Of a DNA stretch of 64,000 bases, positions 1 to 64,000 are shown piece after piece. Origin of the DNA: Vicinamibacterales bacterium (GTDB taxonomy: Bacteria > Acidobacteriota > Vicinamibacteria > Vicinamibacterales > 2-12-FULL-66-21). The position numbers and the translations under genes were made by a program. The stretch covers positions 1-64,000 of the forward strand of contig DASSPH010000054.1 of the NCBI GenBank assembly GCA_035699745.1, given 5' to 3'. The notes beneath the pieces are model-generated. The model saw nothing but the letters and a program-made list of their open reading frames with translations. It was not told the origin of the DNA and did not search any database. Each line of letters opens with the position of its first letter. Position 1 is the first letter of the stretch.

Positions 1-780
1 AAGGGCCGCGACGTCTCGTGGGACGATGGCCCGGGGAGACCCGCCGTCGCGCTGATCTCGGCGTCCCTCGCTCGCGCGGTGTTCCCGGCCGGCGGCGAGA
101 TCGGCCAGCACCTCCGGATCGCCGGACCCGATCGTCGAGACGTCGAAGTGATCGGCGTCGTCGCCGATGCGCCGTACGTCAAGCTGGACGACCCGGCGCC
201 GCTCGTCGTCTTCCGGCCGATCATGCAGGAAACGGCACGGACGCAGTTTCCGATCGCGTACGTCCGCGCGACAGGCGACCTCGCGACGGTGCGCGACGGC
301 TATACCCGCGTCATCGCGTCGCTCGACCACCGGTCGCTGCGCGGCTTCATCACTTCGTCGGCATGGGTCGACGGCGTGCTGGTGCAGGAGCGGTTCACCG
401 CGGCGCTGTCGACATTCGCGGCGGCGCTCACGGTGCTTCTGGCCTGCATGGGCGTGTACGGGCTGCTGGCGTACTCCGTGACGGCGCGGACCCGGGAGAT
501 CGGTGTGCGCGTGGCCCTCGGCGCCACGCGCCCGACCGTCGTCTGGATGATCGTGCGGGACGGCCTTGCGATTGCGGTTCCCGGCGTGCTCATTGGCGCT
601 CCGTGCGCGTGGGCTGCTGCACGGCTCGTACGGGCGCAGCTCTACGGCATCGCCCCGGGTGATCCGCGCACGCTGGCGATCGGCGCGGCGATCCTGCTTG
701 CCACGGTGCTCGCCTCGTCACTGGTGCCGGCGCTGCGCGCGTCGCGGGTGGCGCCCCTCGAAGCGCTGCGCGACGAGTAG
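1..780 (+). CDS. ADOP/MacB-type ABC permease, C-terminal part (cut by window start)
   Basis: The frame is open from base 1, so the gene begins upstream; 259 residues are visible. The first part resembles a MacB periplasmic core (a stretch on intermediate validity of the type IGVVADAPYVKLDDPAP). It is followed by an FtsX domain with three membrane segments and the signature TREIGVRVALGATRPTVVWM. The protein ends in the usual ADOP tail ASRVAPLEALRDE. Family knowledge: orphan duplicated permeases of this sort are abundant in Acidobacteria and lack a linked ATPase gene; their transport role is unproven. Two further members lie at 11818-14226 and 23261-25708. Confidence 0.9.
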   Translation, partial: KGRDVSWDDGPGRPAVALISASLARAVFPAGGEIGQHLRIAGPDRRDVEVIGVVADAPYVKLDDPAPLVVFRPIMQETARTQFPIAYVRATGDLATVRDGYTRVIASLDHRSLRGFITSSAWVDGVLVQERFTAALSTFAAALTVLLACMGVYGLLAYSVTARTREIGVRVALGATRPTVVWMIVRDGLAIAVPGVLIGAPCAWAAARLVRAQLYGIAPGDPRTLAIGAAILLATVLASSLVPALRASRVAPLEALRDE

Positions 781-913
781 CCGTCCCGCCAGACTTCCGA
801 ATCATTCCGAGCACACGGGCAACACCTTCGGCGCGAAGGCGTGTCGATCGGCTCGAGGCGAACGGCCTCGGACCGTTTGACAGCCATTCGTCGACGATGC
901 CATCGTCGTCGTC

Positions 914-1495
914 ATGGCGACGGACGACCGCAACAACGAACAGGAAGCGCGGATCGAGGCACTCAAGGCGCAGGCGGCGGCGCTGGGCGGCGGACACATG
1001 GCCTACGAGGAAGCAGGCCTGAGCCCGGAGCTGCGCGAACAGTTCTGGCGCCGTGTCATCGACGCGGAGACCGCGCCCACGACGACTCTCGTCAAGGAAC
1101 TCAACGGGATCGGTGTGGAACTGCCGGATCCCGAGGGGCTGGATGACGCGGCGCTGCACGAGGTCCTGTGGAAAGTCATCCAGGCGCTCGGCACGCTGCA
1201 CGTGTACCTGGATCAGACGGATCATCTCAGCGACCGCGAGCTGTACACGAAACTGCTGCGTGAAACGCTTCCCGAAGAGATGGATGCGCTCGACGGCGAC
1301 GACAACACCGCGTGCCACATCGACATACTGGGCGGCTGGAGTCTCGAGGACGTCGCGCTCTTCCTGAAGTACTACGCCGGCGAGGAGCAACGCGAATATT
1401 GGCGCCGGAACAATCCCGAAATCGAGATGCCGCAGCACGAGGACCCGCCGTACGACCGCGACAGCCATCTGCCCCAGCCGTGGTGGTACACGTAG
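914..1495 (+). CDS. conserved hypothetical acidic protein
   Basis: A 193-residue soluble acidic protein that I do not recognise. The N-terminus is charged and helical. The middle (about residues 55-150) contains several predicted helices with the stretches LPDPEGLDDAALHEVLWKVI and LHVYLDQTDHLSDRELY. The C-terminus is rich in Pro, Trp and Asp (ends HLPQPWWYT). There is no signal peptide or membrane segment. The start ATG follows GTCGTC with no clear ribosome site; an in-frame later Met (HMAYEEAG, residue 34) is possible. Coding is supported by length and by composition typical of a folded protein. Confidence 0.7.
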   Translation: MATDDRNNEQEARIEALKAQAAALGGGHMAYEEAGLSPELREQFWRRVIDAETAPTTTLVKELNGIGVELPDPEGLDDAALHEVLWKVIQALGTLHVYLDQTDHLSDRELYTKLLRETLPEEMDALDGDDNTACHIDILGGWSLEDVALFLKYYAGEEQREYWRRNNPEIEMPQHEDPPYDRDSHLPQPWWYT

Positions 1496-1515
1496 GAGGA
1501 GTCGCCGGCGGATGA

Positions 1516-1944
1516 ATGGGCTGGCAGGACAGGAGCCGGTGGCGTGCGAGAATGACCCCGATGGGGAAGGGCCGCGGTCCGCAGGATCCCTTTGGCACCT
1601 ACCGGGAATGGGCCGAGCATCGGCTGGATCCGGGGCACTATCTGGGCGGAACGATCGAACCGCACCTGCGGAAGTCCGAGCTTGGTCCGAGAGCGCGGCG
1701 CCTCAGCGGGATCATGCTGACGGCAAGCGGCGCCATGGGCGTGATGTCGTTGCTGGCGCTGGAGTGGACCGCGATAGGCGATATGCCGGCGTGGCTGGGA
1801 TATCCGGCATTCCTTCTCACGTTCGGCGGTCTGCTGCTCGTCATCTGGGCGGGGGTGACGCTCTTCCGGTCGGATCCCGCCACGCCGCGACACCCGGAGA
1901 AACGACGAGGATCTTCGCAGAGCCGCGCCGCCCGCCGTCGATAG
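1516..1944 (+). CDS. small membrane protein, two predicted TM helices
   Basis: Up to 142 residues. A hydrophilic N-terminus containing DPFGTYREWAEHRLDPGHYL is followed by two hydrophobic helices (about residues 65-82 and 91-113) and a very basic tail. The start is uncertain: ATGs at 1516, 1552 and 1561 are in frame, and the protein-like part begins only after 1561. It lies 20 bp downstream of the hypothetical gene at 914-1495, so the two may be co-transcribed. No family recognised. Confidence 0.55.
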   Translation: MGWQDRSRWRARMTPMGKGRGPQDPFGTYREWAEHRLDPGHYLGGTIEPHLRKSELGPRARRLSGIMLTASGAMGVMSLLALEWTAIGDMPAWLGYPAFLLTFGGLLLVIWAGVTLFRSDPATPRHPEKRRGSSQSRAARRR

Positions 1945-2211
1945 GCTTCGCCGCACACCGGCGCCGCCGTGCCTCACATCTGGCGCGTGGACACCAACGC
2001 CCGCGACACGGCGGCGATGGGCGCATTTTCCAGCGGCGGCCGCAGACTGGCGCGATCGGCGTCGGCATGCCCCGATTGGAGTCGTCGTCCGCGGCCGAAT
2101 CCACGCCGGCGACGATGCCGGCATGGACGATGCGACTCGCGAACCCGATCGACGGCCGAAAGGACACCGAGATCCTCGTCGGCGAGATGACGAACTGGCG
2201 GCCGGCGCCGC

Positions 2212-3525
2212 TTACTTGAACGCCTTCTGAACGAAGTCGGCGAGGTTCTGCCGCCAGAGCGGCCACACGTGGCCCACCTCCGGCGCTTCCTCCTCGGTGA
2301 AGCGTACGTTCTTCGTTTTCAGCCACGCCTTGAACTGCCGGTTCACACCCACCAGTCCATCGGCCGTGCCACACCCGATGAACAGGTACTTGATCCGGGA
2401 GTTGGCCCTGGCGTCGAGAGCCGGAAAGTTCTTCTCGAAATCCGCGGCCGTGAGCGGCGGGCCTCCGCCCCGCCCGCCGCGGCCCCGGCCCTCGGCGGCA
2501 GCCGCCGCCGCCGGCGCCGCCCCAGCCGGCGCGGGAGCCGCCGGGGGTGCTGCACCCGGCGTCCCCGCCGGCGGCATCGCGCGCGGCCACATGACGAAGG
2601 CACCGCTGAACGATCCGAGCCACGCGAACTTGTCGAGATTGTTCAGCCCCGTGTAGAGCGCCTCGGCACCGCCCATCGACAAGCCCGCGATCGCTCGTTC
2701 CTCGCGGCTGCTGCTGACGTGATACCCCTTCTGCACCTGCGGCATCACTTCGGTCAGCAGGATCTTCGCGTAGCCGGTCACGATGTCAGCGGAGTTGGCA
2801 TTCGGTCCGGCGCTCGTGCCATAGCCGAGCGTCGTCACGACGACCATGGGCACCGCCTTGCCCTGCGCGATCAGGTTGTCGAGGATGACGCTCGCCGCGC
2901 CGCCGTTCATCCACCGCTCCGCGTCGTCCCCCAGCCCGTGCAGCAGGTAGAGCACGGGATACGCCCGCGAGCGCTGCACGTCGTAGCCGGGCGGCGTGTA
3001 GACGAAGAAGTCCCGCTCGTCGCTGGCGACGGTCGAGCGAAACCGGTGGCGGGCAATCGCCCCGCGCGGGACGTTGGCCGCCGGCAGCCAGGGCTCTGGC
3101 CCGGGGACGACGAACATCGACTGGAACCCGTTGAAGCTGGTCTGCACCTGCCGGTTGTTCGGGTCGTTGATGGTCGTCCCGTCGATGACGAGCTGGTACG
3201 TATGGAGACCGGGACCGAACGTGCCGGACGTGACGCTCCAGACACCCTGTTCGTCCCTGGCCATCGGCAGGCTCTTGCCTCCGACCGCGACCGCCACGTC
3301 CTTTGCGTTCGGCGCGCGGAGGCGGAAGGTGACGCTGCCGTCCGCCCCGACCTCCGGTGATTTCACGGCTGCTCCGCCGCGTCCGCCACCGCGTCCGGCG
3401 GGCGGCGGGGCGGCGCCCGGGGGCTGCGTGCCGGCTGCGGCCGGCGGGGGCTGCTGCCACGCGTGCAGCGACGGCGCAACGAGCGCACCTGCGAACAGAA
3501 CAATCAGCCACGGCCGCCTTTGCAT
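2212..3525 (-). CDS. secreted alpha/beta-hydrolase esterase (enterochelin/feruloyl-esterase-like)
   Basis: 437 residues. A Sec signal peptide (MQRRPWLIVLFAGALVAPSLHAW) leads into a Pro/Ala/Gly-rich linker. An early-set, CBM48-like beta-sandwich follows (about 55-140; VTFRLRAPNAKDVAVAVGG). The rest is an esterase D/Fes-type hydrolase domain with the oxyanion region LYLLHGLGDDAERW and nucleophile elbow GLSMGGAEAL; the C-terminal His is probably in EVGHVWPLW. A low-complexity Ala/Pro/Gly/Arg insert interrupts the hydrolase domain. Family members hydrolyse esters of siderophores or of hydroxycinnamates on plant polysaccharide; the substrate here is unknown. Monocistronic, with a recognisable promoter upstream. 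Confidence 0.9.
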   Translation of the reverse strand: MQRRPWLIVLFAGALVAPSLHAWQQPPPAAAGTQPPGAAPPPAGRGGGRGGAAVKSPEVGADGSVTFRLRAPNAKDVAVAVGGKSLPMARDEQGVWSVTSGTFGPGLHTYQLVIDGTTINDPNNRQVQTSFNGFQSMFVVPGPEPWLPAANVPRGAIARHRFRSTVASDERDFFVYTPPGYDVQRSRAYPVLYLLHGLGDDAERWMNGGAASVILDNLIAQGKAVPMVVVTTLGYGTSAGPNANSADIVTGYAKILLTEVMPQVQKGYHVSSSREERAIAGLSMGGAEALYTGLNNLDKFAWLGSFSGAFVMWPRAMPPAGTPGAAPPAAPAPAGAAPAAAAAAEGRGRGGRGGGPPLTAADFEKNFPALDARANSRIKYLFIGCGTADGLVGVNRQFKAWLKTKNVRFTEEEAPEVGHVWPLWRQNLADFVQKAFK

Positions 3526-3561
3526 ACGAGCAGCTCCGTCAGAATCGTGAAACCGGCGAAT

Positions 3562-3590
3562 AATATACCGTCCGGCGAGACCTCGGTCAT
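3562..3590 (-). promoter_or_regulatory. sigma-70-like promoter of the esterase gene
   Basis: On the minus strand ATGACC (3590-3585) and TATATT (3567-3562) are separated by exactly 17 bp, and the start codon of the esterase lies 36 bp further on. The AT-rich patch stands out in GC-rich surroundings. The match is by eye only. Confidence 0.45.
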
Positions 3591-3705
3591 GAAGATCACC
3601 ATCTACATCGCTATGCCGGCCAACGGACTGATCTCGAACAGCCGGAACGTTCGCGACTGGCTCTCGCCCGAGTCGTTCTCGCCGCCAAAGGCTTCGGTCA
3701 GGTGA
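3589..3705 (+). pseudogene. remnant of a dihydrofolate-reductase/RibD-C family gene
   Basis: A 38-codon frame starting MKITIYIAMPANGLISNSRN and continuing VRDWLSPE. This closely resembles, from memory, the first ~30 residues of the short DHFR-family proteins (typically MKI..Y.AMSANG.ISN...VPDWLS). After SPE the similarity stops and the frame ends ten codons later. The rest of the expected ~170-residue domain is absent before the next gene, so this looks like a truncated relic. The upstream start region overlaps the esterase promoter. Confidence 0.5.
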
Positions 3706-3803
3706 GCGGTGTCTATTTCGTCAGATGACGTGTAGAGTTCTGGCAGTCGGCTCCGACTACATGATGAACGCCCCGCACGCGGGCCACATCACAGGAGCCG
3801 AGC

Positions 3804-4289
3804 ATGGCACGTCCTCAGAAGATCACCACGCACCTCTGGTTCAACGGCAACGCCGAGGCGGCGGTCGAGTTCTACACCTCCCTGTTTCCGGATTCGCGGG
3901 TTACCAACGTGGCCCGGTGGGGCGACGGGGGCCCCGCGCCCAAGGGGACCGTCCTGAACATCACGTTCGAGATGGCCGGGCAGACGTTCATCGCCCTGAA
4001 CGGCGGGCCTCAGTACACGTTCACGCCGGCGATCTCGCTGTTCGTGTCGTGCGAGTCTCAGGCGCAGGTGGACGAGCTGTGGACGAAGCTCCTCGCCGGC
4101 GGCGGCAAGCCGAACGCCTGCGGATGGCTCGACGACCGGTATGGCCTGTCGTGGCAGATCGTTCCGACGGCGCTCATGGAGCTGATGAGCGATCCGGACC
4201 CGAAGGCGTCCGGACGCGTCGCCCGAGCGCTGATGGGGATGCAGAAGATTGACATCGCGGCGCTGCGCCAGGCACACGCGGCCGCGTAG
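3804..4289 (+). CDS. VOC-superfamily protein (PhnB/3-demethylubiquinone methyltransferase-like fold)
   Basis: 161 residues with the paired beta-alpha-beta-beta-beta layout of the PhnB-like VOC family. The N-terminal signature is ITTHLWFNGNAEAAVEFYTS, the typical middle is FEMAGQTFIALNGGPQYTF, and the second module contains GWLDDRYGLSWQIVP. These proteins are often annotated as 3-demethylubiquinone-9 3-methyltransferase, but they contain no methyltransferase motif. It starts ATG after CAGGAGCCGAGC (good ribosome site). It is the first gene of a likely operon with the YCII protein (20 bp later) and the ECF sigma factor. This grouping is typical of ECF42 loci. Confidence 0.9.
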   Translation: MARPQKITTHLWFNGNAEAAVEFYTSLFPDSRVTNVARWGDGGPAPKGTVLNITFEMAGQTFIALNGGPQYTFTPAISLFVSCESQAQVDELWTKLLAGGGKPNACGWLDDRYGLSWQIVPTALMELMSDPDPKASGRVARALMGMQKIDIAALRQAHAAA

Positions 4290-4309
4290 CCACACCACGA
4301 GGACACATC

Positions 4310-4714
4310 ATGAAGTACATGCTGATGATGAACGCGCCCCGCGGAGGGGCGTACCAGATCGCGGGCTGGCCCGCGGCAGCGATCACCGCCCACATCGCGT
4401 TCATGCGGGACTTCGCCGGCAGGCTCTCGGCTGCAGGAGAGCTGGTCGCGGCCGAGGGCCTGAGCGGGCCTGAGGAGGCGAAGCGCGTGCGAGCCGGCGC
4501 CGGCGGCGAGCCCATCACCGACGGCGTGTTCCCCGAATCGAAGGAGTTCCTGGCCGGCTACTGGATCGTGGACGTCGACACGCCCGAGCGCGCCTACGCG
4601 ATCGCCGCAGAGGCCTCCGCGGCTCCGGGCCCGGGCGGCCGGCCGTTGAATCTCGCCATCGAGGTGCGGCAGGTGATGAGCGGCGCGCCGGCCGACTGGG
4701 CGTCGAGCACATGA
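4310..4714 (+). CDS. YCII/DGPF-domain protein
   Basis: 134 residues; begins MKYMLMMNAPRGGAYQIAGW and has the dimeric alpha-beta-barrel pattern of the YCII-related family, including TDGVFPESKEFLAGYWIVDV, a variant of the DGPF-type signature. These proteins are the classical genomic partners of ECF42 sigma factors; their biochemical role is not established. The preceding gene ends 20 bp upstream, and its stop codon overlaps the sigma-factor start in an ATGA (4711-4714), which implies translational coupling. Confidence 0.92.
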   Translation: MKYMLMMNAPRGGAYQIAGWPAAAITAHIAFMRDFAGRLSAAGELVAAEGLSGPEEAKRVRAGAGGEPITDGVFPESKEFLAGYWIVDVDTPERAYAIAAEASAAPGPGGRPLNLAIEVRQVMSGAPADWASST

Positions 4715-6042
4715 TCCCGCGGCTGGACGATCGCGCTCAGGAGCTGTTGCGCGATCTCGCACCCGCGGTCCTCGGCGGCCTGGTGCGCCGTTACCGCGAT
4801 TTCGGTGCGTGCGAAGACGCGGTGCAGGAGGCGCTGCTTGCCGCCGCGATGCAGTGGCCGACGCAGGGCATGCCCGACAACCCGAAAGGCTGGCTGATCA
4901 CCGTGGCCGCGCGCCGGCTCACCGATCACATCCGGGCGGACGCCGCCCGCAGACATCGTGAGCAGCTGGTGGCCAGCCTGATCCCCGCCGACCAGCAGAT
5001 CGCGCTGGCGGCGGATGCTGCCGGCGTCAACGAGCGGGACGAGACGCTCGACCTTTACTTCATGTGCTGCCATCCGGCGTTGTCGGCGGCATCGCAGGTC
5101 GCGCTCACGCTGCGCGTCATGGGCGGCCTCACTACGGGTGAAATCGCGCGCGCGTTCCTGGTGCCCGAGCGGACGATGGCGCAGCGCCTGACGCGCGCGA
5201 AACAGACGATCGAATCAGCCGGGCGAAGCTTCCCCGACCTTACAGCGGACGATCGTGCGGCCCGCCTGCCCACCGTACTCAACGTGCTGTACCTGATCTT
5301 CAGCGAAGGGTACACCGCCGCCCAGGGAGACGAGCTGTACCGCCTCGACCTGTCGAACGAGGCAATCCGGGTGGCCCGGCTGCTCTCGCGATTGCTGCCG
5401 GATCACCCGGAAGTCTCCGGCCTGCTTGCGCTGATGCTGCTCACCGACGCGCGGCGCGCGGCGCGGGCGGGGCCGAACGGCGAGCTGATCCCGCTCGACG
5501 AACAGGTTCGATCGCGCTGGAACCAGGAGCGCATCTCGGAAGGCAAGCGGATCCTCGAGCGGGCGCTGGCGCGAGGCGCCGCCGGTCCGTACCAGATTCA
5601 GGCCGCCATCGCCGCGCTGCACGACGAAGCACCCAGCACCGAGGCGACGGACTGGCCGCAGATCCTCGCGCTCTACGACGCGCTGCGATGTTACGGCAGC
5701 CCGATGGCGCGGCTCAGCCGCGCGATCGCCCTTGCGATGGTCGAGGGGGCCGACGCCGGTCTGGCTGCCCTGGAGGACCTCGCCGCCGATCCACGTCTTG
5801 CGGCCCACCATCGGCTGGCGGCGGCCCGTGCGCACCTGCTCGAGCGGGCGGGCCGTCACCACGAGGCGGTCGACGAGTATCGTCGCGCCTCGCAGCGCAC
5901 GGCGAACACGCCGGAGCGGAACTACCTCCTCCTGCGCGCGGCGCGGCTCAGCGACTCGCTCGCGGCGGCCGGATTGAACGGTGTCGCGCCGCGCCCGAAT
6001 CTCTCGGGCGGCTATCGCACCGTCACCGGCCCCAGATACTGA
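4711..6042 (+). CDS. ECF42-type RNA polymerase sigma factor with C-terminal TPR-like extension
   Basis: 443 residues. Sigma-2 region at about 10-75 (FGACEDAVQEALLAAAMQW, NPKGWLITVAARRLTDHIR). Sigma-4 region at about 110-165 (LTLRVMGGLTTGEIARAFLV, PERTMAQRLTRAKQ). Then the long C-terminal domain with FSEGYTAAQGDELYRLDLS that defines the SigJ/ECF42-like DUF6596 group. ECF42 factors lack an anti-sigma factor and are thought to be controlled through this C-terminal TPR-like domain. The likely targets are its own VOC/YCII operon (inference). Its last 31 bp overlap, tail to tail, the convergent kinase gene. Confidence 0.93.
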   Translation: MIPRLDDRAQELLRDLAPAVLGGLVRRYRDFGACEDAVQEALLAAAMQWPTQGMPDNPKGWLITVAARRLTDHIRADAARRHREQLVASLIPADQQIALAADAAGVNERDETLDLYFMCCHPALSAASQVALTLRVMGGLTTGEIARAFLVPERTMAQRLTRAKQTIESAGRSFPDLTADDRAARLPTVLNVLYLIFSEGYTAAQGDELYRLDLSNEAIRVARLLSRLLPDHPEVSGLLALMLLTDARRAARAGPNGELIPLDEQVRSRWNQERISEGKRILERALARGAAGPYQIQAAIAALHDEAPSTEATDWPQILALYDALRCYGSPMARLSRAIALAMVEGADAGLAALEDLAADPRLAAHHRLAAARAHLLERAGRHHEAVDEYRRASQRTANTPERNYLLLRAARLSDSLAAAGLNGVAPRPNLSGGYRTVTGPRY

Positions 6043-8837
6043 TCGAACCAGCCGAGCACGTCCCGAATCAGCTCGTTGAGCGGCGGAATGTGGCCGCCTT
6101 CGTGGATCGCGAGCCGCTTGCGGTCGGGCGGCGCGCCGAGCAGCGCGAACAGCGGCCGGGCGACGTCGTCGAGCGGGAAAATGAAATCGTCGCGCCCGTT
6201 CAACATCAGCGTCGGGGCGGTGATGCGCGGCGCGAAGTTGATGGGATCGGCCTCCGCGGGCCGGCGGCCGGTCTGCAGTCCTCCGGACAACAGCACGACC
6301 GCCTTCAGCCGCGGTTCGACGGCGACGATCGGCAGCGCCGCCGTGGCGCCGGCACTGAGGCCGTAGAATCCGACCTTTGCTGCGTCGATGTCCGGCCGGG
6401 TCTCGAGGTAATCGATCGTCCGGCCCAGATCCTTCGACCACTGGACGACCATGTCCCGATAGGCGTTCATCTGATCGTCGCGGGGGAATTCGCCGACGCC
6501 CGCGAAGCGCTGGAACGTGCCCTGATAGATCGGAATCACGAGAGCGCGGCCGCTGCGCGTGAGGAAGTTGAAGTACGCCGCGCCGGGCGCGGCGCTGAGG
6601 TCGGGGCCGAGAGGAAGCAGGCCGAACGCATATCCGCCTGGAAACCAGATCACCGGTTGATAGGGGGGCGGTGCGTTCTTCGGCAGAAGCAGAAAGACCG
6701 GGACGCGCTCCTGTCCGTACGCCGCGGCGATCGACACCAGTTCGGCACGCCAATGGTCGGTTTCCGGCAGCGGCTCGACGCGCGCGTCGAGTGGCCGGCG
6801 GTCGTAGCCATACAACGCCTTGTACGCCGCATAGAGATCGTCGCCCACCGGTTTGTCCGAACGCGCGCCGACGTTGGGAGGAACCGGCGCGAGGGCCTCG
6901 GGCGGCAGCGGCGAGACGTCACGAATGCAGCGGAAGCCGTGAGCCGCATGACGATCGAGCGGCAGCCGCGGCTCGCGGTTGAACGCCATGTATGGAGGAT
7001 CGTTCCAGGCCCCGCCGACGATGTTCCGGCGGTCTCCGGTCGCGTTCCAGACCCACTCCTTGACGTTTCCCGAGAGGCCGTAGGTGCCGAACGCGCCGAG
7101 ATCCTTGAGCGCGGTCACCGGTTCGGCCGACTTGCCGTTGAAGTTGGCCACCGACGCGACCGCCTGGCCGTACAACACGGTTCCAATCGCCTGCCTCCAG
7201 TGGAAGAGCGTCGGCAGCTGCTTGCCGGCAAACTGCGCGTAGGCGGCGGCCTCGTACCAACTGACCCCGCCGACCGGGTAGTCGGCCTGTCCTTCGGGGA
7301 ACGTGCCGAGCTCCCACGTCGCCGGCCCCGGCCGCCCGGTCTTGTCGCGCAGGCCCGCGACGAGGTCGAACCCGTCCTTCCAGTACTTCGGATCGCGGTA
7401 GCCGCCGGCATCGACGAATCGCTTGAATTCACCATTGGTGACTTCGTACTTGTCGATCCAGAAGTCCGGCAACCGGACCGCCGCCGTTCCCTGGCGAAAC
7501 GGCCCGCCGCGCACGTAGAGCATTCCGGGTGGCGACTCCCCGGTCTGGCGCAGCGCGATGACCGGCGCGATCGGCGATGCACCTTCAGCCGTGTCGAATC
7601 CACTCTTCACGAGCCTCCAGCGCAGTTGCCCCTGGGGAACGCGCGCGTCCTTGATCGGGATGCGGCCGACCGATACCCACGCGCCGCCGGCGTCGATGAA
7701 GTCGTTGAAGTGCACCTCGGCGCCCACCGGCTCACTCATGCTGAGAGGCAGTGTGGCGGCGCCGAGCGCGCGCCGCACGCGCAGGTCGCCGGGGGCGAGC
7801 GCGGCGGCTCGCATGGCCAGCCGATAGGCGTCGACGAACTGCCCGAGGCCGGCGAGCCGTTCGATCTCCGGCAGCGATCGCTCCACCAGCGCCGCCGACT
7901 GCCATCGGCGCACCATGACCCACGTGATGGCGATGACGATCGCCAGCGCCAGGACGGCGCCGGCCGCGACCAGGCGCGGCATTCGCGACGAACGCGGCAT
8001 CGCATGTGCCGGCGCAAGCCGCCGCAGATCGGCGAGCAGCTCCACCGCCGACGGATAACGCCGCGCGGGATCCTTTTCGAGGCAGCGCTCCACGATCTGC
8101 GCGACGGCGGCGGGAACGTCCGGCCTGACGGTCTGCAGCGGCACCGGCTGCTCGCGAACGACCGCGTTCATCACCGACCACTCGGAGGTGCCGGAGAAGG
8201 CCTGCCGTCCCGCGAGCGTCTCGTAGAACACCACGCCCATCGAGAACACGTCCGACCGTGCGTCGGCCGGCTGGCCGAGGGCCTGTTCCGGCGACATGTA
8301 TCCGCTGGTCCCGACGATCGCTCCGGCCTGCGTGTACGGAGCGCCGGTCACCGTCGCGGCATCGCCCTGAGGCGCGCTGGTCGATTTCGCCAGACCGAAA
8401 TCCAGCACCTTGATGGTGCCGTCGCGCGTCACCATCAGGTTGGCGGGCTTGAGGTCGCGATGCACGATTCCCGCGGCATGCGACGCCGCCAGCGCGCCGG
8501 CCATCTGGATGGCGTAGTCGATCGCGCGCGCGAGGGGCATCGGCCCGTCGGCCGGCCGCCGGTTCAGCGGCGCGCCGTCGACGAGCTCCATCACGATGAA
8601 GTCCCCATCGTCGGCGGCGTCGATATCGTGAATGGTGATGATGTTGGGATGATTCAGCGCGGACGCGGCGCGCGCTTCCTGCGCGAACCGCTGCGCCCAT
8701 CCGGCACGATCGGGCCCCCGCTGAAGGACTTTGATCGCCACCTTCCGGCGAAGGCGCGTGTCCTCGGCCTCGTAGACGATCCCCATGCCGCCGCGTCCCA
8801 GTTCCCGTCCGACGACGTAGCGAGGGGGCAGGCGCAT
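6012..8837 (-). CDS. membrane Ser/Thr protein kinase fused to FGE-sulfatase domain and alpha/beta hydrolase
   Basis: 941 residues in three modules. The cytoplasmic kinase (about 7-270) has GRGGMG at 14-19, Lys36, HRD at 126-128, DFG at 146-148 and SPEQ at 182-185, so it looks catalytically intact. One TM helix lies at 288-310. A formylglycine-generating-enzyme/SUMF1-like domain (about 436-638) has [21 protein letters not shown] and HGFRCIRD. A dienelactone-hydrolase-like domain (about 690-941) has nucleophile elbow GLSAG (Ser828), acid D883/D884 and His916. The kinase would face the cytoplasm and the two enzyme-like modules the periplasm. It is transcribed divergently from the DoxX gene and convergent with the ECF42 gene. 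Confidence 0.92.
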
Positions 8838-8850
8838 CGGGGTGAGGTGG

Positions 8851-8870
8851 ATACTATCGCACCAGGTGCG
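8851..8870. promoter_or_regulatory. palindrome and -10-like box in divergent kinase/DoxX control region
   Basis: CGCACC-A-GGTGCG (8858-8870) is a perfect 6-bp inverted repeat with a one-base centre. It lies beside ATACTA (TAGTAT on the minus strand, 8851-8856), a plausible -10 for the kinase gene. On the plus strand TAGAAT (8890-8895) could be the -10 of the DoxX gene. Suggestive of an operator or hairpin in the shared 70-bp intergenic region; unproven. Confidence 0.3.
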
Positions 8871-8907
8871 GATTCGAGCCGCCGCACGTTAGAATGCGCC
8901 CTCGACG

Positions 8908-9279
8908 ATGAACATTCTGTTGTGGGTCCTGCAGGTCCTCGCCGCGCTCGCGTACGCTGCGTCGGGCTGGATGAAGATCTTCCTGTTCGACCAGATCAGC
9001 CGGGAGGTGCCGTCCTTTGGCGCGTTACCGCGCCAGGCCTGGATGGCCCTCGGCATCGTCGAGCTCGTGTGCGTGATCGGGCTGATCGTTCCGGCGGCGC
9101 TCCACTGGCGGCCGGCGCTCACGGTGGCCGCCGCGACGGTGCTGGCGCTCGAGAGCCTGGTGTTCATCGGCGTCCACGCCAGGTACGGCGAGATCGGGTC
9201 GATCGCCATGAGCGGCACGCTGGGCCTCCTCATGGCGTTCGTCGCGTACGGACGGATGGTGCTGAAGCCGATCGTCTGA
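8908..9279 (+). CDS. DoxX-like small membrane protein
   Basis: 123 residues with four hydrophobic helices (about 3-20, 45-65, 70-90, 98-118) and the DoxX-type first helix LAALAYAASGWMKIF followed by PRQAWMALGIVELVCVIGL. DoxX-family membrane proteins occur in redox and stress contexts, but their function is largely unknown. Monocistronic, divergent from the kinase. The same frame stays open for 40 further codons after its TGA. Confidence 0.85.
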   Translation: MNILLWVLQVLAALAYAASGWMKIFLFDQISREVPSFGALPRQAWMALGIVELVCVIGLIVPAALHWRPALTVAAATVLALESLVFIGVHARYGEIGSIAMSGTLGLLMAFVAYGRMVLKPIV

Positions 9280-9421
9280 ACCGCGGAACTGCGGCGGTCA
9301 TGGGACGCGGCGGGATCTGACGGCATCGACGGCGTGCATTTCGATCGGCCTGCGCCGGAAGAGCGCGCCGCCTGGCTCGCCTACCTGCGAACGTTGCGAT
9401 AGCGGACGCGGGTTGCGCGTT

Positions 9422-10234
9422 TCATGGCTCGGGCACGGCGAACGCCGACTTCAAGCCGGCCAGCCCTTGCCGCAGCGGCGCCGCGGCCGTCTCGGGCACG
9501 CCGTAGAGCGAGAGCCAGACGCCCAGCCCGTGCGTCTCCTTCATCCCTTCGCGTTCGACGAAGAGCAGCGCGTCGTTCCACGCCGGCACGACGAAGGCGA
9601 CCGCGCGCGGCGCGCGGCGCACGGCGACGCGGGCATCGGCCTCGATGCCGCCGAGCGAGAAGCGACAGGCGTCGCCCGGCCGGAGACCGGCGACCGGGGG
9701 CTGCACGCGCAGACCCTTCGCGCCGAAGATCGGGTGGTCGCCGCCGGCCGGCGCGGTCGTGCGGAACCGTGCGGAGAGCTGCTGGCGATCGACGCCGCGA
9801 TGGCGTTCGAGCGCGTGCTTCAAGTTGAACAGGAAGTACGTCCAGCCGGCGTCGAGCCCGTCGATGTAGTCATCCCATGTGCCGCTGTCGTCGAAGCCGG
9901 AGTGCACGAGACGCACCCGCACCCGTCCGCCGCGGGCTTCGAGGTAATAGTCGACCGCGAGACGGATCGTGCGGCCGTCCTTCGTCGGCATCTCGCTGGC
10001 GGTCTGCATCCGCCGCATCGGTTCCCACACCGTGATTGGCGTGGCCCACATCTCGTTCGGGTCCCAGCCGATGCTGACGCTGCCGCCTGCGCCCGGCGTG
10101 ACCGCGGCGTACGGGGCGAACCAGCGGGCAATGCCCTCGCCGCTGGTCAGCGCCTGCCACACGTCTTCGAGTGTGGCGTCGATGTCGACGGTCAGATCGA
10201 GCGCGCGCGCGGTGCGCCGGGGGTCGTCAGTCAC
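9422..10234 (-). CDS. SRPBCC/AHSA1-like protein
   Basis: 270 residues starting with GTG (10234); the frame is open far upstream, but the domain begins at residue 1. The N-terminal ~155 residues form an Activator-of-Hsp90-homology/START-like fold (VDIDATLEDVWQALTSGEG, ARWFAPYA, DYIDGLDAGWTYFLFNLKHAL). The remaining ~110 residues look like a second, diverged beta-rich half. The GTG lies within ATGTGA at the end of the upstream regulator gene, so the pair is translationally coupled. ArsR-like regulator plus AHSA1-family protein is a common bacterial pair; the ligand is unknown. Confidence 0.85.
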   Translation of the reverse strand: MTDDPRRTARALDLTVDIDATLEDVWQALTSGEGIARWFAPYAAVTPGAGGSVSIGWDPNEMWATPITVWEPMRRMQTASEMPTKDGRTIRLAVDYYLEARGGRVRVRLVHSGFDDSGTWDDYIDGLDAGWTYFLFNLKHALERHRGVDRQQLSARFRTTAPAGGDHPIFGAKGLRVQPPVAGLRPGDACRFSLGGIEADARVAVRRAPRAVAFVVPAWNDALLFVEREGMKETHGLGVWLSLYGVPETAAAPLRQGLAGLKSAFAVPEP

Positions 10235-10866
10235 ATCGCCTCCATGCCGGCCTCGCGGCCGCGTTGGGGTTGGGCCGGCCCTGCGGGCACGGCGGGATAG
10301 CCGCACGCGAACACGCGGAACGTGCGTCCCTGCGGCGCATCGGGGTCGTGGTACTTGGACGCGAGGGTGGCGAGAGCCGCGGTGAGCTCGTCGGTGAACC
10401 GCCGCTGATCGGCCGGCGTCGCAAACCGCACGGCGGTTTCCAGCGTGAGCGTCGGCACGCGCTTGCCGCGGGCGGCCGCGGCCTTGCCGAGCGCGGCGAG
10501 GTCGTTCAGCGCCCGGCCGGCGACCGCCGAGAGGTACGCCGAAGAGAACGCGTCGGCGATCGTCCGCGGATCGGCGGCGACGCCGCCCAGCGTCTTCGGC
10601 GCAATGGCGTACGACGTCGCGGTGCGGACGTAGGAGCGATCGATGCGGCGGCCGACGCTTCCGTGCTCGTGCGCCTCCACCAGCCGCTGCGCCTCGAGCT
10701 TCCGCAGGTGGTAGAGCACGCGCTGGCGCGGCATCCCGGTCGCGTTCGCCAGTTGGGGCGCCGATTGCGGCCGCTCGAGCAGGTGCAGGAGCCGCAACCG
10801 AATCGGCTGGAGCGCCGCGCGGGCGCGCACGGGGTCGTCGATGATGTCGAGCGGTTGGGCGCCCAT
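10231..10866 (-). CDS. ArsR-like winged-helix transcriptional regulator
   Basis: 211 residues from the ATG at 10866; an upstream TTG at 10887 is in frame but lies inside the operator-like palindrome. The helix-turn-helix is at about 20-80 (RLRLLHLLERPQSAPQLANA, MPRQRVLYHLRKLEAQRLVE). The C-terminal part probably binds an effector or dimerises. Its gene overlaps the SRPBCC gene by 4 bp. The perfect inverted repeat just upstream suggests autoregulation. No metal-binding cysteine motif is present, so it is unlikely to be a metal sensor. Confidence 0.88.
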   Translation of the reverse strand: MGAQPLDIIDDPVRARAALQPIRLRLLHLLERPQSAPQLANATGMPRQRVLYHLRKLEAQRLVEAHEHGSVGRRIDRSYVRTATSYAIAPKTLGGVAADPRTIADAFSSAYLSAVAGRALNDLAALGKAAAARGKRVPTLTLETAVRFATPADQRRFTDELTAALATLASKYHDPDAPQGRTFRVFACGYPAVPAGPAQPQRGREAGMEAM

Positions 10867-10884
10867 GGGTTCGTTGTCGGCCGG

Positions 10885-10910
10885 CAACGGACAAAATAAT
10901 CTGTCCGTTG
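10885..10910. promoter_or_regulatory. 26-bp perfect palindrome, probable operator of the ArsR-like regulator
   Basis: CAACGGACA (10885-10893) and TGTCCGTTG (10902-10910) are perfect reverse complements around an AT-rich 8-bp centre. The site sits 19 bp upstream of the chosen ATG of the divergent-helix regulator, where it would cover a -10 region (TTATTTT on the minus strand). This is the expected architecture for an autoregulated ArsR-type gene. Confidence 0.7.
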
Positions 10911-10955
10911 GCGCATGTCAAGCGATTGGGCCGCTCGGCCGTCCGCCGCCGCGGC

Positions 10956-11777
10956 TCATCGCACCAGCAGCACGATCTTCGGGAACTTCTGTTCGACGAG
11001 CCGGCCTCCGGCCCACCGGCACAACTGCATGTCCTCCCGCGTGCAGTCGACGGCAATGAGCCGGTCGCGCGGCAGCTCCGGCCCGCTCCGAACCGAAAGC
11101 TCGTCGAAGGGAATGTTGACCGCGCCCGGCCAGTGACCGCGTCTGAACGCCTCGCGCTCGCCTGAATCCAGAACCACGTGGCGGGTGCGTGCCGCCTGCT
11201 TCCTGAATGCGGAGACGGTCATGGTGTCCAGCGTCTCTCCATGACTGCCCGGTATCGACTTCGCCGGGGCCGATGGAACATTGAGAGACGGCACGCCGGA
11301 GCGGGGGATCGTCACTGCCGGTGCCGGTTGCGGCCGCGGCGTACCGCCAGGCATCTGATCGGGATCGACGACGTAGCCTTTTCCATGTCGAACCTGGAAG
11401 TAAAAGGTCAGCTTCCCCGCAATGGGGTAACTGCGCGGACGGTCTGCTCCGTGGGCCGCAGGCATCGTCCACCGGCTCACCGCGCTGCGGACCGCCGCGC
11501 CCGTCAGAGCGTCCGGCGACTCCAGGATCTCGACTGAATCGACTCGCCCATCGACCCCGAAGCGAACCGCTGCGACGACCACCCCCGACACCTTGTCGCG
11601 GAGCGCCTCTCTCGGATATTCGGGCATCGGCGCAGAACTGGTGGACCCGCGCAGCGCCCACTCACCCATCTTGAAATACGGCTGCTGCGCCGCGACGGTC
11701 TCGCCGGCGAGTCCGGCCGCACAACTGAGAAGGAGAAGTCCGGGCGCAATCGTTCGCAGTACAGTCGCTGTCTTCAT
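10956..11777 (-). CDS. TonB-C domain fused to rhodanese-like domain, exported
   Basis: 273 residues from the ATG at 11777 (MKTATVLRTIAPGLLLLSC); the hydrophobic leader ends in LLSC, an imperfect lipobox, then AAGLAG. Residues about 50-130 match a TonB C-terminal/energy-transducer fold (PEYPREALRDKVSGVVVAAV, FGVDGRVDSVEILESPD). After a Pro-rich linker, residues about 190-273 form a rhodanese-like domain (HVVLDSGEREAFRRGHWPGA, VNIPFDEL). Its active-site position appears as VDCTREDMQLC, so a catalytic Cys is present. It lies 40 bp downstream of the ADOP permease gene on the same strand. The fusion is unusual. Confidence 0.8.
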   Translation of the reverse strand: MKTATVLRTIAPGLLLLSCAAGLAGETVAAQQPYFKMGEWALRGSTSSAPMPEYPREALRDKVSGVVVAAVRFGVDGRVDSVEILESPDALTGAAVRSAVSRWTMPAAHGADRPRSYPIAGKLTFYFQVRHGKGYVVDPDQMPGGTPRPQPAPAVTIPRSGVPSLNVPSAPAKSIPGSHGETLDTMTVSAFRKQAARTRHVVLDSGEREAFRRGHWPGAVNIPFDELSVRSGPELPRDRLIAVDCTREDMQLCRWAGGRLVEQKFPKIVLLVR

Positions 11778-11817
11778 GACACTGCTCGCGGCTGATGTGA
11801 GCTTCGGGTGTGCTGTA

Positions 11818-14226
11818 TCACTCCCGTCTGAGCGCGATGGCGGGGTCGACGCACATGGCTCGACGCACCGGGACAACGCATGCCAGCAGCGCGGCAAAGA
11901 GCACGACCATTGGCGCAGCCGCGTAGGTCGTGGCATGAACCGCCGGGACATTGAACAGCAGGGCCTGGATGTACCTCGCCCCCGCGAACGACGCACCGAG
12001 CCCCGCGACCAGACCTGACAGGACGGCCAGCGCGGCATGGCGCACGATCATGCGAGCGATATCGCCGCGTGCGGCCCCGAGCGCGAGCCGCAAACCGATT
12101 TCTGCTGTCCGCTGCCGGATCGTGGACGCCAGCGCGCCGTAAATGCCAATCGCGCCGAGCAGCATCGCCAGCGTGCCGAAGATACCGAAGACCGTCGACC
12201 CGAGCAGCCACGAGCGCGCCTGCACGTCGGCGAGTTCCTCGAGCGTCCGGATGTTCACGTAGGGCAGGTCCGGCGCGGCGCCCTGCAGCACGCCGGAGAC
12301 TGCCCGTAACTGAGAAGCGGCCGGCCGCCTCGTCCGGATCAACAGAACCTGCGCTGTCGTTTCGATGTCGCTCGATGCACGGAAGGGCACGAATACCTGC
12401 GAGGTCTGGCTGCCCGGTTTCAGGCTGGCGCGCGATGTCGGCACGACGCCGGCCACCTTCAGACAACGACGCGACACGAAGACACACTGCCCGAGCGGCG
12501 ACTCCGACGGAAACAGCTGCCTCGCCACGATATCCTCGAGCACGATGGTGTCTTCCGAGGCAGCGGCTGCCTGGCCGTCAAACCCCGGCCCGCCGGACAG
12601 GCTCAGTCCCAGCGTCGAGAAGTACTCAGGCGTCACCTCGACCAACTTATGCATCGTCACCTGGCGGCCGGTGATGGTGCGGCTCACGCCAAATATCCGG
12701 CTCCAGCCGCCGGACTCGAGGACCGGAGCGGAGCTGAGCGCTGCAGATTGCACCTGCGGCATCTGCTGCACACGACGCAAGAGGGTTTCGAAGAGGCCCT
12801 GAACCTCCAGAGGCGTCCGCGTATTCGACGTCCGCAGGTCAATCGAGGCGGCGATGACGTGCTCCAGGTCGTAGCTGAAATCCTGGTGGAACTTCCTGAC
12901 GCTCGCGACGAACAATCCCGCCGCCACCGCGAGAACCAGGGCGAGCGCAATCTGCAGCGACAGCAGCGTCGCGCGCCATCGCGAGCGCATCGCCGCGAGG
13001 GAATCCCCCGTTCGAAAGAATCGCTCGGCACCGGTCCGTGAAGCATGGACGACGGGCACGATGCCGCTTGCAAGGCCGGCGAGAAACGCGAGCAGCCCCA
13101 CCACGACGAGGCTGCGGAGGGTCATCAACTCGACGCCCTCCGCATACGGGAAATACCTGTGGACCGCCCGTCCGAGCACCGCTGCGACCGCAACCGCCGC
13201 GACCCCGCCGATTGCGGCCGCGATCAAGTGTTCCACGAGCAGGTGCGCGAATACCCGAACGCGGCTCGCTCCCACCTGGAGGCGAACCGCCGTCTCACGG
13301 GCTCTGTTCAGCGTCTGGGTCCAGAGCAGCCCGGCGACATTCACGCACGCCATAAGGAGAAGGACCGCGGCGCCGCCCATCAACCACAGGGCAAGCCGGC
13401 CATCCCGGCTGAGGCTCACGCGCCTGGACGCGTACATCGGCGTCAGCCTGTCCCGGTCGTTCGAACGTCCAGAGGCGGCGGGCGCAACCGGGCTGGCCAG
13501 GGCGAGGCTGGCGAGTTCGGCCTGTGCCTGGCTGAGCGGAACGCCGTCACGAAGCCGGCCGATGGTCGTCAGCCACCGGGTGTCGGATCGAAGCAGGTTT
13601 CTCGCGAACGGCGAACAGGCCTCCGGCGACGCCTCGAGCAGAATCCACGCGTCCACGTCGCCAAACTCCACGCCCGTGAAGCCGGCCGGTGCCACGCCGA
13701 TCACGTCGTAGGACTTATCGGCGATGCGAACGCGCGTTCCCACCGCGTTCAGATCGGCATTGAACCGCCTTCGCCAGAGATCGTGAGAGACGACCACCGT
13801 CCTGTCAGCGTCGAGGCTGGCGTCCGCCTCGGCGAAGGTCCGTCCGTACTGAGGCGTCATTCCCAGCACGCGAAAGTAGGTCGGCGTCACGCATTCGATG
13901 CGGAGAGGCATTGCTTCAACGCCCGCGCCGAAGCCCACAGAGCGGCGAGTGTAGGCCGCCAGTTCCGCAGAGCGCAGCCGATCGCGCAGATCTTCGTAGC
14001 GGACGTAGCTTCCGGCCCCCTCGACCCGAACGATGGCCTCAGGCGCGGCCACGTGCCGTGGTGTGCGGAACATGAGCACGTCCACGAGCCCGAACATCGC
14101 GGCGTTCGCTCCGACGCCGACGGCGAGCGTCACGGCGACCAGAGCCGTGAACGCAGGCTGCCGCTTGATCCGCCGCAGACCGTAACGCAGATCCTGGATC
14201 AGCATCGCGATGAGCGTGGAAGGCAT
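11818..14226 (-). CDS. ADOP-type ABC transporter permease (MacB/FtsX, duplicated)
   Basis: About 802 residues from the ATG at 14226; a TTG three codons upstream and an ATG seven codons downstream (MLIQDLRYGLRRIKRQP) are alternatives. Layout: N-terminal TM helix, MacB periplasmic core, three TM helices (FtsX), then a second core plus FtsX half ending PVRRAMCVDPAIALRRE. Signature stretches are ETAVRLQVGASRVRVFAHLL and TAEIGLRLALGAARGDIARM. The first half preserves the FtsX loop less well than the second. Probably co-transcribed with the TonB-rhodanese gene. Family knowledge: orphan permeases, function unproven. Confidence 0.92.
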   Translation of the reverse strand: MPSTLIAMLIQDLRYGLRRIKRQPAFTALVAVTLAVGVGANAAMFGLVDVLMFRTPRHVAAPEAIVRVEGAGSYVRYEDLRDRLRSAELAAYTRRSVGFGAGVEAMPLRIECVTPTYFRVLGMTPQYGRTFAEADASLDADRTVVVSHDLWRRRFNADLNAVGTRVRIADKSYDVIGVAPAGFTGVEFGDVDAWILLEASPEACSPFARNLLRSDTRWLTTIGRLRDGVPLSQAQAELASLALASPVAPAASGRSNDRDRLTPMYASRRVSLSRDGRLALWLMGGAAVLLLMACVNVAGLLWTQTLNRARETAVRLQVGASRVRVFAHLLVEHLIAAAIGGVAAVAVAAVLGRAVHRYFPYAEGVELMTLRSLVVVGLLAFLAGLASGIVPVVHASRTGAERFFRTGDSLAAMRSRWRATLLSLQIALALVLAVAAGLFVASVRKFHQDFSYDLEHVIAASIDLRTSNTRTPLEVQGLFETLLRRVQQMPQVQSAALSSAPVLESGGWSRIFGVSRTITGRQVTMHKLVEVTPEYFSTLGLSLSGGPGFDGQAAAASEDTIVLEDIVARQLFPSESPLGQCVFVSRRCLKVAGVVPTSRASLKPGSQTSQVFVPFRASSDIETTAQVLLIRTRRPAASQLRAVSGVLQGAAPDLPYVNIRTLEELADVQARSWLLGSTVFGIFGTLAMLLGAIGIYGALASTIRQRTAEIGLRLALGAARGDIARMIVRHAALAVLSGLVAGLGASFAGARYIQALLFNVPAVHATTYAAAPMVVLFAALLACVVPVRRAMCVDPAIALRRE

Positions 14227-14346
14227 TGTCGGCAATTACCAGGTATTCGACGGCACGTTGTCAAACCCCGCGCGTGTTGTACGAGCTCGAAGAATGCCGC
14301 GTGCGGGCTTGGCGCGAAATCGGACAACGAAACAGCGAGGCTCAGC

Positions 14347-17238
14347 CTACTGCCTCGGCAGCTCGATGAGCACGACGTTCGAGTTCTGCCGCGCGCGATC
14401 GAACACGATGTACTTCCCGTCCGGCGTGATGTCGAAGGTCCGCACGGCGCCCCGATTCTCCAGCCGCGTCAGCTGCCGCCGCTCGCCGCTGGCGAGATCG
14501 AGCCGCCAGAAGTCCGGCGACTGGATGCGTTCGACGTAGACGAGGGCGCTGCCGTCAGGGACGAAGCGATACCCGCCGGGACGGACCATCACCCGCGGCA
14601 GCGCCACCGCCGTGCCGTCCGGTCTGATCCCGCGGAGCTCGACCTGGCCGATCACGGACCTGCCGGCATACACGATCAGATCGCCGCGGGGAGACCACAC
14701 CGGATTCAGCCATGTGCCCTCGACGAGCCGGGTGGCGACGCCCGTGTCGACGGCAATGAGGAACAACGCCGGCCCCTTCTCGTCATGACCCCCGGCGACG
14801 ATACGCGTGCCGTCCGGCGACCAGTCGGCCGCGCCCTGGCCCGCGGCGCCGTCGATCTCGATGGCTCCCGCGAGCTTCTGCGCGTTGGTGCCGTCGCCGG
14901 CCATGACCGACAGAGAGCGCCGGCCCTGCTTTCGAACCACCACCGCGAGCCGGCCGTCGCGCGACACCGCCGGCGCCTCGGAGATCGGCGCGTCCACGGC
15001 GCGGCGCAGCTGCGACGCCCGGTTGTCCTGGACCTTCCACAGCCCGTCGTCTATGCCGCGGTCGGTGAGATAGAACAGGGACTGCGGACCGGCGCGCGGC
15101 GCGAAGGCGAAGCCGGTCGGTCCCGGCAGCGGGTATCGCTCGGCATCGCGCTCCTCCGCGGGCCGATCCGCCAGCGGCACGCGCCACAGGCTCGCGCTCG
15201 GGTTCGCAACCGTGGCGACGACGCGCCGGCCGTCGCGGCTGGCGGAGACCGACAGGTATTGATCAACCCCCGAAGGCACGCGCGTCGAGCGGCCGGTGTC
15301 CACGTCGACCGACCAGAGCCACGGCCCCGATCGATCCTCGGCACGCGCCACGTACAGGAACCTGCGCGAGTCGAGCGGCGCGAGGAAGTTGATGGCGAGG
15401 TGCTGTGCGGTCACACGCTCCGCCGTGCCGCCGGCCGGGCGGAGCCGCCACACGTCCATCGCGGTTTCGTCCTGCGGCTCGACGCCGCGGGTGAAATAGA
15501 TCCACTTGCCGTCGGGGGACCAGACGGGATTCATGTTCTTCAGGCTGCCTGGTCCGAAGATCTGCTGCCGCTCGGTGTTGGAGGCATCGGCGCGATAGAT
15601 TTGATCCTCGCGCCTGGCCTTGTCGACATAGACGAAGCTGGTGCCGTCGGGCGACCAGGCGGGCGTGTTCGTGCCCGCCGGCAGGAACGGCTGCGGCGGT
15701 CCTCCCATCCACGGCATGAGCGCGGGGGGCTTGCCGTCGCCCGGGTTGAACCAGATCTGCGCGCCGTCGGACGTGAACCCCAGCTTGCGCACGATCGAGC
15801 CGCTCGCCGCGAGCGGCGCGACATCGCGCGTCAGGTTGTGAAAGATCCCGGTGCCCACCTGGCTGACCCAGAGATCGAACTCCCCCTCGCGGTCCGAGAG
15901 GAACGCCACCAGCTCGCCGTTGGGAGAAATCTCGGCTCCCTCTTCGTTCCCCTCCCAGTTCGTGAACTGCGTGAACGTGGCGTTCGCCAGCGGCGACGGC
16001 GGCTGCATCGCGCGCCAGCCCTCCCGGATGACGACTGCGGAAAGCGCGATCGCCACGGCCGCGGCCCAGGGCAGCCACCCGGCGTAGCGCGCGGGGCGGT
16101 TCCTCGACGCCGTCGCGTCGGGCGGCCCCTCGTTCTCGACGTCGAGCTCGAGCCGCGCGTCGCCGATGTCCCGCAGCCGCTGTCGAGGATTCTTGACCAG
16201 ACAGCGCCGCAGCAGCCGCTGCACCGGAAGCGGCGCGTCCGCGGGAAGCGCCGTCCAGTCCGGATCCTCCTTGACGACGGCGGCGAGCACGTCGGTGACG
16301 GTGTCGCCGCGAAACGGCGGCCGGCCCGCGAACATCTCGAACAGCACGCAGCCGAACGCCCAGATGTCGGTGCGCTTGTCGACCGGCAGCCCCTTCGCCT
16401 GTTCCGGCGACATGTAGGCCGCGGTGCCGAGGATGATCCCCTCGCGAGTCGCCGCGGTATCGTGCGGCGCGTCGTTGATCGCCGTGCCGGCATCGGCGCC
16501 GAGGGCTTTCGCCAGGCCGAAATCCAGCACCTTGACGACGCCGTCCGCTCGGACCTTCACGTTGGCGGGCTTGAGATCGCGATGCACGATGCCCTGCTCG
16601 TGCGCCGCTTCCAGCGCGTCGATGATCTGCCGCGCGATCGGCAGCGCCCGGCGGGCGGGCATCGGCCCCGCGGCGATGAGGTCCGCCAGCGTCGGCCCGT
16701 CGACCAGCTCCAGCACCAGCGCGCGCGGCTCCGCCGATTCCTCGACGCCGTAGATCGCCGCGATGTTCGGATGGTTCAGCGCCGCGAGCAGCTGCGACTC
16801 GCGTCTGAACCGCGCGACGCGGCTGGGATCGTCCGACGAGAGTCCGGCGACGACCTTGAGCGCGACCTCGCGGTTCAATCTGGCGTCTCTGGCGCGATAG
16901 ACGTCGCCCATTGCCCCGGCGCCCAGCACGCCGATGATTTCGTACGAGCCCACCGAACGTCCGGGACCGAGCAGCGGCCGCGTTCTCGTCACGCCGATCG
17001 TCGTCGACGCGAGGACGCCCAGGGCATCCGCCGGCGCCGCGCGCGCGTGGCCGGGAAGCCGGTCGAGCAGCGCGGCGTCCCGGGCGTCGGACGACAGCAG
17101 CGACTCGACCTCGGCCCGCAGGTCCTCGTCGTCTCCGGCCGCCGACGAGACGAACGCCCGGCGGTCTTCGGGGGCAAGCTCCACGGCGGCCTGGAACAGC
17201 GCCTTCACGCGCCGCCACCGGTCGTCAGTCAGCGGCAT
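14347..17238 (-). CDS. receptor Ser/Thr protein kinase with TolB-like PD40 beta-propeller
   Basis: 963 residues from the ATG at 17238 (an in-frame GTG at 17247 is an alternative). A ~100-residue N-terminal segment precedes the kinase domain (about 100-370), which has [37 protein letters not shown] and MSPEQAKG and looks active. One TM helix follows (WLPWAAAVAIALSAVV). The periplasmic part is a propeller of PD40/TolB-type repeats, seen as ISPNGELVAFLSD, AWSPDGTSFVYVD, VWSPDGKWIYFTR, DWSPDGTRIVAGG and ITPDGKYIVFD. It overlaps the upstream ECF sigma gene by 14 bp, forming a sigma/kinase operon typical of Acidobacteria and Planctomycetes. Confidence 0.93.
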   Translation of the reverse strand: MPLTDDRWRRVKALFQAAVELAPEDRRAFVSSAAGDDEDLRAEVESLLSSDARDAALLDRLPGHARAAPADALGVLASTTIGVTRTRPLLGPGRSVGSYEIIGVLGAGAMGDVYRARDARLNREVALKVVAGLSSDDPSRVARFRRESQLLAALNHPNIAAIYGVEESAEPRALVLELVDGPTLADLIAAGPMPARRALPIARQIIDALEAAHEQGIVHRDLKPANVKVRADGVVKVLDFGLAKALGADAGTAINDAPHDTAATREGIILGTAAYMSPEQAKGLPVDKRTDIWAFGCVLFEMFAGRPPFRGDTVTDVLAAVVKEDPDWTALPADAPLPVQRLLRRCLVKNPRQRLRDIGDARLELDVENEGPPDATASRNRPARYAGWLPWAAAVAIALSAVVIREGWRAMQPPSPLANATFTQFTNWEGNEEGAEISPNGELVAFLSDREGEFDLWVSQVGTGIFHNLTRDVAPLAASGSIVRKLGFTSDGAQIWFNPGDGKPPALMPWMGGPPQPFLPAGTNTPAWSPDGTSFVYVDKARREDQIYRADASNTERQQIFGPGSLKNMNPVWSPDGKWIYFTRGVEPQDETAMDVWRLRPAGGTAERVTAQHLAINFLAPLDSRRFLYVARAEDRSGPWLWSVDVDTGRSTRVPSGVDQYLSVSASRDGRRVVATVANPSASLWRVPLADRPAEERDAERYPLPGPTGFAFAPRAGPQSLFYLTDRGIDDGLWKVQDNRASQLRRAVDAPISEAPAVSRDGRLAVVVRKQGRRSLSVMAGDGTNAQKLAGAIEIDGAAGQGAADWSPDGTRIVAGGHDEKGPALFLIAVDTGVATRLVEGTWLNPVWSPRGDLIVYAGRSVIGQVELRGIRPDGTAVALPRVMVRPGGYRFVPDGSALVYVERIQSPDFWRLDLASGERRQLTRLENRGAVRTFDITPDGKYIVFDRARQNSNVVLIELPRQ

Positions 17239-17800
17239 CCGTCGCACCGATCTCGCGATTGAGCCACGCCCGGGCGGTGCGCCAGTCGCGTTTGGCCGTC
17301 GACGGCGAGACGTTGAGCACGTGCGCCGCTTCGTCGATCGTCAACCCGCCGAAGGCGCGCAGTTCGACGATGCGCGCGAGATCGGGGTCGACCTTCTCCA
17401 GCCGGCGGAGAGCGTGATCGAGGGTGATGAGCGGCATCTCGGCGGCCGCCGCGACGCCCTGGGCATCGTCGATGGAGATGTGCGGCGCGCCGTCGCCGCG
17501 CTTGTTCGCGGTGTGGCGGCGCGCGTGATCGACGAGCACTCTCCGCATGATCTGCGCCGCGACGCCGAAGAAGTGCGCGCGATTCTGCCAGTCGACCTGG
17601 CGCTGATCCACGAGCCGCAGGTAGGCCTCGTGGACGAGCGCGGTCGGCTGCAGCGTGTGGCCGGCGCGCTCCCTGCCCAGCTGCCGGGCGGCGATTCGGC
17701 GGAGCTCCGCGTAGACGAGAGGCAGCAACTGGCCGAGCGCCGCCTGGTCGCCGCGACTCCATTCGTCGAGGAGCGCCGTTACGTCGTGACGCGCCGCCAT
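17225..17800 (-). CDS. ECF sigma factor of the Sigma70_ECF (kinase-associated) group
   Basis: 191 residues. It contains the motifs of the Sigma70_ECF family: EWSRGDQAALGQLLPLVYAE, LRRIAARQLGRER, LQPTALVHEAYLRLVDQ, then a region-4 helix-turn-helix (ELRAFGGLTIDEAAHVLNVS, PSTAKRDWRTARAWL). It is the first gene of an operon with the receptor kinase (overlap of start and stop). Such sigma factors are thought to be switched by the neighbouring kinase rather than by an anti-sigma factor (family knowledge). The start ATG at 17800 leaves a normal N-terminus. Confidence 0.93.
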   Translation of the reverse strand: MAARHDVTALLDEWSRGDQAALGQLLPLVYAELRRIAARQLGRERAGHTLQPTALVHEAYLRLVDQRQVDWQNRAHFFGVAAQIMRRVLVDHARRHTANKRGDGAPHISIDDAQGVAAAAEMPLITLDHALRRLEKVDPDLARIVELRAFGGLTIDEAAHVLNVSPSTAKRDWRTARAWLNREIGATDAAD

Positions 17801-17949
17801 GGCCGCAGGTGCTTGCGAGACCGGGGAGAGTGGCTCGCTGCGGCCACAGCATAGGGGTCCGGGCGGTGGATCGCAACCCCGCGCCCGGTGCCCGATCGGC
17901 GGTCAGCTCGAAGGCTGCGATGCCCCAGTCGTATGTCGGCGCGCCTGCG

Positions 17950-18432
17950 TCATGCAGGGAGCCGTCCGGTCACCCGGAGCATCCATCGCATGCACGCGTG
18001 TCCGAGATCGACGCCTTCGCCGTACATCATCGGGCACGCGCCCGCGATCACGCTGATGTCGTGCTGCTGGCAGTACTCGACGGCGGCCGGCGAGACGCTC
18101 GACGCCTTGGTGCCGATGGACTGGTGCATCCAGACGCGGCGGACGCCGGCATCACCGCAGTCGCGCACGATCCGCTCGGTGGTGTCCGGCCGGGTGACAA
18201 TCACCACGCCATCGACCCCGCCAGGAATCGATCGCAGATCCGGGTAACACGGATCGCCTTCGAACGTCTGGATGTGCGGATTCACCGGGAAGACCTCGTG
18301 GCCGGTCTTCTTCAACCGGCGATAGATCAGGTTGCCCACCGGGTGATGGCCGTTGTCGCGTGACACGCCCGCCACCGCGATGCGCTTCTGCGCCAGGAAC
18401 TCGTCTACTTTCGTCTGGAGCGCCGGTGTCAT
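17950..18432 (-). CDS. CoA-binding domain protein (YccU-like)
   Basis: 160 residues from the ATG at 18432, which overlaps the stop of the upstream gene as ATGA (18429-18432). It is a single Rossmann-like CoA-binding domain: RIAVAGVSRDNGHHPVGNLI, GHEVFPVNP, GVDGVVIVTRP and MHQSIGT. Members bind acyl-CoA or nucleotides; the cellular role of the stand-alone form is not clear. The coupling suggests it works with the monooxygenase-like protein encoded just before it. Confidence 0.92.
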   Translation of the reverse strand: MTPALQTKVDEFLAQKRIAVAGVSRDNGHHPVGNLIYRRLKKTGHEVFPVNPHIQTFEGDPCYPDLRSIPGGVDGVVIVTRPDTTERIVRDCGDAGVRRVWMHQSIGTKASSVSPAAVEYCQQHDISVIAGACPMMYGEGVDLGHACMRWMLRVTGRLPA

Positions 18433-18842
18433 ACGAGCTGCCTCATCTCGCCGGCAGGCACGGGAACCGGGTTGGAGATGGACGGCTCCAATCCCTGGAG
18501 GAAGCGAAACCACTTGAACCCGACCCCGTGCGCCTTGAACAAGTCGAGCAGCGGCTGCGACGGCTCTCCGTACACCGTCATAAAGTGATCGTCGGCGTAG
18601 TCGGCGAACAGCCTGGTGCGGGCCTCGAGGATGTGGCTGTTGTGCTCGATGAGTCCTTCAGGTCCGGTGTACGCCTCGTGCACCTCGCACTCGGCGCCAT
18701 CGCTCGCCAGGAACCAGTCGTAGCGCAACGTTCGCGTGTCCTTCTCCTTCGTGATCCGGATGCACTCGGCCGCCTGCCGTTTGAAGCCCTCCAGTTGTCC
18801 CGGTCGAACCGTCAGGTGTGCGAAGACCTCGAGAATTGCCAT
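18429..18842 (-). CDS. antibiotic-biosynthesis-monooxygenase-like (dimeric alpha-beta barrel) protein
   Basis: 137 residues. The ATG at 18842 is preceded by a near-perfect ribosome site, AAGGAGG. The N-terminal ABM fold is seen in LEVFAHLTVRPGQLEGFKRQ and in RTLRYDWFLASDGAECEVHE, followed by HNSHILEARTRL. The C-terminal ~40 residues form an extension ending in GLEPSISNPVPVPAGEMRQL. ABM-family proteins oxidise small phenolic or carbonyl substrates without cofactors, or act as small-molecule binders. First gene of a two-gene unit with the CoA-binding protein. Confidence 0.88.
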   Translation of the reverse strand: MAILEVFAHLTVRPGQLEGFKRQAAECIRITKEKDTRTLRYDWFLASDGAECEVHEAYTGPEGLIEHNSHILEARTRLFADYADDHFMTVYGEPSQPLLDLFKAHGVGFKWFRFLQGLEPSISNPVPVPAGEMRQLV

Positions 18843-19082
18843 AGGTCCTCCTTGGCGCGACGCGGCCCACGTCCGCATGTCGGGCGCGTCGGCGCCTGCA
18901 TATGCCGCGCCTGAGGGAGATCGCGCCGCGCCGGCGCCGATGGCGCTCGTGCGGCGGCGGGCGATCGGAGATTTTTCCCGCTGCGCAGGACTATTCCGCG
19001 GCAGCGCGGCGATGGAGCCGTCACCGCCGTCACTGCAACGGGCAGGGTTCATGCGTTCTCTCCCGGCGATACGCGAGGTGTC

Positions 19083-20141
19083 ATGACCAGCCTCAAGTCG
19101 TTCGTCGGAAGACATCCTGTTGCCTCCTACTTCGTACTGACGTTCGCGATTTCGTGGGGCGGCGCGCTTCTCGCCGTCGGCGGCTCGGGCGGGATGCGCG
19201 GAACCACGCCGGGAAGCGACCCGCGGTTCGCCTACGCATTGTTCGCGATGCTCGCCGGCCCGGCCCTGTCCGGCCTCTTCATGACCGCGCTGCTGCACGG
19301 ACGGAGCGGTCTCGCCGCCTTCGCGTCGCGCCTGATCGCCTGGCGCGCCGGCGCGCGCTGGTACGCCGCCCTGCTGATCGCGCCGGCGGCGATTGCGGCC
19401 GCGCTGGCGGCGCTCTCCTCCGTCTCGCGTGGCTTCCTGCCGGGCATCGTCACCTCGGACGACCCGCTGTCGCTTCTGCTCACCAGCCTCGCCGTAGGCG
19501 TGGCAGCGGGCATCTTCGAGGAACTCGGGTGGACGGGTTTCGCGATCCCGGCGCTGAGGCGAACGCGCGGCATGGTCTCAACCGGGTTCATCGTCGGCAT
19601 CCTCTGGAGCGCGTGGCACCTGTTCCCGAACATCTGGTCGGCCCGGTCCGCGGCCGGCGACCTGCCGATGTCGATCCACATGACCGGCATCGCCGCCGGC
19701 ATATTCATCGGGTACCTGACGGCGTACCGAATCGTGATGGTCTGGGTCTACGACGCGACCGGGAGCATCCTCATCGGCATGCTCATGCACGTGAGCATCA
19801 CGTTTTCACTCCTGGCGCTCAATCCGCTCGGCATTTCGGGGCTGCGGTTGCTGGTGTTCTCGTTCAGCTTCGCGGCCGCGCTCTGGATCGCCGTCGCGCT
19901 GGTGGCGCTGATGAATCGCGAACCGGGGCGGCAACCCTGGCGCCGACTGATCTACGATGCGCAGGGACGCCATGGTGAACGCGCAAACGCTCGAGCGGGC
20001 GCGGAAGTCATTCGCGGAGCGGTGTTGGGCGGAGGCGTATCGCCTGTTCGAGGCCGCCGCGCGCGAAGCTCCGCTGGAAGCGGAGGATCTCGAACGCCTC
20101 GCCACGGCCGGCTACCTGCTCGGGCGCGACGACGACAGTGA
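19083..20141 (+). CDS. CPBP-family intramembrane metalloprotease
   Basis: 352 residues with about eight hydrophobic helices. The CPBP/Rce1-like motifs are present: glutamate pair in [23 protein letters not shown] (His), and [14 protein letters not shown] (His). These enzymes process prenylated or other membrane peptides, or act in self-immunity (family knowledge). The last ~60 residues are Arg/Gly/Ala-rich, not protein-like. They run 170 bp into the downstream LuxR gene, so either the true functional protein ends near LIYDAQG or the stop codon has been lost. ATG start after GATACGCGAGGTGTC. Confidence 0.85.
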
Positions 20142-21600
20142 GGCGTTCTGGGAACGGGCGCATCACACCTTCCTGGAGCGCGGCGACCGCGAAGGGGCCG
20201 CGCGATCGGCATGCTCGCTCGCGATCGGACTGCAGCTCCGCGGCGCCATGGCTCCGGCATCCGGCTGGTTCGCGCGAGCCCGGCACATCCTCGACGAGGG
20301 GCAGATCGAGTGCGTCGTGCGCGGGTATCTGTTGATTCCGTCCGCCATTCAGCGCGTCGTGCAGGGGGACCCGGCCGCGGGTCACGCCCTGTTCGGCGAG
20401 GCTGCCGAGATCGCGCGCCGGTATGCGGATCCCGATCTCGCCTGCAAGGCGGCTCAGGGCTGCGGCCGCGCCCTGATCCGTCTCGGCCGCGTCCGCGAGG
20501 GTGTGGCCCTGCTCGACGAAGCGATGGTCGCGGTGATCGCAGGCGACGTCTCGCCGATGCTGGCCGGCGATGCGTACTGCACCGTGCTCGAGGGATGCCA
20601 GGAGATCTTCGACCTGCGCCGCGCGTACGAATGGACCGCGCGGCTCGCTCGGTGGTGTGCCGCGCAGCCCGATCTCGTGCGCTACCGCGGCGAGTGCCTG
20701 CTGTATCGCGCCGAGGTCCTGCAGCTGCGCGGCGAGTGGGACGCCGCGGCCCGCGACGCGCAGAACGCGTGCGAGCTGCTGCTGTCGCGGCCGGCAGCGG
20801 GCGCCGCGCTGTACCGCCTCGGCGAGATTCATCGATTGCGCGGTGAGTTCGACAAGGCCGAAGCCGCGTTCGTGCGCGCGAACGAGCGCGGCCGCAAGCC
20901 GCAGCCCGGCCTGTCGCTGCTCCGCCTGGCCCAGGACCGAGTCGCGGACGCCGCCGCGTCGATCCGCGCGGTTCTGCTCGACACGCGTGCCCCGGCGGCG
21001 CGCGCCCGGGTCCTCGCGGCTGCGGTCGAGATTCTGCTCGCGGCCGGCGAGATCGATCAGGCCCGCGCGGCGGCCGGCGAATTGTCGGAGATCGCACGGG
21101 CGATCGACGCCCCGCTGCTCTCGGCGGCGTCCGAGCAGGCGGCCGGCGCCGTTCTTCTGTCCGAGGGGGATGTCGCGAGCGCCGCCGGAGCACTGCGTCA
21201 GGCATGGGAGACCTGGCGGGACCTCGAGATGCCGTACGAGGAGGCGCACACCCGCCTGCTGCTCGCGGCGGTCTGCGCGCGTCGCGGCGACGAGGATGGC
21301 CGCCGGCTCGAGATCGATGCCGCGCGCAAGCTGCTGAAGCGGCTCAACGCCCGGGCACCTCTCGCGCGCGCCGCGCCGCCGTCGGCACCAGGGGGCCCGC
21401 AGCCGGCCGCCCCTCTCAGCGAGCGGGAACTGCAGGTCCTGCATCTGCTGGCATCCGGCAGGACGAATCGCGCGATCGCCGAGGCGCTGTTCATCAGCGA
21501 GAAGACCGTCGCCCGTCACGTCAGCAACATCTTCGACAAGCTCGGCGTGTCGAGCCGCTCTGCGGCGACCGCCTGGGCCTATCAGCGGAACCTCATCTGA
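19972..21600 (+). CDS. TPR-containing LuxR-family transcriptional regulator
   Basis: About 542 residues from the ATG at 19972 (preceded by AGGGA; an ATG at 19957 is also in frame). The first ~440 residues are Ala/Arg-rich helical tetratricopeptide-like repeats. The C-terminal LuxR helix-turn-helix reads [40 protein letters not shown]. There is no ATPase motif, so it is a TPR-LuxR protein rather than a MalT type. It overlaps the end of the CPBP gene and precedes an FAD-oxidoreductase gene by 107 bp. The inverted repeat in that gap could be its target. Confidence 0.9.
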
Positions 21601-21613
21601 CCTGATACGCAGA

Positions 21614-21650
21614 ATTACCCAATTTCAAGCGGCTGCGACGGTTGGGTAAT
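21614..21650. promoter_or_regulatory. inverted repeat upstream of FAD oxidoreductase gene
   Basis: ATTACCCAA (21614-21622) and TTGGGTAAT (21642-21650) are perfect reverse complements with a 19-bp spacer. They lie between the LuxR gene and the FAD oxidoreductase gene, starting 14 bp after the LuxR stop. There is no T-run, so a terminator is less likely than a protein-binding site. The adjacent LuxR protein is an obvious candidate binder, by position only. Confidence 0.5.
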
Positions 21651-21707
21651 CCGTCCGATGCCCGCCGCTCCGGCGGTCGGGTAGGGTTGGCGGCGCGGAG
21701 GTTCACG

Positions 21708-22937
21708 ATGTTCGATGCCATCGTCGTCGGCGCCCGCTGTGCCGGCTCGCCGGCTGCCATGCTGCTGGCGCGCCGCGGATTCAAGGTACTGCTCGTCGAC
21801 AAGGCGAGCTTCCCGAGCGACACCATCTCGACCCACATTCTCTGGCCTCACGGCGCCGAGATCCTCGGGCGGTGGGGACTGCTTCAGCGGCTCGCCGCGA
21901 CACGAGTGCCGCCGATCTGCCGGCGAATGCGGTTCGACGTCGGTCCCTTCGCGCTGTCGGGCACGATTCCCGACGCAAACGACGGGATGGGCGGCTTCTG
22001 CCCGCGCCGCACCGTGCTCGACGCGCTCCTCGTCAGCGCAGCGGCGGAGTCCGGCGTGGAGGTTCGGGAGAGCTTCACGGTCGATGAACTGATCGTCGCC
22101 GATGGAACCGTCATCGGCATTCGCGGACATGCAAGGGGCAGGAAGCCGGTCGAAGAGCGGGCGCGGATCGTCGTCGGGGCGGACGGTGTGAACTCGTTCG
22201 TCGCTCGAGCCGTCAAGGCGCCGGAGTACGACGTGGAGCCGGCCGCGGCGTGCGGGTACTACACGTACCTGAGCGGCGTGCGGCAGGACGACATCGAGCT
22301 GTACGTGCGGGATCACGTCGCGTTCGGGGGGGCGCCGACGAACGACGATCTGCACCTCCTGATGGTGAACTGGCCGGCGAGGGACTTCCCCGCCGTCCGC
22401 CGCGACATCGAAGGGCACGTGTGGCGGGCGCTGGAGGGCGCGCCGGATTTTCTTGCCAGGATGCGCGAAGGACGCCGCGAGGAGAAATGGTACGGGGCGG
22501 CCGGCGTCCCCGGCTACTTCCGCAAGCCTTATGGGCGCGGCTGGGCGCTGGCCGGCGACGCGAGCTACAACCGCGATCCAATCACCGCACAAGGGATCAG
22601 CGACGCCTTCATCGACGCGGAACTGCTCGCCGAAGCGCTCGGCAAGTGGCTTGCGGGCGACGGCGCGTTCGAGGAGGTCATGGCAGGGCACGAAGCGGCG
22701 CGCAACGAACGCGTCCGTCCGATGTACGAGTTCACCACCCATCTCGCCGCGCTCGAGCCGGCGCCGCCCGAGATGCGCGCGCTGTTCGCGGCGCTGCGCC
22801 ACAACCAGGACGCCACCAACGCGTTTCTGTCCGCGATCACCGGCGCCATTCCCCTCCCCGACTTCATGTCGCACGACAACATCGGCCGCATCATGGCTGC
22901 GGCAAATGAACGCGAGAGGAGCACGTCATGTACGTAA
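21708..22937 (+). CDS. FAD-dependent oxidoreductase (geranylgeranyl-reductase/PHBH-like)
   Basis: 409 residues from the ATG at 21708, placed by GGAG seven bases upstream and by the dinucleotide fold beginning at MFDAIVVGARCAGSPAAMLL. The motif DTISTHILWP is characteristic of this subfamily. Next come the DG motif VVGADGVNSFVARAV and the FAD-ribityl GD motif GWALAGDASYNRDPITAQGI. Family members hydroxylate aromatic substrates or reduce prenyl chains. It overlaps the following NIPSNAP/ABM-like gene by 10 bp. A paralogue is encoded at 28025-29170. Confidence 0.92.
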   Translation: MFDAIVVGARCAGSPAAMLLARRGFKVLLVDKASFPSDTISTHILWPHGAEILGRWGLLQRLAATRVPPICRRMRFDVGPFALSGTIPDANDGMGGFCPRRTVLDALLVSAAAESGVEVRESFTVDELIVADGTVIGIRGHARGRKPVEERARIVVGADGVNSFVARAVKAPEYDVEPAAACGYYTYLSGVRQDDIELYVRDHVAFGGAPTNDDLHLLMVNWPARDFPAVRRDIEGHVWRALEGAPDFLARMREGRREEKWYGAAGVPGYFRKPYGRGWALAGDASYNRDPITAQGISDAFIDAELLAEALGKWLAGDGAFEEVMAGHEAARNERVRPMYEFTTHLAALEPAPPEMRALFAALRHNQDATNAFLSAITGAIPLPDFMSHDNIGRIMAAANERERSTSCT

Positions 22938-23227
22938 TTCGCGAGGTCCTGCACTGCAAACCGGGAAAGGTCCGCCAGATGGCCGACAAGTTCAAACACA
23001 TCTCGGCACTGCTGCAGGAGATGGGACACGAGCCGATGCGCCTTCTGACGGATGTGTCGGGCGAGCCGTTCTGGACGCTCGTCGCGGAAGCGAAGGTCGA
23101 GAGAATCGACGACTTCTTCGCCCTCGAGAAGAGCCTCATGGCCAATCAGGCGCTGCAGAAGACGATGGCCGACTACCACGACCTGGTCGAGAGCGGCCGG
23201 CGCGAGATCTACCGAGTGGAGAGCTGA
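22928..23227 (+). CDS. NIPSNAP/ABM-like small dimeric alpha-beta barrel protein
   Basis: 99 residues; MYVIREVLHCKPGKVRQMAD and GHEPMRLLTDVSGEPFW fit the ferredoxin-like dimeric alpha-beta barrel of NIPSNAP/ABM families. The ATG lies inside the end of the FAD oxidoreductase gene behind GAGGAG, so the two are co-expressed and the small protein may serve the same reaction. It ends 33 bp before the convergent ADOP gene. Confidence 0.82.
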   Translation: MYVIREVLHCKPGKVRQMADKFKHISALLQEMGHEPMRLLTDVSGEPFWTLVAEAKVERIDDFFALEKSLMANQALQKTMADYHDLVESGRREIYRVES

Positions 23228-23260
23228 GATCCCGGCGGCTGCCGCCAAGGGGCTGGGCGG

Positions 23261-25708
23261 CTATTCGTCGCGCAGCGCAATCAACGGATCGATGCGCGCC
23301 GCGCGCCGCGCCGGCAGATAACTGGCGAGGAGCGCCACGCCGATCAGCACGAACGACACCACCGCGTACACCGCGGGATCGGTCGGACGCACGTTGAACA
23401 GGAGGCTCGTCATCGAGCGGCTGAGGAGCGCCGCGCCGACCAGACCCAGCGCGACGCCGATGCCCCCTTTCCACAGCCCCTGCCGCAGGATCAGCCCGGC
23501 AATCTGCCCGCGTGACGCGCCGATGGCGCTGCGCACGCCAATCTCGCGCGTCCGCTGCGACACGTCGTAGGCCAGCACGCCGTAGATGCCGAGCGCCGAC
23601 AGGAAGAGCGCCAGACCGGCGAACGCGGCGAGCAGCAGCATCACCGCGCGGCGGTTGTCAAACGACGAATCGACCGCCTCTTGAAGGCCGCCGGCGTCGA
23701 ACAGCGGAAGCTTGGGATCGATCTCGCGCACCTTGGCGCGCAGCGCCGAGACCACATCGCCCGCCGGGCGTGACGTGCGCATGAACATCGTGAACCCGCC
23801 CGGCCGTCCCCCCTGCACGACCTGGTACACGAACGGGTTGCCGCTTCGTTCTTCCACGCCGTTGTGCGGCACGTCCTTCACGACGCCGACGATGGTGGGC
23901 CAGTCTTCCGGCTTCGCCGGCCGTCCGCCGAAGCTGAAGTGTCCTCCGACGGCGGACCGGTTCGGGAAGAACTTCCGCGCGAAGCTCTGATCGACGACGA
24001 ACGTGCGTCGGCCGGGGGCGGTGTCCGCCTCTTCGTAGAAGCGTCCCTCCACCAGCCTGAGCCCCAGCGTCTCGAGATATCCCGGCGTCACGATCACGCG
24101 GTAGGCGCCCGGCTGCGGCGAGCCGGGCGGCAGCGTATCGTTCTCGAGGGTGAAGGCGTTGATCGGCAGTCCGCCCTGGAACGGCGTCGACGCGGACAGC
24201 GCGACCGACGTCACCCCGGGAATCTCGCGCATCCCCTGCAACAGACGCTCGCGGATCTTGCTGGCCGCCTCGTCGCTGGCGCGGTGCTCCCGCGTCAAGG
24301 CAATCCGCGCGGTGACCACGCTCCCGGCGTCGAGGCCGGTGTCGACGCGCAGCGCCTGCGCGAAACTGTGGATCAGCAGGCCGGCGCCGGTCAGCAGCAT
24401 CAGCGCCACGCCCACCTGCGCGACGACGAGCACGCTGCTCAGCGCGCGGACCCCGCGGCTCGAGGACGAGCCGCGCGAGCTGCTCTGGATCACGGACGCG
24501 AGATTGGTGCGGACGATGTGGAACACCGGGATGAGGCCGATGAACAGACCGATGGCGATCGCCAGCGCCACCGCGAACCCGAGCACGCGCCAGTCGAGCG
24601 ACGCCGGCAGCGACTGCGGCATCATCCTCGCCAGGTAGATGTTCGTGACGCGCAGCGCGCCCCACGCCACGGCGAGGCCGAGCGCGGACCCGAGGGACGT
24701 CAGCAGCAGGCTCTCGAGGAGGAATTGCCGGGCGATCGTGCCGCGCCCCGCGCCGAGCGCCGATCGAATCGCCATCTCCGACTGCCGGGCGTTCGAACGC
24801 ACCAGCAGGAGGTTGGCGACGTTGAAGCAGCCGATGAGCAGCACGAACGCCACGCCCCCCTGCAGCATGAGCAGCGTCGGCCGCACCGGCTGCACCCGCT
24901 GCTCCTGCACGCCGCCGACGTTCATGGTCATGCCCGACCGGTCCACGAACGCTTTCAGCTGCGGCGGTCCGGCATCGACGTAGCGCTTCTCCAGCGTTTT
25001 CGCCTCGGCGTCCGCCTGCCCGGCGGTCACGCCGGGCTTCAGGCGCCCGAACAACTGCAGGCCGACGCCGTAGCGGCCCTGCGGATTCTCCTGCGCGGGC
25101 GTCCAGCTCAGAGGCACGACGAACTTCATCCGCGCGTCGAACGCTTCCAGCACGCGCGGCGCCACCCCGACGACCCTGTACGCCTCGTCGTCGATGCGCA
25201 CCTCGGCGCCGAGAACGTCCGGACTCTCGCCGAACTGGGTCTGCCAGTACGACTGCGTGAGCACGATGACCTTGTCGGCGCCGGGCCGGTTCTGCTCCGT
25301 GGTGAAGAAGGCGCCGATCAACGGCTGGATCCGCAGGATGTCGAACATCTCGGCGGTCATCCGCACGCCGGGCACGCGGACCACGGCGTCCTTGTCGCCG
25401 ACCAGGCCATAGAAGAACGTCCACAGTCCGAGGCGCTCGTACGAGGTCGCGTTCTTCGAATAGTCGAGGTAGAACGGCACGTTCGCGGGCATGTGGTGCA
25501 GCCCCGCCTTCGACGCCGACGTGTAGAGCTCCACGATCCGATCCGGTTCGTGATACGGGAGCGGCTTCAGCATCAGCGAATAGACCGTCGAGAAGATCGC
25601 GGTCGTCGCGCCGATGCCCAGGCCCAGCGTGATCAGCGTGGTGGCGGTGATGCCCTTCGATTTCCAGAGCAGGCGGAAGGCGTGACGCAGTTCCTGAATG
25701 GATGTCAT
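23261..25708 (-). CDS. ADOP-type ABC transporter permease (MacB/FtsX, duplicated)
   Basis: 815 residues with the full ADOP layout: MTSIQELRHAFRLLWKSKGI, TM1, MacB core, FtsX triplet (QSEMAIRSALGAGRGTIARQ), then a second core and FtsX triplet (TREIGVRSAIGASRGQIAGL), ending ARRAARIDPLIALRDE. All expected membrane helices are visible. It starts ATG at 25708. Divergent from the small secreted protein at 25906. Function of the family is unproven; it lacks a nearby ATPase gene. Confidence 0.94.
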   Translation of the reverse strand: MTSIQELRHAFRLLWKSKGITATTLITLGLGIGATTAIFSTVYSLMLKPLPYHEPDRIVELYTSASKAGLHHMPANVPFYLDYSKNATSYERLGLWTFFYGLVGDKDAVVRVPGVRMTAEMFDILRIQPLIGAFFTTEQNRPGADKVIVLTQSYWQTQFGESPDVLGAEVRIDDEAYRVVGVAPRVLEAFDARMKFVVPLSWTPAQENPQGRYGVGLQLFGRLKPGVTAGQADAEAKTLEKRYVDAGPPQLKAFVDRSGMTMNVGGVQEQRVQPVRPTLLMLQGGVAFVLLIGCFNVANLLLVRSNARQSEMAIRSALGAGRGTIARQFLLESLLLTSLGSALGLAVAWGALRVTNIYLARMMPQSLPASLDWRVLGFAVALAIAIGLFIGLIPVFHIVRTNLASVIQSSSRGSSSSRGVRALSSVLVVAQVGVALMLLTGAGLLIHSFAQALRVDTGLDAGSVVTARIALTREHRASDEAASKIRERLLQGMREIPGVTSVALSASTPFQGGLPINAFTLENDTLPPGSPQPGAYRVIVTPGYLETLGLRLVEGRFYEEADTAPGRRTFVVDQSFARKFFPNRSAVGGHFSFGGRPAKPEDWPTIVGVVKDVPHNGVEERSGNPFVYQVVQGGRPGGFTMFMRTSRPAGDVVSALRAKVREIDPKLPLFDAGGLQEAVDSSFDNRRAVMLLLAAFAGLALFLSALGIYGVLAYDVSQRTREIGVRSAIGASRGQIAGLILRQGLWKGGIGVALGLVGAALLSRSMTSLLFNVRPTDPAVYAVVSFVLIGVALLASYLPARRAARIDPLIALRDE

Positions 25709-25905
25709 TGGCGAGGGAAGTCCTGGAAGGAGATATACGTGTGACGGCGGAACTCGTTCGGTAATCGCACAGGCCCCCTGCCCGACTCCCGCCGCAATCC
25801 CGGACTAATCCCGGCCGGTTCTCGGGACTCCAACCGGCCCCCCCTCCTACTCTGTGCCCATCGCAATTGGACATCGCCCGATGAACGGGCAAGAGGAAGG
25901 ACAAG

Positions 25906-26169
25906 ATGAAAAGCAAGCTTCTCTCTGGTGTATTGGCGGCCGCCGTGGCGGCGCTGGTGGGCGTCCCCGCCGTCGCCGCCGCGGCTCAGCCGGCGTCGCA
26001 GTTGTGGACGATCGTGGTCCACTTCGAGTACGCGGACGGCTTCAACTACGACTACCCGCTGAGGACCGGCGTGCCCACGTCGGAGGTGCCGGGCTATCTG
26101 GCCGACTGCGGCCGGGCGCACCAGCAGCCCTCGGTCGTTCTCTTCCGCTGCTTTCCCATCCCTGAGTAA
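25906..26169 (+). CDS. small secreted protein of unknown function
   Basis: 87 residues. A Sec signal peptide (MKSKLLSGVLAAAVAALVGV, Ala-rich cleavage region) is followed by ~58 mature residues with two cysteines (YLADCGRAHQ and LFRCFPIPE) that could form a disulfide. The ribosome site AAGAGGAAGGACAAG precedes the ATG. It lies 12 bp upstream of the OsmC gene, so they are probably co-transcribed. No family recognised. Confidence 0.75.
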   Translation: MKSKLLSGVLAAAVAALVGVPAVAAAAQPASQLWTIVVHFEYADGFNYDYPLRTGVPTSEVPGYLADCGRAHQQPSVVLFRCFPIPE

Positions 26170-26181
26170 TTGGAGGACATC

Positions 26182-26769
26182 ATGCCAGTCGAAACGACGT
26201 TGAAGACACGCCGCGAGCGCCTCCCGCTCAACGGCGTCGACACCCCGACCCTGTTCGCCACGCTGGACGCGGTCAAGGGCCAGCCGGAGCTGGCCAAGTT
26301 CCAGTTCCGCGCCCGGAACCGGTGGCAGAACGGCACGCTCAGCGAGTCGACGATCTCCACCTTCTCCGGAGCCGGCGGCGAGCACGCGCACAAGACCGCC
26401 TTCAAGGTGGCGGCGGACCATCCCGCGGTCCTCGTCGCCGAGGATCGCGCGCCGCTCCCGGTCGAGTACCTGCTCCACGCGCTGGCGTCCTGCATCACCG
26501 GCGGCATCGCCAACATCGCGGCGGCGCGCGGCATCACGCTGCGTGAAGTGGAGTCGACGATCGAAGGCGACATCGACCTGCTCGGCATCTTCGGGATGTC
26601 GAAAGAGGTTCGCAACGGCTACCAGGGCATCCGCGCCAGCTTCTCGATCAAGGGAGACGCGACCCCCGAGCAGCTGCAGGACATCGTCGAGCAGTCGCGG
26701 GCCCGTTCCGCGGTGTACGACGTGCTGACCAACGGCGTTCCGGTCTCTCTGTCGGTCAACGCCGGCTGA
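26182..26769 (+). CDS. OsmC-family protein
   Basis: 195 residues from the ATG at 26182, preceded by TTGGAGGACATC (GGAGG). The OsmC/Ohr fold is seen in AFKVAADHPAVLVAEDRAPL, PVEYLLHALASCITGGIANI and ARSAVYDVLTNGVPVSLSV. Only the first conserved Cys (in LASC) is present. The second, usually in a CPV-like motif near the C-terminus, appears replaced in RARSAVYD, so a disulfide-based peroxidase cycle is doubtful. Second gene of a set with the small secreted protein, a flavin monooxygenase and an FAD oxidoreductase. Confidence 0.9.
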   Translation: MPVETTLKTRRERLPLNGVDTPTLFATLDAVKGQPELAKFQFRARNRWQNGTLSESTISTFSGAGGEHAHKTAFKVAADHPAVLVAEDRAPLPVEYLLHALASCITGGIANIAAARGITLREVESTIEGDIDLLGIFGMSKEVRNGYQGIRASFSIKGDATPEQLQDIVEQSRARSAVYDVLTNGVPVSLSVNAG

Positions 26770-26775
26770 ACCACC

Positions 26776-28059
26776 GTGCGCCGAACGGACGTCCTCATCG
26801 TCGGCGGCGGCCAGGCGGGGCTCGCAATGAGCCGCTGTCTGGCCGCCATGCGAATCGAACACGTGGTGCTCGAGCGCGGCCGGGTCGCCGAGCGCTGGCG
26901 CAGCGAGCGGTGGGACTCGCTCCGCCTGCTCACGCCGAACTGGATGAGCCGTCTTCCCGGCTTCAAGTACGACGGGCCCGACCCTGACGGATTCATGAGC
27001 ACGAGCGAAGTGGTGGCGTTCTTCGAACGCTACGCGACATCCTTTCCGGCGCCGCTCGAAACGGGCACGTCAGTCGATTCCATCGAAGCGGCCCACGGCC
27101 AGTTTCGCGTGACCACGTCCGGCGGGGTGTGGCTGGCACGCAACGTCGTGCTCGCCACCGGCTATGCGGATGCGCCGCTCGTGCCCTGGCTGGCCGCGCG
27201 GCTGGACGCCGGCGTCCTGCAGGTCGTGCCGCGCGACTACCGCAGCCCCGCGGCCCTGCCTCGCGGCGGCGTCGTCGTGATCGGCGCGTCCGCCACCGGC
27301 ATTCAGCTGGCCGACGAGATTCAGGCGAGCGGACGCCAGGTGGTGATCTCGACAGGACAGCACCTGCGCGCGCCGCGGCGCTATCGCGGACGCGACATCA
27401 TGTGGTGGCTCGATCGCGCGGGTATCCTCGACGCGACGGTGGAGTCGGTATTCGACGTGGATACGTCGCGCCAGGCGCCGTCTTTTCAGCTCGCCGGCCG
27501 TCCGGACCACGCCACGATCGATCTCGAACGGCTTCGCCGCGCCGGCGTCATCGTGACCGGCCGCCTGAAGGCAGTCGACGGACACCGGCTCCAGTTCGAC
27601 GACGACCTGGTGAAGACCACGGCAGCGGCTGACGTCAAGCTCGCCAGCCTGCTCCTGCGGCTGGATCGCGCCGCCGGCGATCTCCGCGAGCCGGTCGAGG
27701 CCGCCGAACCGTTCGAGCCGCTCTGGCCCGAGTTCGTCAGCGCGCCGACCGGGCTCGATCTGCAGGACGCCGGCATCGAAACCGTGATCTGGGCGACGGG
27801 CTACACGCGCACGTATCCGTGGCTGAAGCTTCCCTTGCTCGACGCGCGTGGGGAGCTGCTGCATCAGGGCGGCGTGACGCCGTGTGCCGGCGTGTACGCG
27901 CTGGGCCTTCCGTTCCAGCGCACCCGCAAGTCGGCCTTCATCGACGGGGTCGGCGCCGACGCGCGTGTGCTGGCGGAGCACATCGCCGTTCGGCTCGGCC
28001 ACGGCGTTCTGAGGATTCCCGGACATGATACGAGACACGATTCCCGCATTGCGGTATGA
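26776..28059 (+). CDS. flavin-containing monooxygenase-like oxidoreductase (TrkA-type FMO)
   Basis: 427 residues starting GTG, six bases after the OsmC stop. FAD-binding GGGQAGLAMSRCL at the N-terminus, RWRSERWDSLRLLTPNWMSR typical of the family, NADPH-binding VVVIGASATGIQLADEI, and ATGY near the C-terminus. The usual His of the fingerprint before the second Rossmann fold seems missing (VVPRDYRSP instead of a HSxxYRxP-type motif). It overlaps the next FAD oxidoreductase gene by 35 bp, so the two are probably one functional pair. Confidence 0.9.
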   Translation: MRRTDVLIVGGGQAGLAMSRCLAAMRIEHVVLERGRVAERWRSERWDSLRLLTPNWMSRLPGFKYDGPDPDGFMSTSEVVAFFERYATSFPAPLETGTSVDSIEAAHGQFRVTTSGGVWLARNVVLATGYADAPLVPWLAARLDAGVLQVVPRDYRSPAALPRGGVVVIGASATGIQLADEIQASGRQVVISTGQHLRAPRRYRGRDIMWWLDRAGILDATVESVFDVDTSRQAPSFQLAGRPDHATIDLERLRRAGVIVTGRLKAVDGHRLQFDDDLVKTTAAADVKLASLLLRLDRAAGDLREPVEAAEPFEPLWPEFVSAPTGLDLQDAGIETVIWATGYTRTYPWLKLPLLDARGELLHQGGVTPCAGVYALGLPFQRTRKSAFIDGVGADARVLAEHIAVRLGHGVLRIPGHDTRHDSRIAV

Positions 28060-29170
28060 CGTCGTCGTCGCGGGCGCGCGGTGTGCCGGGGCGGCCACCG
28101 CGCTGCTGCTCGCGCGCGCCGGACACCGCGTGCTCCTGATCGACCGCGGACGGTACGGCACCGACGCGCTCTCCACTCACGCGCTCATGCGCGGCGGCGT
28201 CGTCCAGCTGCATCGATGGCGCGTGCTGCCCGAAGTGATTGCGAGCGGTACGGCACCCGTGCGGAAAGCGACGTTCTACTACGGCGCTGACGCCGTCACG
28301 GTGCCGATCGCGCCGCGGGACGGGATCGACGCGCTGTACGCGCCGCGGCGGCACGTGCTCGATCGACTGCTGGTCGACGCGGCGGCCGCGGCCGGCGCCG
28401 ACGTCGTCTTCGGCGTCCATCTGCGGGACCTGCAGCGCACGGCCGGCGGGCGCGTCGCCGGCGTGGTGCTCGAGAACGACGCCGGGGAGGTCCATCGCCT
28501 GGCGTCTCGCGTCGTGGTCGGCGCCGACGGTCTGCGGTCGACCGTCGCGCGCCTGGTCGACGCGGCGGCATACCGTGTCGGACGGCATGCGAGCGCGACG
28601 ATGTATGGCCACTGGAGCGGGCTCGACGTCGATGGTTACGGGTGGTACTTCGTCGAGGGCCTGAGCGCGGCGGCGATTCCAACGAACGCCGGCCAGGTGT
28701 GCGTCTCGCTGTCGGTGCCGGGCGCCGAGTTCACCCGGCTGTTCGCGCACCGCCCGGACCGCGCCTTCCGCGAGCTGCTGGCGCGGGTCGCACCGGATCT
28801 GGCGAAGCAGATCGACGGTGCGGGTCATGCGCGTCTCAGCGGATTCGGCGGTCAGGAGGGATTCTTCCGGCGCGCGCACGGTCCGGGCTGGGCCCTCGTC
28901 GGCGATGCCGGATACTTCAAGGATCCGCTGACGGCGCACGGCATCACCGACGCCCTGCGTGACGCGGAGCTGCTCGCTGCGGCCATCGGCGCGGAATCCG
29001 ACGCCGCGCTCGCCGAATATCAGGAGCAGCGGGACGCCGCGAGCCTGGCGCTCTTCGAGGCCACGGACGAGATCGCATCCTTCAATTGGAACCTGACCTC
29101 GGTGCGACCGCTGCACGAAGCGCTCGCCCGGGCGATGTCGCGCGAGGTGAAGCTGCTGCTTCGCACCTGA
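28025..29170 (+). CDS. FAD-dependent oxidoreductase, paralogue of the one at 21708
   Basis: 381 residues: YDVVVAGARCAGAATALLLA, DALSTHALMRGG, VVGADGLRSTVARLV and GWALVGDAGYFKDPLTAHGI match the same subfamily and the same order of motifs as the enzyme at 21708-22937. The start ATG lies within the end of the monooxygenase gene. Likely a soluble flavoprotein hydroxylase or reductase acting on a hydrophobic substrate; not further assignable. A regulator gene follows 50 bp downstream. Confidence 0.92.
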   Translation: MIRDTIPALRYDVVVAGARCAGAATALLLARAGHRVLLIDRGRYGTDALSTHALMRGGVVQLHRWRVLPEVIASGTAPVRKATFYYGADAVTVPIAPRDGIDALYAPRRHVLDRLLVDAAAAAGADVVFGVHLRDLQRTAGGRVAGVVLENDAGEVHRLASRVVVGADGLRSTVARLVDAAAYRVGRHASATMYGHWSGLDVDGYGWYFVEGLSAAAIPTNAGQVCVSLSVPGAEFTRLFAHRPDRAFRELLARVAPDLAKQIDGAGHARLSGFGGQEGFFRRAHGPGWALVGDAGYFKDPLTAHGITDALRDAELLAAAIGAESDAALAEYQEQRDAASLALFEATDEIASFNWNLTSVRPLHEALARAMSREVKLLLRT

Positions 29171-29182
29171 TAACCCGTCCGT

Positions 29183-29217
29183 GCGGCCGGTCCGGAAATA
29201 TACTGTGAGCCGGCCGC
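29183..29217. promoter_or_regulatory. inverted repeat with -10-like box before the winged-helix regulator
   Basis: GCGGCCGG (29183-29190) and CCGGCCGC (29210-29217) are perfect reverse complements enclosing TATACT (29199-29204), a good -10 hexamer 16 bp before the start codon. The arrangement fits a promoter covered by a dimeric repressor, possibly the product itself. GC-rich arms make chance occurrence more likely than for an AT-rich site. Confidence 0.35.
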
Positions 29218-29220
29218 TCC

Positions 29221-30861
29221 ATGATCCAGAGTGTCGGCTTCGGCGACTACAACTTCCAGCTCGATACCGGACAGCTATGGTTCCGGGGGCGCGAAGTGCG
29301 CCTGACCCCCAAGGCCGCCGCCGTTCTCAAGACCCTGGTCGCCAACGCCGGCTCCCCGGTATCGAAAGCTGACCTGTTTGCGTCCGTCTGGCCCAACATC
29401 GCCGTTACCGACGATGCGCTGACGACCTGTATTCAGGAGCTGCGCCGCGTCCTGAATGACGATGCCAGGCATCCGCAGTTCATCGAGACGCGCCACCGCC
29501 GGGGCTACAGGTTCATCGCGCCGGTCTCCCGGGAGGCGCCCGCAGCGCCGGAAGCGCCCGCCCGCACCGTCCGCCCGATCGCCTCGATTGCGGTGCTGCC
29601 GTTCGCGGACATGAGTCCCGCGCACGATCAGGAATACCTCTGTGAAGGGCTGGCGGAAGAGCTGATCAACGCGCTGACGCATGTCGACGGTCTTCGCGTC
29701 GCGGCGCGCACCGCCTCGTTTCAATTCCGCGGCAAGGGCGAGGACATCCGCCTCGTCGGCGAGCAGCTGAACGTCGAGGCGCTGCTCGAGGGGAGCGTGC
29801 GCAAGTCGGACGACCGGCTCCGCGTGACGGTTCAGCTCATCGAGGTCTCGACCGGCTATCACCGCTGGTCGCACCGGTTCGACGGCCAGTTCACGGACGT
29901 GTTCGCGATTCAGGATGAAATCGCCGAGAGCGTGGCGGCGTCGCTCCGCGGCGGCGCGGCGGCGCCGCGGGAGCGGAAAGCGTCACATCGGGCCGCGACC
30001 GCACCCGCGGCCTACGAGTTGTACCTGCGGGGACGCCAGCGCCTGCACCGGATTCAACACGAGGATCTGACGTGCGCGGTCGACCTGTTCAGGCGCGCGA
30101 TCGAGCTCGAGCCGCGTTACGGCCCCGCCTACGCGGGACTCGCCAGCGCGCATGCGACGTTGTACGAGTGGTTCGGCGCGAAGGACGCCGATCTTGCCGG
30201 CGCCGAGCGCGCGAGTCAGCGCGCGCTCGAACTGGCACCCGATCTCGCGGAGGCGCACGTGGCGCGAGGCTGCGCGCTCGGGCTGATGCGGCGCTACGAG
30301 GACGCCGCGCGCGAGTTCGAGGAATCGATCCGTCTCAACCCCAACCTGTTCGATTCCTACTACTGCTACGCGCGGACGCGTTTCGCGCGCGGCGACGTTC
30401 CCGGGTCCGCCACCCTGTTCAAGAAGGCGGCGGAAATCCGCCACGAGGATTTCCAGAGTCCGTTCCTGCTCGCCCAGTCGCTCAAGATGCTGGGGCGGGA
30501 GGACGAGGCGTCGGCGTGGAGGCGCGAAGGGATCCGCCGCGCCGAACACGCGCTGCTGCTGAATCCGCGCGACGGCCGCGCGATGTCGCTCGGCGCGCTG
30601 TACCTGCTGGAGGAAGGGCACGCGGAGCGCGCCGTCGACTGGTCGCAGCGCGCGCTCGAGCTGAACCCGAACGACATGAGCGCACTCGGGAACGGCGCCT
30701 GCCTGCAGGCCAAGCTCGGAAATGCCGAGCGCGCCATCGCGCTGCTCGAGCGCGTCTCGGCGCTCGGCTTCGGCCAGCGCGACTGGTTGGAGCGCGATCC
30801 CGACTATGCAAACCTGCGCGACGACCCCAGATTCCAGCGGCTGCTGACGACCTTCAAATAG
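29221..30861 (+). CDS. winged-helix (OmpR/CadC-type) regulator with FlgO/TolB-N-like and TPR domains
   Basis: 546 residues. The N-terminal Trans_reg_C winged helix (about 15-98) has RLTPKAAAVLKTLVANAGSP and RHPQFIETRHRRGYRFIAPV. The middle domain (about 120-245) has IASIAVLPFADMSPAHDQEY, LCEGLAEELINAL and LLEGSVRKSDDRLRVTVQLI, common in acidobacterial CadC-like regulators. The C-terminal half is TPR repeats. No obvious TM helix is present between the DNA-binding and middle domains, so it is probably soluble. It sits directly downstream of the monooxygenase/oxidoreductase pair and ahead of the Tat-exported isomerase gene. Confidence 0.92.
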   Translation: MIQSVGFGDYNFQLDTGQLWFRGREVRLTPKAAAVLKTLVANAGSPVSKADLFASVWPNIAVTDDALTTCIQELRRVLNDDARHPQFIETRHRRGYRFIAPVSREAPAAPEAPARTVRPIASIAVLPFADMSPAHDQEYLCEGLAEELINALTHVDGLRVAARTASFQFRGKGEDIRLVGEQLNVEALLEGSVRKSDDRLRVTVQLIEVSTGYHRWSHRFDGQFTDVFAIQDEIAESVAASLRGGAAAPRERKASHRAATAPAAYELYLRGRQRLHRIQHEDLTCAVDLFRRAIELEPRYGPAYAGLASAHATLYEWFGAKDADLAGAERASQRALELAPDLAEAHVARGCALGLMRRYEDAAREFEESIRLNPNLFDSYYCYARTRFARGDVPGSATLFKKAAEIRHEDFQSPFLLAQSLKMLGREDEASAWRREGIRRAEHALLLNPRDGRAMSLGALYLLEEGHAERAVDWSQRALELNPNDMSALGNGACLQAKLGNAERAIALLERVSALGFGQRDWLERDPDYANLRDDPRFQRLLTTFK

Positions 30862-30871
30862 GATTGCCCAC

Positions 30872-31756
30872 ATGACGACCAGACGCACGTTCCTCAAGAC
30901 GCTTGCCGGAGCCGCCGCACTGCCGCCGCTCGGCGTGTTCGAGCGCCTGGCTGCGCAGCGCGCGCTGCAGCATCCGGCGACGGGCACGATAGGGCTCCAG
31001 CTCTATAGCCTGCGCCACCTGTTCGAGAAGGGGGACATCGCCGGCACGCTCGCGATGGTGCGCGGCTGGGGGTTCACCGACGTCGAGGCGGCGGGCACGT
31101 ACAAGCTCAGCCCCGAGGACTTCGCCGCGCAGGTGAAGAAGGCCGGCCTGCGGATCGCGTCCACCGGCGGGGACTTCAATCAGCTCGCGAAGGACGCCGG
31201 CAGCGTCATCAAGGACGCCAGGACGCTCGGCGCCCAGCAGGTGATGTGCGCATGGATCCCGCACGAAGGGCGGTTTTCACGAGCCGACGTCGACAAGGCG
31301 GTGCCGGTCTTCACGCAGGCGGGACGGGCGATGCGCGATGCCGGCCTGCGGTTCCTCTATCACGTGCACGGCTACGAGTTCCAGCAGGGACCCGACGGGA
31401 CGCTGTTCGACGCGCTCGCCCGGCAGACCGAGCCGGGCGTGGTCGACTTCCAGATGGACGTCTTCTGGGTGGTGCACGGCGGCGGCAATCCCGTCGAACT
31501 GTTCGCGAAGTACCCGAACCGCTTCCCTTCCACGCACCTCAAGGACATGCGCAAGGGGACGAAGATCAACGAGCCGACGGGCAGCGCCCCCGACGACACC
31601 AGCGTCGCTCTGGGCGAGGGCATGGTCGGGATCGCGGACGTGCTTCGCGCCGCGAACGCGGCCGGCGTGAAGCTGCATTTCATCGAGGACGAGCATCCCG
31701 AGTCCGAGAAGCAGATCCCGCGGTCGCTCGAATACCTGGCCCGGCTGAAGCTGTGA
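30872..31756 (+). CDS. Tat-exported sugar phosphate isomerase/epimerase-like TIM-barrel protein
   Basis: 294 residues. A twin-arginine signal (TTRRTFLKTLAGAAALPPLG) precedes a xylose-isomerase-like TIM barrel: GTIGLQLYSLRHLFEKGDIA, GWGFTDVEAAGTYKLS, VVDFQMDVFWVVHGGG, THLKDM and FIEDEHPESEK. These carry the expected metal-ligand Asp, His and Glu positions. Such exported isomerase-like proteins are frequent in Acidobacteria and Planctomycetes; substrates are unknown. It lies 10 bp after the regulator gene and 7 bp before a convergent regulator gene. Confidence 0.92.
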   Translation: MTTRRTFLKTLAGAAALPPLGVFERLAAQRALQHPATGTIGLQLYSLRHLFEKGDIAGTLAMVRGWGFTDVEAAGTYKLSPEDFAAQVKKAGLRIASTGGDFNQLAKDAGSVIKDARTLGAQQVMCAWIPHEGRFSRADVDKAVPVFTQAGRAMRDAGLRFLYHVHGYEFQQGPDGTLFDALARQTEPGVVDFQMDVFWVVHGGGNPVELFAKYPNRFPSTHLKDMRKGTKINEPTGSAPDDTSVALGEGMVGIADVLRAANAAGVKLHFIEDEHPESEKQIPRSLEYLARLKL

Positions 31757-31763
31757 TGCCGCG

Positions 31764-34100
31764 TCAGGCGCGCGTCATCCGATCGATGTCGTCCAACAGC
31801 GCGTCGACCGAGGCTTCGCGCCCCACCGCGTAGGCGGCCGCCCATCGATCGGCGCCGAGCCGGGCTCGCGCCTCGCGTTCCGCCGCCGCGTGCAGATCCA
31901 GGATCGTCGGGTCGCTGACGTTGACGCCGGTGCTCGCGCTGATCGCGTCGCGCGCCCCGAAGATCCGGGCCGCCCACGCGTCCTCCCCCTTGAGCGCCGC
32001 CGCCGCCGCGAGCGGAACGAGGCTGTAGAAGTACGCGACCTTGTCCTGCAGATCGCGAATACGCGCGAGGTTCTCGCGCACCAGCGCGATCGCGCGATCC
32101 ACCTCGCCGCGGCGCAGCGCCAGCATCGCGCGGATGTACGCCCCCAGCGCGTGGAACCAGGGGCCTTCGTCTTTCAGCACCGCCGCGGCTTCGTCGAGGA
32201 GACGTTCCGCCTCGACGGCGTCGCCGGTGGCCAGCGCCACCTGCGCCAGGCCGCTCAACGACAGTCCGGCACCCCACGGAATCGCCGCCGCGCGAAATCG
32301 CCGCGCGCCGTCCAGGAATCGAACCCGCGCCGCGTCGGGGCGGCCGAGCGCAAATTCGACGTGGCCGAGGAGATGCGCCGCCTGGCCAATCATCTCCTCG
32401 TCCGCCGCCGCTTCTGCACGCCCCATCGCGCGCGCCGCCGCGTCGAGGGCTCGCGCATGTTCCCCCTGCCAGTACAACATGATGGCGGCACCGATGAGCG
32501 TTCGCACCTCGGCTCCCTGGGGAACGAGCCGGAGGCTGAGAATCTGCTCGTACCACCGCTGCCCTTCCGGCGCATGCCCCCGGATCAACCAGAAGAACAT
32601 CAGCGGCCACGCGATCCTGGCCGCGTCGCCGGGGCGGTTGCGCTCGATCAGCCACGTGAGCGCGGCGCGGTAGCTCTCGAGATCGTCCTGGACGCGGCCC
32701 AGCCACTCGGCCTGCGCCCGTCCGATCAGCCCCGCCCCGGCGAGTTCGGCTTCGGCAGTGCAGTAGCGCGTCAGCCCCTCCATCGCGGCGTCGTAGTCAC
32801 CCGCCGTGCGGAGTTCGGCGCCGGCAAACGCGCGCACCGTCTCCAGCATCACGAAGAGCGGCCGCGTCGACGCCGGCGCGTCGCCGCGCAGAAGAAGGCT
32901 TCTGTCGATCAGACCGGCGACGGTCCCAAGCGCCTCGTCCGTGGACCGCGGCACGCCATCACGTCCCGCGCAGACCGCGGCGGCGGCCTCGATCGGAAAA
33001 CGGTCCGGCAGGACGCCGAGCTGCCTGAACGTGCGCTGCTCGGGCGGACCCAGAAGCTGATAGCTCCATGCCACGGTCGCGACCACCGTGCGTTGCCGCT
33101 CGGGGAGATCGCGCGGGCCGACGGTCGAGAGCAGCACGTCCTGCTCGAGCCGCCGGAGCAGCTCCTCGGGCGTCAGCGTCTTCATCCACGGCGCGGCGAG
33201 CTCCAGCGCGAGCGGCAGCGTGTCGAGCCGGCGGCATACGGCAGCGACGACGGCCCCGTTCTCCGGCGTGAGCCGGAAGCCGGATTGCACGTCGCGCACC
33301 CGCTCGACGAACAGCCGCACGGCGGGTATCCGCGCCAGTTCGTCGGCAGGCATCCGATCGCAGTCGGGCGGCAGCATCAGCGGGCCGACCGCGAACTCCC
33401 GCTCGCCGCGCAGGTGCAGCGGCGCGCGGCTGGTGACGAGCAGTTGAAGGGCCGTGACCGACAGCAGGAGATCGGCGAGCAGCGGCGCGACCTCGATCAC
33501 CTGCTCGAAGTTGTCGAGCACGAGCAGCGTGCGGCGATCGGCCCCGGCCGCCCGCGCGCGCCTGGACAGATCGGCCGCCGTGACGTTCGACAGTCCGAGC
33601 GCGTCGCCGATCGCCGACGCGACGAACGCCGGACTGCGGATCGCCGCCAGCGGGACGAAGATCACCCGCGTGGCCCCGTCCCCGGCGATCCGGCGGGCGA
33701 CTTCGAGCGCGAGGCGCGTCTTCCCCACCCCGCCGGGTCCGGTGAGGGTGACCAGACGAACCTCGGGATCCGCGAGCCATTCGGCGAGCCGCCGGACGTC
33801 CGGCTCGCGCCCGAGAAGCGGTGTCGGGGCGAGCGGCAGCGAATCGTCGCCCGGCGCAGTCCCCGCCGATCCGCGCGCGCTCTGGAGGAAGGCGTCGCGA
33901 ACGTCGCCGGTCAGATCCAGCGCCGCGGACAGCGCGCGGACCGTCTCGAGCTGCGGACGGCGCCGCTCGCCGCGCTCGAGCGCGCTGACGCCGTGGACCG
34001 ACAGCCCGGCGATGGCCGCGAGCTCCTCCTGCGTGTAGCCGGCGGCTTCGCGCAAGGCCCTGAGCTGCACCCCAAACGTGCGGGGAGCGCTGACGGTCAT
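31764..34100 (-). CDS. XRE-HTH / STAND ATPase / TPR regulator
   Basis: 778 residues. The XRE helix-turn-helix is at about 10-65 (LRALREAAGYTQEELAAIAG, LSVHGVSALERGERRRPQLE). The NB-ARC/AfsR-like ATPase is at about 105-400 with LLGREPDVRRL, P-loop GPGGVGKTRLAL, Walker B TLLVLDNFEQV, and sensor LLVTSRAPLHLRGEREFAV. The rest is TPR-like helical repeats. STAND regulators are switch ATPases activated by ligand or partner binding (family knowledge). It is divergent from the hydroxyacid dehydrogenase gene, which it may control, and convergent with the isomerase gene. Confidence 0.93.
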   Translation of the reverse strand: MTVSAPRTFGVQLRALREAAGYTQEELAAIAGLSVHGVSALERGERRRPQLETVRALSAALDLTGDVRDAFLQSARGSAGTAPGDDSLPLAPTPLLGREPDVRRLAEWLADPEVRLVTLTGPGGVGKTRLALEVARRIAGDGATRVIFVPLAAIRSPAFVASAIGDALGLSNVTAADLSRRARAAGADRRTLLVLDNFEQVIEVAPLLADLLLSVTALQLLVTSRAPLHLRGEREFAVGPLMLPPDCDRMPADELARIPAVRLFVERVRDVQSGFRLTPENGAVVAAVCRRLDTLPLALELAAPWMKTLTPEELLRRLEQDVLLSTVGPRDLPERQRTVVATVAWSYQLLGPPEQRTFRQLGVLPDRFPIEAAAAVCAGRDGVPRSTDEALGTVAGLIDRSLLLRGDAPASTRPLFVMLETVRAFAGAELRTAGDYDAAMEGLTRYCTAEAELAGAGLIGRAQAEWLGRVQDDLESYRAALTWLIERNRPGDAARIAWPLMFFWLIRGHAPEGQRWYEQILSLRLVPQGAEVRTLIGAAIMLYWQGEHARALDAAARAMGRAEAAADEEMIGQAAHLLGHVEFALGRPDAARVRFLDGARRFRAAAIPWGAGLSLSGLAQVALATGDAVEAERLLDEAAAVLKDEGPWFHALGAYIRAMLALRRGEVDRAIALVRENLARIRDLQDKVAYFYSLVPLAAAAALKGEDAWAARIFGARDAISASTGVNVSDPTILDLHAAAEREARARLGADRWAAAYAVGREASVDALLDDIDRMTRA

Positions 34101-34216
34101 GACGCGACCATCTTACCGCCGGGCGTATGGGCGGTGTACGAGCCGTGTGCGGCCACTGGGGGCGGCGCCTCGGCCCGGTCACGCTCACACTGGGGTGAGA
34201 CGACGCGAGCATCGCC

Positions 34217-35218
34217 ATGCAGATCACGATTCTCGATGACTACTTCGATACGCTCCGGACCCTGCCCTGCTTTCGCAGACTGGACGGGCATCAGGTCGAG
34301 ATCTGGAACGATCACGTTCAGGACACCGGCGCCCTGGCTGAGCGCCTCAAAGACACCCAGGTCCTGGTCCTCATCCGCGAACGGACCGAGATCAGGGAGC
34401 CGCTGCTCGCGCGGCTGCCGGCGCTCGAGTTGATCAGCCAACGCAGCGCGTACCCGCACATCGATGTCGATGCCTGCACCAGGCTGGGCGTGATCGTGTC
34501 GTCGAGTCAGCACCCGGGCACGCCTTCGTATGCCGCCGCGGAACTGACATGGGCGCTGATCCTTGCGGCGGCGCGGCAGATTCCGCAGCAGATGCAGTCG
34601 CTCCGCGCCGGCGCGTGGCAGTGCGGCCTCGGAACGACCCTGCGCGGCAAGACGCTGGGCATCCACGGCTACGGACGCATCGGCAGCACCGTCGCCGGCT
34701 ACGGCAAGGCGTTCGGCATGCGTGTCCTGGTCTGGGCACGCGACGCGTCACGGCGCCGCGCGGAACAGGACGGCTGCGAGATCGCGGCCGGCAAGTCCGC
34801 GCTGTACCAGCAGTCCGACGTCGTCTCGGTGCACCTGCGCCTCGTCGAGGAAACCCGAGGGATCGTCACCGGAGCCGACCTGGCCTGCATGAATCCGTCG
34901 GCCCTGTTCGTGAACACCAGCCGCGCCGGCCTGGTGGAACCAGGCGCCCTCGTTCGCGCGCTCGCCGAGGGACGCCCCGGGATCGCTGCGGTCGACGTGT
35001 TCGAACAGGAACCGCTGCGCGATCCGGCTCACCCGCTGCTGATGATGCCGAACGTCCTGTGCACGCCGCACATCGGGTACGCGACGCGGGACGAATTCGA
35101 AATCCAGTTCTCGGACGTCTTCGATCAGATCGTGGCGTACCACCAGGGGCGCCCGATCAACGTCGTGAACCCCGAGGCGCTCCAGCATTGCCGCAGGCCG
35201 GCGCGGCGCCGTCCCTGA
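34217..35218 (+). CDS. D-2-hydroxyacid dehydrogenase (phosphoglycerate-dehydrogenase-like)
   Basis: 333 residues. NAD-binding [20 protein letters not shown]; catalytic Arg in [14 protein letters not shown], Glu in [12 protein letters not shown] and His in [13 protein letters not shown]. All catalytic residues are present. It lacks the C-terminal ACT domain of SerA, so it is not clearly serine biosynthetic; substrate unknown. The final ~15 residues are Arg-rich. Monocistronic, 116 bp from the divergent STAND regulator. Confidence 0.93.
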
Positions 35219-35350
35219 CGGTTCTGTCCTGGAGCTTACGGTTCTGAGACGGCTCGTCCCGCCGCGGCGCGACGGATCCGCCTGCGGCGGCCGCAACGCG
35301 CGGATCTCCGGCCGTACGCCGGCGGCATCCGGTTTGGAGAGCCGCCGGGC

Positions 35351-36028
35351 ATGGCTTCAACGATGCGCGCACTCACGATCACGGCGCTCTGCGTGCTGGC
35401 CCTGCCGGCCGCCGCGTGGAGCCAGGAACAGTCCGACGGTTTCGCCAGAAACGGCGCCTACCTCGCCGTGTCCGGCGTTCCCAACTTCACCCTCGACGGG
35501 CTCACCTTCGACGGCGCGACCGTCTACAAGCAGGTCGACGGCGAAGAGTTCATGATCCTGCCGCGCCTGAAGGCGAAGACGTCCGTTCGTGCACTCGTCG
35601 GGTTCCGGACGACGCGGGGCGCGTTCGAGATCGGCTACGAACAGACCCGGCACGTCGGCACGTTCCTCGATATCAGCGGGGAGGCCACGTTCCACTCGCT
35701 GAACTTCGACGAACGGATCTTCTTCCTGACCCGCGGCCACATCCAGCCGTACGGGTTGGTCGGGCTGTCGGCGCCGTGGCTCACGGTGAAGGATGGCAGC
35801 TTCCTGGATCCCGACGTGGCCGACGGCACCTTCCGCGGGTTCGGCGTCAACAGCGAACTGGGCGTCGCGGTGTTCGTGCACCCGCGCGTCGGCATCACCG
35901 CCGGCTACCGTTACCGCGCGATGTGGTTCGACAAGGCCAGCGGCGTCAGCGAGACGAACTACAAGCTGCGGCCTCGCTTCCGCGAGACCGCCGGCAGCCT
36001 GGCGCTGGGCGCCTCGTTCACCTTCTGA
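35351..36028 (+). CDS. outer-membrane beta-barrel protein (OmpA/OmpW-like)
   Basis: 225 residues with a signal peptide (MRALTITALCVLALPAAAWS after a short MAST extension). The alternating aromatic strands and terminal ASFTF are typical of a small beta-barrel recognised by the Bam machinery. Stretches such as QPYGLVGLSAPWLTV and VHPRVGITAGYRYRAMWF fit barrel strands. The start at 35351 has GGAGAG nine bases upstream; 35363 is an alternative. No operon partner. Function unknown. Confidence 0.82.
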   Translation: MASTMRALTITALCVLALPAAAWSQEQSDGFARNGAYLAVSGVPNFTLDGLTFDGATVYKQVDGEEFMILPRLKAKTSVRALVGFRTTRGAFEIGYEQTRHVGTFLDISGEATFHSLNFDERIFFLTRGHIQPYGLVGLSAPWLTVKDGSFLDPDVADGTFRGFGVNSELGVAVFVHPRVGITAGYRYRAMWFDKASGVSETNYKLRPRFRETAGSLALGASFTF

Positions 36029-36106
36029 CGCCCGGACCCCAGTCCCCGGAAGCCGCGGCTGCAGGTCGCGGCACGCGTCAGTCCCGGCCTCGCGGTGAAG
36101 GCGCCC

Positions 36107-38293
36107 TCAGAAACGCCGCAGGTATGAGGCCTTGAGAAACAGTCCGCGGTTGATCATGACGTAGCGCGGCGTCGACGCCGGCTCGACGGATCCGAAGCCC
36201 TTCTCGTACAACGATCCGTAGCCGGCATGGAACACCGTGCCGGGCACGAACTCGTACGACGCGAGGAAGTCCGTCAGGACGCGGTCCTGCGAGCTGTCGT
36301 AGCGCGCCAGCATCCGCAGCAAGAAATGCTTGTCGAACTGATACGTCGTCCTCGCGTTGACGATGTTCACCGCGTAGACCTGCGCGCCCGTTTCGGGACG
36401 CCAGAACCGGTTCCGGCTGAACTCGAGATCCTGGGAGAGGTGCTGGCTCGGACGGATCGTCGTCTCCACGCCGTAGTAGCGCGCGCGCCCCTGGAACGGC
36501 GCGGTCTCGTCGTAGAAGATCGCCGGGCCGCCGCCGTAGCTGGCGGACAGAAACAGCCACCCCAGCGGCTGCATGTTGCCGAAGAAGTTGAAGTCGCTGC
36601 CGATCCGGTACTTCGTCCCCTTCCACGATTCGTGGCCGCGGCCGTGCGAGAAGTTGAAGAAACCCTGCCGCGTGAGGTTGAAGCGGATGCCGGTGTGCAG
36701 GTAGTCCTCGTCGCCGTTCTGAATCCGGTCGCGGCCGTACTTCGCGAAGTAGAACGGATGGATCCGCTGCAGCCAGGCAGACTTGGGATAGAAGTTCAGC
36801 TCGCTGAACGACCACACGCTGGTGAAGCCGGTGCGATTGTAGAACGCCGTGTCCATCACGAAGTCTTTGTCGTAGTGCTCCGCCTGATTGGTGCTGAACC
36901 AGCGCCGCGTCGCGTAGGTGTAGGTCGCCTGCGCGGTGCTGCCGGCGACCGAGGATTCGGCGCCTCGCGGATCGCTCGTGCGCGAGGCGAGGAACGTCGC
37001 CGAGAACGAGTGCGCCTCGGACGGCCGCAGCGACAGGTCCCCGCCGCCGACGAGGTTGCGCCGGCCGTCATGCTGCGTGTGCGTGAAGATGCCGCCGACG
37101 TAGTCGGAGCGCTGCAGCCCATACGTCGCTCGCCCGACGGTCGTCACTTTGTTCGCCACGTCGATGGGCTCCCCCTCGATCGTGAACGGCGGCGTCGGGC
37201 TGTCGTCCACCGCATTCAACACGCCGAAGGCGGTCTTGCCCATGGTTCCGGTGAGCTTCGACCCGTAGATCGGATCGACGATGCGGCGGGTGTGGACGGC
37301 GGTGCGCATGTTGCCGTCGCCGCCGGTGCCGGCGATGTTGAAGAGGCCCATGCCTTCCATGAAGAACGGACGCTTCTCGGAGAAGAACACGGGGAAGCGT
37401 TGGTTGACCTGGACCTGGAACGCATCGCTCTCGACCTGGCTGAAGTCGGGGTTGATCGTGCCGTCGAGCGTGATGCCGGACGTGATTCCGAGCTTGCCGC
37501 TGGCGCCGAAGTTGTACTTGTCGTCGGCGGGACCCCAGTTCTTCGCCGCGTCGCGCTGCTGATTGACGCCGTAGGTGACGCTCGGCAGCAGCTCGACGAG
37601 ACGCCGCGGCTTCAGGTTGCCGAACACCAGCCGCGACGGACGATCGAAGACCCATTGCCCCGGCCGCATTTCCGGCCACGCGTACGAATAGCCGATGCGG
37701 CTGACCTTCCGGAAGAAGACGAGATTCATCCGGACTTCGTCGCCCCCGGCGAAGCGCAGGGTCTGCAGCGGAATCTGCAGTTCGACGACGTAGCCGTCGC
37801 TCGTGGTCCTGGCGGCGCTGAACCAGACCATGTCGGCATCGAACTGCTCGCCCGACGCCGAGGTGTTGAGCGCGTCCATCTGGCTGGCGCTCGGATTGGA
37901 GAAGAGGTGATACGCCGCCTGCCCGGTGCCGGCGGAATCGAGGCTGATGGCGATCCAGTCGTCGCTGAACGCGGCGTCGCGCTTGGCGACGTTCGTGCGG
38001 ATCTTCGCCGGCTCGTTGTCGAGGCAGTGGAAGGCGAAGTAGATGTTGCGGTCGTCATAGGCGATGCGAACGTCCGTCTTGTAGACGTCCGGCATGTTGT
38101 CGCCCCGATTCGGGTTGTAGGAGACCCACTGCCCGGTCGGCATGGGCGGCTGCGTCCACGCCTGGTCGTCGAGCACGCCGTCCAGCTTCGGCGGCGCCGA
38201 CGCGCGCGGCACGCGGTACTCAACCGGGGTTTGTGCGAAGACGCCCTGGCCAACACAGAGGCAGAGCGCCAGGGGGAAGAGGAGCCGTTTCAT
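36107..38293 (-). CDS. DUF5916 outer-membrane protein with CBM9-like N-terminal domain
   Basis: 728 residues; signal peptide MKRLLFPLALCLCVGQGVFA. Residues about 25-220 form a CBM9/DOMON-like sandwich (APPKLDGVLDDQAWTQPP, VRIAYDDRNIYFAFHCLD, DDWIAISLDS). The remainder is the DUF5916 beta-rich region with FFSEKRPFFMEGMGLFNI, ending in a strand with a final Phe (KASYLRRF), consistent with a large outer-membrane barrel. Family members occur widely in Bacteroidetes and Acidobacteria; they are presumed to bind or move carbohydrate, which is unproven. Monocistronic. Confidence 0.9.
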   Translation of the reverse strand: MKRLLFPLALCLCVGQGVFAQTPVEYRVPRASAPPKLDGVLDDQAWTQPPMPTGQWVSYNPNRGDNMPDVYKTDVRIAYDDRNIYFAFHCLDNEPAKIRTNVAKRDAAFSDDWIAISLDSAGTGQAAYHLFSNPSASQMDALNTSASGEQFDADMVWFSAARTTSDGYVVELQIPLQTLRFAGGDEVRMNLVFFRKVSRIGYSYAWPEMRPGQWVFDRPSRLVFGNLKPRRLVELLPSVTYGVNQQRDAAKNWGPADDKYNFGASGKLGITSGITLDGTINPDFSQVESDAFQVQVNQRFPVFFSEKRPFFMEGMGLFNIAGTGGDGNMRTAVHTRRIVDPIYGSKLTGTMGKTAFGVLNAVDDSPTPPFTIEGEPIDVANKVTTVGRATYGLQRSDYVGGIFTHTQHDGRRNLVGGGDLSLRPSEAHSFSATFLASRTSDPRGAESSVAGSTAQATYTYATRRWFSTNQAEHYDKDFVMDTAFYNRTGFTSVWSFSELNFYPKSAWLQRIHPFYFAKYGRDRIQNGDEDYLHTGIRFNLTRQGFFNFSHGRGHESWKGTKYRIGSDFNFFGNMQPLGWLFLSASYGGGPAIFYDETAPFQGRARYYGVETTIRPSQHLSQDLEFSRNRFWRPETGAQVYAVNIVNARTTYQFDKHFLLRMLARYDSSQDRVLTDFLASYEFVPGTVFHAGYGSLYEKGFGSVEPASTPRYVMINRGLFLKASYLRRF

Positions 38294-38432
38294 ATCGAGT
38301 CATGCATTAGACGGATGCGCGGCCGGGACCGTTGCGGACTGAACGGCAAAGGTTTCAGCAGCGGCCGCAGTCGGCTCCGATCGGAACCCGGGCCCGCCGG
38401 CCGATCTCGATGTTGATGAGGAAAGCGAGCGC

Positions 38433-41400
38433 CTAGGCGCGGAGCCGAAGGGCAGGGGCGGCACGGAACCAGCGGGACAGACGTCCGCCGCGATCGGACC
38501 GTGCGTTCTGTGCTCGTCTCTCGGGACCGGCAGCCGACGCGCGGCGCGGCAGGTGGATCTTCACGACGAGATTGCCGGCCGGCTGAGCCTCCAGCCAGAG
38601 ATGCCCGCCGCAGGTGCCGACGAGATCGACGAGCGCGGTCAGTTCGACGCCGGGCCGATCCAGGGGTACCGCCTCGCCTGCCGTGAACCCCCGCGGTCCG
38701 CCGATGCCCGGCAGCTCGGTCACGGTGATCAACACGTGGTGGCCGGGACGCACGTGCGGGTAGCGGCTGACGAACCGGCGCCCGAGCGCCGTCGCTTCCA
38801 CGTCGATGCGCATCTGGCCGCCGTGCGGCATCCGCTGGCGAGCGTAGCCGGCGACGTTGACGAGCACCCGCTCCAGCCGCTCGGCCTCGACGTCGACGTC
38901 GAACGCGCCCGAGGATTTCGTGAGCACCAGCGCAATGCGATCGCCGACGACCCGCTTCAGGACCGGCGCGAGATCGCTCAGCACGCGCTGCACCCTGACG
39001 GGCGCCAGCGCGCGGACCTGTTGATCGCCGTAGACGCCGAGCTGGCGCAAGTAGCTGGCGGTACGCGTCACGTCGGTGAGCAGCCGATCTCCCTGCCGCA
39101 GGGCGTCGGCGCCGCCGCTCAGCGTCGCCCACTCCCGCACGCCGCGCGCCACGTCGCCGAGGAGCGCGTCGCAGGTCGCCGCCACTTCGGAGGCCAGGCG
39201 CCCCACCGCTTCCATGCGCTGCGCCAGCCGCAGCCGCTCTTCCAGCGCGCGCACCCGCGTCACGTCTTCGGCGACGATCTCCACCGATCCGGCTGCCGTC
39301 GCGGCGGCATGAAGCCGGACGACGAGATCGCGGCCGTCCCGCGTCTGCCACACCGTTTCCACCGACTCGGTCCGGCGGACCGTCCGCGTCCGCTCCAGCA
39401 GCCAGCCAAGATCGCCGGCGCAGTCGACGACGGCCGCGGCGAACTCGACGTGGCGCAGCTCGTCGGGGCGGCGCACGCCCAGCATCGCGGCGAAGGTGTG
39501 GTTGGCGTCGGTGATGACGCCCTCGGGGGTGCAGTGGCACAGGCCGTAGGGCGCGCGCTCGAATTCGCGGCGGCGCTCCTTCTGGCTGGTTTCGAGCTGC
39601 ATCTGGAGATCGGGGACGAGCGCGGCGTCGCGGCGCAGCGCGTCGGCGTGCGCGCGGGAGGCGTCGAGCGCCGTGCGCAGCGTGTCACGTTCGTGCTCGA
39701 GCCGCGCGACATCCGCGCCGCTCGCGGCCAGCGACTGTCGCAGCACGGCCTCGGCTTCCGCAAACGCGGCCTGCGAGGCCTGCTCCGCGGCCCGATGGCG
39801 CTGTGCCTGTGCGGTCAGCTCGCTGTCGCGCGTCGCCACCACGCCCTCGAGCCGGGCGCGTTCCGCCGCGTGCTCGCCGGCGATCTCTTCGAGCGTCTGG
39901 AACGCGGTCTGCAGCCGGTCGAACGACCCGCGCAGGTGATCGTACTCCGTCGAGACGCGCTGGATTTCCGCCGCGCCGGTGAGCCGCGTGCGCTCGTGCG
40001 CCTCGTGGGCCTCGTGGGCGTCGCGCAGCGCCTCGGCGCGCTGCTCGCGCTCGCGGGTCAGCTCGCCGCGCAGCTCGGCGACGTGGGCGTCGACCGCCCG
40101 CCTCTGCTCGCGGCCGCGGGCGCGCTGCACGCGAAGCGCGCGCGCGAGGCGGCGGCGGCGGCGCGCCGTTTCGATGCGCAGGCCCGTCAGGCGCGTCGAT
40201 AATTCCGTTTCCCGCACGGTCGCTGCCGCAAGCGCATCGGCCGCGCGCTCCAGCTCCGCACTGTGCCGCTCGACCGCATCGTCCAGAGCGGCCTCGGCGG
40301 CGGCAAGCTTGCGTTCGGCACCGGCTCGACGGTCCGCCTCCTGCGCGAGCAGGTCTTCGAGGGCCGCCTGACGCTCCGCTGCCTGCGCGAGCTCGATTTC
40401 CGCCCGCTCCCGCGCGTCGCGATACTCGGCGTCCCGCTCTTCCAGCCGCCGTTCCAGCGTCGCCCGCGCGATGCCCGCTTCCACCAGCGCGGACGCGAAC
40501 TCTGCTTCGCGGCGCGCGACATGCTCGGCGGCCGCGGCCTCGGTCCGGACGAGCTGCTGCTGCAGCGACGCGCGCTCGCTCGCGTGCTCGCTTGCGGCGG
40601 CGTCGTACTGGGCCTGGACGTCGGCGAGCCGTGCCGCCGCGCGGGCCAGTTCCGTCGTGTGCCGGTCGCGCGCGTCTTCGAGCGCCGCCTCGGCCGCGGC
40701 GAGCCTCTGCTCGAGACCGGTCCGGCGATCCGCTTCCTGGCCGAGGAGATCCTCGAGCGCGGACTGACGCTCGACCGCCGCCGCCAGCTCGATGTCCGAT
40801 CGCGCCTGCGCCTGGCGGTGCTCGGCTTCCGTCTTTTCGAGCGCGCGCGCCAGGATCGTGCAGGCGGTCCCCGCTTCGTGCAGCGCGCCGCCGAGTTCGG
40901 CTTCGCGCCGCTGCAGGCGCTCCGCGGCCGCCGCGCGCTCGGCCGCTCGCGCTTCCTGCGCTTCGTCGAGGGCTGCGGTCGCCGCGGCCAGATCGATCGC
41001 CAGGCCATCGCGCGCCTGCAGGGTCTGGGTGAGGCTGGCCGTGAACTCGGCGTGTCGCTTGGCGACCTGATCCGCGAACGCGCCGGCCTCCGCCGTCCGG
41101 CGCTCTTCGGCGGTGCGCAGCGCGCTTTCCAGCTCGAAGACGCGCTGCTGCAATGCGGTGCACAACCGGGCTTCGCGGGCGAGCGACGCGTTGTGCTTCG
41201 CCTCGACGCGGGCGACCCGACCGGCCGCTTCGGCTTCGGCCTCGCTGAGCGCCCGCGCGAGGAGGTGCCGGCGGTTCCGATCGCGATCCGCCGCGTGGCC
41301 GACGATTCTGGGGAGAATCCGGTCGACGAACCAGGCGCTCTCGCCGGGGACCGCCACGACGACGGCCGCGGCGTCCGGATTGCCGTCCAGCCACTGGACC

Positions 41401-41513
41401 GCCGAGGCCGGGCTGGCCGCGGTGGCCAGCGCGACGTTCTGTGCAGTTCCGTGCAACGCACGGACAGCCGCCTCAGCGGCGTCGCGGTCGGGTGTGACGT
41501 ACAGGATCTTCAT
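38433..41513 (-). CDS. coiled-coil/PAS sensor protein with degenerate histidine-kinase core
   Basis: 1026 residues. Residues 1-70 resemble a receiver-like alpha/beta start ([10 protein letters not shown]). Residues ~85-645 are almost continuous Ala/Glu/Arg coiled coil, including a tandem repeat of 132 residues (about 202-333 and 334-465). A PAS domain follows (about 650-750; [20 protein letters not shown]). The kinase-like region begins [17 protein letters not shown], but Ala779 stands where the phosphoacceptor His is expected. In the N box the second Asn is Tyr890, and the G box reads ELPGIGG. It is therefore probably an inactive kinase or scaffold. Strand-specific coding is clear from the domains. 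Confidence 0.88.
   Translation of the reverse strand: [1026 protein letters not shown]
40119..40910 (-). repeat. tandem duplication of a 396-bp coding unit in the coiled-coil gene
   Basis: The two protein units (residues about 202-333 and 334-465) align with a constant 132-residue offset. Examples are [14 protein letters not shown] versus [14 protein letters not shown], and [13 protein letters not shown] versus [13 protein letters not shown]. Divergence indicates an old internal duplication that lengthened the coiled coil by about 20 nm if fully helical (inference). Confidence 0.75.
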
Positions 41514-41574
41514 GGAGCGGGCAGACCCGTCAGGCCACTTATCGGCCGATGCCGCCCGGGCAACAGTCCCCGGC

Positions 41575-42420
41575 CTACCGCCCCGCCCGAAGCCGCGCCT
41601 CGACCTCCGCCAGCCGCTGCCGGGCGGCCTCGATCGCCTCCAGCACGCCGCGATGGACGCTCTCGCGGTCAGCGTCCGCCTGCTGCTCGTGCTTGACCGA
41701 CTCGAGGTTGTTGATGACCACCGCGATGAACAGGTTGACGACCACGAAGACGGCCACGAAGACGAAGCTGCTGAAATAGATCCAGGCCAGGGGATAGGTG
41801 CCCAGCACCGCTGCCTGGATTTCCACCCAGCCTTCCAGCGTCAGCATCTGGAACAGCGTCAGCAGCGCGGCCGGCAGCGACCGCCAATGGGCCGGATCGG
41901 CCTCGCGGAAGAAATGGAAGCCGAGCACGGCGTAGACGTAGAGCAGCAGGCTGAGCAGCAGGATCACGTGCCCCATCGACGGGATGGAGCGGACCATGGT
42001 GCCGATGATCAGCCGCAGCTCGGGAAAGGTCGAGACCAGGCGGGTCACCCGCATCAGGCGCGCGAGGCGCGCGACCATCGCAAAGGGGCCGGCCTGCGGC
42101 AGCAGCGACGCGGCGACGACGACGAAGTCGAAAACGTTCCAGCCGTTTCTGAAAAACGCCCCGACGCGCGGCCAGCACGCCAGCAGGCGGATCGTGATCT
42201 CGATGACGAAGATGCCCTGAATCAGGACCTCGGCCGCGGCGATGATCGGGCGGTACCGCGCCGTGAGCGCCGGCGACGTCTCGACCCCGATGAGAATCGC
42301 GGCGAGAACGATCACGGCGAGGATGAAATGCTGAAACTGCGTACTGTCGGCGGCGCGGCGGGCGATCGCAATCACGGCGCCATTATCGCCGCATCGCGCC
42401 GAGGGCACCTTCGAGCCCAT
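41575..42420 (-). CDS. voltage-gated cation channel, single-domain (NaChBac/BacNav-like)
   Basis: 281 residues from the ATG at 42420 (GGGGAG just upstream; a GTG at 42375 is an alternative). It contains six TM helices. S4 carries Arg118, Arg121, Arg124 and Arg127 (MVARLARLMRVTRLV). The pore filter is TLEGWVE at 194-200, in place of the TLESWAS type of NaChBac. S6 (VFVVVNLFIAVVINNLE) leads into a C-terminal coiled coil (EAIEAARQRLAEVEARLR) that should tetramerise. Homotetrameric channel of the inner membrane; ion selectivity (Na+ or Ca2+) is not settled by sequence. Confidence 0.92.
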   Translation of the reverse strand: MGSKVPSARCGDNGAVIAIARRAADSTQFQHFILAVIVLAAILIGVETSPALTARYRPIIAAAEVLIQGIFVIEITIRLLACWPRVGAFFRNGWNVFDFVVVAASLLPQAGPFAMVARLARLMRVTRLVSTFPELRLIIGTMVRSIPSMGHVILLLSLLLYVYAVLGFHFFREADPAHWRSLPAALLTLFQMLTLEGWVEIQAAVLGTYPLAWIYFSSFVFVAVFVVVNLFIAVVINNLESVKHEQQADADRESVHRGVLEAIEAARQRLAEVEARLRAGR

Positions 42421-42604
42421 CCACTCCCCGGGGCGCGGGTCTTGCTCGCGGCTCGCAACCGCCGCGAGCGCGGGACGCGGGAGTGCAGGAGATCCGGCAG
42501 CGCGGCGGCCGGGCGGCCGCCGTGGACGGCGACGCGGGCCGGGGCGCATCCGCACCGCCCAAATGGGTGAGGCGGGACGCCGACCGGATCGCTAGGATCC
42601 GGAG

Positions 42605-43555
42605 ATGCCGGCCCGGCCCGATGCGTGGTCAGATGCCGATCTGCTCGACGACTTCTCCCGCACCGTCGTCAGCGCCGTCGACGTCGCCGGACCGGCCGTC
42701 GGACGGATTGAAGCCGGCCGCGGGCAGGGATCCGGGTTCCTGTTCACGCCCGACGGCTTCCTGCTCACCAACAGCCACGTCATCCGGGGTGCCGGCCGCA
42801 TCACCGTCGCGCTGCCTGACGGACGCACCCTCGCGGCGGATCTCGTCGGCGACGATCCGCACACCGACCTCGCCGTCCTGCGAGTGACTGGACGGGACGG
42901 CGACGCCGGGCCGCTGCCGTGGATTGCCTTCGCGGACTCCCGCGCGGTGCGAGTGGGGCAGATCGCCATCGCCATCGGCACGCCGCACGGACTGCAGCAC
43001 TCCGTCACCTCCGGCGTGGTCAGCGCGCTTGGACGATCGCTGCGGTCGCGAACGGGGCGCCTGATGGACGACATCCTCCAGAGCGACGCCGCGTTGAACC
43101 CGGGGAACTCGGGCGGTCCGTTGATCGACTCGCGGGCGCGCGCGATCGGCGTGAACACCGCGATCATCCTCGGCGCCCAGGGGCTGTCGTTCTCGATCGC
43201 GAGCAATACCGCGCGGTATGTCGCCGCGCGCTTGATGCGCGACGGCCGCATCCGCCGCAGCGTCATCGGGTTCGCCGGCCAGACGGTCACCGTGCCGGCC
43301 GCGCTCGCCCGCGCGCACCAGGTGGCCGCCGCCGCCGGCGTGCAGGTCGCCGCGGTGGAGCCCGGAAGCCCTGCGGAGACCGCCGGCTTCCGTGAAGGAG
43401 ACATCATCATCGCGATGGCCGGCAGCCTGGTTCCGGGCATCGACGAGCTGCACAAGCTGTTGACGGAAGAGCGGATTGGCGTGCCGACGCCGGTCGTCGT
43501 CCTGCGGCGCGGCGCACGCCGGCAGCTCACGGTCGTCCCGGCGGAAGCAAAATGA
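42605..43555 (+). CDS. trypsin-like serine protease with PDZ domain (DegP/HtrA-like)
   Basis: 316 residues. Complete catalytic triad: His58 (TNSHVI), Asp88 (HTDLAVLRV) and Ser169 (NPGNSGGPL). A PDZ domain occupies about 215-310 (AAVEPGSPAETAGFREGDII). There is no signal peptide or TM helix, unlike classical DegP/DegQ, so it may act in the cytoplasm. It is convergent, 6 bp apart, with the small LuxR regulator gene; beyond that lies a degenerate protease of the same family. Confidence 0.93.
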   Translation: MPARPDAWSDADLLDDFSRTVVSAVDVAGPAVGRIEAGRGQGSGFLFTPDGFLLTNSHVIRGAGRITVALPDGRTLAADLVGDDPHTDLAVLRVTGRDGDAGPLPWIAFADSRAVRVGQIAIAIGTPHGLQHSVTSGVVSALGRSLRSRTGRLMDDILQSDAALNPGNSGGPLIDSRARAIGVNTAIILGAQGLSFSIASNTARYVAARLMRDGRIRRSVIGFAGQTVTVPAALARAHQVAAAAGVQVAAVEPGSPAETAGFREGDIIIAMAGSLVPGIDELHKLLTEERIGVPTPVVVLRRGARRQLTVVPAEAK

Positions 43556-43561
43556 AGACGG

Positions 43562-43951
43562 TCAGAGCGCGATCAAGCCGCGCCGCACCGCCCGCCGCAC
43601 GATCGCGGTCCGGGACGGCGCGTCCAGCTTTCCCGCGATCGACGCGACGTGGAACTTCACCGTCTGATCGCTGATCCCCAGCCGCGCCGCGATCCCCTTG
43701 TTCGACAGTCCTTCGGCGAGCAGCTCGAGCACCTGCACTTCGCGCGCGGTGAGGGGTTCGGCGGCAACGAAGTCGTCTGCGCCGGACCACGGCGCCTCGT
43801 CGGGGGCGACGATCCAGACGTCGCCGCCCACCGCCCGCGCCTCGGACGCATCCCGCGCCTCGGCCGCGATCGGCAGCGCGCCGTTCAGAAGCGTGCGCAG
43901 ACGCGCGCGGACCGCCGGCGGACCGACGAGGACTACGCGAGGATCACGCAG
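43562..43951 (-). CDS. LuxR-type response-regulator-like protein, truncated receiver, probable CTG start
   Basis: 129 residues if started at CTG (43951). That codon is preceded by GGAGGAG four bases upstream inside the end of the protease-like gene. No ATG, GTG or TTG exists between the frame's upstream stop (43967) and a GTG at 43831, which would remove the receiver-like strands VVLVGPPAVRARLRTLL and DVWIVAPDE. The HTH is intact: LTAREVQVLELLAEGLSNKG, IAARLGISDQTVKFHVASIA. The receiver is cut to about 50 residues and lacks a recognisable phosphorylation site. Coupled to the protease-like gene. Confidence 0.72.
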   Translation of the reverse strand: MRDPRVVLVGPPAVRARLRTLLNGALPIAAEARDASEARAVGGDVWIVAPDEAPWSGADDFVAAEPLTAREVQVLELLAEGLSNKGIAARLGISDQTVKFHVASIAGKLDAPSRTAIVRRAVRRGLIAL

Positions 43952-44837
43952 GCCGCTCCTCCAGCGTCACCGTGACATCGGCCGGAACGCCGCCCCGCAG
44001 CACGCGCAGCGTCAACGGGGGCCCCACACGATCGCCGCGAAGAATATCGAGCAGATCGTCGGGCGAAGCCACCGGCTGACCGTCCAGGTCGAGGATCACG
44101 TCACCTACTATGACGCCGCCCCGTGCCGCCGGGCTCCCGCCAGTCACGGCGACGACCAGCGCCCCCCGATCGCGCCCGCCGGCCGACTCTGCTGAAATCT
44201 GCACCTGCTGTGCCGCCACCCCCAGGTATCCGCGCCGCGCGCCGCCGTGCTCGAGAATCGCCGCCGCGGTCTTCCAGGCAATGCCCGCGGGGATGACGAC
44301 GCCGAGTCCGCGGATCCGCGCCGCGGTGGCAACCCCGGCGAGCGCGCCGGCCGAATCGAGGAACGCGCCGCCGGAGAAGCCATCGTGCATCGGCGCGGTG
44401 GTCCGGAAGATCTGGTCGATCGTCCGCCGGCGTCCGGTCTGCAGCGGGCCGCCGATCACCGACACGATCCCGGCGCTGACGGTGACCGCGTTGCTCCACG
44501 AGCGCGCGACTGCGAGCGCCAGACTCCCGACGCGCGGCGGCTGCTCCGCCGGCTCGAACGGCGACAGCCCCAGATCGGGCACCCTCAGAACGGCGAGGTT
44601 CGTCGCCGGGTCCCAGCCGGCGAGCTCCGCCTCCGCCGCGGAGCCGTCCGGCCGGACGACGCGCAATCCCTCGTCGCGTCCGATCGATCTCGTCGTCGTC
44701 AAGACGACGTTCTCCGCGAAGACGACGCCGGTGCCGGGGCGATGGCGTCCGTGCACCTGCACGACGGACGGCGCGGCGGCCGCGGCGATGCCGGCGAATT
44801 CGTTCGAGAGCTGGGCGAGGAGAGAGGTGGTAGCCAT
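43944..44837 (-). CDS. trypsin-like/PDZ protein lacking catalytic His and Asp (pseudoprotease)
   Basis: 297 residues from the ATG at 44837 (the frame continues upstream without domain support). The S1C fold is evident: ENVVLTTTRSIGRDEG, ATNLAVLRV, DGFSGGAFL and a PDZ domain (about 205-290; GGSPAARGGVIVGDVILDLD). Comparison with the intact neighbour shows His replaced by Arg50 and Asp by Asn80, while Ser155 is kept. It therefore should not be a classical serine protease and more likely binds peptide. It overlaps the LuxR-type gene by 8 bp. Confidence 0.9.
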   Translation of the reverse strand: MATTSLLAQLSNEFAGIAAAAAPSVVQVHGRHRPGTGVVFAENVVLTTTRSIGRDEGLRVVRPDGSAAEAELAGWDPATNLAVLRVPDLGLSPFEPAEQPPRVGSLALAVARSWSNAVTVSAGIVSVIGGPLQTGRRRTIDQIFRTTAPMHDGFSGGAFLDSAGALAGVATAARIRGLGVVIPAGIAWKTAAAILEHGGARRGYLGVAAQQVQISAESAGGRDRGALVVAVTGGSPAARGGVIVGDVILDLDGQPVASPDDLLDILRGDRVGPPLTLRVLRGGVPADVTVTLEERPA

Positions 44838-44893
44838 GCCGCGATCCTCTCGCGGATCGCGGCGATGGCGCATCACCCGTACGGGCGGGACTG

Positions 44894-45367
44894 CTACGGC
44901 CAGATGCCGAGCGCGCGTCGAAGCTCGACGATCTGGCCGACGTGATAGGCGGCGTGATCGATGACGAGGAGAAGGGCACGCAGGTACGTCTGCGTCCCCT
45001 TGCCGGTCGGCACCAGGGCGGTGAGATCGGGCGTCTCGCGCGCGAGGCGTTCGAGCGTCTTGCGGTCGCGCACGTAGGCCGCGAGGCTCTCGTCCCAGGC
45101 CTTGCCGTCCGGCGGCGCCGGCGCCGCCGGCCAGTAGTCGTCCGGCCACTTCATCGTGTGCTCGTACTTCGGCTTGACGCAGAAATCCAGGATGTCCTCC
45201 TGCGCAATCCTGATGTGCTCGAGCTGATGCCACAGCGAGTGCTCGAAGCCCGGCGGACGCGCGCCGCGCTTGTCGGCGGGAATGCCGGCGAGCGCCTTGT
45301 CGATGCCGACGTGCGCGTCTTCCCACGCCAGGGCGCGGGCGAGGTGATCGCGGATCGCAGCGTCCAT
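44894..45367 (-). CDS. DinB-family four-helix protein
   Basis: 157 residues with the DinB/YfiT-like four-helix pattern. The three-His metal-site candidates are in HSLWHQLEHIRIAQ and IDHAAYHVGQIVELRRALG. Members include metal-dependent thiol transferases and DNA-damage-inducible proteins of unknown role. Start ATG at 45367. It follows the PQQ-like gene (45372-46592, same strand) by 4 bp, so it is probably the last gene of a unit with that gene and the TonB-dependent receptor. Confidence 0.9.
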   Translation of the reverse strand: MDAAIRDHLARALAWEDAHVGIDKALAGIPADKRGARPPGFEHSLWHQLEHIRIAQEDILDFCVKPKYEHTMKWPDDYWPAAPAPPDGKAWDESLAAYVRDRKTLERLARETPDLTALVPTGKGTQTYLRALLLVIDHAAYHVGQIVELRRALGIWP

Positions 45368-45371
45368 GCGT

Positions 45372-46592
45372 CTACTTCGCCTTGACGTCGTACGCCATGA
45401 GCGAATCCTGGTTGCGGATATACAGCCGTCCGCCGCTCACCACCGGGTGCGCCCAGCTCGGAAGTCCCTTGTCCGCGATCGAGAAGCGGCCCTTCTCCTG
45501 ATATCCGCTCGAGCTCGCGGCGGCGAGGCCGACGGTGTTGTTCTCCCCGAGGATGTAGAGATCGCCGTCGGCGAGAATCAGCGATCCCTTGCCGACGCTG
45601 CGATCCCGCCACATCCGCTTGCCGCTCGCGAACTCGAGGCAGGTCAGGATCGAGTCGTCGAAGCCGTACAGATACCCGTTGTGCAGGACGACGCCGCCGT
45701 GATGGTTCTTCATCTCGCGCGTGAAGTACACCTCCTGCGCGGAAACGGCGCCGTTCTGCGCCGACAGGCTCACCAGCCCGGCGCCGGTGTCATACGCAGA
45801 GGTGAAGAACACTTTGTTCTCGAAGAACACCGGCGTCGTGATGTTGGCGACACGGTTCGCGGCACGGTCGTAGCGGAACATCACCTTGCCGTCCGACGCG
45901 CGAACGCCAACGCCCGCGCCGGCGGTGAACGTCAGGTAGGTGCGCACCCCCTGCACGTCGGCGGCGATCGCCGACGAATAGCCCGCGGGGTCGCTCAGTT
46001 CGCTCGCCTGCCACACCGTCCTGCCCGTCATCTTGTCCAGCTTCACCATGCCGGCGCCCGGCCCGCCGGGACTGACGACGAGGTGCGCGCCGTCGACCAG
46101 CGGCGACTCGCTGATCAGCCACTGGAGCTGACGGCCGCCGAACTCGCGCAGGATGTTGCGCTGCCACACGGCGGTGCCGTCCGTCTTGAGGCTGGCGAGA
46201 TCGCCGTTCTCGGTCAGCACGTAAAGGCGGTCGCCGTCCACGGTCGGCGTGCCGCGGGGACCCGGCCCGCGATCGTCATCGCCGCTCCGGCCGAGCGCTT
46301 TCGACCACACTTCCTTGCCGTCAGCCCGGTTCAGCGCCACGACGATGCTGTTGCCGCCGCGCGTGCCCTGCACGTAGACGCGCTCGCCGGCGACCGCCAT
46401 CGATCCGTAGCCGTTGCCCAGCCCCGACGCCGTCCAGACCACGGACGGGCCGTTCGCGGGCCACTGCTTGAGCAGCCCCGTTTCCCTCGACACCCGCGTG
46501 CGATCCGCCCCCTGCCACTGGGGCCAGTCAGCGGCGTGGATGGTGGCGATACTCAAGACCGTCGCGGCTGCGACGGACAGGGGTTTATTCAT
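45372..46592 (-). CDS. exported PQQ-like beta-propeller protein
   Basis: 406 residues. Signal peptide MNKPLSVAAATVLSIATIHA, then ADWPQWQGADRTRVSRETGL, the typical opening of the family. About seven blades carry the repeat DG..VWSKAL, DGDRLYVLTENGDLASLKTD and SGKRMWRDRSVGKGSLILAD. The propeller lacks the cofactor-binding residues and vicinal Cys pair of true quinoprotein dehydrogenases as far as can be seen, so it is more likely a periplasmic binding or scaffold protein. It follows the TonB-dependent receptor by 21 bp on the same strand. Confidence 0.92.
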   Translation of the reverse strand: MNKPLSVAAATVLSIATIHAADWPQWQGADRTRVSRETGLLKQWPANGPSVVWTASGLGNGYGSMAVAGERVYVQGTRGGNSIVVALNRADGKEVWSKALGRSGDDDRGPGPRGTPTVDGDRLYVLTENGDLASLKTDGTAVWQRNILREFGGRQLQWLISESPLVDGAHLVVSPGGPGAGMVKLDKMTGRTVWQASELSDPAGYSSAIAADVQGVRTYLTFTAGAGVGVRASDGKVMFRYDRAANRVANITTPVFFENKVFFTSAYDTGAGLVSLSAQNGAVSAQEVYFTREMKNHHGGVVLHNGYLYGFDDSILTCLEFASGKRMWRDRSVGKGSLILADGDLYILGENNTVGLAAASSSGYQEKGRFSIADKGLPSWAHPVVSGGRLYIRNQDSLMAYDVKAK

Positions 46593-46613
46593 CGTCTCGT
46601 CTCCTTGCGCATC

Positions 46614-48722
46614 TCAGAAACTGATCCCGGCGGTGATCCCGAACGTGCGAGGTCTGCCGGACTCGCCGATGAAACCGGATTGCGCGAGCTGGCCGTAGGC
46701 GAAGGCGACCGGGACGTAGTGGGTGTCGAACGCGTTCCGGATCCAGCCTTCCGCGAAGAGCCGCCGGCCGCGGGCGCCGCCGCGGATATTGACGAGCGCA
46801 TAGGCGTCCTGGCCGGCGAGATTCATGTCGTCGTACTTGAACGCGCCGTAGAACACCGCTTCGCCGCCGCCGTACAGCGTGACGCCGGGCGTCAGCGCGC
46901 GCGAGAGCCGGGCGCCGAACGACGCGGTGTAGTCCGGCGTGTTGGGTACCTTGTTCTCGGCCACGCTCACGCCGCTCGACAGCGTCCCGGCGCCGAAGCG
47001 CGCGCGGGTGTAGCCGAACGTGGCGAAGAGATCGACGCCGTCGCGCGCGCGGCCGTTCACTTCCACCTCGACGCCGCTGCTGCGCGCGCTGCCGACGTTG
47101 GCGATGTAGAACTGCCCCGGCACGGCGGGGTTCGGCAGGTTCAGCTGCAGATCGGTCCAGTCGATGGTGAACACCGCCACGTTGGCCGTCACGCGGCGCG
47201 AGAGCCACGACGTCTTCAGACCGCCTTCGACGTTCCACGACTTCTCTTCGTCGTAGACCTCCTGCCCGGTCGGCGACGAGGGGTTGAACCCGCCGGCCTT
47301 GAACCCGCCGGTCAGCGAGGCGTAGACCATCGCGTCAGGGGCGACGCGGTACGCCGCCGCCGCCTGCGGCGAGACGTTGGCGAACGACTCCTCGACCGTG
47401 AGGGTGACCGGGAACGCGCCGATGTTCGGCGCGCCGAGGATGTTGGTCAGCACACCCTTGCGGTTCTCGCGATCGAAGCGCGCCCCCAGCGTCACGTCGA
47501 GCTTGTCGAACGTCAGGGTGCCGTTGCCGTACAGCCCGACGCCGGTGTCGTCGAGAGCCGCGCGCGCATCCTGCGTCGCGCCGAACGCGAACACGGGCGA
47601 GAGCACGAACGGCGCGAACGTGTTCGTGGCGTCCTGCTCGTAATTCTGCGTGAAGAGGAACACGCCGGCCTGCCACCTGAGGGATCCGGACCCGGCGAGC
47701 GGGACGCCGCCGGCGCCCGAGGCGACGCGGACCTCCTGCGTGAACTGGAAATCCTTCTCCTCGTTGCTCCGCGTGATCAGCGGCAGCGGCGTGTAGTCGA
47801 GATCGGTCTCGTCCAGCGTCTTCCAGTTGACGAACCCGGTCGTCGAGGTGAACGTCAGCGCGCCGGTGCGGCGCGCCGTCACCGTCGTGGCGTGCACGTC
47901 GCGATCGGTGTGCCCTTCGAAGTCGCGCTGCGCGCGGCGCGGATTGGTCCGCAGCGAGCCGAGATCCATCAGGGCGTAATCCCCGTCGCGCCCGCGCTCG
48001 CCGGTGTAGATCAGGCGCGCCTCCCAGTTCGCCGCCGGCGTGAGCAGCAGCTGCGCCTTGGCGGAGGTGCCGTCGCGGTAGTCGAGATCGTTGCCGGTGA
48101 CGTCGTTGGTGGTGAAGCCGTCGCGCTCGGCGTGCGCGATCGCGAAGCCGACCGCCGCCTTGCTGCCGATCGGCCCGGATGCGTTGGCGCGCACGTCCCA
48201 GGACGCGAAGTTGCCGAACGGCACGATGGCCGAGCCGGTCCACCTGGACAAGGACGGCCTCGCGCTGGAGATGTTGACCACGCCGCCGAGGGTGTTGCGG
48301 CCGAACAGCATGCTCTGCGGTCCGCGGACGAATTCGACCTGGTTCACGTCGAGCAGCTCGATGCTGGACGAGTTGGTGTTCAGCTGCGGGACGCCATCTA
48401 TATAGGTCGTGACCGCCGGGTTGGCGGGGCTCGACCCGAGACCGCGGAACCGCGGGTTGCTCAGCTTCCGGGCGGTGAAATCACTGAAATACGTGTTCGG
48501 CGCGTGCAGCGACAGCTCGCCGATGGTCGTCATCCCGCCGTTCCACAGGGCCTCCAGCGGGACGACGGTCACGCTGACCGGCAGACCCTGCGGATCGGCG
48601 GGCTCCTTCTGCGCGGTGACGGTGACCGTGGGATGCGTGACGGTGGGCGGCGGGACGGATTGCGCCGAGGCGAGCGCGGGGGTCAGCAGGACGAACGTGA
48701 ACACACTCAATCGCATGGTCAT
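46614..48722 (-). CDS. TonB-dependent outer-membrane receptor
   Basis: 702 residues: signal peptide MRLSVFTFVLLTPALASA, TonB-box-like TVTVTAQKEP, and a plug domain (about 45-150) with RFRGLGSSPANPAVTTYIDG, VEFVRGPQSMLFGRNTLGGV. A 22-strand-type barrel ends RPRTFGITAGISF with terminal Phe. Lipophilic or chelate ligands are imported by such receptors; the general style (IDGVPQ, FGRNTLGG) is that of the FecA/CirA-like group common in Proteobacteria. It heads a unit with the PQQ-like and DinB genes and is divergent from the next PQQ-like pair. Confidence 0.94.
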   Translation of the reverse strand: MTMRLSVFTFVLLTPALASAQSVPPPTVTHPTVTVTAQKEPADPQGLPVSVTVVPLEALWNGGMTTIGELSLHAPNTYFSDFTARKLSNPRFRGLGSSPANPAVTTYIDGVPQLNTNSSSIELLDVNQVEFVRGPQSMLFGRNTLGGVVNISSARPSLSRWTGSAIVPFGNFASWDVRANASGPIGSKAAVGFAIAHAERDGFTTNDVTGNDLDYRDGTSAKAQLLLTPAANWEARLIYTGERGRDGDYALMDLGSLRTNPRRAQRDFEGHTDRDVHATTVTARRTGALTFTSTTGFVNWKTLDETDLDYTPLPLITRSNEEKDFQFTQEVRVASGAGGVPLAGSGSLRWQAGVFLFTQNYEQDATNTFAPFVLSPVFAFGATQDARAALDDTGVGLYGNGTLTFDKLDVTLGARFDRENRKGVLTNILGAPNIGAFPVTLTVEESFANVSPQAAAAYRVAPDAMVYASLTGGFKAGGFNPSSPTGQEVYDEEKSWNVEGGLKTSWLSRRVTANVAVFTIDWTDLQLNLPNPAVPGQFYIANVGSARSSGVEVEVNGRARDGVDLFATFGYTRARFGAGTLSSGVSVAENKVPNTPDYTASFGARLSRALTPGVTLYGGGEAVFYGAFKYDDMNLAGQDAYALVNIRGGARGRRLFAEGWIRNAFDTHYVPVAFAYGQLAQSGFIGESGRPRTFGITAGISF

Positions 48723-48841
48723 CCATTATGCAACGGGAAAACGCGGCGAAAGTTCCTCGGCAATCACACCATTCGTCACGCCGCCGGCGCGGCTGAGGCG
48801 CGAAACGTCGTGCGGTAAGATGGCGTAATCGAGTGAGGATC

Positions 48842-51106
48842 ATGCTGAAACGACTCTGTCTGACGGCCGCGATGGTCGTGCTCGGAACGTTGACAGCGGC
48901 GCAGGGCCCCGCGGCGCGCCCGGGGGCCGGCACGCCGCCCGCGGGGCGAAAGGTGGCGCTCGGCGACTGGCCCGACGCGCGCGGCCCGTTCCGGGACGGC
49001 CGGTCGCTCGAACAGGGACTGATCGACAAGTGGGCGCTGAAGGGGGAGAACTTCCTCTGGCGCGCGCCGTACGGCGGACGTTCGGCCCCGCTCGTAATGG
49101 GCAACCGGGTGTACGTGCAGAACCCCTCCGGGCTCGGCGCATCGCTGCAGGAGCGCGTGATGGCGCTCGACGCCGACACCGGCAAGCCCGTCTGGGAATA
49201 CAAGTTCAACGTCTTCCAGAGCGACGTGCCGCCGCATCGCGTCGGCTGGGCGTCGCCGGCTGCCGATCCCGAGACCGGCAACATCTACGCGATGGGCGTC
49301 GGCGCCACCGTCCTCGCGCTGAGCAAGGACGGCAAGCTCCTGTGGGATCGGTCGATCGGCGAAGAGTTCGCCGCCTTCACCACGCACGGCGGCCGCACGT
49401 CGTCGCCAATCGTCGACGGGAACCTGGTCATCGTCAGCGCCGCGATCTCGAGCTGGGGGACCGGTGCGTCGCGCCAGCATCGCTTCGTCGCGCTCGACAA
49501 GCGGACCGGCGACATCATCTGGATCGCCAGCCCCGGCGGCCGGCCGTACGACACCAATTACTCGGCGCCGGTGATCGCGACCATCGACGGCACGCGCCTC
49601 CTGATCAGCGGAAGTGGCGACGGCGGCGTCTACGCCATGAAGGCGCAGACCGGCGAGAAGGTCTGGAGCTTCATGGCCGCGAAGCGCGCCGTCAATACCG
49701 GCGTGGCGGTGTCGGGCAAGACGGTGATCGTCTCGCACGGCGACGAGAACCTCGACACACCGGAGCTCGGACTGATTGCCGCGATCGACGGCTCGCAGAA
49801 GGGGGAGATCAAGACCACGCTGTGGGCGCACCACGGCAGCCAGTACGGCTTCTCGTCGCCGATCGCCGACAGCGGCCGGGTCTATCAGATCGACAACGTC
49901 GGTCAGTTGAAGGCCTTCGATCTCGAGAAGGGCACGGTGCTGTGGACCGCGGCGGTCGGCACGGCGCAGAAGGCGCCGCCGGTGCTCGCGGACGGCAAGC
50001 TGTACTTCGGCACCGAGGGGGGCAAGGTCTTCATCGTCCGGCCGCATCCCGATCGCGCCGAGATCCTGAGCGAAGTCGAACTGCCGCCCAGCACCGATGA
50101 GAACGCCGGGCAATCCGCCGGGGTGCCCGAACCGGTGTTCGGCGGCATGGCGGTGTCGCGCGGGCGCATCTTCTTCGCGTCCACCGGCGCGGTGTATGCG
50201 ATCGGCTCGAAAGCGGCGAAGCCGCAGACCGGGTTGGCGGTGGACGAACCGTTCGCCGCCGGGCAGGGAGCGCCGGCGTGGCTGCAGGTGTCCCCGACGG
50301 AGCTGGTGCTCAAGCCCGGGCAGGCGGTGAAGCTGCACGTCAAGTCGTTCGACGCGCAGGGGCGGCTGTTGAAAGAGGAAACCGGCGCGACGTGGACGCT
50401 CACCGGCCTGAAGGGAACGGTCGCGGCCGACGGCACGTTCACGCCGGATCCCGGAACGGCGGAGCAGGCCGGCGTGATCAAAGCCACGCTCGGCGCGCTG
50501 TCCGGCGACGCCCGCGCCCGCGTCGTCCGCCAGCTGCCGTGGACGGAGACGTTCGACGCGATGGAAGAGAAGACCGTCCCCCCCGGCTGGATCATCGTCG
50601 GTACCGCGCGGACGGCCGTGGGCACGATCGACGGACAGAAGGCGCTGGTGAAGCAGCCTGACGAGACGATCTTCAAGCGCTATCGCGCGTTCGTCGGTCC
50701 GGTCGATCTCGCCAACTACACGATCGAAGCGGATGTCCGCGGCACGTCGCGGCGGCGCCAGATGCCGGCGCTGGGGGTCACCGCCCAGCGCTACTCGTTG
50801 GTCATCTACGGCAACGACCAGGTGATGAAGATCGAGTCGTGGGGGCCGGAGACGACGCGGTCGGCGGTGGCGCCGTTCGAGTGGAAGCCCGACACCTGGA
50901 TCCATCTGAAGCTGCGCGTCGAGAACATGCCGGACGGGCGGGTCCGCGCGCGCGGCAAGGCGTGGCCGGCCGGGCAGCCGGAACCGGCGAACTGGATGAT
51001 CGAGAAGCTCGATCCGATCGGCAACAAGAAGGGGGCGCCGGGATTTTTCATCGACGCGGATTACGGCGCCGCCATCGACAACATCAAAGTGACGTCAAAT
51101 CAATGA
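48842..51106 (+). CDS. PQQ-like beta-propeller protein with C-terminal lectin-like domain
   Basis: About 754 residues from the ATG at 48842 (an in-frame GTG lies nine bases upstream). The signal peptide is MLKRLCLTAAMVVLGTLTAA. The propeller spans about 30-460 with blades such as VMALDADTGKPVWEYKFN, SKDGKLLWDRSIGEEF and DLEKGTVLWTAAVG. Next is an Ig-like segment (LVLKPGQAVKLHVKSFDAQG). The C-terminal ~190 residues form a concanavalin/LamG-like sandwich (NYTIEADVRGTS, DTWIHLKLRVEN) that could bind glycans. Its stop overlaps the next start as ATGA (51103-51106). Confidence 0.93.
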   Translation: MLKRLCLTAAMVVLGTLTAAQGPAARPGAGTPPAGRKVALGDWPDARGPFRDGRSLEQGLIDKWALKGENFLWRAPYGGRSAPLVMGNRVYVQNPSGLGASLQERVMALDADTGKPVWEYKFNVFQSDVPPHRVGWASPAADPETGNIYAMGVGATVLALSKDGKLLWDRSIGEEFAAFTTHGGRTSSPIVDGNLVIVSAAISSWGTGASRQHRFVALDKRTGDIIWIASPGGRPYDTNYSAPVIATIDGTRLLISGSGDGGVYAMKAQTGEKVWSFMAAKRAVNTGVAVSGKTVIVSHGDENLDTPELGLIAAIDGSQKGEIKTTLWAHHGSQYGFSSPIADSGRVYQIDNVGQLKAFDLEKGTVLWTAAVGTAQKAPPVLADGKLYFGTEGGKVFIVRPHPDRAEILSEVELPPSTDENAGQSAGVPEPVFGGMAVSRGRIFFASTGAVYAIGSKAAKPQTGLAVDEPFAAGQGAPAWLQVSPTELVLKPGQAVKLHVKSFDAQGRLLKEETGATWTLTGLKGTVAADGTFTPDPGTAEQAGVIKATLGALSGDARARVVRQLPWTETFDAMEEKTVPPGWIIVGTARTAVGTIDGQKALVKQPDETIFKRYRAFVGPVDLANYTIEADVRGTSRRRQMPALGVTAQRYSLVIYGNDQVMKIESWGPETTRSAVAPFEWKPDTWIHLKLRVENMPDGRVRARGKAWPAGQPEPANWMIEKLDPIGNKKGAPGFFIDADYGAAIDNIKVTSNQ

Positions 51107-52530
51107 AGAAGATATTCGTCTCCTCCGCTCTGGTCGGCCTCGCGGGCGTGCTGCTGTCGGCCGGCGATCCTCCGGGATCGAAGGACTGGCCGATGTGGGG
51201 CGGCACGCCGGACCGCAACATGGTCTCGTCGATGAAGGGGCTGCCCACCGAGTGGGACCTCAAGACGAAGAAGAACGTCAAGTGGGTGGCGGATCTCGGA
51301 TCGCAGAGCTACGGCAACGCGGTCGTCGCCGGCGGCATGGTGTTCGTCGGCACCAACAACGAGGGCATGCGGGATCCGAAGCAGCCGGGCGATCGCGGCG
51401 TGCTGATGGCGTTCAAGGAGGACACCGGCGAGTTCCTGTGGCAGCAGACGCACGAGAAGCTCGCGTCGGGGCGCGCCAACGACTGGCCGTATCAGGGAAT
51501 CGCCTCGTCGCCGCTGGTCGAAGGCACCAAGCTGTACTACGTGAGCAACCGCGGCGTGCTGCTCTGCCTGGACATCAACGGCTTCAAGGACGGCAACCAG
51601 GGACCGGTCACCAACGAGAAGCTCACCGGGCCGAAAGACGCGGACGTGCTCTGGCAGTTCGACATGATGGAGGAAGTGGGGTCCTACCCGCACAACCTCT
51701 CGAACTCGTCGCCGGTGTCGTTCGGCAACCTGATCTTCGTCAGCACCTCGAACGGCCAGGACGAGAGCCACGTCAACGTCCCGTCGCCGAAGGCGCCGTC
51801 GGTGATCGCGGTCGACAAGGTGACCGGAGAGCTGGCGTGGGAAGACAACTCGGTCGGCAAGAACATCCTGCACGGGCAGTGGTCGACCCCCTCGGTCGGC
51901 AAGATCGGCGGCGTCGATCAACTCGTCAGCGCGCAGGGAGACGGCTGGGTGCGCGGCTACGAGGTGCTCACCGGCAAGAAGCTGTGGGAGTTCGACACCA
52001 ACCCGAAGGACTCGGTCTGGCCGAAGACCCGCAACGAAGTGATCAGCACGCCGGTGATCTGGGAAGACAAGGTCTATATCGCCAACGGACAGGATCCGGA
52101 GCACGGCGAGGGCGTGGGCCACATGTACGCGATCGACGCGACCAAGCGGGGCGACATCACCAAGACGGGCCTGGTGTGGCACTACGACAAGATCCGCCGA
52201 TCGATCTCGACGGCGGCGATCTACAACGGCCTGGTGTTCATCCCCGACTTCAGCGGCTTCCTGCACTGCCTCGACGCCAGGACGGGCCAGGCCTACTGGA
52301 CGCACGACGTGTTCGCCGCAGTGTGGGGCTCGGCGATGGTGATCGACGGCAAGGTCTACCTCGGCGACGAGGACGGCGACATCGTGGTGCTCGAGGCGGC
52401 GAAGACCAAGAAGGTCATCTCCGAGATGAACATGGGCAGCGCGGTCTACGCCACCATGGTGCCCGCGAACGGCCGGCTGTTCTTCAACAACCGCAATCAG
52501 CTGATCGCGGTTTCCACTGATGGAAAGTAA
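51103..52530 (+). CDS. PQQ-like beta-propeller protein
   Basis: 475 residues, signal peptide MKKIFVSSALVGLAGVLLSA. Starts KDWPMWGGTPDRNMVSSMKG and contains a full propeller with AFKEDTGEFLWQQTHEKL, AVDKVTGELAWEDNSVGKNI, GYEVLTGKKLWEFDTNPKDS and CLDARTGQAYWTHDVF. It is translationally coupled to the preceding propeller gene (ATGA), an arrangement suggesting a two-subunit complex. It overlaps the following propeller gene by 11 bp. No dehydrogenase active-site motif is evident. Confidence 0.93.
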   Translation: MKKIFVSSALVGLAGVLLSAGDPPGSKDWPMWGGTPDRNMVSSMKGLPTEWDLKTKKNVKWVADLGSQSYGNAVVAGGMVFVGTNNEGMRDPKQPGDRGVLMAFKEDTGEFLWQQTHEKLASGRANDWPYQGIASSPLVEGTKLYYVSNRGVLLCLDINGFKDGNQGPVTNEKLTGPKDADVLWQFDMMEEVGSYPHNLSNSSPVSFGNLIFVSTSNGQDESHVNVPSPKAPSVIAVDKVTGELAWEDNSVGKNILHGQWSTPSVGKIGGVDQLVSAQGDGWVRGYEVLTGKKLWEFDTNPKDSVWPKTRNEVISTPVIWEDKVYIANGQDPEHGEGVGHMYAIDATKRGDITKTGLVWHYDKIRRSISTAAIYNGLVFIPDFSGFLHCLDARTGQAYWTHDVFAAVWGSAMVIDGKVYLGDEDGDIVVLEAAKTKKVISEMNMGSAVYATMVPANGRLFFNNRNQLIAVSTDGK

Positions 52531-53719
52531 CCGCCGGACGGGTTCACGTTCCAGCACAAAGACCACAAAGATCCCGAAGATCTCCAAGAAGACCAATTGG
52601 GTTTTCCTCGTGATCTTCGTGGTCTTCGTGACCTTTGTGGCGGAGCGCGCGGCGTTGCGCGTCTCGGCGCAGGCCACGCCGGCTGCCAACTGGACGCAGT
52701 TTCGCGGGGACTCGCGCCTGAGCGGCATCGCGGCCGCGGATCTGCCGGCGACGCTGTCGCTGAAGTGGACCTACGAGGCGGGGGAAACGATCGAGTCGTC
52801 GGCCGCGATCGTCGACGGCGTGGTCTACGCCGGCGCCGGGAGCGGCGAGCTGCTGGCGATCGACCTGGCGACCGGCAAGCTGCGGTGGAAGTACGCGACC
52901 GGGAATCTGCTCGGCGAGTCCTCGCCGGCCGTCGCCGGGGACCTTGTTTACATCGGCGACCTCGCCGGCGTCTTCCATGCGGTGCGCGTGAAAGACGGCT
53001 CCAAGGCGTGGACGTTCAGGACCGGGAGCGAGATCAAGTCGTCGCCGGTGCCGGCCGGCGCCATGGTGCTGATCGGCTCGTACGACACTCACCTCTACGC
53101 GCTCGATGCGAAGACGGGCGCGTTGAAGTGGAAGCTGAAGACGGACGGCCAGGTCCACGCGACGCCGGCGGTCGTCGACGGCACCATCTACTTCGGCGGC
53201 TGCGACGAAGAGTTCCGCGCCGTGCGCCTCGCCGACGGCAAGGTGCTGTTCAGCGTGCGGCTCGACGCCAACACCGGCTCCTCCACCGTCATCGACGGCA
53301 CCCGCGCCTATCTCGGCACGTATGCCAACGATGTGGTTGCGGTGGACCTGAAGGCGCGGAAGATCGCGTGGCGCTATCAGGATCCGGATCGCCAGTTCCC
53401 GTTCAACTCGTCGCCGGCGTTGGCCGGCGGCCGCGTGATCATCGGCGGTCGCGACAAGTCGGTGCACGCCATCGACGCCGCGACCGGCAAGGCGGCATGG
53501 AAGTTCGCCACCCGGGCCCGCGTGGATTCCTCGCCGACGCTGGCCGGCGGACGCGTGTTCGTCGGATCGAGCGACGGCCGGCTCTACGCCCTGGACGCGA
53601 AAACGGGGGCGAAGCGCTGGGAGTACGAGGTCGGCGACGCGCTGACCGCCTCGCCGGCGATCGCCGGCGGCCGTCTCGTGATCGGCGCGCAGGACGGCCG
53701 GATTTATTGCTTCGGGTGA
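52520..53719 (+). CDS. PQQ-like (BamB-like) beta-propeller protein with repeat-derived signal anchor
   Basis: 399 residues. About eight near-identical blades (GELLAIDLATGKLRWKYATG, THLYALDAKTGALKWKLKTD, GRLYALDAKTGAKRWEYEVG) form a regular propeller close to the BamB type. The basic and hydrophobic N-terminus (TKTTKIPKISKKTNWVFLVI, then FVVFVTFVAE) is encoded entirely by a 9-bp-periodic inverted repeat at 52555-52639. It acts as a plausible signal peptide or anchor. Start ATG overlaps the previous gene by 11 bp. A large hairpin element follows the stop codon. Confidence 0.9.
   Translation: MESNRRTGSRSSTKTTKIPKISKKTNWVFLVIFVVFVTFVAERAALRVSAQATPAANWTQFRGDSRLSGIAAADLPATLSLKWTYEAGETIESSAAIVDGVVYAGAGSGELLAIDLATGKLRWKYATGNLLGESSPAVAGDLVYIGDLAGVFHAVRVKDGSKAWTFRTGSEIKSSPVPAGAMVLIGSYDTHLYALDAKTGALKWKLKTDGQVHATPAVVDGTIYFGGCDEEFRAVRLADGKVLFSVRLDANTGSSTVIDGTRAYLGTYANDVVAVDLKARKIAWRYQDPDRQFPFNSSPALAGGRVIIGGRDKSVHAIDAATGKAAWKFATRARVDSSPTLAGGRVFVGSSDGRLYALDAKTGAKRWEYEVGDALTASPAIAGGRLVIGAQDGRIYCFG
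52555..52639. repeat. 9-bp-periodic imperfect inverted repeat inside coding sequence
   Basis: The left arm is made of units such as CACAAAGAC, CACAAAGAT and CCCGAAGAT. The right arm is its imperfect reverse complement (GATCTTCGTGGTCTTCGTGA, CCTTTGTGG). The centre contains CCAATTGG. Repeats of this composition occur as intergenic elements in many bacterial genomes (general knowledge). Here the whole element lies within the 5' end of the propeller gene and is read in frame. Confidence 0.75.
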
Positions 53720-53724
53720 AACGA

Positions 53725-53942
53725 GTTCAATCGAAGGAGTCGAAGCGGGCGAAGGAGGCGAAGGGGCTTCGCGTCCGCGTCCGAAGGATCGAAGGGCGAA
53801 GGGTCGGCGGTCGAAGGAGCGCGTCTGAGTTCGCAGTGAACGGGAGTCGACGTTCCTTCGACCGTCGAACCTTCGAATCCCTGACTGGTCTCCTTCGAAG
53901 TTCCTTCGAAACCTTCACCTCCTTCGCTTCCTTCGATTAAAG
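53725..53942. repeat. ~215-bp imperfect inverted repeat of CGAAGG units
   Basis: The intergenic region between the propeller gene and the radical SAM gene is almost wholly a giant hairpin. The outer left arm has AATCGAAGGA, with CGAAGG-type units every 7-9 bp. The right arm has the complement (CCTCCTTCGCTTCCTTCGAT). The inner arms CGGTCGAAGGAGCG (53809-53822) and CGTTCCTTCGACCG (53851-53864) match 13 of 14. It could attenuate or stabilise the transcript, or be a relic of repeat expansion. No gene is seen within it. Confidence 0.75.
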
Positions 53943-53949
53943 GACAGGA

Positions 53950-55281
53950 ATGGCAGACACGCCATCAGCGGGACTCGCCGAGCCGGAAGTCGGCAGCTAC
54001 TTCGTCGCCACCTACCCGCCGTTCTCGGTGTGGTCGCCGGAGGCGGTGGCGCATGACGCGGTGCCGGCGCTGGCGGCACCAGCCGTGCCCGGGACGCCGC
54101 TCGGCCTCTACCTCCACATTCCCTTCTGCCGCAAGCGCTGCCACTTCTGCTACTTCCGCGTCTACACCGACAAGAACGCCCAGGAAATCGGCCAGTACCT
54201 CGACGTCCTCGCGCGCGAGTGGGAGTTGTACGCGGCGCAGCCGGCCGTGGCCGGGAGGCCGCTGAACTTCGTCTACTTCGGCGGCGGCACTCCGTCGTTC
54301 CTGTCCACGGCGCAACTCCAGGGGCTGGTCGACCGCCTCACCGCCGTCACGCCATGGAACCAGGCCGAGGAAATCACCTTCGAGTGCGAGCCGGGCACGC
54401 TGACGCAGCACAAGCTGACCGCGATCCGCAGGATGGGCGTCACCCGTCTCAGCCTGGGCGTCGAGAACTTCGACGACCGCATTCTCGAGATCAACGGCCG
54501 CGCCCACCGCTCGCCGGAGATCGAGACCGCCTACCGCTTCGCGCGATCGCTCGAGTTCCCGCAGATCAACATCGATCTGATCGCCGGCATGCTCGGCGAG
54601 AGCGACGAGAACTGGCGGCGCAACGTCGAACGCACGCTGGCGCTCGACCCGGACAGCGTCACCATCTATCAGATGGAGCTGCCCTACAACACCACGATCA
54701 GCAAGGACCTCCTGAACAAGACCGGACAGATGACCGGCTCGCTCGCCGGCTGGGACACCAAGCGGCGGTGGGTGCGGGACGCGTTCGAGGCGCTCGAGCG
54801 CGCCGGGTATCACATCCGCAGCGCCTACACCGCGGTCAAGGATCCCGCGAAGACGCAGTTCGTCTACCGCGACCGCCTCTGGCAGGGGGCCGACATGGCG
54901 GGGCTCGGCGTCGCCTCGTTCGGCCACGTCAACGGCGTACACCTGCAGAACCGCGACACGTGGGAGGCCTACAGCGAGGCCGTGCTCCGCGGCGAACTGC
55001 CGCTCGGACGGGCGTATCGCCCGACCCTGGAAGAGCGGATGCGCCGGGAACTGGTGCTGCAGCTGAAAAAAGGACGGCTCGATCCCGCCTATTTCGCCGC
55101 GAAGTACCACGCCGACATCGTCCGCCAGTTCGACGAGCAGTGGACCGCCTTGCGCGCGGACGGCTACCTGGCGGAGGCGACGCCCCTCGGCGTGACGCTG
55201 ACCCGCGATGGCCTGCTGCGCGTCGATTCATTGCTGCCGCGCTTCTTCCTGCCACAGCACACGAACATTCGTTACACATGA
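53950..55281 (+). CDS. HemN/HemW-like radical SAM protein
   Basis: 443 residues. Radical SAM cluster motif with Cys60, Cys64 and Cys67 (LHIPFCRKRCHFCYFRVY), SAM-binding VYFGGGTPSFLS, then ITFECEPGTLTQHKLTAIRR and RLSLGVENFDDRILEINGRA. The C-terminal HemN-type domain is LEERMRRELVLQLKKGRLDP. It resembles coproporphyrinogen III dehydrogenase relatives, but those include HemW, heme-utilising and natural-product enzymes such as cyclopropanases. Its location with a thioesterase and a halogenase-like flavoprotein argues for a dedicated role rather than heme synthesis (inference). ATGA overlap with the next gene. Confidence 0.92.
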   Translation: MADTPSAGLAEPEVGSYFVATYPPFSVWSPEAVAHDAVPALAAPAVPGTPLGLYLHIPFCRKRCHFCYFRVYTDKNAQEIGQYLDVLAREWELYAAQPAVAGRPLNFVYFGGGTPSFLSTAQLQGLVDRLTAVTPWNQAEEITFECEPGTLTQHKLTAIRRMGVTRLSLGVENFDDRILEINGRAHRSPEIETAYRFARSLEFPQINIDLIAGMLGESDENWRRNVERTLALDPDSVTIYQMELPYNTTISKDLLNKTGQMTGSLAGWDTKRRWVRDAFEALERAGYHIRSAYTAVKDPAKTQFVYRDRLWQGADMAGLGVASFGHVNGVHLQNRDTWEAYSEAVLRGELPLGRAYRPTLEERMRRELVLQLKKGRLDPAYFAAKYHADIVRQFDEQWTALRADGYLAEATPLGVTLTRDGLLRVDSLLPRFFLPQHTNIRYT

Positions 55282-55766
55282 CCGACTGGCGAGAATCGAG
55301 GGTCGAGGGTCGAGGGTCGATGGCTGAAGATCGAGCACAGAAGGAATTCCGGGTGTCCAGGCGTGTGCTGTTCTCCGAGACCGACGTCGCGGGTCTGGTG
55401 CATTTCTCGAACTTCTTCCGCTATTTCGAGGACGCCGAGCACGCGCTCTGGCGCCAGGCCGGCCTGAGCATCCATCCAGAACGCTCGCCGATTGGATGGC
55501 CGCGCGTCTCCGCCTCGTGCGAGTTCCACCGGCCGCTGAAGTTCGAACAGGAGTTCGAGATCGCGGTGCGGATCGCGGAGATGACGAAGCGCACCATCGC
55601 CTACACGGGCGAGATCACGCGGAACGGCGAGAAGATCGCCGGGGCCGCGTGGAAGATCGCCTGCGTCGCACGACTGGCTGACGGCAGCATCAAGTCAGCG
55701 GACATCCCCGGTGACGTGGCCGGGCGTCTCGCGCCTTTCGCACAGCGCATGGCGGACAGCGGATAG
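55278..55766 (+). CDS. 4HBT hotdog-fold acyl-CoA thioesterase
   Basis: 162 residues if started at 55278 (ATGA overlap with the radical SAM stop), or 148 from the ATG at 55320. The first 14 codons include the heptad repeat and are not conserved-looking. The hotdog motif is VLFSETDVAGLVHFSNFFRY with the catalytic Asp in ETDVAG, followed by FEDAEHALWRQAGL and SCEFHRPLKFEQEFEIAVRI. The enzyme probably releases an acyl or aroyl group from CoA or a carrier protein for the pathway encoded here. Confidence 0.92.
   Translation: MTDWRESRVEGRGSMAEDRAQKEFRVSRRVLFSETDVAGLVHFSNFFRYFEDAEHALWRQAGLSIHPERSPIGWPRVSASCEFHRPLKFEQEFEIAVRIAEMTKRTIAYTGEITRNGEKIAGAAWKIACVARLADGSIKSADIPGDVAGRLAPFAQRMADSG
55296..55320 (+). 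repeat. heptanucleotide tandem repeat (TCGAGGG, 3.6 copies)
   Basis: TCGAGGG occurs at 55296, 55303 and 55310, followed by TCGA. It separates the two possible start codons of the thioesterase gene. A change in copy number would alter the reading frame from the upstream start, so it could act as a phase-variation site (inference). Confidence 0.7.
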
Positions 55767-55789
55767 CGCGACAGCGGAACTTTTCACCG

Positions 55790-57115
55790 ATGCAGCATCC
55801 AGACGTCGTCGTCATCGGCGGCGGACCCGCCGGGTCCACCGTCTCCACGCTGTTGGCGCAGCAGGGCCTGCGCGTGCAGCTGTTCGAGCGCGAGCGCTTC
55901 CCGCGCTTTCATATCGGCGAATCGCTGATTCCCGAAACGTACTGGGTGCTGAAGCGGCTCAACATGCTCGAGCGGATGCAGAAGAGCCACTTCGTCAAGA
56001 AGTACAGCGTGCAGTTCGTGAACGCCCAGGGCAAGGAATCGGCGCCGTTCTATTTCTGGGACAACAAGCCGCACGAGTGCTCGCAGACGTGGCAGGTGGT
56101 GCGGAGCGAGTTCGATCAGATGCTGCTCGAGAACGCCCGGGCGCACGGCGTCGACGCGCAGGAGGGCGTCCGGGTGATGGACGTCATCTTCGAGCCCGCG
56201 GCGTCGGGCGGACCAGGAGGCCCGCGGGCGGTCGGCGTTCGGCTGAAAGACCGCGAGGTCCGCGCCAGCGTGGTCGTCGACGCCAGCGGTCAGAACGGCC
56301 TCATTGCCAACCGCCTCGGCCTGCGCGTCTGGGACCCGATCCTCAACAAAGGGGCGATCTGGACCTACTGGGAGGGCGCCTACCGCGACACCGGCAAGGA
56401 CGAGGGAGCGACGATGGTGCTGCAGACGCCCGACCGGAAGGGATGGTTCTGGTACATTCCGCAGCACGACAACATCGTGTCGGTCGGCGTGGTCGCGCCG
56501 TTCGACTATCTCTTCAAGGGACGCGGCAAGGACTTCGGCGCGATCTACGACGAAGAAGTCGAGCGGACGCCCGCGGTCAGGAAACGCATCGAGATGGCGG
56601 GGCGCGTCACCGGCTTCTTTGCCACCAAGGATTATTCCTACCGGACCACGCGCGCATCCGGCGACGGATGGGTGCTGGTCGGCGACGCCTGGGGGTTCCT
56701 CGACCCGCTGTATTCCTCCGGCGTCCTGCTGGCGCTGAAGTCCGGCGAGCTCGCGGCGGACGCGATCGCCGACGGCCTGAAAAAGGGAGACACCTCGGAG
56801 GCGCAGCTCGGACGCTGGGCGCAGAACTTCAACGTCGGCGTCGATCGCATGCGGCGCCTGGTCTGCGAGTACTACGCCGGTTTCAGCTTCGGCAACTTCA
56901 TGCGCCACCATCCGGAGATGCGCGGCACGGTGACGGACCTGCTGATCGGCGACCTGTTCGACGATCGCGTCGACAAGGTCTGGGCACCGATGGAAGAGAT
57001 GTACCCGGAGAACCGGCACGTGATCCCGGCGTGGGATGCCGGCACGGCGACGGCGGACGCGCCGGAGAAGGCGAACGAGCTGTTCCTGCCGGACGAACTC
57101 AGCCGCCGCGTGTAG
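55790..57115 (+). CDS. flavin-dependent halogenase-like FAD oxidoreductase
   Basis: 441 residues. FAD-binding GGGPAG at 10-15 and HIGESLIPE at 41-49. The halogenase fingerprint WxWxIP is present at 219-224 (GWFWYIPQ), and the FxxPxxSxG motif of carrier-tethered halogenases at 303-311 (FLDPLYSSG). Lys71 in FVKKYSVQF could be the catalytic lysine. GD motif GWVLVGDAWG. These motifs support a tethered or phenolic substrate halogenase. Some family members with the same motifs are only oxidases, so the reaction is not certain. Starts 23 bp after the thioesterase. Confidence 0.85.
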   Translation: MQHPDVVVIGGGPAGSTVSTLLAQQGLRVQLFERERFPRFHIGESLIPETYWVLKRLNMLERMQKSHFVKKYSVQFVNAQGKESAPFYFWDNKPHECSQTWQVVRSEFDQMLLENARAHGVDAQEGVRVMDVIFEPAASGGPGGPRAVGVRLKDREVRASVVVDASGQNGLIANRLGLRVWDPILNKGAIWTYWEGAYRDTGKDEGATMVLQTPDRKGWFWYIPQHDNIVSVGVVAPFDYLFKGRGKDFGAIYDEEVERTPAVRKRIEMAGRVTGFFATKDYSYRTTRASGDGWVLVGDAWGFLDPLYSSGVLLALKSGELAADAIADGLKKGDTSEAQLGRWAQNFNVGVDRMRRLVCEYYAGFSFGNFMRHHPEMRGTVTDLLIGDLFDDRVDKVWAPMEEMYPENRHVIPAWDAGTATADAPEKANELFLPDELSRRV

Positions 57116-57167
57116 AATCACCTCCTTCCTTATGGCTGTCAGCTCTGCGGTTCAATCGAGAGGTCGT

Positions 57168-57610
57168 ATGTGGATACTGTTCGTCGCCGGGGCGGTGCTG
57201 TCGTGGGGCGCCTACGGCGTGCTGCTGCACCGCGGCCAGGTGATGCTCGGCAATCCCTTGAAGGCGCTGCTCTGTGTCGGCGTCGCCTACTTCCTGATCG
57301 GGGTGCTGGTGCCGGTGGCGGCGCTCTCGGCGCAGGGCGGGATGTCGAATTTCAACGGCGGCGGCCTGGTCATGGCGACGATCGCCGGCGCGCTCGGCGC
57401 CGCCGGCGCGGCGTGCATCATCTATGCGTTCCGGACCGGCGGACTGCCCCTCTACGTCATGCCGCTGGTCTTCGGCGGCGCGCCGATCGTGAACGTGCTG
57501 GTCAGCATGGCGATCCATCCGCCCCGGAGCGCGATCAATCCGATGCTCTATGTCGGTTTCCTGCTCGCCTCGGCGGGCGCCGCGATGGTGCTGTACTTCC
57601 GTCCGGCGTC

Positions 57611-57614
<4 letters not shown>
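57168..57614 (+). CDS. small EamA-like membrane protein
   Basis: 148 residues from the ATG at 57168 (GAGAGG upstream; an ATG at 57132 is in frame). Four to five TM helices (MWILFVAGAVLSWGAYGVLL, GNPLKALLCVGVAYFLIGVL, MATIAGALGAAGAACIIYAF, LYVMPLVFGGAPIVNVLVSM, MLYVGFLLASAGAAMVLYF) fit one half of an EamA/DMT transporter. A half-size protein would dimerise. It could export the product of the halogenase-like set (inference). Its stop overlaps the next start as ATGA. Confidence 0.85.
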
Positions 57615-58953
<1,339 letters not shown>

Positions 58954-58957
<4 letters not shown>

Positions 58958-60201
58958 CATCACCGCGACGTCCGGGAGCGGGGAGCTGGTCGCTGGGGAG
59001 CCTGCTCCTGGCGCTCAGCGTCGGACTGAGCGCCGGCGCCGCCCAATGGCCGCAGTGGCGCGGACCCGACCGCAACGGATCGACGGCGGCGGCGCCGAAG
59101 TGGCCGGAGGCGTGGAAGCGCGCGTGGCGAACCGCGGTGGGCGAGGGCTATTCCTCGCCCGTGGTTGCCGCGGGGCGCGTGTTCGTCCACAGCCGCACGG
59201 ATCCCGAGGAGGTCGTGACGGCGATCGATCTCGCCAGCGGCAAAGTGCTCTGGCAGCAGAAGTACACGTCGCCGTTCAGCAAGAACCAGTACGCCGGGAA
59301 CATGGCGAAGGGGCCGCATGCGACGCCGCTGATCGCCGGCGACCACGTCATCACCATGGGCGGCTCCGCCATCGTCTCGGCGTGGAACGCGGCCAGCGGC
59401 GCGCTGGCATGGCGCAAGGACTACTCGGCGAGCGTGGATCTCTCGAAGCTCTTCACCGGCACGGCGGCGTCTCCGCTGCTCGAGGGAGGATCGGTGATCG
59501 TGCAGGTCGGGAGCGACGTCCACGGCGGGCGGATCATCGCGCTCGATCCGAAGACGGGCGCGGAGCGCTGGACGTGGAAGGGCAAGGGGCCGGGCTACGC
59601 GTCGCCGGTCGCGTTCACGGCCGGCGGCACGCGGCAGATCGCCACCATGACGAACGGGTCCGTCGAAGGGCTCGACGCGAAAGCGGGGACCTCGCTGTGG
59701 TCCGTGCCATTTCCGGACGAATGGCACGAGAACATCGTCACGCCCGTCTGGACGGGCCGGCACCTGATCGTCTCGGGGACGCGGGCCGGGACGCACGCCT
59801 ACACGCTCACCCGGACGGGCGGAAAGTGGCAGGCGGCCGAGGCGTGGAAGAACCCGGAGGTGGCGATGTACATGAGCACGCCGGTGCTCGCGGACGGCAT
59901 CCTCTACGGCCTGTCCAGCCGCCGGCGCGGACAGTTCGTCGCCGTCGACGCCGCGACCGGCGCGCTGAAGTGGGCCACCGAGGGGCGCGCCACCAACCAT
60001 GCCTCGATCCTTCTGACGCCGTCGCACGTATTACTCTTGACGGCCGGCGGCGAGCTGGTGCTCGTGAAACCGTCGCCGGCGAAGTACGACGAAGAACGCC
60101 GCTATACGATCGCCGACAGCGAGACGTGGGCCGTCCCCGTAATCCTCGCCGACGGCCTGATCGTCCGCGATGCGGGCGGGGTGATGAAACTGACGCCGTG
60201 A
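58954..60201 (+). CDS. exported PQQ-like beta-propeller protein
   Basis: 415 residues. The signal peptide MTSPRRPGAGSWSLGSLLLA is partly heptad-encoded; the mature part starts AQWPQWRGPDRNGSTAAAPK. Blades include AIDLASGKVLWQQKYTSPFS, ALDPKTGAERWTWKGKGPGY and AVDAATGALKWATEG. It lacks cofactor-site residues of PQQ dehydrogenases as far as visible. ATGA overlap with the previous propeller gene; the ankyrin gene follows 19 bp later. Confidence 0.93.
58974..59001 (+). repeat. heptanucleotide tandem repeat at a signal-peptide codon region
   Basis: Four 7-mers: GGGAGCG, GGGAGCT, GGTCGCT and GGGGAGC. They begin 20 bp after the start codon, at nearly the same position as the repeat in the preceding propeller gene. 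Confidence 0.65.
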
Positions 60202-60220
60202 TTCGATCAACGAGGCTTCC

Positions 60221-61045
60221 ATGAAGTTCGCGATCCTCTGCTTTTCGATCTCCGCGCTGGCGCTCGCCCAGGCGCCTCCGCTGACCAAGGCGGAGCAGCT
60301 TCAGGACGCGGCGCGCAAAGGAGACGCCGCGGCGGTGAAGAAGCTGCTCGACGACGGCGTCGACGTGAACACCAAGTTCCGCTACAACGCCACCGCGCTG
60401 TTCTACGCCTGCGATCATGGCCACATCGACGTCGTGAAGGTGCTGCTGGATCGCGGGGCCGATCTGACGGTCAAGGACACCTTCTACGGCTTCACGCCCC
60501 TGGCGCTCTCGCTCGGTCCGGCGCAGAAGAAGAAGCCGGAGCACACCGAGATCGCCAAGCTGCTGATTGCCAGGGGCGCGCCGGGCAAGGACATGGCGCT
60601 GACCGCCGCGGTGCAGTCCGGCGACACCTCCCTGGCGCAGACCGTCCTCGACAGCGGCGGTTTGACGCCGGCGCAGCTCTCCGACGCGCTCGAAGCGGCG
60701 CGCGCGCAGAACAAGAGCGAGATGGCGGCGCTGCTGGACAAGGCCGGCGCGAAGCCGTACCAGGACTTCCCCATCGAGGCGGCGACGCTCGCGCGCCTTG
60801 CCGGCACGTACCGGAACCCGACGGGCACCGCCGAGATCGTCGTCACGGTCGCGGCGCCGCGGCTGAATCTCACCACGAGCAACGGACAGAAGCTCACGCT
60901 CGTCGCGCAGGACGCCCGAACGTTCAAAGCCATCGGCATGGGCGCCACCTTCGTCTTCGACATCGCCCCAGAGGCCGTCAAGAGCTTCACCATCACCCCC
61001 ATGCAGGGGGCGCCCATCGTCTATACCCGCGTGGAGGGAAAGTGA
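60221..61045 (+). CDS. exported ankyrin-repeat protein
   Basis: 274 residues; signal peptide MKFAILCFSISALALA. Ankyrin repeats at about 25-165 (LQDAARKGDAAAVKKLLDDG, TALFYACDHGHIDVVKVLLD, TPLALSLGPAQKK). A C-terminal beta-rich domain (about 180-274) begins LARLAGTYRNPTGTAEIVVT, reminiscent of domains found next to beta-lactamase-like or lipocalin-like modules. Probably periplasmic, binding partner unknown. Its stop overlaps the start of the next propeller gene as GTGA. Confidence 0.92.
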   Translation: MKFAILCFSISALALAQAPPLTKAEQLQDAARKGDAAAVKKLLDDGVDVNTKFRYNATALFYACDHGHIDVVKVLLDRGADLTVKDTFYGFTPLALSLGPAQKKKPEHTEIAKLLIARGAPGKDMALTAAVQSGDTSLAQTVLDSGGLTPAQLSDALEAARAQNKSEMAALLDKAGAKPYQDFPIEAATLARLAGTYRNPTGTAEIVVTVAAPRLNLTTSNGQKLTLVAQDARTFKAIGMGATFVFDIAPEAVKSFTITPMQGAPIVYTRVEGK

Positions 61046-62403
61046 TCATCCGCCGCCCTGTTCTGGCCGCCGCGCTCTGTCTGGCGCTCGCGGCATCGCT
61101 GTCCGCGCGCCACGCCGAAGGGCAGAACTGGCCCGCGTTCCGCGGGGCCAACGCCGCCGGGACCGCCGACGGCAAGCCGACCGCCGTCAAGTGGAACGTT
61201 CCCGCCAACGAGAACGTCGCCTGGAAGGCGCCGATCGGCGGCGTCGCCGTGTCGAGTCCGATCGTCTGGGGAGACCGCGTGTTCGTCTCCACCGCGATCG
61301 GCAGCGATCCGAAACAGGGGATCCGCACCGGCCAGTACGGCGACGTCGAACCCGTGACCGACGCCTCGAAGCACAGCTGGCACCTGATCGCACTCGACAA
61401 GGCGACCGGCAAGGTGATCTGGGACAGGATCGCGTACGAAGGCGTTCCCAGGACCAAGCGCCATCCCAAATCGAGCCAGGCGTCTGCCACGCCGGTGACC
61501 GACGGCCGGGTCGTCATCGTCTCGTTCGGGTCCGAGGGGCTCTACGCCTACGACTTCACCGGCAAGCAGCTCTGGAAGAAGGACCTCGGCGTGCTGAACG
61601 CCGGATGGTTCTTCGATCCCGACTACGAGTGGGGCATCGGCAGCTCGCCGATCATCTACAGGAACCTGGCGATCGTGCAGTGCGACATCCAGCGCGGCTC
61701 GTTCATCGCCGCGTTCGACACGCAGACCGGCAAGGAAGTCTGGCGCACGCAGCGGGACGAGATCCCGTCATGGTCGACGCCGTCGATCCTCGAGGTGGAT
61801 GGCAAGGCGGAGCTCGTCACGCAGGCCACCACGTTCACGCGCGGCTACGATCCGATGACCGGCAAGGAGCTGTGGAAGTACTCGGGAAACTCCGAGATCG
61901 CCATTCCCACCCCGATCATGGGGCCGGGCTTCATCGTCATCACGAACGGCTATCGCGGCGTGCAGCCGATCGTCGCGCTCAAGCCCGGCGCCACCGGCGA
62001 CATCACGCTGAAGCAGGGTGAGACGAAGAACGCGCACATCGTGTGGAGCATGCAGCGCGGCGGCCCGTACATCCCGACGCCGGTCATCTACCAGGACCAG
62101 CTGTACGTGCTGCAGGGCAACGGCGTGCTGCAGGCCTACAAGGTCGCCACCGGAGAGCGCGTCTATCAGGAGCGCCTCGGCGGCACCGGCGGCTCCTTCA
62201 GCGCGTCGCTCGTCGCCGCGGACGGGAAGCTCTACGCCACCAGCGAAGACGGCGACGTGTTCGTGATCAAGGCGGGGCCGACCTACGAGCTGCTCTCGAA
62301 GAACTCCGTCGGCGAAGTGCTGATGGCGACGCCGGCCATCTCGGACGGCCTCATCATCTTCCGCGGCCTGAAGAACGTGATCGCGATCAAGGCCGCGCCG
62401 TAA
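61042..62403 (+). CDS. exported PQQ-like beta-propeller protein
   Basis: 453 residues starting GTG (61042, overlapping the ankyrin gene's TGA). Signal peptide IIRRPVLAAALCLALAASLS. The mature part opens QNWPAFRGANAAGTADGKPT. Blades include ALDKATGKVIWDRIAYEG, AFDTQTGKEVWRTQRDEIPS and GYDPMTGKELWKYSGNSE. It ends DGLIIFRGLKNVIAIKAAP. Last gene of the plus-strand unit that begins at the radical SAM gene. Confidence 0.94.
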   Translation: MIIRRPVLAAALCLALAASLSARHAEGQNWPAFRGANAAGTADGKPTAVKWNVPANENVAWKAPIGGVAVSSPIVWGDRVFVSTAIGSDPKQGIRTGQYGDVEPVTDASKHSWHLIALDKATGKVIWDRIAYEGVPRTKRHPKSSQASATPVTDGRVVIVSFGSEGLYAYDFTGKQLWKKDLGVLNAGWFFDPDYEWGIGSSPIIYRNLAIVQCDIQRGSFIAAFDTQTGKEVWRTQRDEIPSWSTPSILEVDGKAELVTQATTFTRGYDPMTGKELWKYSGNSEIAIPTPIMGPGFIVITNGYRGVQPIVALKPGATGDITLKQGETKNAHIVWSMQRGGPYIPTPVIYQDQLYVLQGNGVLQAYKVATGERVYQERLGGTGGSFSASLVAADGKLYATSEDGDVFVIKAGPTYELLSKNSVGEVLMATPAISDGLIIFRGLKNVIAIKAAP

Positions 62404-62416
62404 CCGACGCCGCCGT

Positions 62417-62587
62417 CTAGGTCTGGGTCGCGATCAGAAACGCCAGCGCCACCAGTGCCAGCATCCCGCCGAGAATGGCGCTGAGCAGCCAATACTGCGG
62501 CCATCCGAGTTGGGTGAGGGGGCTGCGGGCGGTCCGCCGACGGGGATCCCGCCGCGCTTCGTCGGAGACCAGAGCGTGTGAAGCCAT
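62417..62587 (-). CDS. 56-residue single-TM membrane protein
   Basis: Starts ATG at 62587 behind an excellent ribosome site (GGGAGGTGCTTTC). An Arg-rich N-terminus (ARRDPRRRTARSPLTQLGWP) leads into one hydrophobic helix (QYWLLSAILGGMLALVALAF) ending LIATQT. Topology by the positive-inside rule puts the N-terminus in the cytoplasm. No family recognised; convergent with the propeller gene, 13 bp apart. Confidence 0.7.
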   Translation of the reverse strand: MASHALVSDEARRDPRRRTARSPLTQLGWPQYWLLSAILGGMLALVALAFLIATQT

Positions 62588-62740
62588 GAAAGCACCTCCC
62601 TACTCCGCGTCCACGCCGCAGTCTACAGCGTCACGAGGCTGACCGCCAGAGCATCCCCCACAGCATCGAACCCCATGTGGACCGTGCTCCGCAGATCGCC
62701 GGAAGGCGCGGCTCACGTCAGGATCGCGCGCGACGTCTCC

Positions 62741-63274
62741 TCACCGCCCGGTGATGCTGCGCAACATGTCGGTCAGCGGCCGTCCGCCGTGGTCGACCGC
62801 ACCGGGAAACCGCTCTTCGACTTCTTTCGCAAGCTTCTTCGCGTCGGACGGCTTGTCGTTGGCGGCGTAGAACAGCGCGAGCTGCGCCCGCGCCAGGGCG
62901 CCGACCTGCACGCCGTCGCCGTACCAGGTATCGCTGTGGTCCTTGATCGCCGCCTGGAGGTAGGCCTCGCGCTCCGCGCCCGACGACATCTGCGCGAGGT
63001 AGAGCACCGCACTCCCGGCGCGGTTCGACTTCGGATACTCCTTGACCACGCGCTGGAGGATGCTCTTCGCCTCGGGGCCGCGCAGGTCGCGGTTCGCGGT
63101 CTGGTACAGCTCCTCGAGCGCGCGCAGGTCTTCGCGCGAATAGATCGAAAGATCCTGCCGCATCCGCTCCTGCGCGCGGGCGCGCAGCGTTTCAATCGCG
63201 GGCTTCGAATCCTGCGCCGCGGACGGCAGCGGGGTCAACAACGACAGCGCGAGCGCCGCAATCATCGTCATCAT
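62741..63274 (-). CDS. exported TPR-like protein
   Basis: 177 residues from the ATG at 63274 (AAGGAG upstream; ATGs at 63271 and 63265 also in frame). Signal peptide MMTMIAALALSLLTPLPSAA. The mature part is helical and repeat-like: LRALEELYQTANRDLRGPEA, LQRVVKEYPKSNRAGSAVLY, and ALARAQLALFYAANDKPSDA. This pattern resembles YbgF/BamD-type tetratricopeptide proteins of the periplasm. It lies 67 bp downstream of the partial propeller gene on the same strand, so the two are probably co-expressed. Confidence 0.85.
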   Translation of the reverse strand: MMTMIAALALSLLTPLPSAAQDSKPAIETLRARAQERMRQDLSIYSREDLRALEELYQTANRDLRGPEAKSILQRVVKEYPKSNRAGSAVLYLAQMSSGAEREAYLQAAIKDHSDTWYGDGVQVGALARAQLALFYAANDKPSDAKKLAKEVEERFPGAVDHGGRPLTDMLRSITGR

Positions 63275-63341
63275 GATTCTCCTTCCCTTCAGCAGACCGA
63301 CGAGCACGCGTATCTCCTGCCGCGGGGTCAGGGCCACGGGT

Positions 63342-64000
63342 TCATCGGGCCTGGCGCCCGGCGCCGAACGCATACAGCGTCGACTTCGTGCGCAGGTAGA
63401 TCCTCCCGTCAGCGATGGCCGGCGTCGCGAAGACCTCGTCCCCAATGGGATTGACCGCCAGGATCTCCCACTCCCCCTTCGCGTCGACCACCGACGCCGT
63501 GCCGTCCTGGCTGACGAGGAACACCTTCCCGTCGGCTCCCACCGGCGACGCGAAGTACTTGTCGATCGCCCCCTTCAGCCGTCCCTGCTTCAGCACCGCG
63601 CCGGTCGCCGGATCGATCGACAGCAGGATGCCGCTGTCGTTCACCATGAACAGCACGTTCTTGTAGAGGAGCGTCGACGGCACCTGGGGCACCGGGCGCG
63701 TGTACTTCCACTTGATCGCGCCGTCGGTCATGTCTCCCTGGCCGCCCAGCCTGATCGCCAGCAGGCCGTTCTCCGACGCGAGCATCGCCCGCATCACGCC
63801 CCAGTCGGCCGAGTCCAGGAACCCGTCCCGGTTGCCGTCGAACGCCGGGAAGCCGTACTTCGGGCTCAGCATCTTGTCCAGCGCCGGCGGGCCGCCGGCC
63901 ACCTCGTCGCCGCCGATCCGGCCGTCCCTGTTCCTGTCGTAGACCTTCAGTCCCTCTTCCCACGAGATCGTCGGCACCTGCTGGCCGACCTGGTTCTGCG
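63342..64000 (-). CDS. PQQ-like beta-propeller protein with EF-hand-type calcium sites (5' end outside window)
   Basis: Only the C-terminal ~219 residues are visible; the frame remains open to the window edge. Two EF-hand/dockerin-like loops are seen near the visible N-terminus: DRNRDGRIGGDE and DGNRDGFLDSAD. Propeller blades follow (LLSIDPATGAVLKQGRLKGA, KVFLVSQDGTASVVDAKGEW), ending DGRIYLRTKSTLYAFGAG. Calcium loops inserted in this propeller family suggest metal-stabilised surface or periplasmic function. Seventh propeller gene of the locus. Confidence 0.88.
   Translation of the reverse strand, partial: QNQVGQQVPTISWEEGLKVYDRNRDGRIGGDEVAGGPPALDKMLSPKYGFPAFDGNRDGFLDSADWGVMRAMLASENGLLAIRLGGQGDMTDGAIKWKYTRPVPQVPSTLLYKNVLFMVNDSGILLSIDPATGAVLKQGRLKGAIDKYFASPVGADGKVFLVSQDGTASVVDAKGEWEILAVNPIGDEVFATPAIADGRIYLRTKSTLYAFGAGRQAR

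Follow-up and report, generated by a model that had tools for sequence, protein, structure and literature searches.

A dispersed palindromic repeat probably encodes most of the predicted export signal of a beta-propeller protein in a Vicinamibacterales bacterium

In a 64,000-nucleotide stretch of the genome of a soil bacterium of the order Vicinamibacterales, phylum Acidobacteriota (the window), we found that a palindromic repeat encodes most of the N-terminus of a beta-propeller protein. Judging from the sequences of the repeat's copies and of the gene's orthologues, we are fairly confident that this normally intergenic repeat entered the 5' end of the gene in frame and is now the protein's predicted Sec signal peptide or signal anchor.

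The gene (52520..53719, plus strand) encodes a PQQ/BamB-like beta-propeller of 399 amino acids that has orthologues across the order. The product matches PF13570 (E 8.8e-84) and PF13360 (E 3.9e-50), and the PQQ_2 and Beta-prop_ACSF4 matches are over the curated Pfam cut-off. It is not BamB proper (the TIGR03300 equivalog model gives 177 bits against a cut-off of 285). The gene is the last of three adjacent propeller genes whose ends overlap (48833-51106, 51103-52530, and 52520-53719). The gene just upstream (51103..52530, plus strand; 475 amino acids, Pfam PQQ_2) is our synteny anchor, and its stop codon overlaps the propeller's ATG in ATGGAAAGTAA (52520..52530, plus strand). Residues 1-58 of the propeller read MESNRRTGS-RSSTKTTKIPKISKKTNWVFLVIFVVFVTFVAER-AALRVSAQATPAANW, and the middle block comes from the palindrome. 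The c-region that follows (residues 44-52, A-A-L-R-V-S-A-Q-A; 52649..52675, plus strand) lies outside the element and resembles ALCAALSAQ in the related genome G004. The mature propeller domain (52691..53716, plus strand) starts W-T-Q-F-R-G and is kept in orthologues, with a mean column identity of 77% in the alignment. A second short-unit palindrome, with TCGAAGGAG-like 9-mers, lies immediately 3' of the gene (53727-53940), and similar units occur at L020:15795-15957 and L115:16682-16739. In G004 (L031), a palindrome of GGCCACGGAGG-like units likewise lies 3' of the propeller orthologue, so there too both ends of the gene have repeats.

The element itself (52546..52648) is an imperfect palindrome of 103 bp that encodes residues 10-43 and is built from 9-bp units of the CACRAAGNN nonamer family. 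The first-pass annotation had described a 9-bp-periodic inverted repeat at 52555-52639. The repeat is real, and its true span is a little longer, as it is bounded by the family's end motif at 52546-52570 on the plus strand and 52624-52648 on the minus strand (two mismatches each). Its arms (52547-52594 and 52600-52647) are 48 nt each, are 75% complementary, and are separated by a 5-nt spacer. None of 200 dinucleotide shuffles matched the self-complementarity of this junction (z = 11.8), and the predicted fold of the transcript, at −78.3 kcal/mol versus −59.2 in shuffles, was also reached by none of 200 (z = −4.5). Both arms are periodic: identity at a shift of 9 is 59% and 62%, versus 12-42% at the other shifts from 3 to 15. 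Rfam gave only sub-threshold microRNA-type matches, which we dismissed as generic hairpins.

On the plus strand, the left arm (52547..52594) encodes the basic stretch R-S-S-T-K-T-T-K-I-P-K-I-S-K-K-T and the right arm (52600..52647) encodes the hydrophobic stretch V-F-L-V-I-F-V-V-F-V-T-F-V-A, then E-R; put another way, the element's peptide is a Lys/Thr left arm and then WVFLVIFVVFVTFVA. The original idea that the arms supply the basic n-region and the hydrophobic core holds for the frame of 52520, except that part of the charge (R5 and R6) lies outside the element. Overall, the N-terminus carries a charge of +8/−1 before LVIFVVFVTFV (mean hydropathy 3.36), which is the expected combination of a basic n-region and a core. 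There is a candidate signal-peptidase site, V-S-A-Q-A, with cleavage possibly after A52, which is outside the element. However, for a cleaved signal peptide this c-region (E-R-A-A-L-R-V-S-A-Q-A) would be long and charged, and the protein might instead have an uncleaved anchor. It is thus largely supported that the element encodes almost the whole predicted export signal, with basic residues and the cleavage region partly in the flanking sequence.

The composition of the repeat explains why it can be read this way. The consensus left arm has no T and the consensus right arm has no A, so stop codons are rare in both. In one phase of the right arm, T is the middle base of every codon, which yields F, V, I, and L (the consensus reads F-V-V-F-V), and the frame of the left arm that is reached across the loop usually reads K-T-T and sometimes Q-R-S-Q-R or D-H-K. 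Because the element is palindromic, the reverse orientation gives much the same peptide. Indeed, when we translated 22 copies of the family in both orientations, most had one frame that is basic and then hydrophobic. As read from its codons, then, the element is a ready-made signal-anchor-like peptide. This reading is a property of the repeat and by itself is no evidence of selection.

The element belongs to a dispersed family. It has 31 blastn matches in the source genome (6.30 Mb in 110 contigs), of which the best other copy has E = 5.6e-23. The family is built from CACRAAGNN units with the end motif ACGCTCCGGCAC, and a degenerate form of that motif, ACGCTCCGGCACRAAGNNCACRAAG, has 40 matches genome-wide (the reversed control has 0). 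Many copies have the end motif at both ends in opposite orientation, that is, as terminal inverted repeats. To assign gene context, we used a codon-based gene caller, trained on the window's genes, on about 1.74 Mb of the source genome. By gene calls and inspection, all of the examined copies other than the window's and one on contig C40 are intergenic (those on C74 and C88, for example, lie between genes), and some are in arrays (C74, C40). The genome search suggested in the first-pass annotation thus does find the repeat at other sites, nearly always between genes; only two of about 20-25 family loci are fused to genes, the other being the gene at C40:1060-3162, where the repeat is in frame at the gene start. 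We rejected two further candidates. A right-arm fragment before a gene at C104:98940 is probably not a signal, as the likely start (the GTG of V-K-Y-R) is downstream, and a copy at C73:12594 in a 346-amino-acid open frame is intergenic (the downstream gene has a signal-like start of its own, M-K-N-L-L-A-A-A-A-F-L-L-L). One intergenic array (L018, on C74, 36500-37600) contains several copies of the element's family at a spacing of about 160 bp.

More broadly, three successive units of the nonamer CACRRAGNN were found in 55 of 161 genomes of the order (controls were near zero), in versions that are genome-specific (e.g., CACAGAG, CACGAAG, or CACGGAG). A search of the 161 genomes with the element's consensus peptide found matches in the source genome alone, so this sequence variant is lineage-specific. 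We did not find a description of the nonamer family in the open-licence literature. The source genome also contains about nine families of palindromes with 7-9-bp units, mostly intergenic, whose units include CGGGTTCTC, GCCGGTA, AACGGAGG, ATCGGGTG, and AAATCTGG, among others (examples are at L107:12241, L209:1, L114:4920, L026:1, and L208:19368). We found no strong palindrome closer than 2 kb to any of the three Y1_Tnp genes of this genome, which tells against a Y1 transposase as the mover of the element.

The second gene with an in-frame copy (C40:1060-3162) encodes an acidobacterial VWFA-domain protein (TIGR03436, E 2.7e-35) that is not homologous to the propeller. The protein begins MDAIMANTQTRHGGRSGTKFTKATKLRKTSNWVFFVVFVFFVVFVAERRPSVVSAQAPAD and reads the element in the frame used by the propeller; the element-derived stretch is TKFTKATKLRKTSNWVFFVVFVFFVVFVAER. 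The best hydropathy of its N-terminus is 3.56 with the element versus 0.18 without it. Among relatives of this protein at 39-43% identity, the four readable ones have ordinary N-termini, and in a fifth, from G001, the core LALCLCVSVV is encoded by CTCTGTG-type units that are possibly a right arm on its own. The coding copy is preceded by two further copies of a 161-bp cassette, which are 94% identical to each other and 70-75% identical to the coding copy. The three signal-peptide cassettes are in tandem (L010, on C40, 752-1234) and abut as CCATAATGG; the second encodes just a short basic-hydrophobic peptide up to a stop, and the third is joined to the VWFA-domain gene.

To examine the history of the propeller's N-terminus, we compared its junction, which we define as running from the stop codon of the preceding propeller gene up to the conserved W-x-Q-F-R, with that of relatives in the order. 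(The relatives are from other genera, and their genomes are mostly draft MAGs.) Alignment of the orthologues begins only at about residue 47, and the N-terminal residues are not common to them, so distant orthologues do not preserve these residues with unrelated codons. Nevertheless, the start/stop overlap, ATGG[AG]AAGTA[AG], is present in the window's genome (G000), G002, and G004, which represent three genera of one family, and in all three the ATG is in frame with the propeller. After this ATG, G002 has a short ordinary signal peptide, MGSRASGLLCLLAVCVSGPSAAQPSSW, and no element; its stop-to-W distance is 67 nt. In G004, where this distance is 166 nt, a different palindrome (GTAGCGCAGCCCTTCAGGGCTGC...) is read in frame and a hydrophobic core is retained downstream. 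In the window, with its nonamer element, the distance is 160 nt. The differences from G002 are 93 nt for the window and 99 nt for G004, both multiples of 3. In the window's propeller, the best 11-residue Kyte-Doolittle mean is 3.36 with the element and 0.37 without it; as no other hydrophobic core is left once the element is removed, the element probably stands in for the ancestral core. Together with the family and the elementless orthologues, this sole core largely supports the original suggestion that a domesticated intergenic repeat forms the predicted export signal.

Repeats recur at this junction across the order. A significant palindrome (one that at most 2 of 200 shuffles reached) is present at 14 of 53 distinct junctions, where about one would be expected. 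Other junctions have tandem arrays of 7-9 bp without an inverted partner, many orthologues have no such structure, and some of the repeats lie wholly upstream of the start. The 14 palindromes are of several unrelated families and are often read in frame: in-frame N-terminal elements include MRRATEARRRREPYSSWTLCLCVSVACLSGQT in G109, RHRARLVLRGLRVSVLLWPVFAIAATTAAQA in G012, KHEDTKTTNFCRAFVLSWSPLFLCLVSLSAQT in G056, and WFRGFVVSWFRGFAVSWFRVFVVSW in G054, and, by a looser alignment, GWIFSVLSALSVLSVLSLPLTAQA in G006 and SHKVLLLMCLCASVSLWPVDAQQ in G118. (At the G016 junction, L033, a palindrome is present, but none of the usual start codons is in frame, and we excluded it from the coding cases.) The palindrome types are scattered on the protein tree and sisters differ (G032/G084, G079/G080, and G012/G117). 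G051 and G052 have one type in common, and so do G012, G109, and G118, possibly with a single origin and a loss in G117. Among seven species of genus g28, three have plain junctions, one has a tandem array, and the remaining three each have a different palindrome. By our count, about a dozen lineages have an element inside the coding N-terminus, and in about five of these the right arm makes up all or most of the hydrophobic core. Not every lineage has a net basic left arm (it is neutral or acidic in G006 and in G051/G052). When we compared the three frames of the right arm in 10 cases (G051 and G052 counted separately), the gene's frame was the most hydrophobic in 6, shared first place in one, and was surpassed in three, which is only suggestive of selection on the frame at these junctions. 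In G055 (L068), the signal region before the propeller is a tandem repeat of about 40 bp with GTGTCTTCGTGG that reads VAAVAVSSWLHFG repeatedly until the contig end cuts it off.

The explanation we favor for these observations is that a non-autonomous, family-forming palindromic repeat inserted in frame just 3' of the conserved start codon of the propeller. A single insertion would have delivered both the basic stretch and the hydrophobic core, already in the right order, and the ancestral core would afterwards have been lost or displaced. The element, as the sole hydrophobic segment ahead of the mature domain, would then act as a Sec signal peptide or signal anchor. Export, the order of events, and the mechanism of insertion are what we infer here. 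Random sequences frequently function as export signals, which makes the proposal plausible.

A second possibility, which we consider rather unlikely, is that the palindrome is kept mainly for its RNA or DNA structure (for example, as an mRNA hairpin for the stability or coupling of cotranscribed genes) and that its translation is tolerated. The strong predicted hairpin, the many palindromes between genes in the source genome, and the abundance of palindromes and tandem repeats at the orthologous junctions, some of them fully upstream of the start, are as this would predict. However, the element is the only hydrophobic core in both the propeller and the C40 gene, and the junctions of many orthologues lack such structure. 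Also, the arm-pairing score of the coding copy (34) is at the low end of the range for the family's intergenic copies (34-71), which gives no hint of stronger selection on pairing.

Third, the element could be merely intergenic, with translation starting downstream or at a GTG in the right arm and the upstream frame open by chance, since the arms are poor in stops in most frames. Most copies of the family are indeed intergenic, and there are in-frame GTG or TTG codons at −27, −24, −21, −18, and −12 relative to W58. We think this improbable because three genera preserve the overlapping ATG in frame with the propeller, because no hydrophobic segment is present after the element (0.37) while the inspected orthologues do have one, and because starts in the right arm would lack a basic n-region; a downstream start would leave neither a usable n-region nor a core. 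Finally, growth of the repeat in place by replication slippage and template switching would fit the tandem arrays without an inverted partner at several orthologous junctions, the 161-bp tandem duplication at C40, and the dissimilar repeats of sister species, but it is very unlikely for the window's copy, whose terminal motif and units recur in unlinked copies across many contigs, beyond what local slippage could produce.

If the insertion of a dispersed repeat is the correct explanation, then repeated DNA offers a concrete route by which a gene could gain a new export signal in one step. A palindrome suits this task, as one arm encodes a hydrophobic stretch and the other a polar or basic one in either orientation. 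Together with the unrelated repeats in the same gene's signal region in other genera, the element suggests that scattered repeats are a simple source of secretion signals for bacteria. Since complementarity pairs an arm that encodes hydrophobic residues with one that encodes polar or basic residues, we also raise the idea, which is quite possible although we would not bet on it, that palindromes with short units of the CACRRAGNN kind are general-purpose signal-anchor cassettes that work in either orientation and have repeatedly and independently replaced signal peptides across the Vicinamibacterales and probably elsewhere. If so, export signals would be among the fastest-changing, repeat-derived parts of the proteome in these bacteria. 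The orthologous junction is a natural experiment in which the signal-peptide position of sister species is occupied by different repeats or by no repeat, and comparing junctions should allow the rate and tolerance of signal-peptide replacement to be measured. For annotators, low-complexity N-termini such as K-T-T-K or F-V-V-F may be real signal peptides rather than spurious ORFs.

How does this element compare to known systems? Like MITEs, it has many dispersed copies with common ends and terminal inverted repeats. Like REPs (the GTAG/CGTC-tagged superfamilies, PMC3733652), it is a multicopy intergenic palindrome with species-specific variants, but REPs are 20-40 bp and the element is about 103 bp of 9-bp units. 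We rejected its classification as a REP because it is not a 20-40 bp GTAG/CGTC stem-loop and because of the Y1_Tnp result above. PARCEL (PMC2996958) is also palindromic DNA with coding potential that has spread between genes, but it encodes a tandem 25-amino-acid domain with a 75-nt period, whereas the window's element has a 9-bp period and encodes an N-terminal signal-like peptide. In behavior alone, the element resembles the Rickettsia palindromic elements (RPEs), which occur in frame in proteins (Ogata 2000, 2002, as described in PMC10969869 and PMC2229807): both are short palindromic repeats that form families and are found in frame in unrelated genes (here, the propeller and the C40 VWFA-domain gene). 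As described in those accounts, RPEs are in metabolic or housekeeping proteins and are neutral or slightly harmful, while the window's element is N-terminal and appears to be functional. The nearest precedent is the enterobacterial RU-2/YAPL MITE, which contributes part of the signal peptide predicted for Yersinia YPO1552; in other genera, the predicted signals of similar proteins are unrelated to RU-2 (Delihas 2007, PMC2759123; reviewed in PMC2229807). RU-2 is 168 bp and is a different type of element. Unlike in that case, the basic and hydrophobic parts of the window's element come from two complementary arms, two genes of one genome use the element, and in other genera the orthologous junction has repeatedly been invaded by unrelated repeats.
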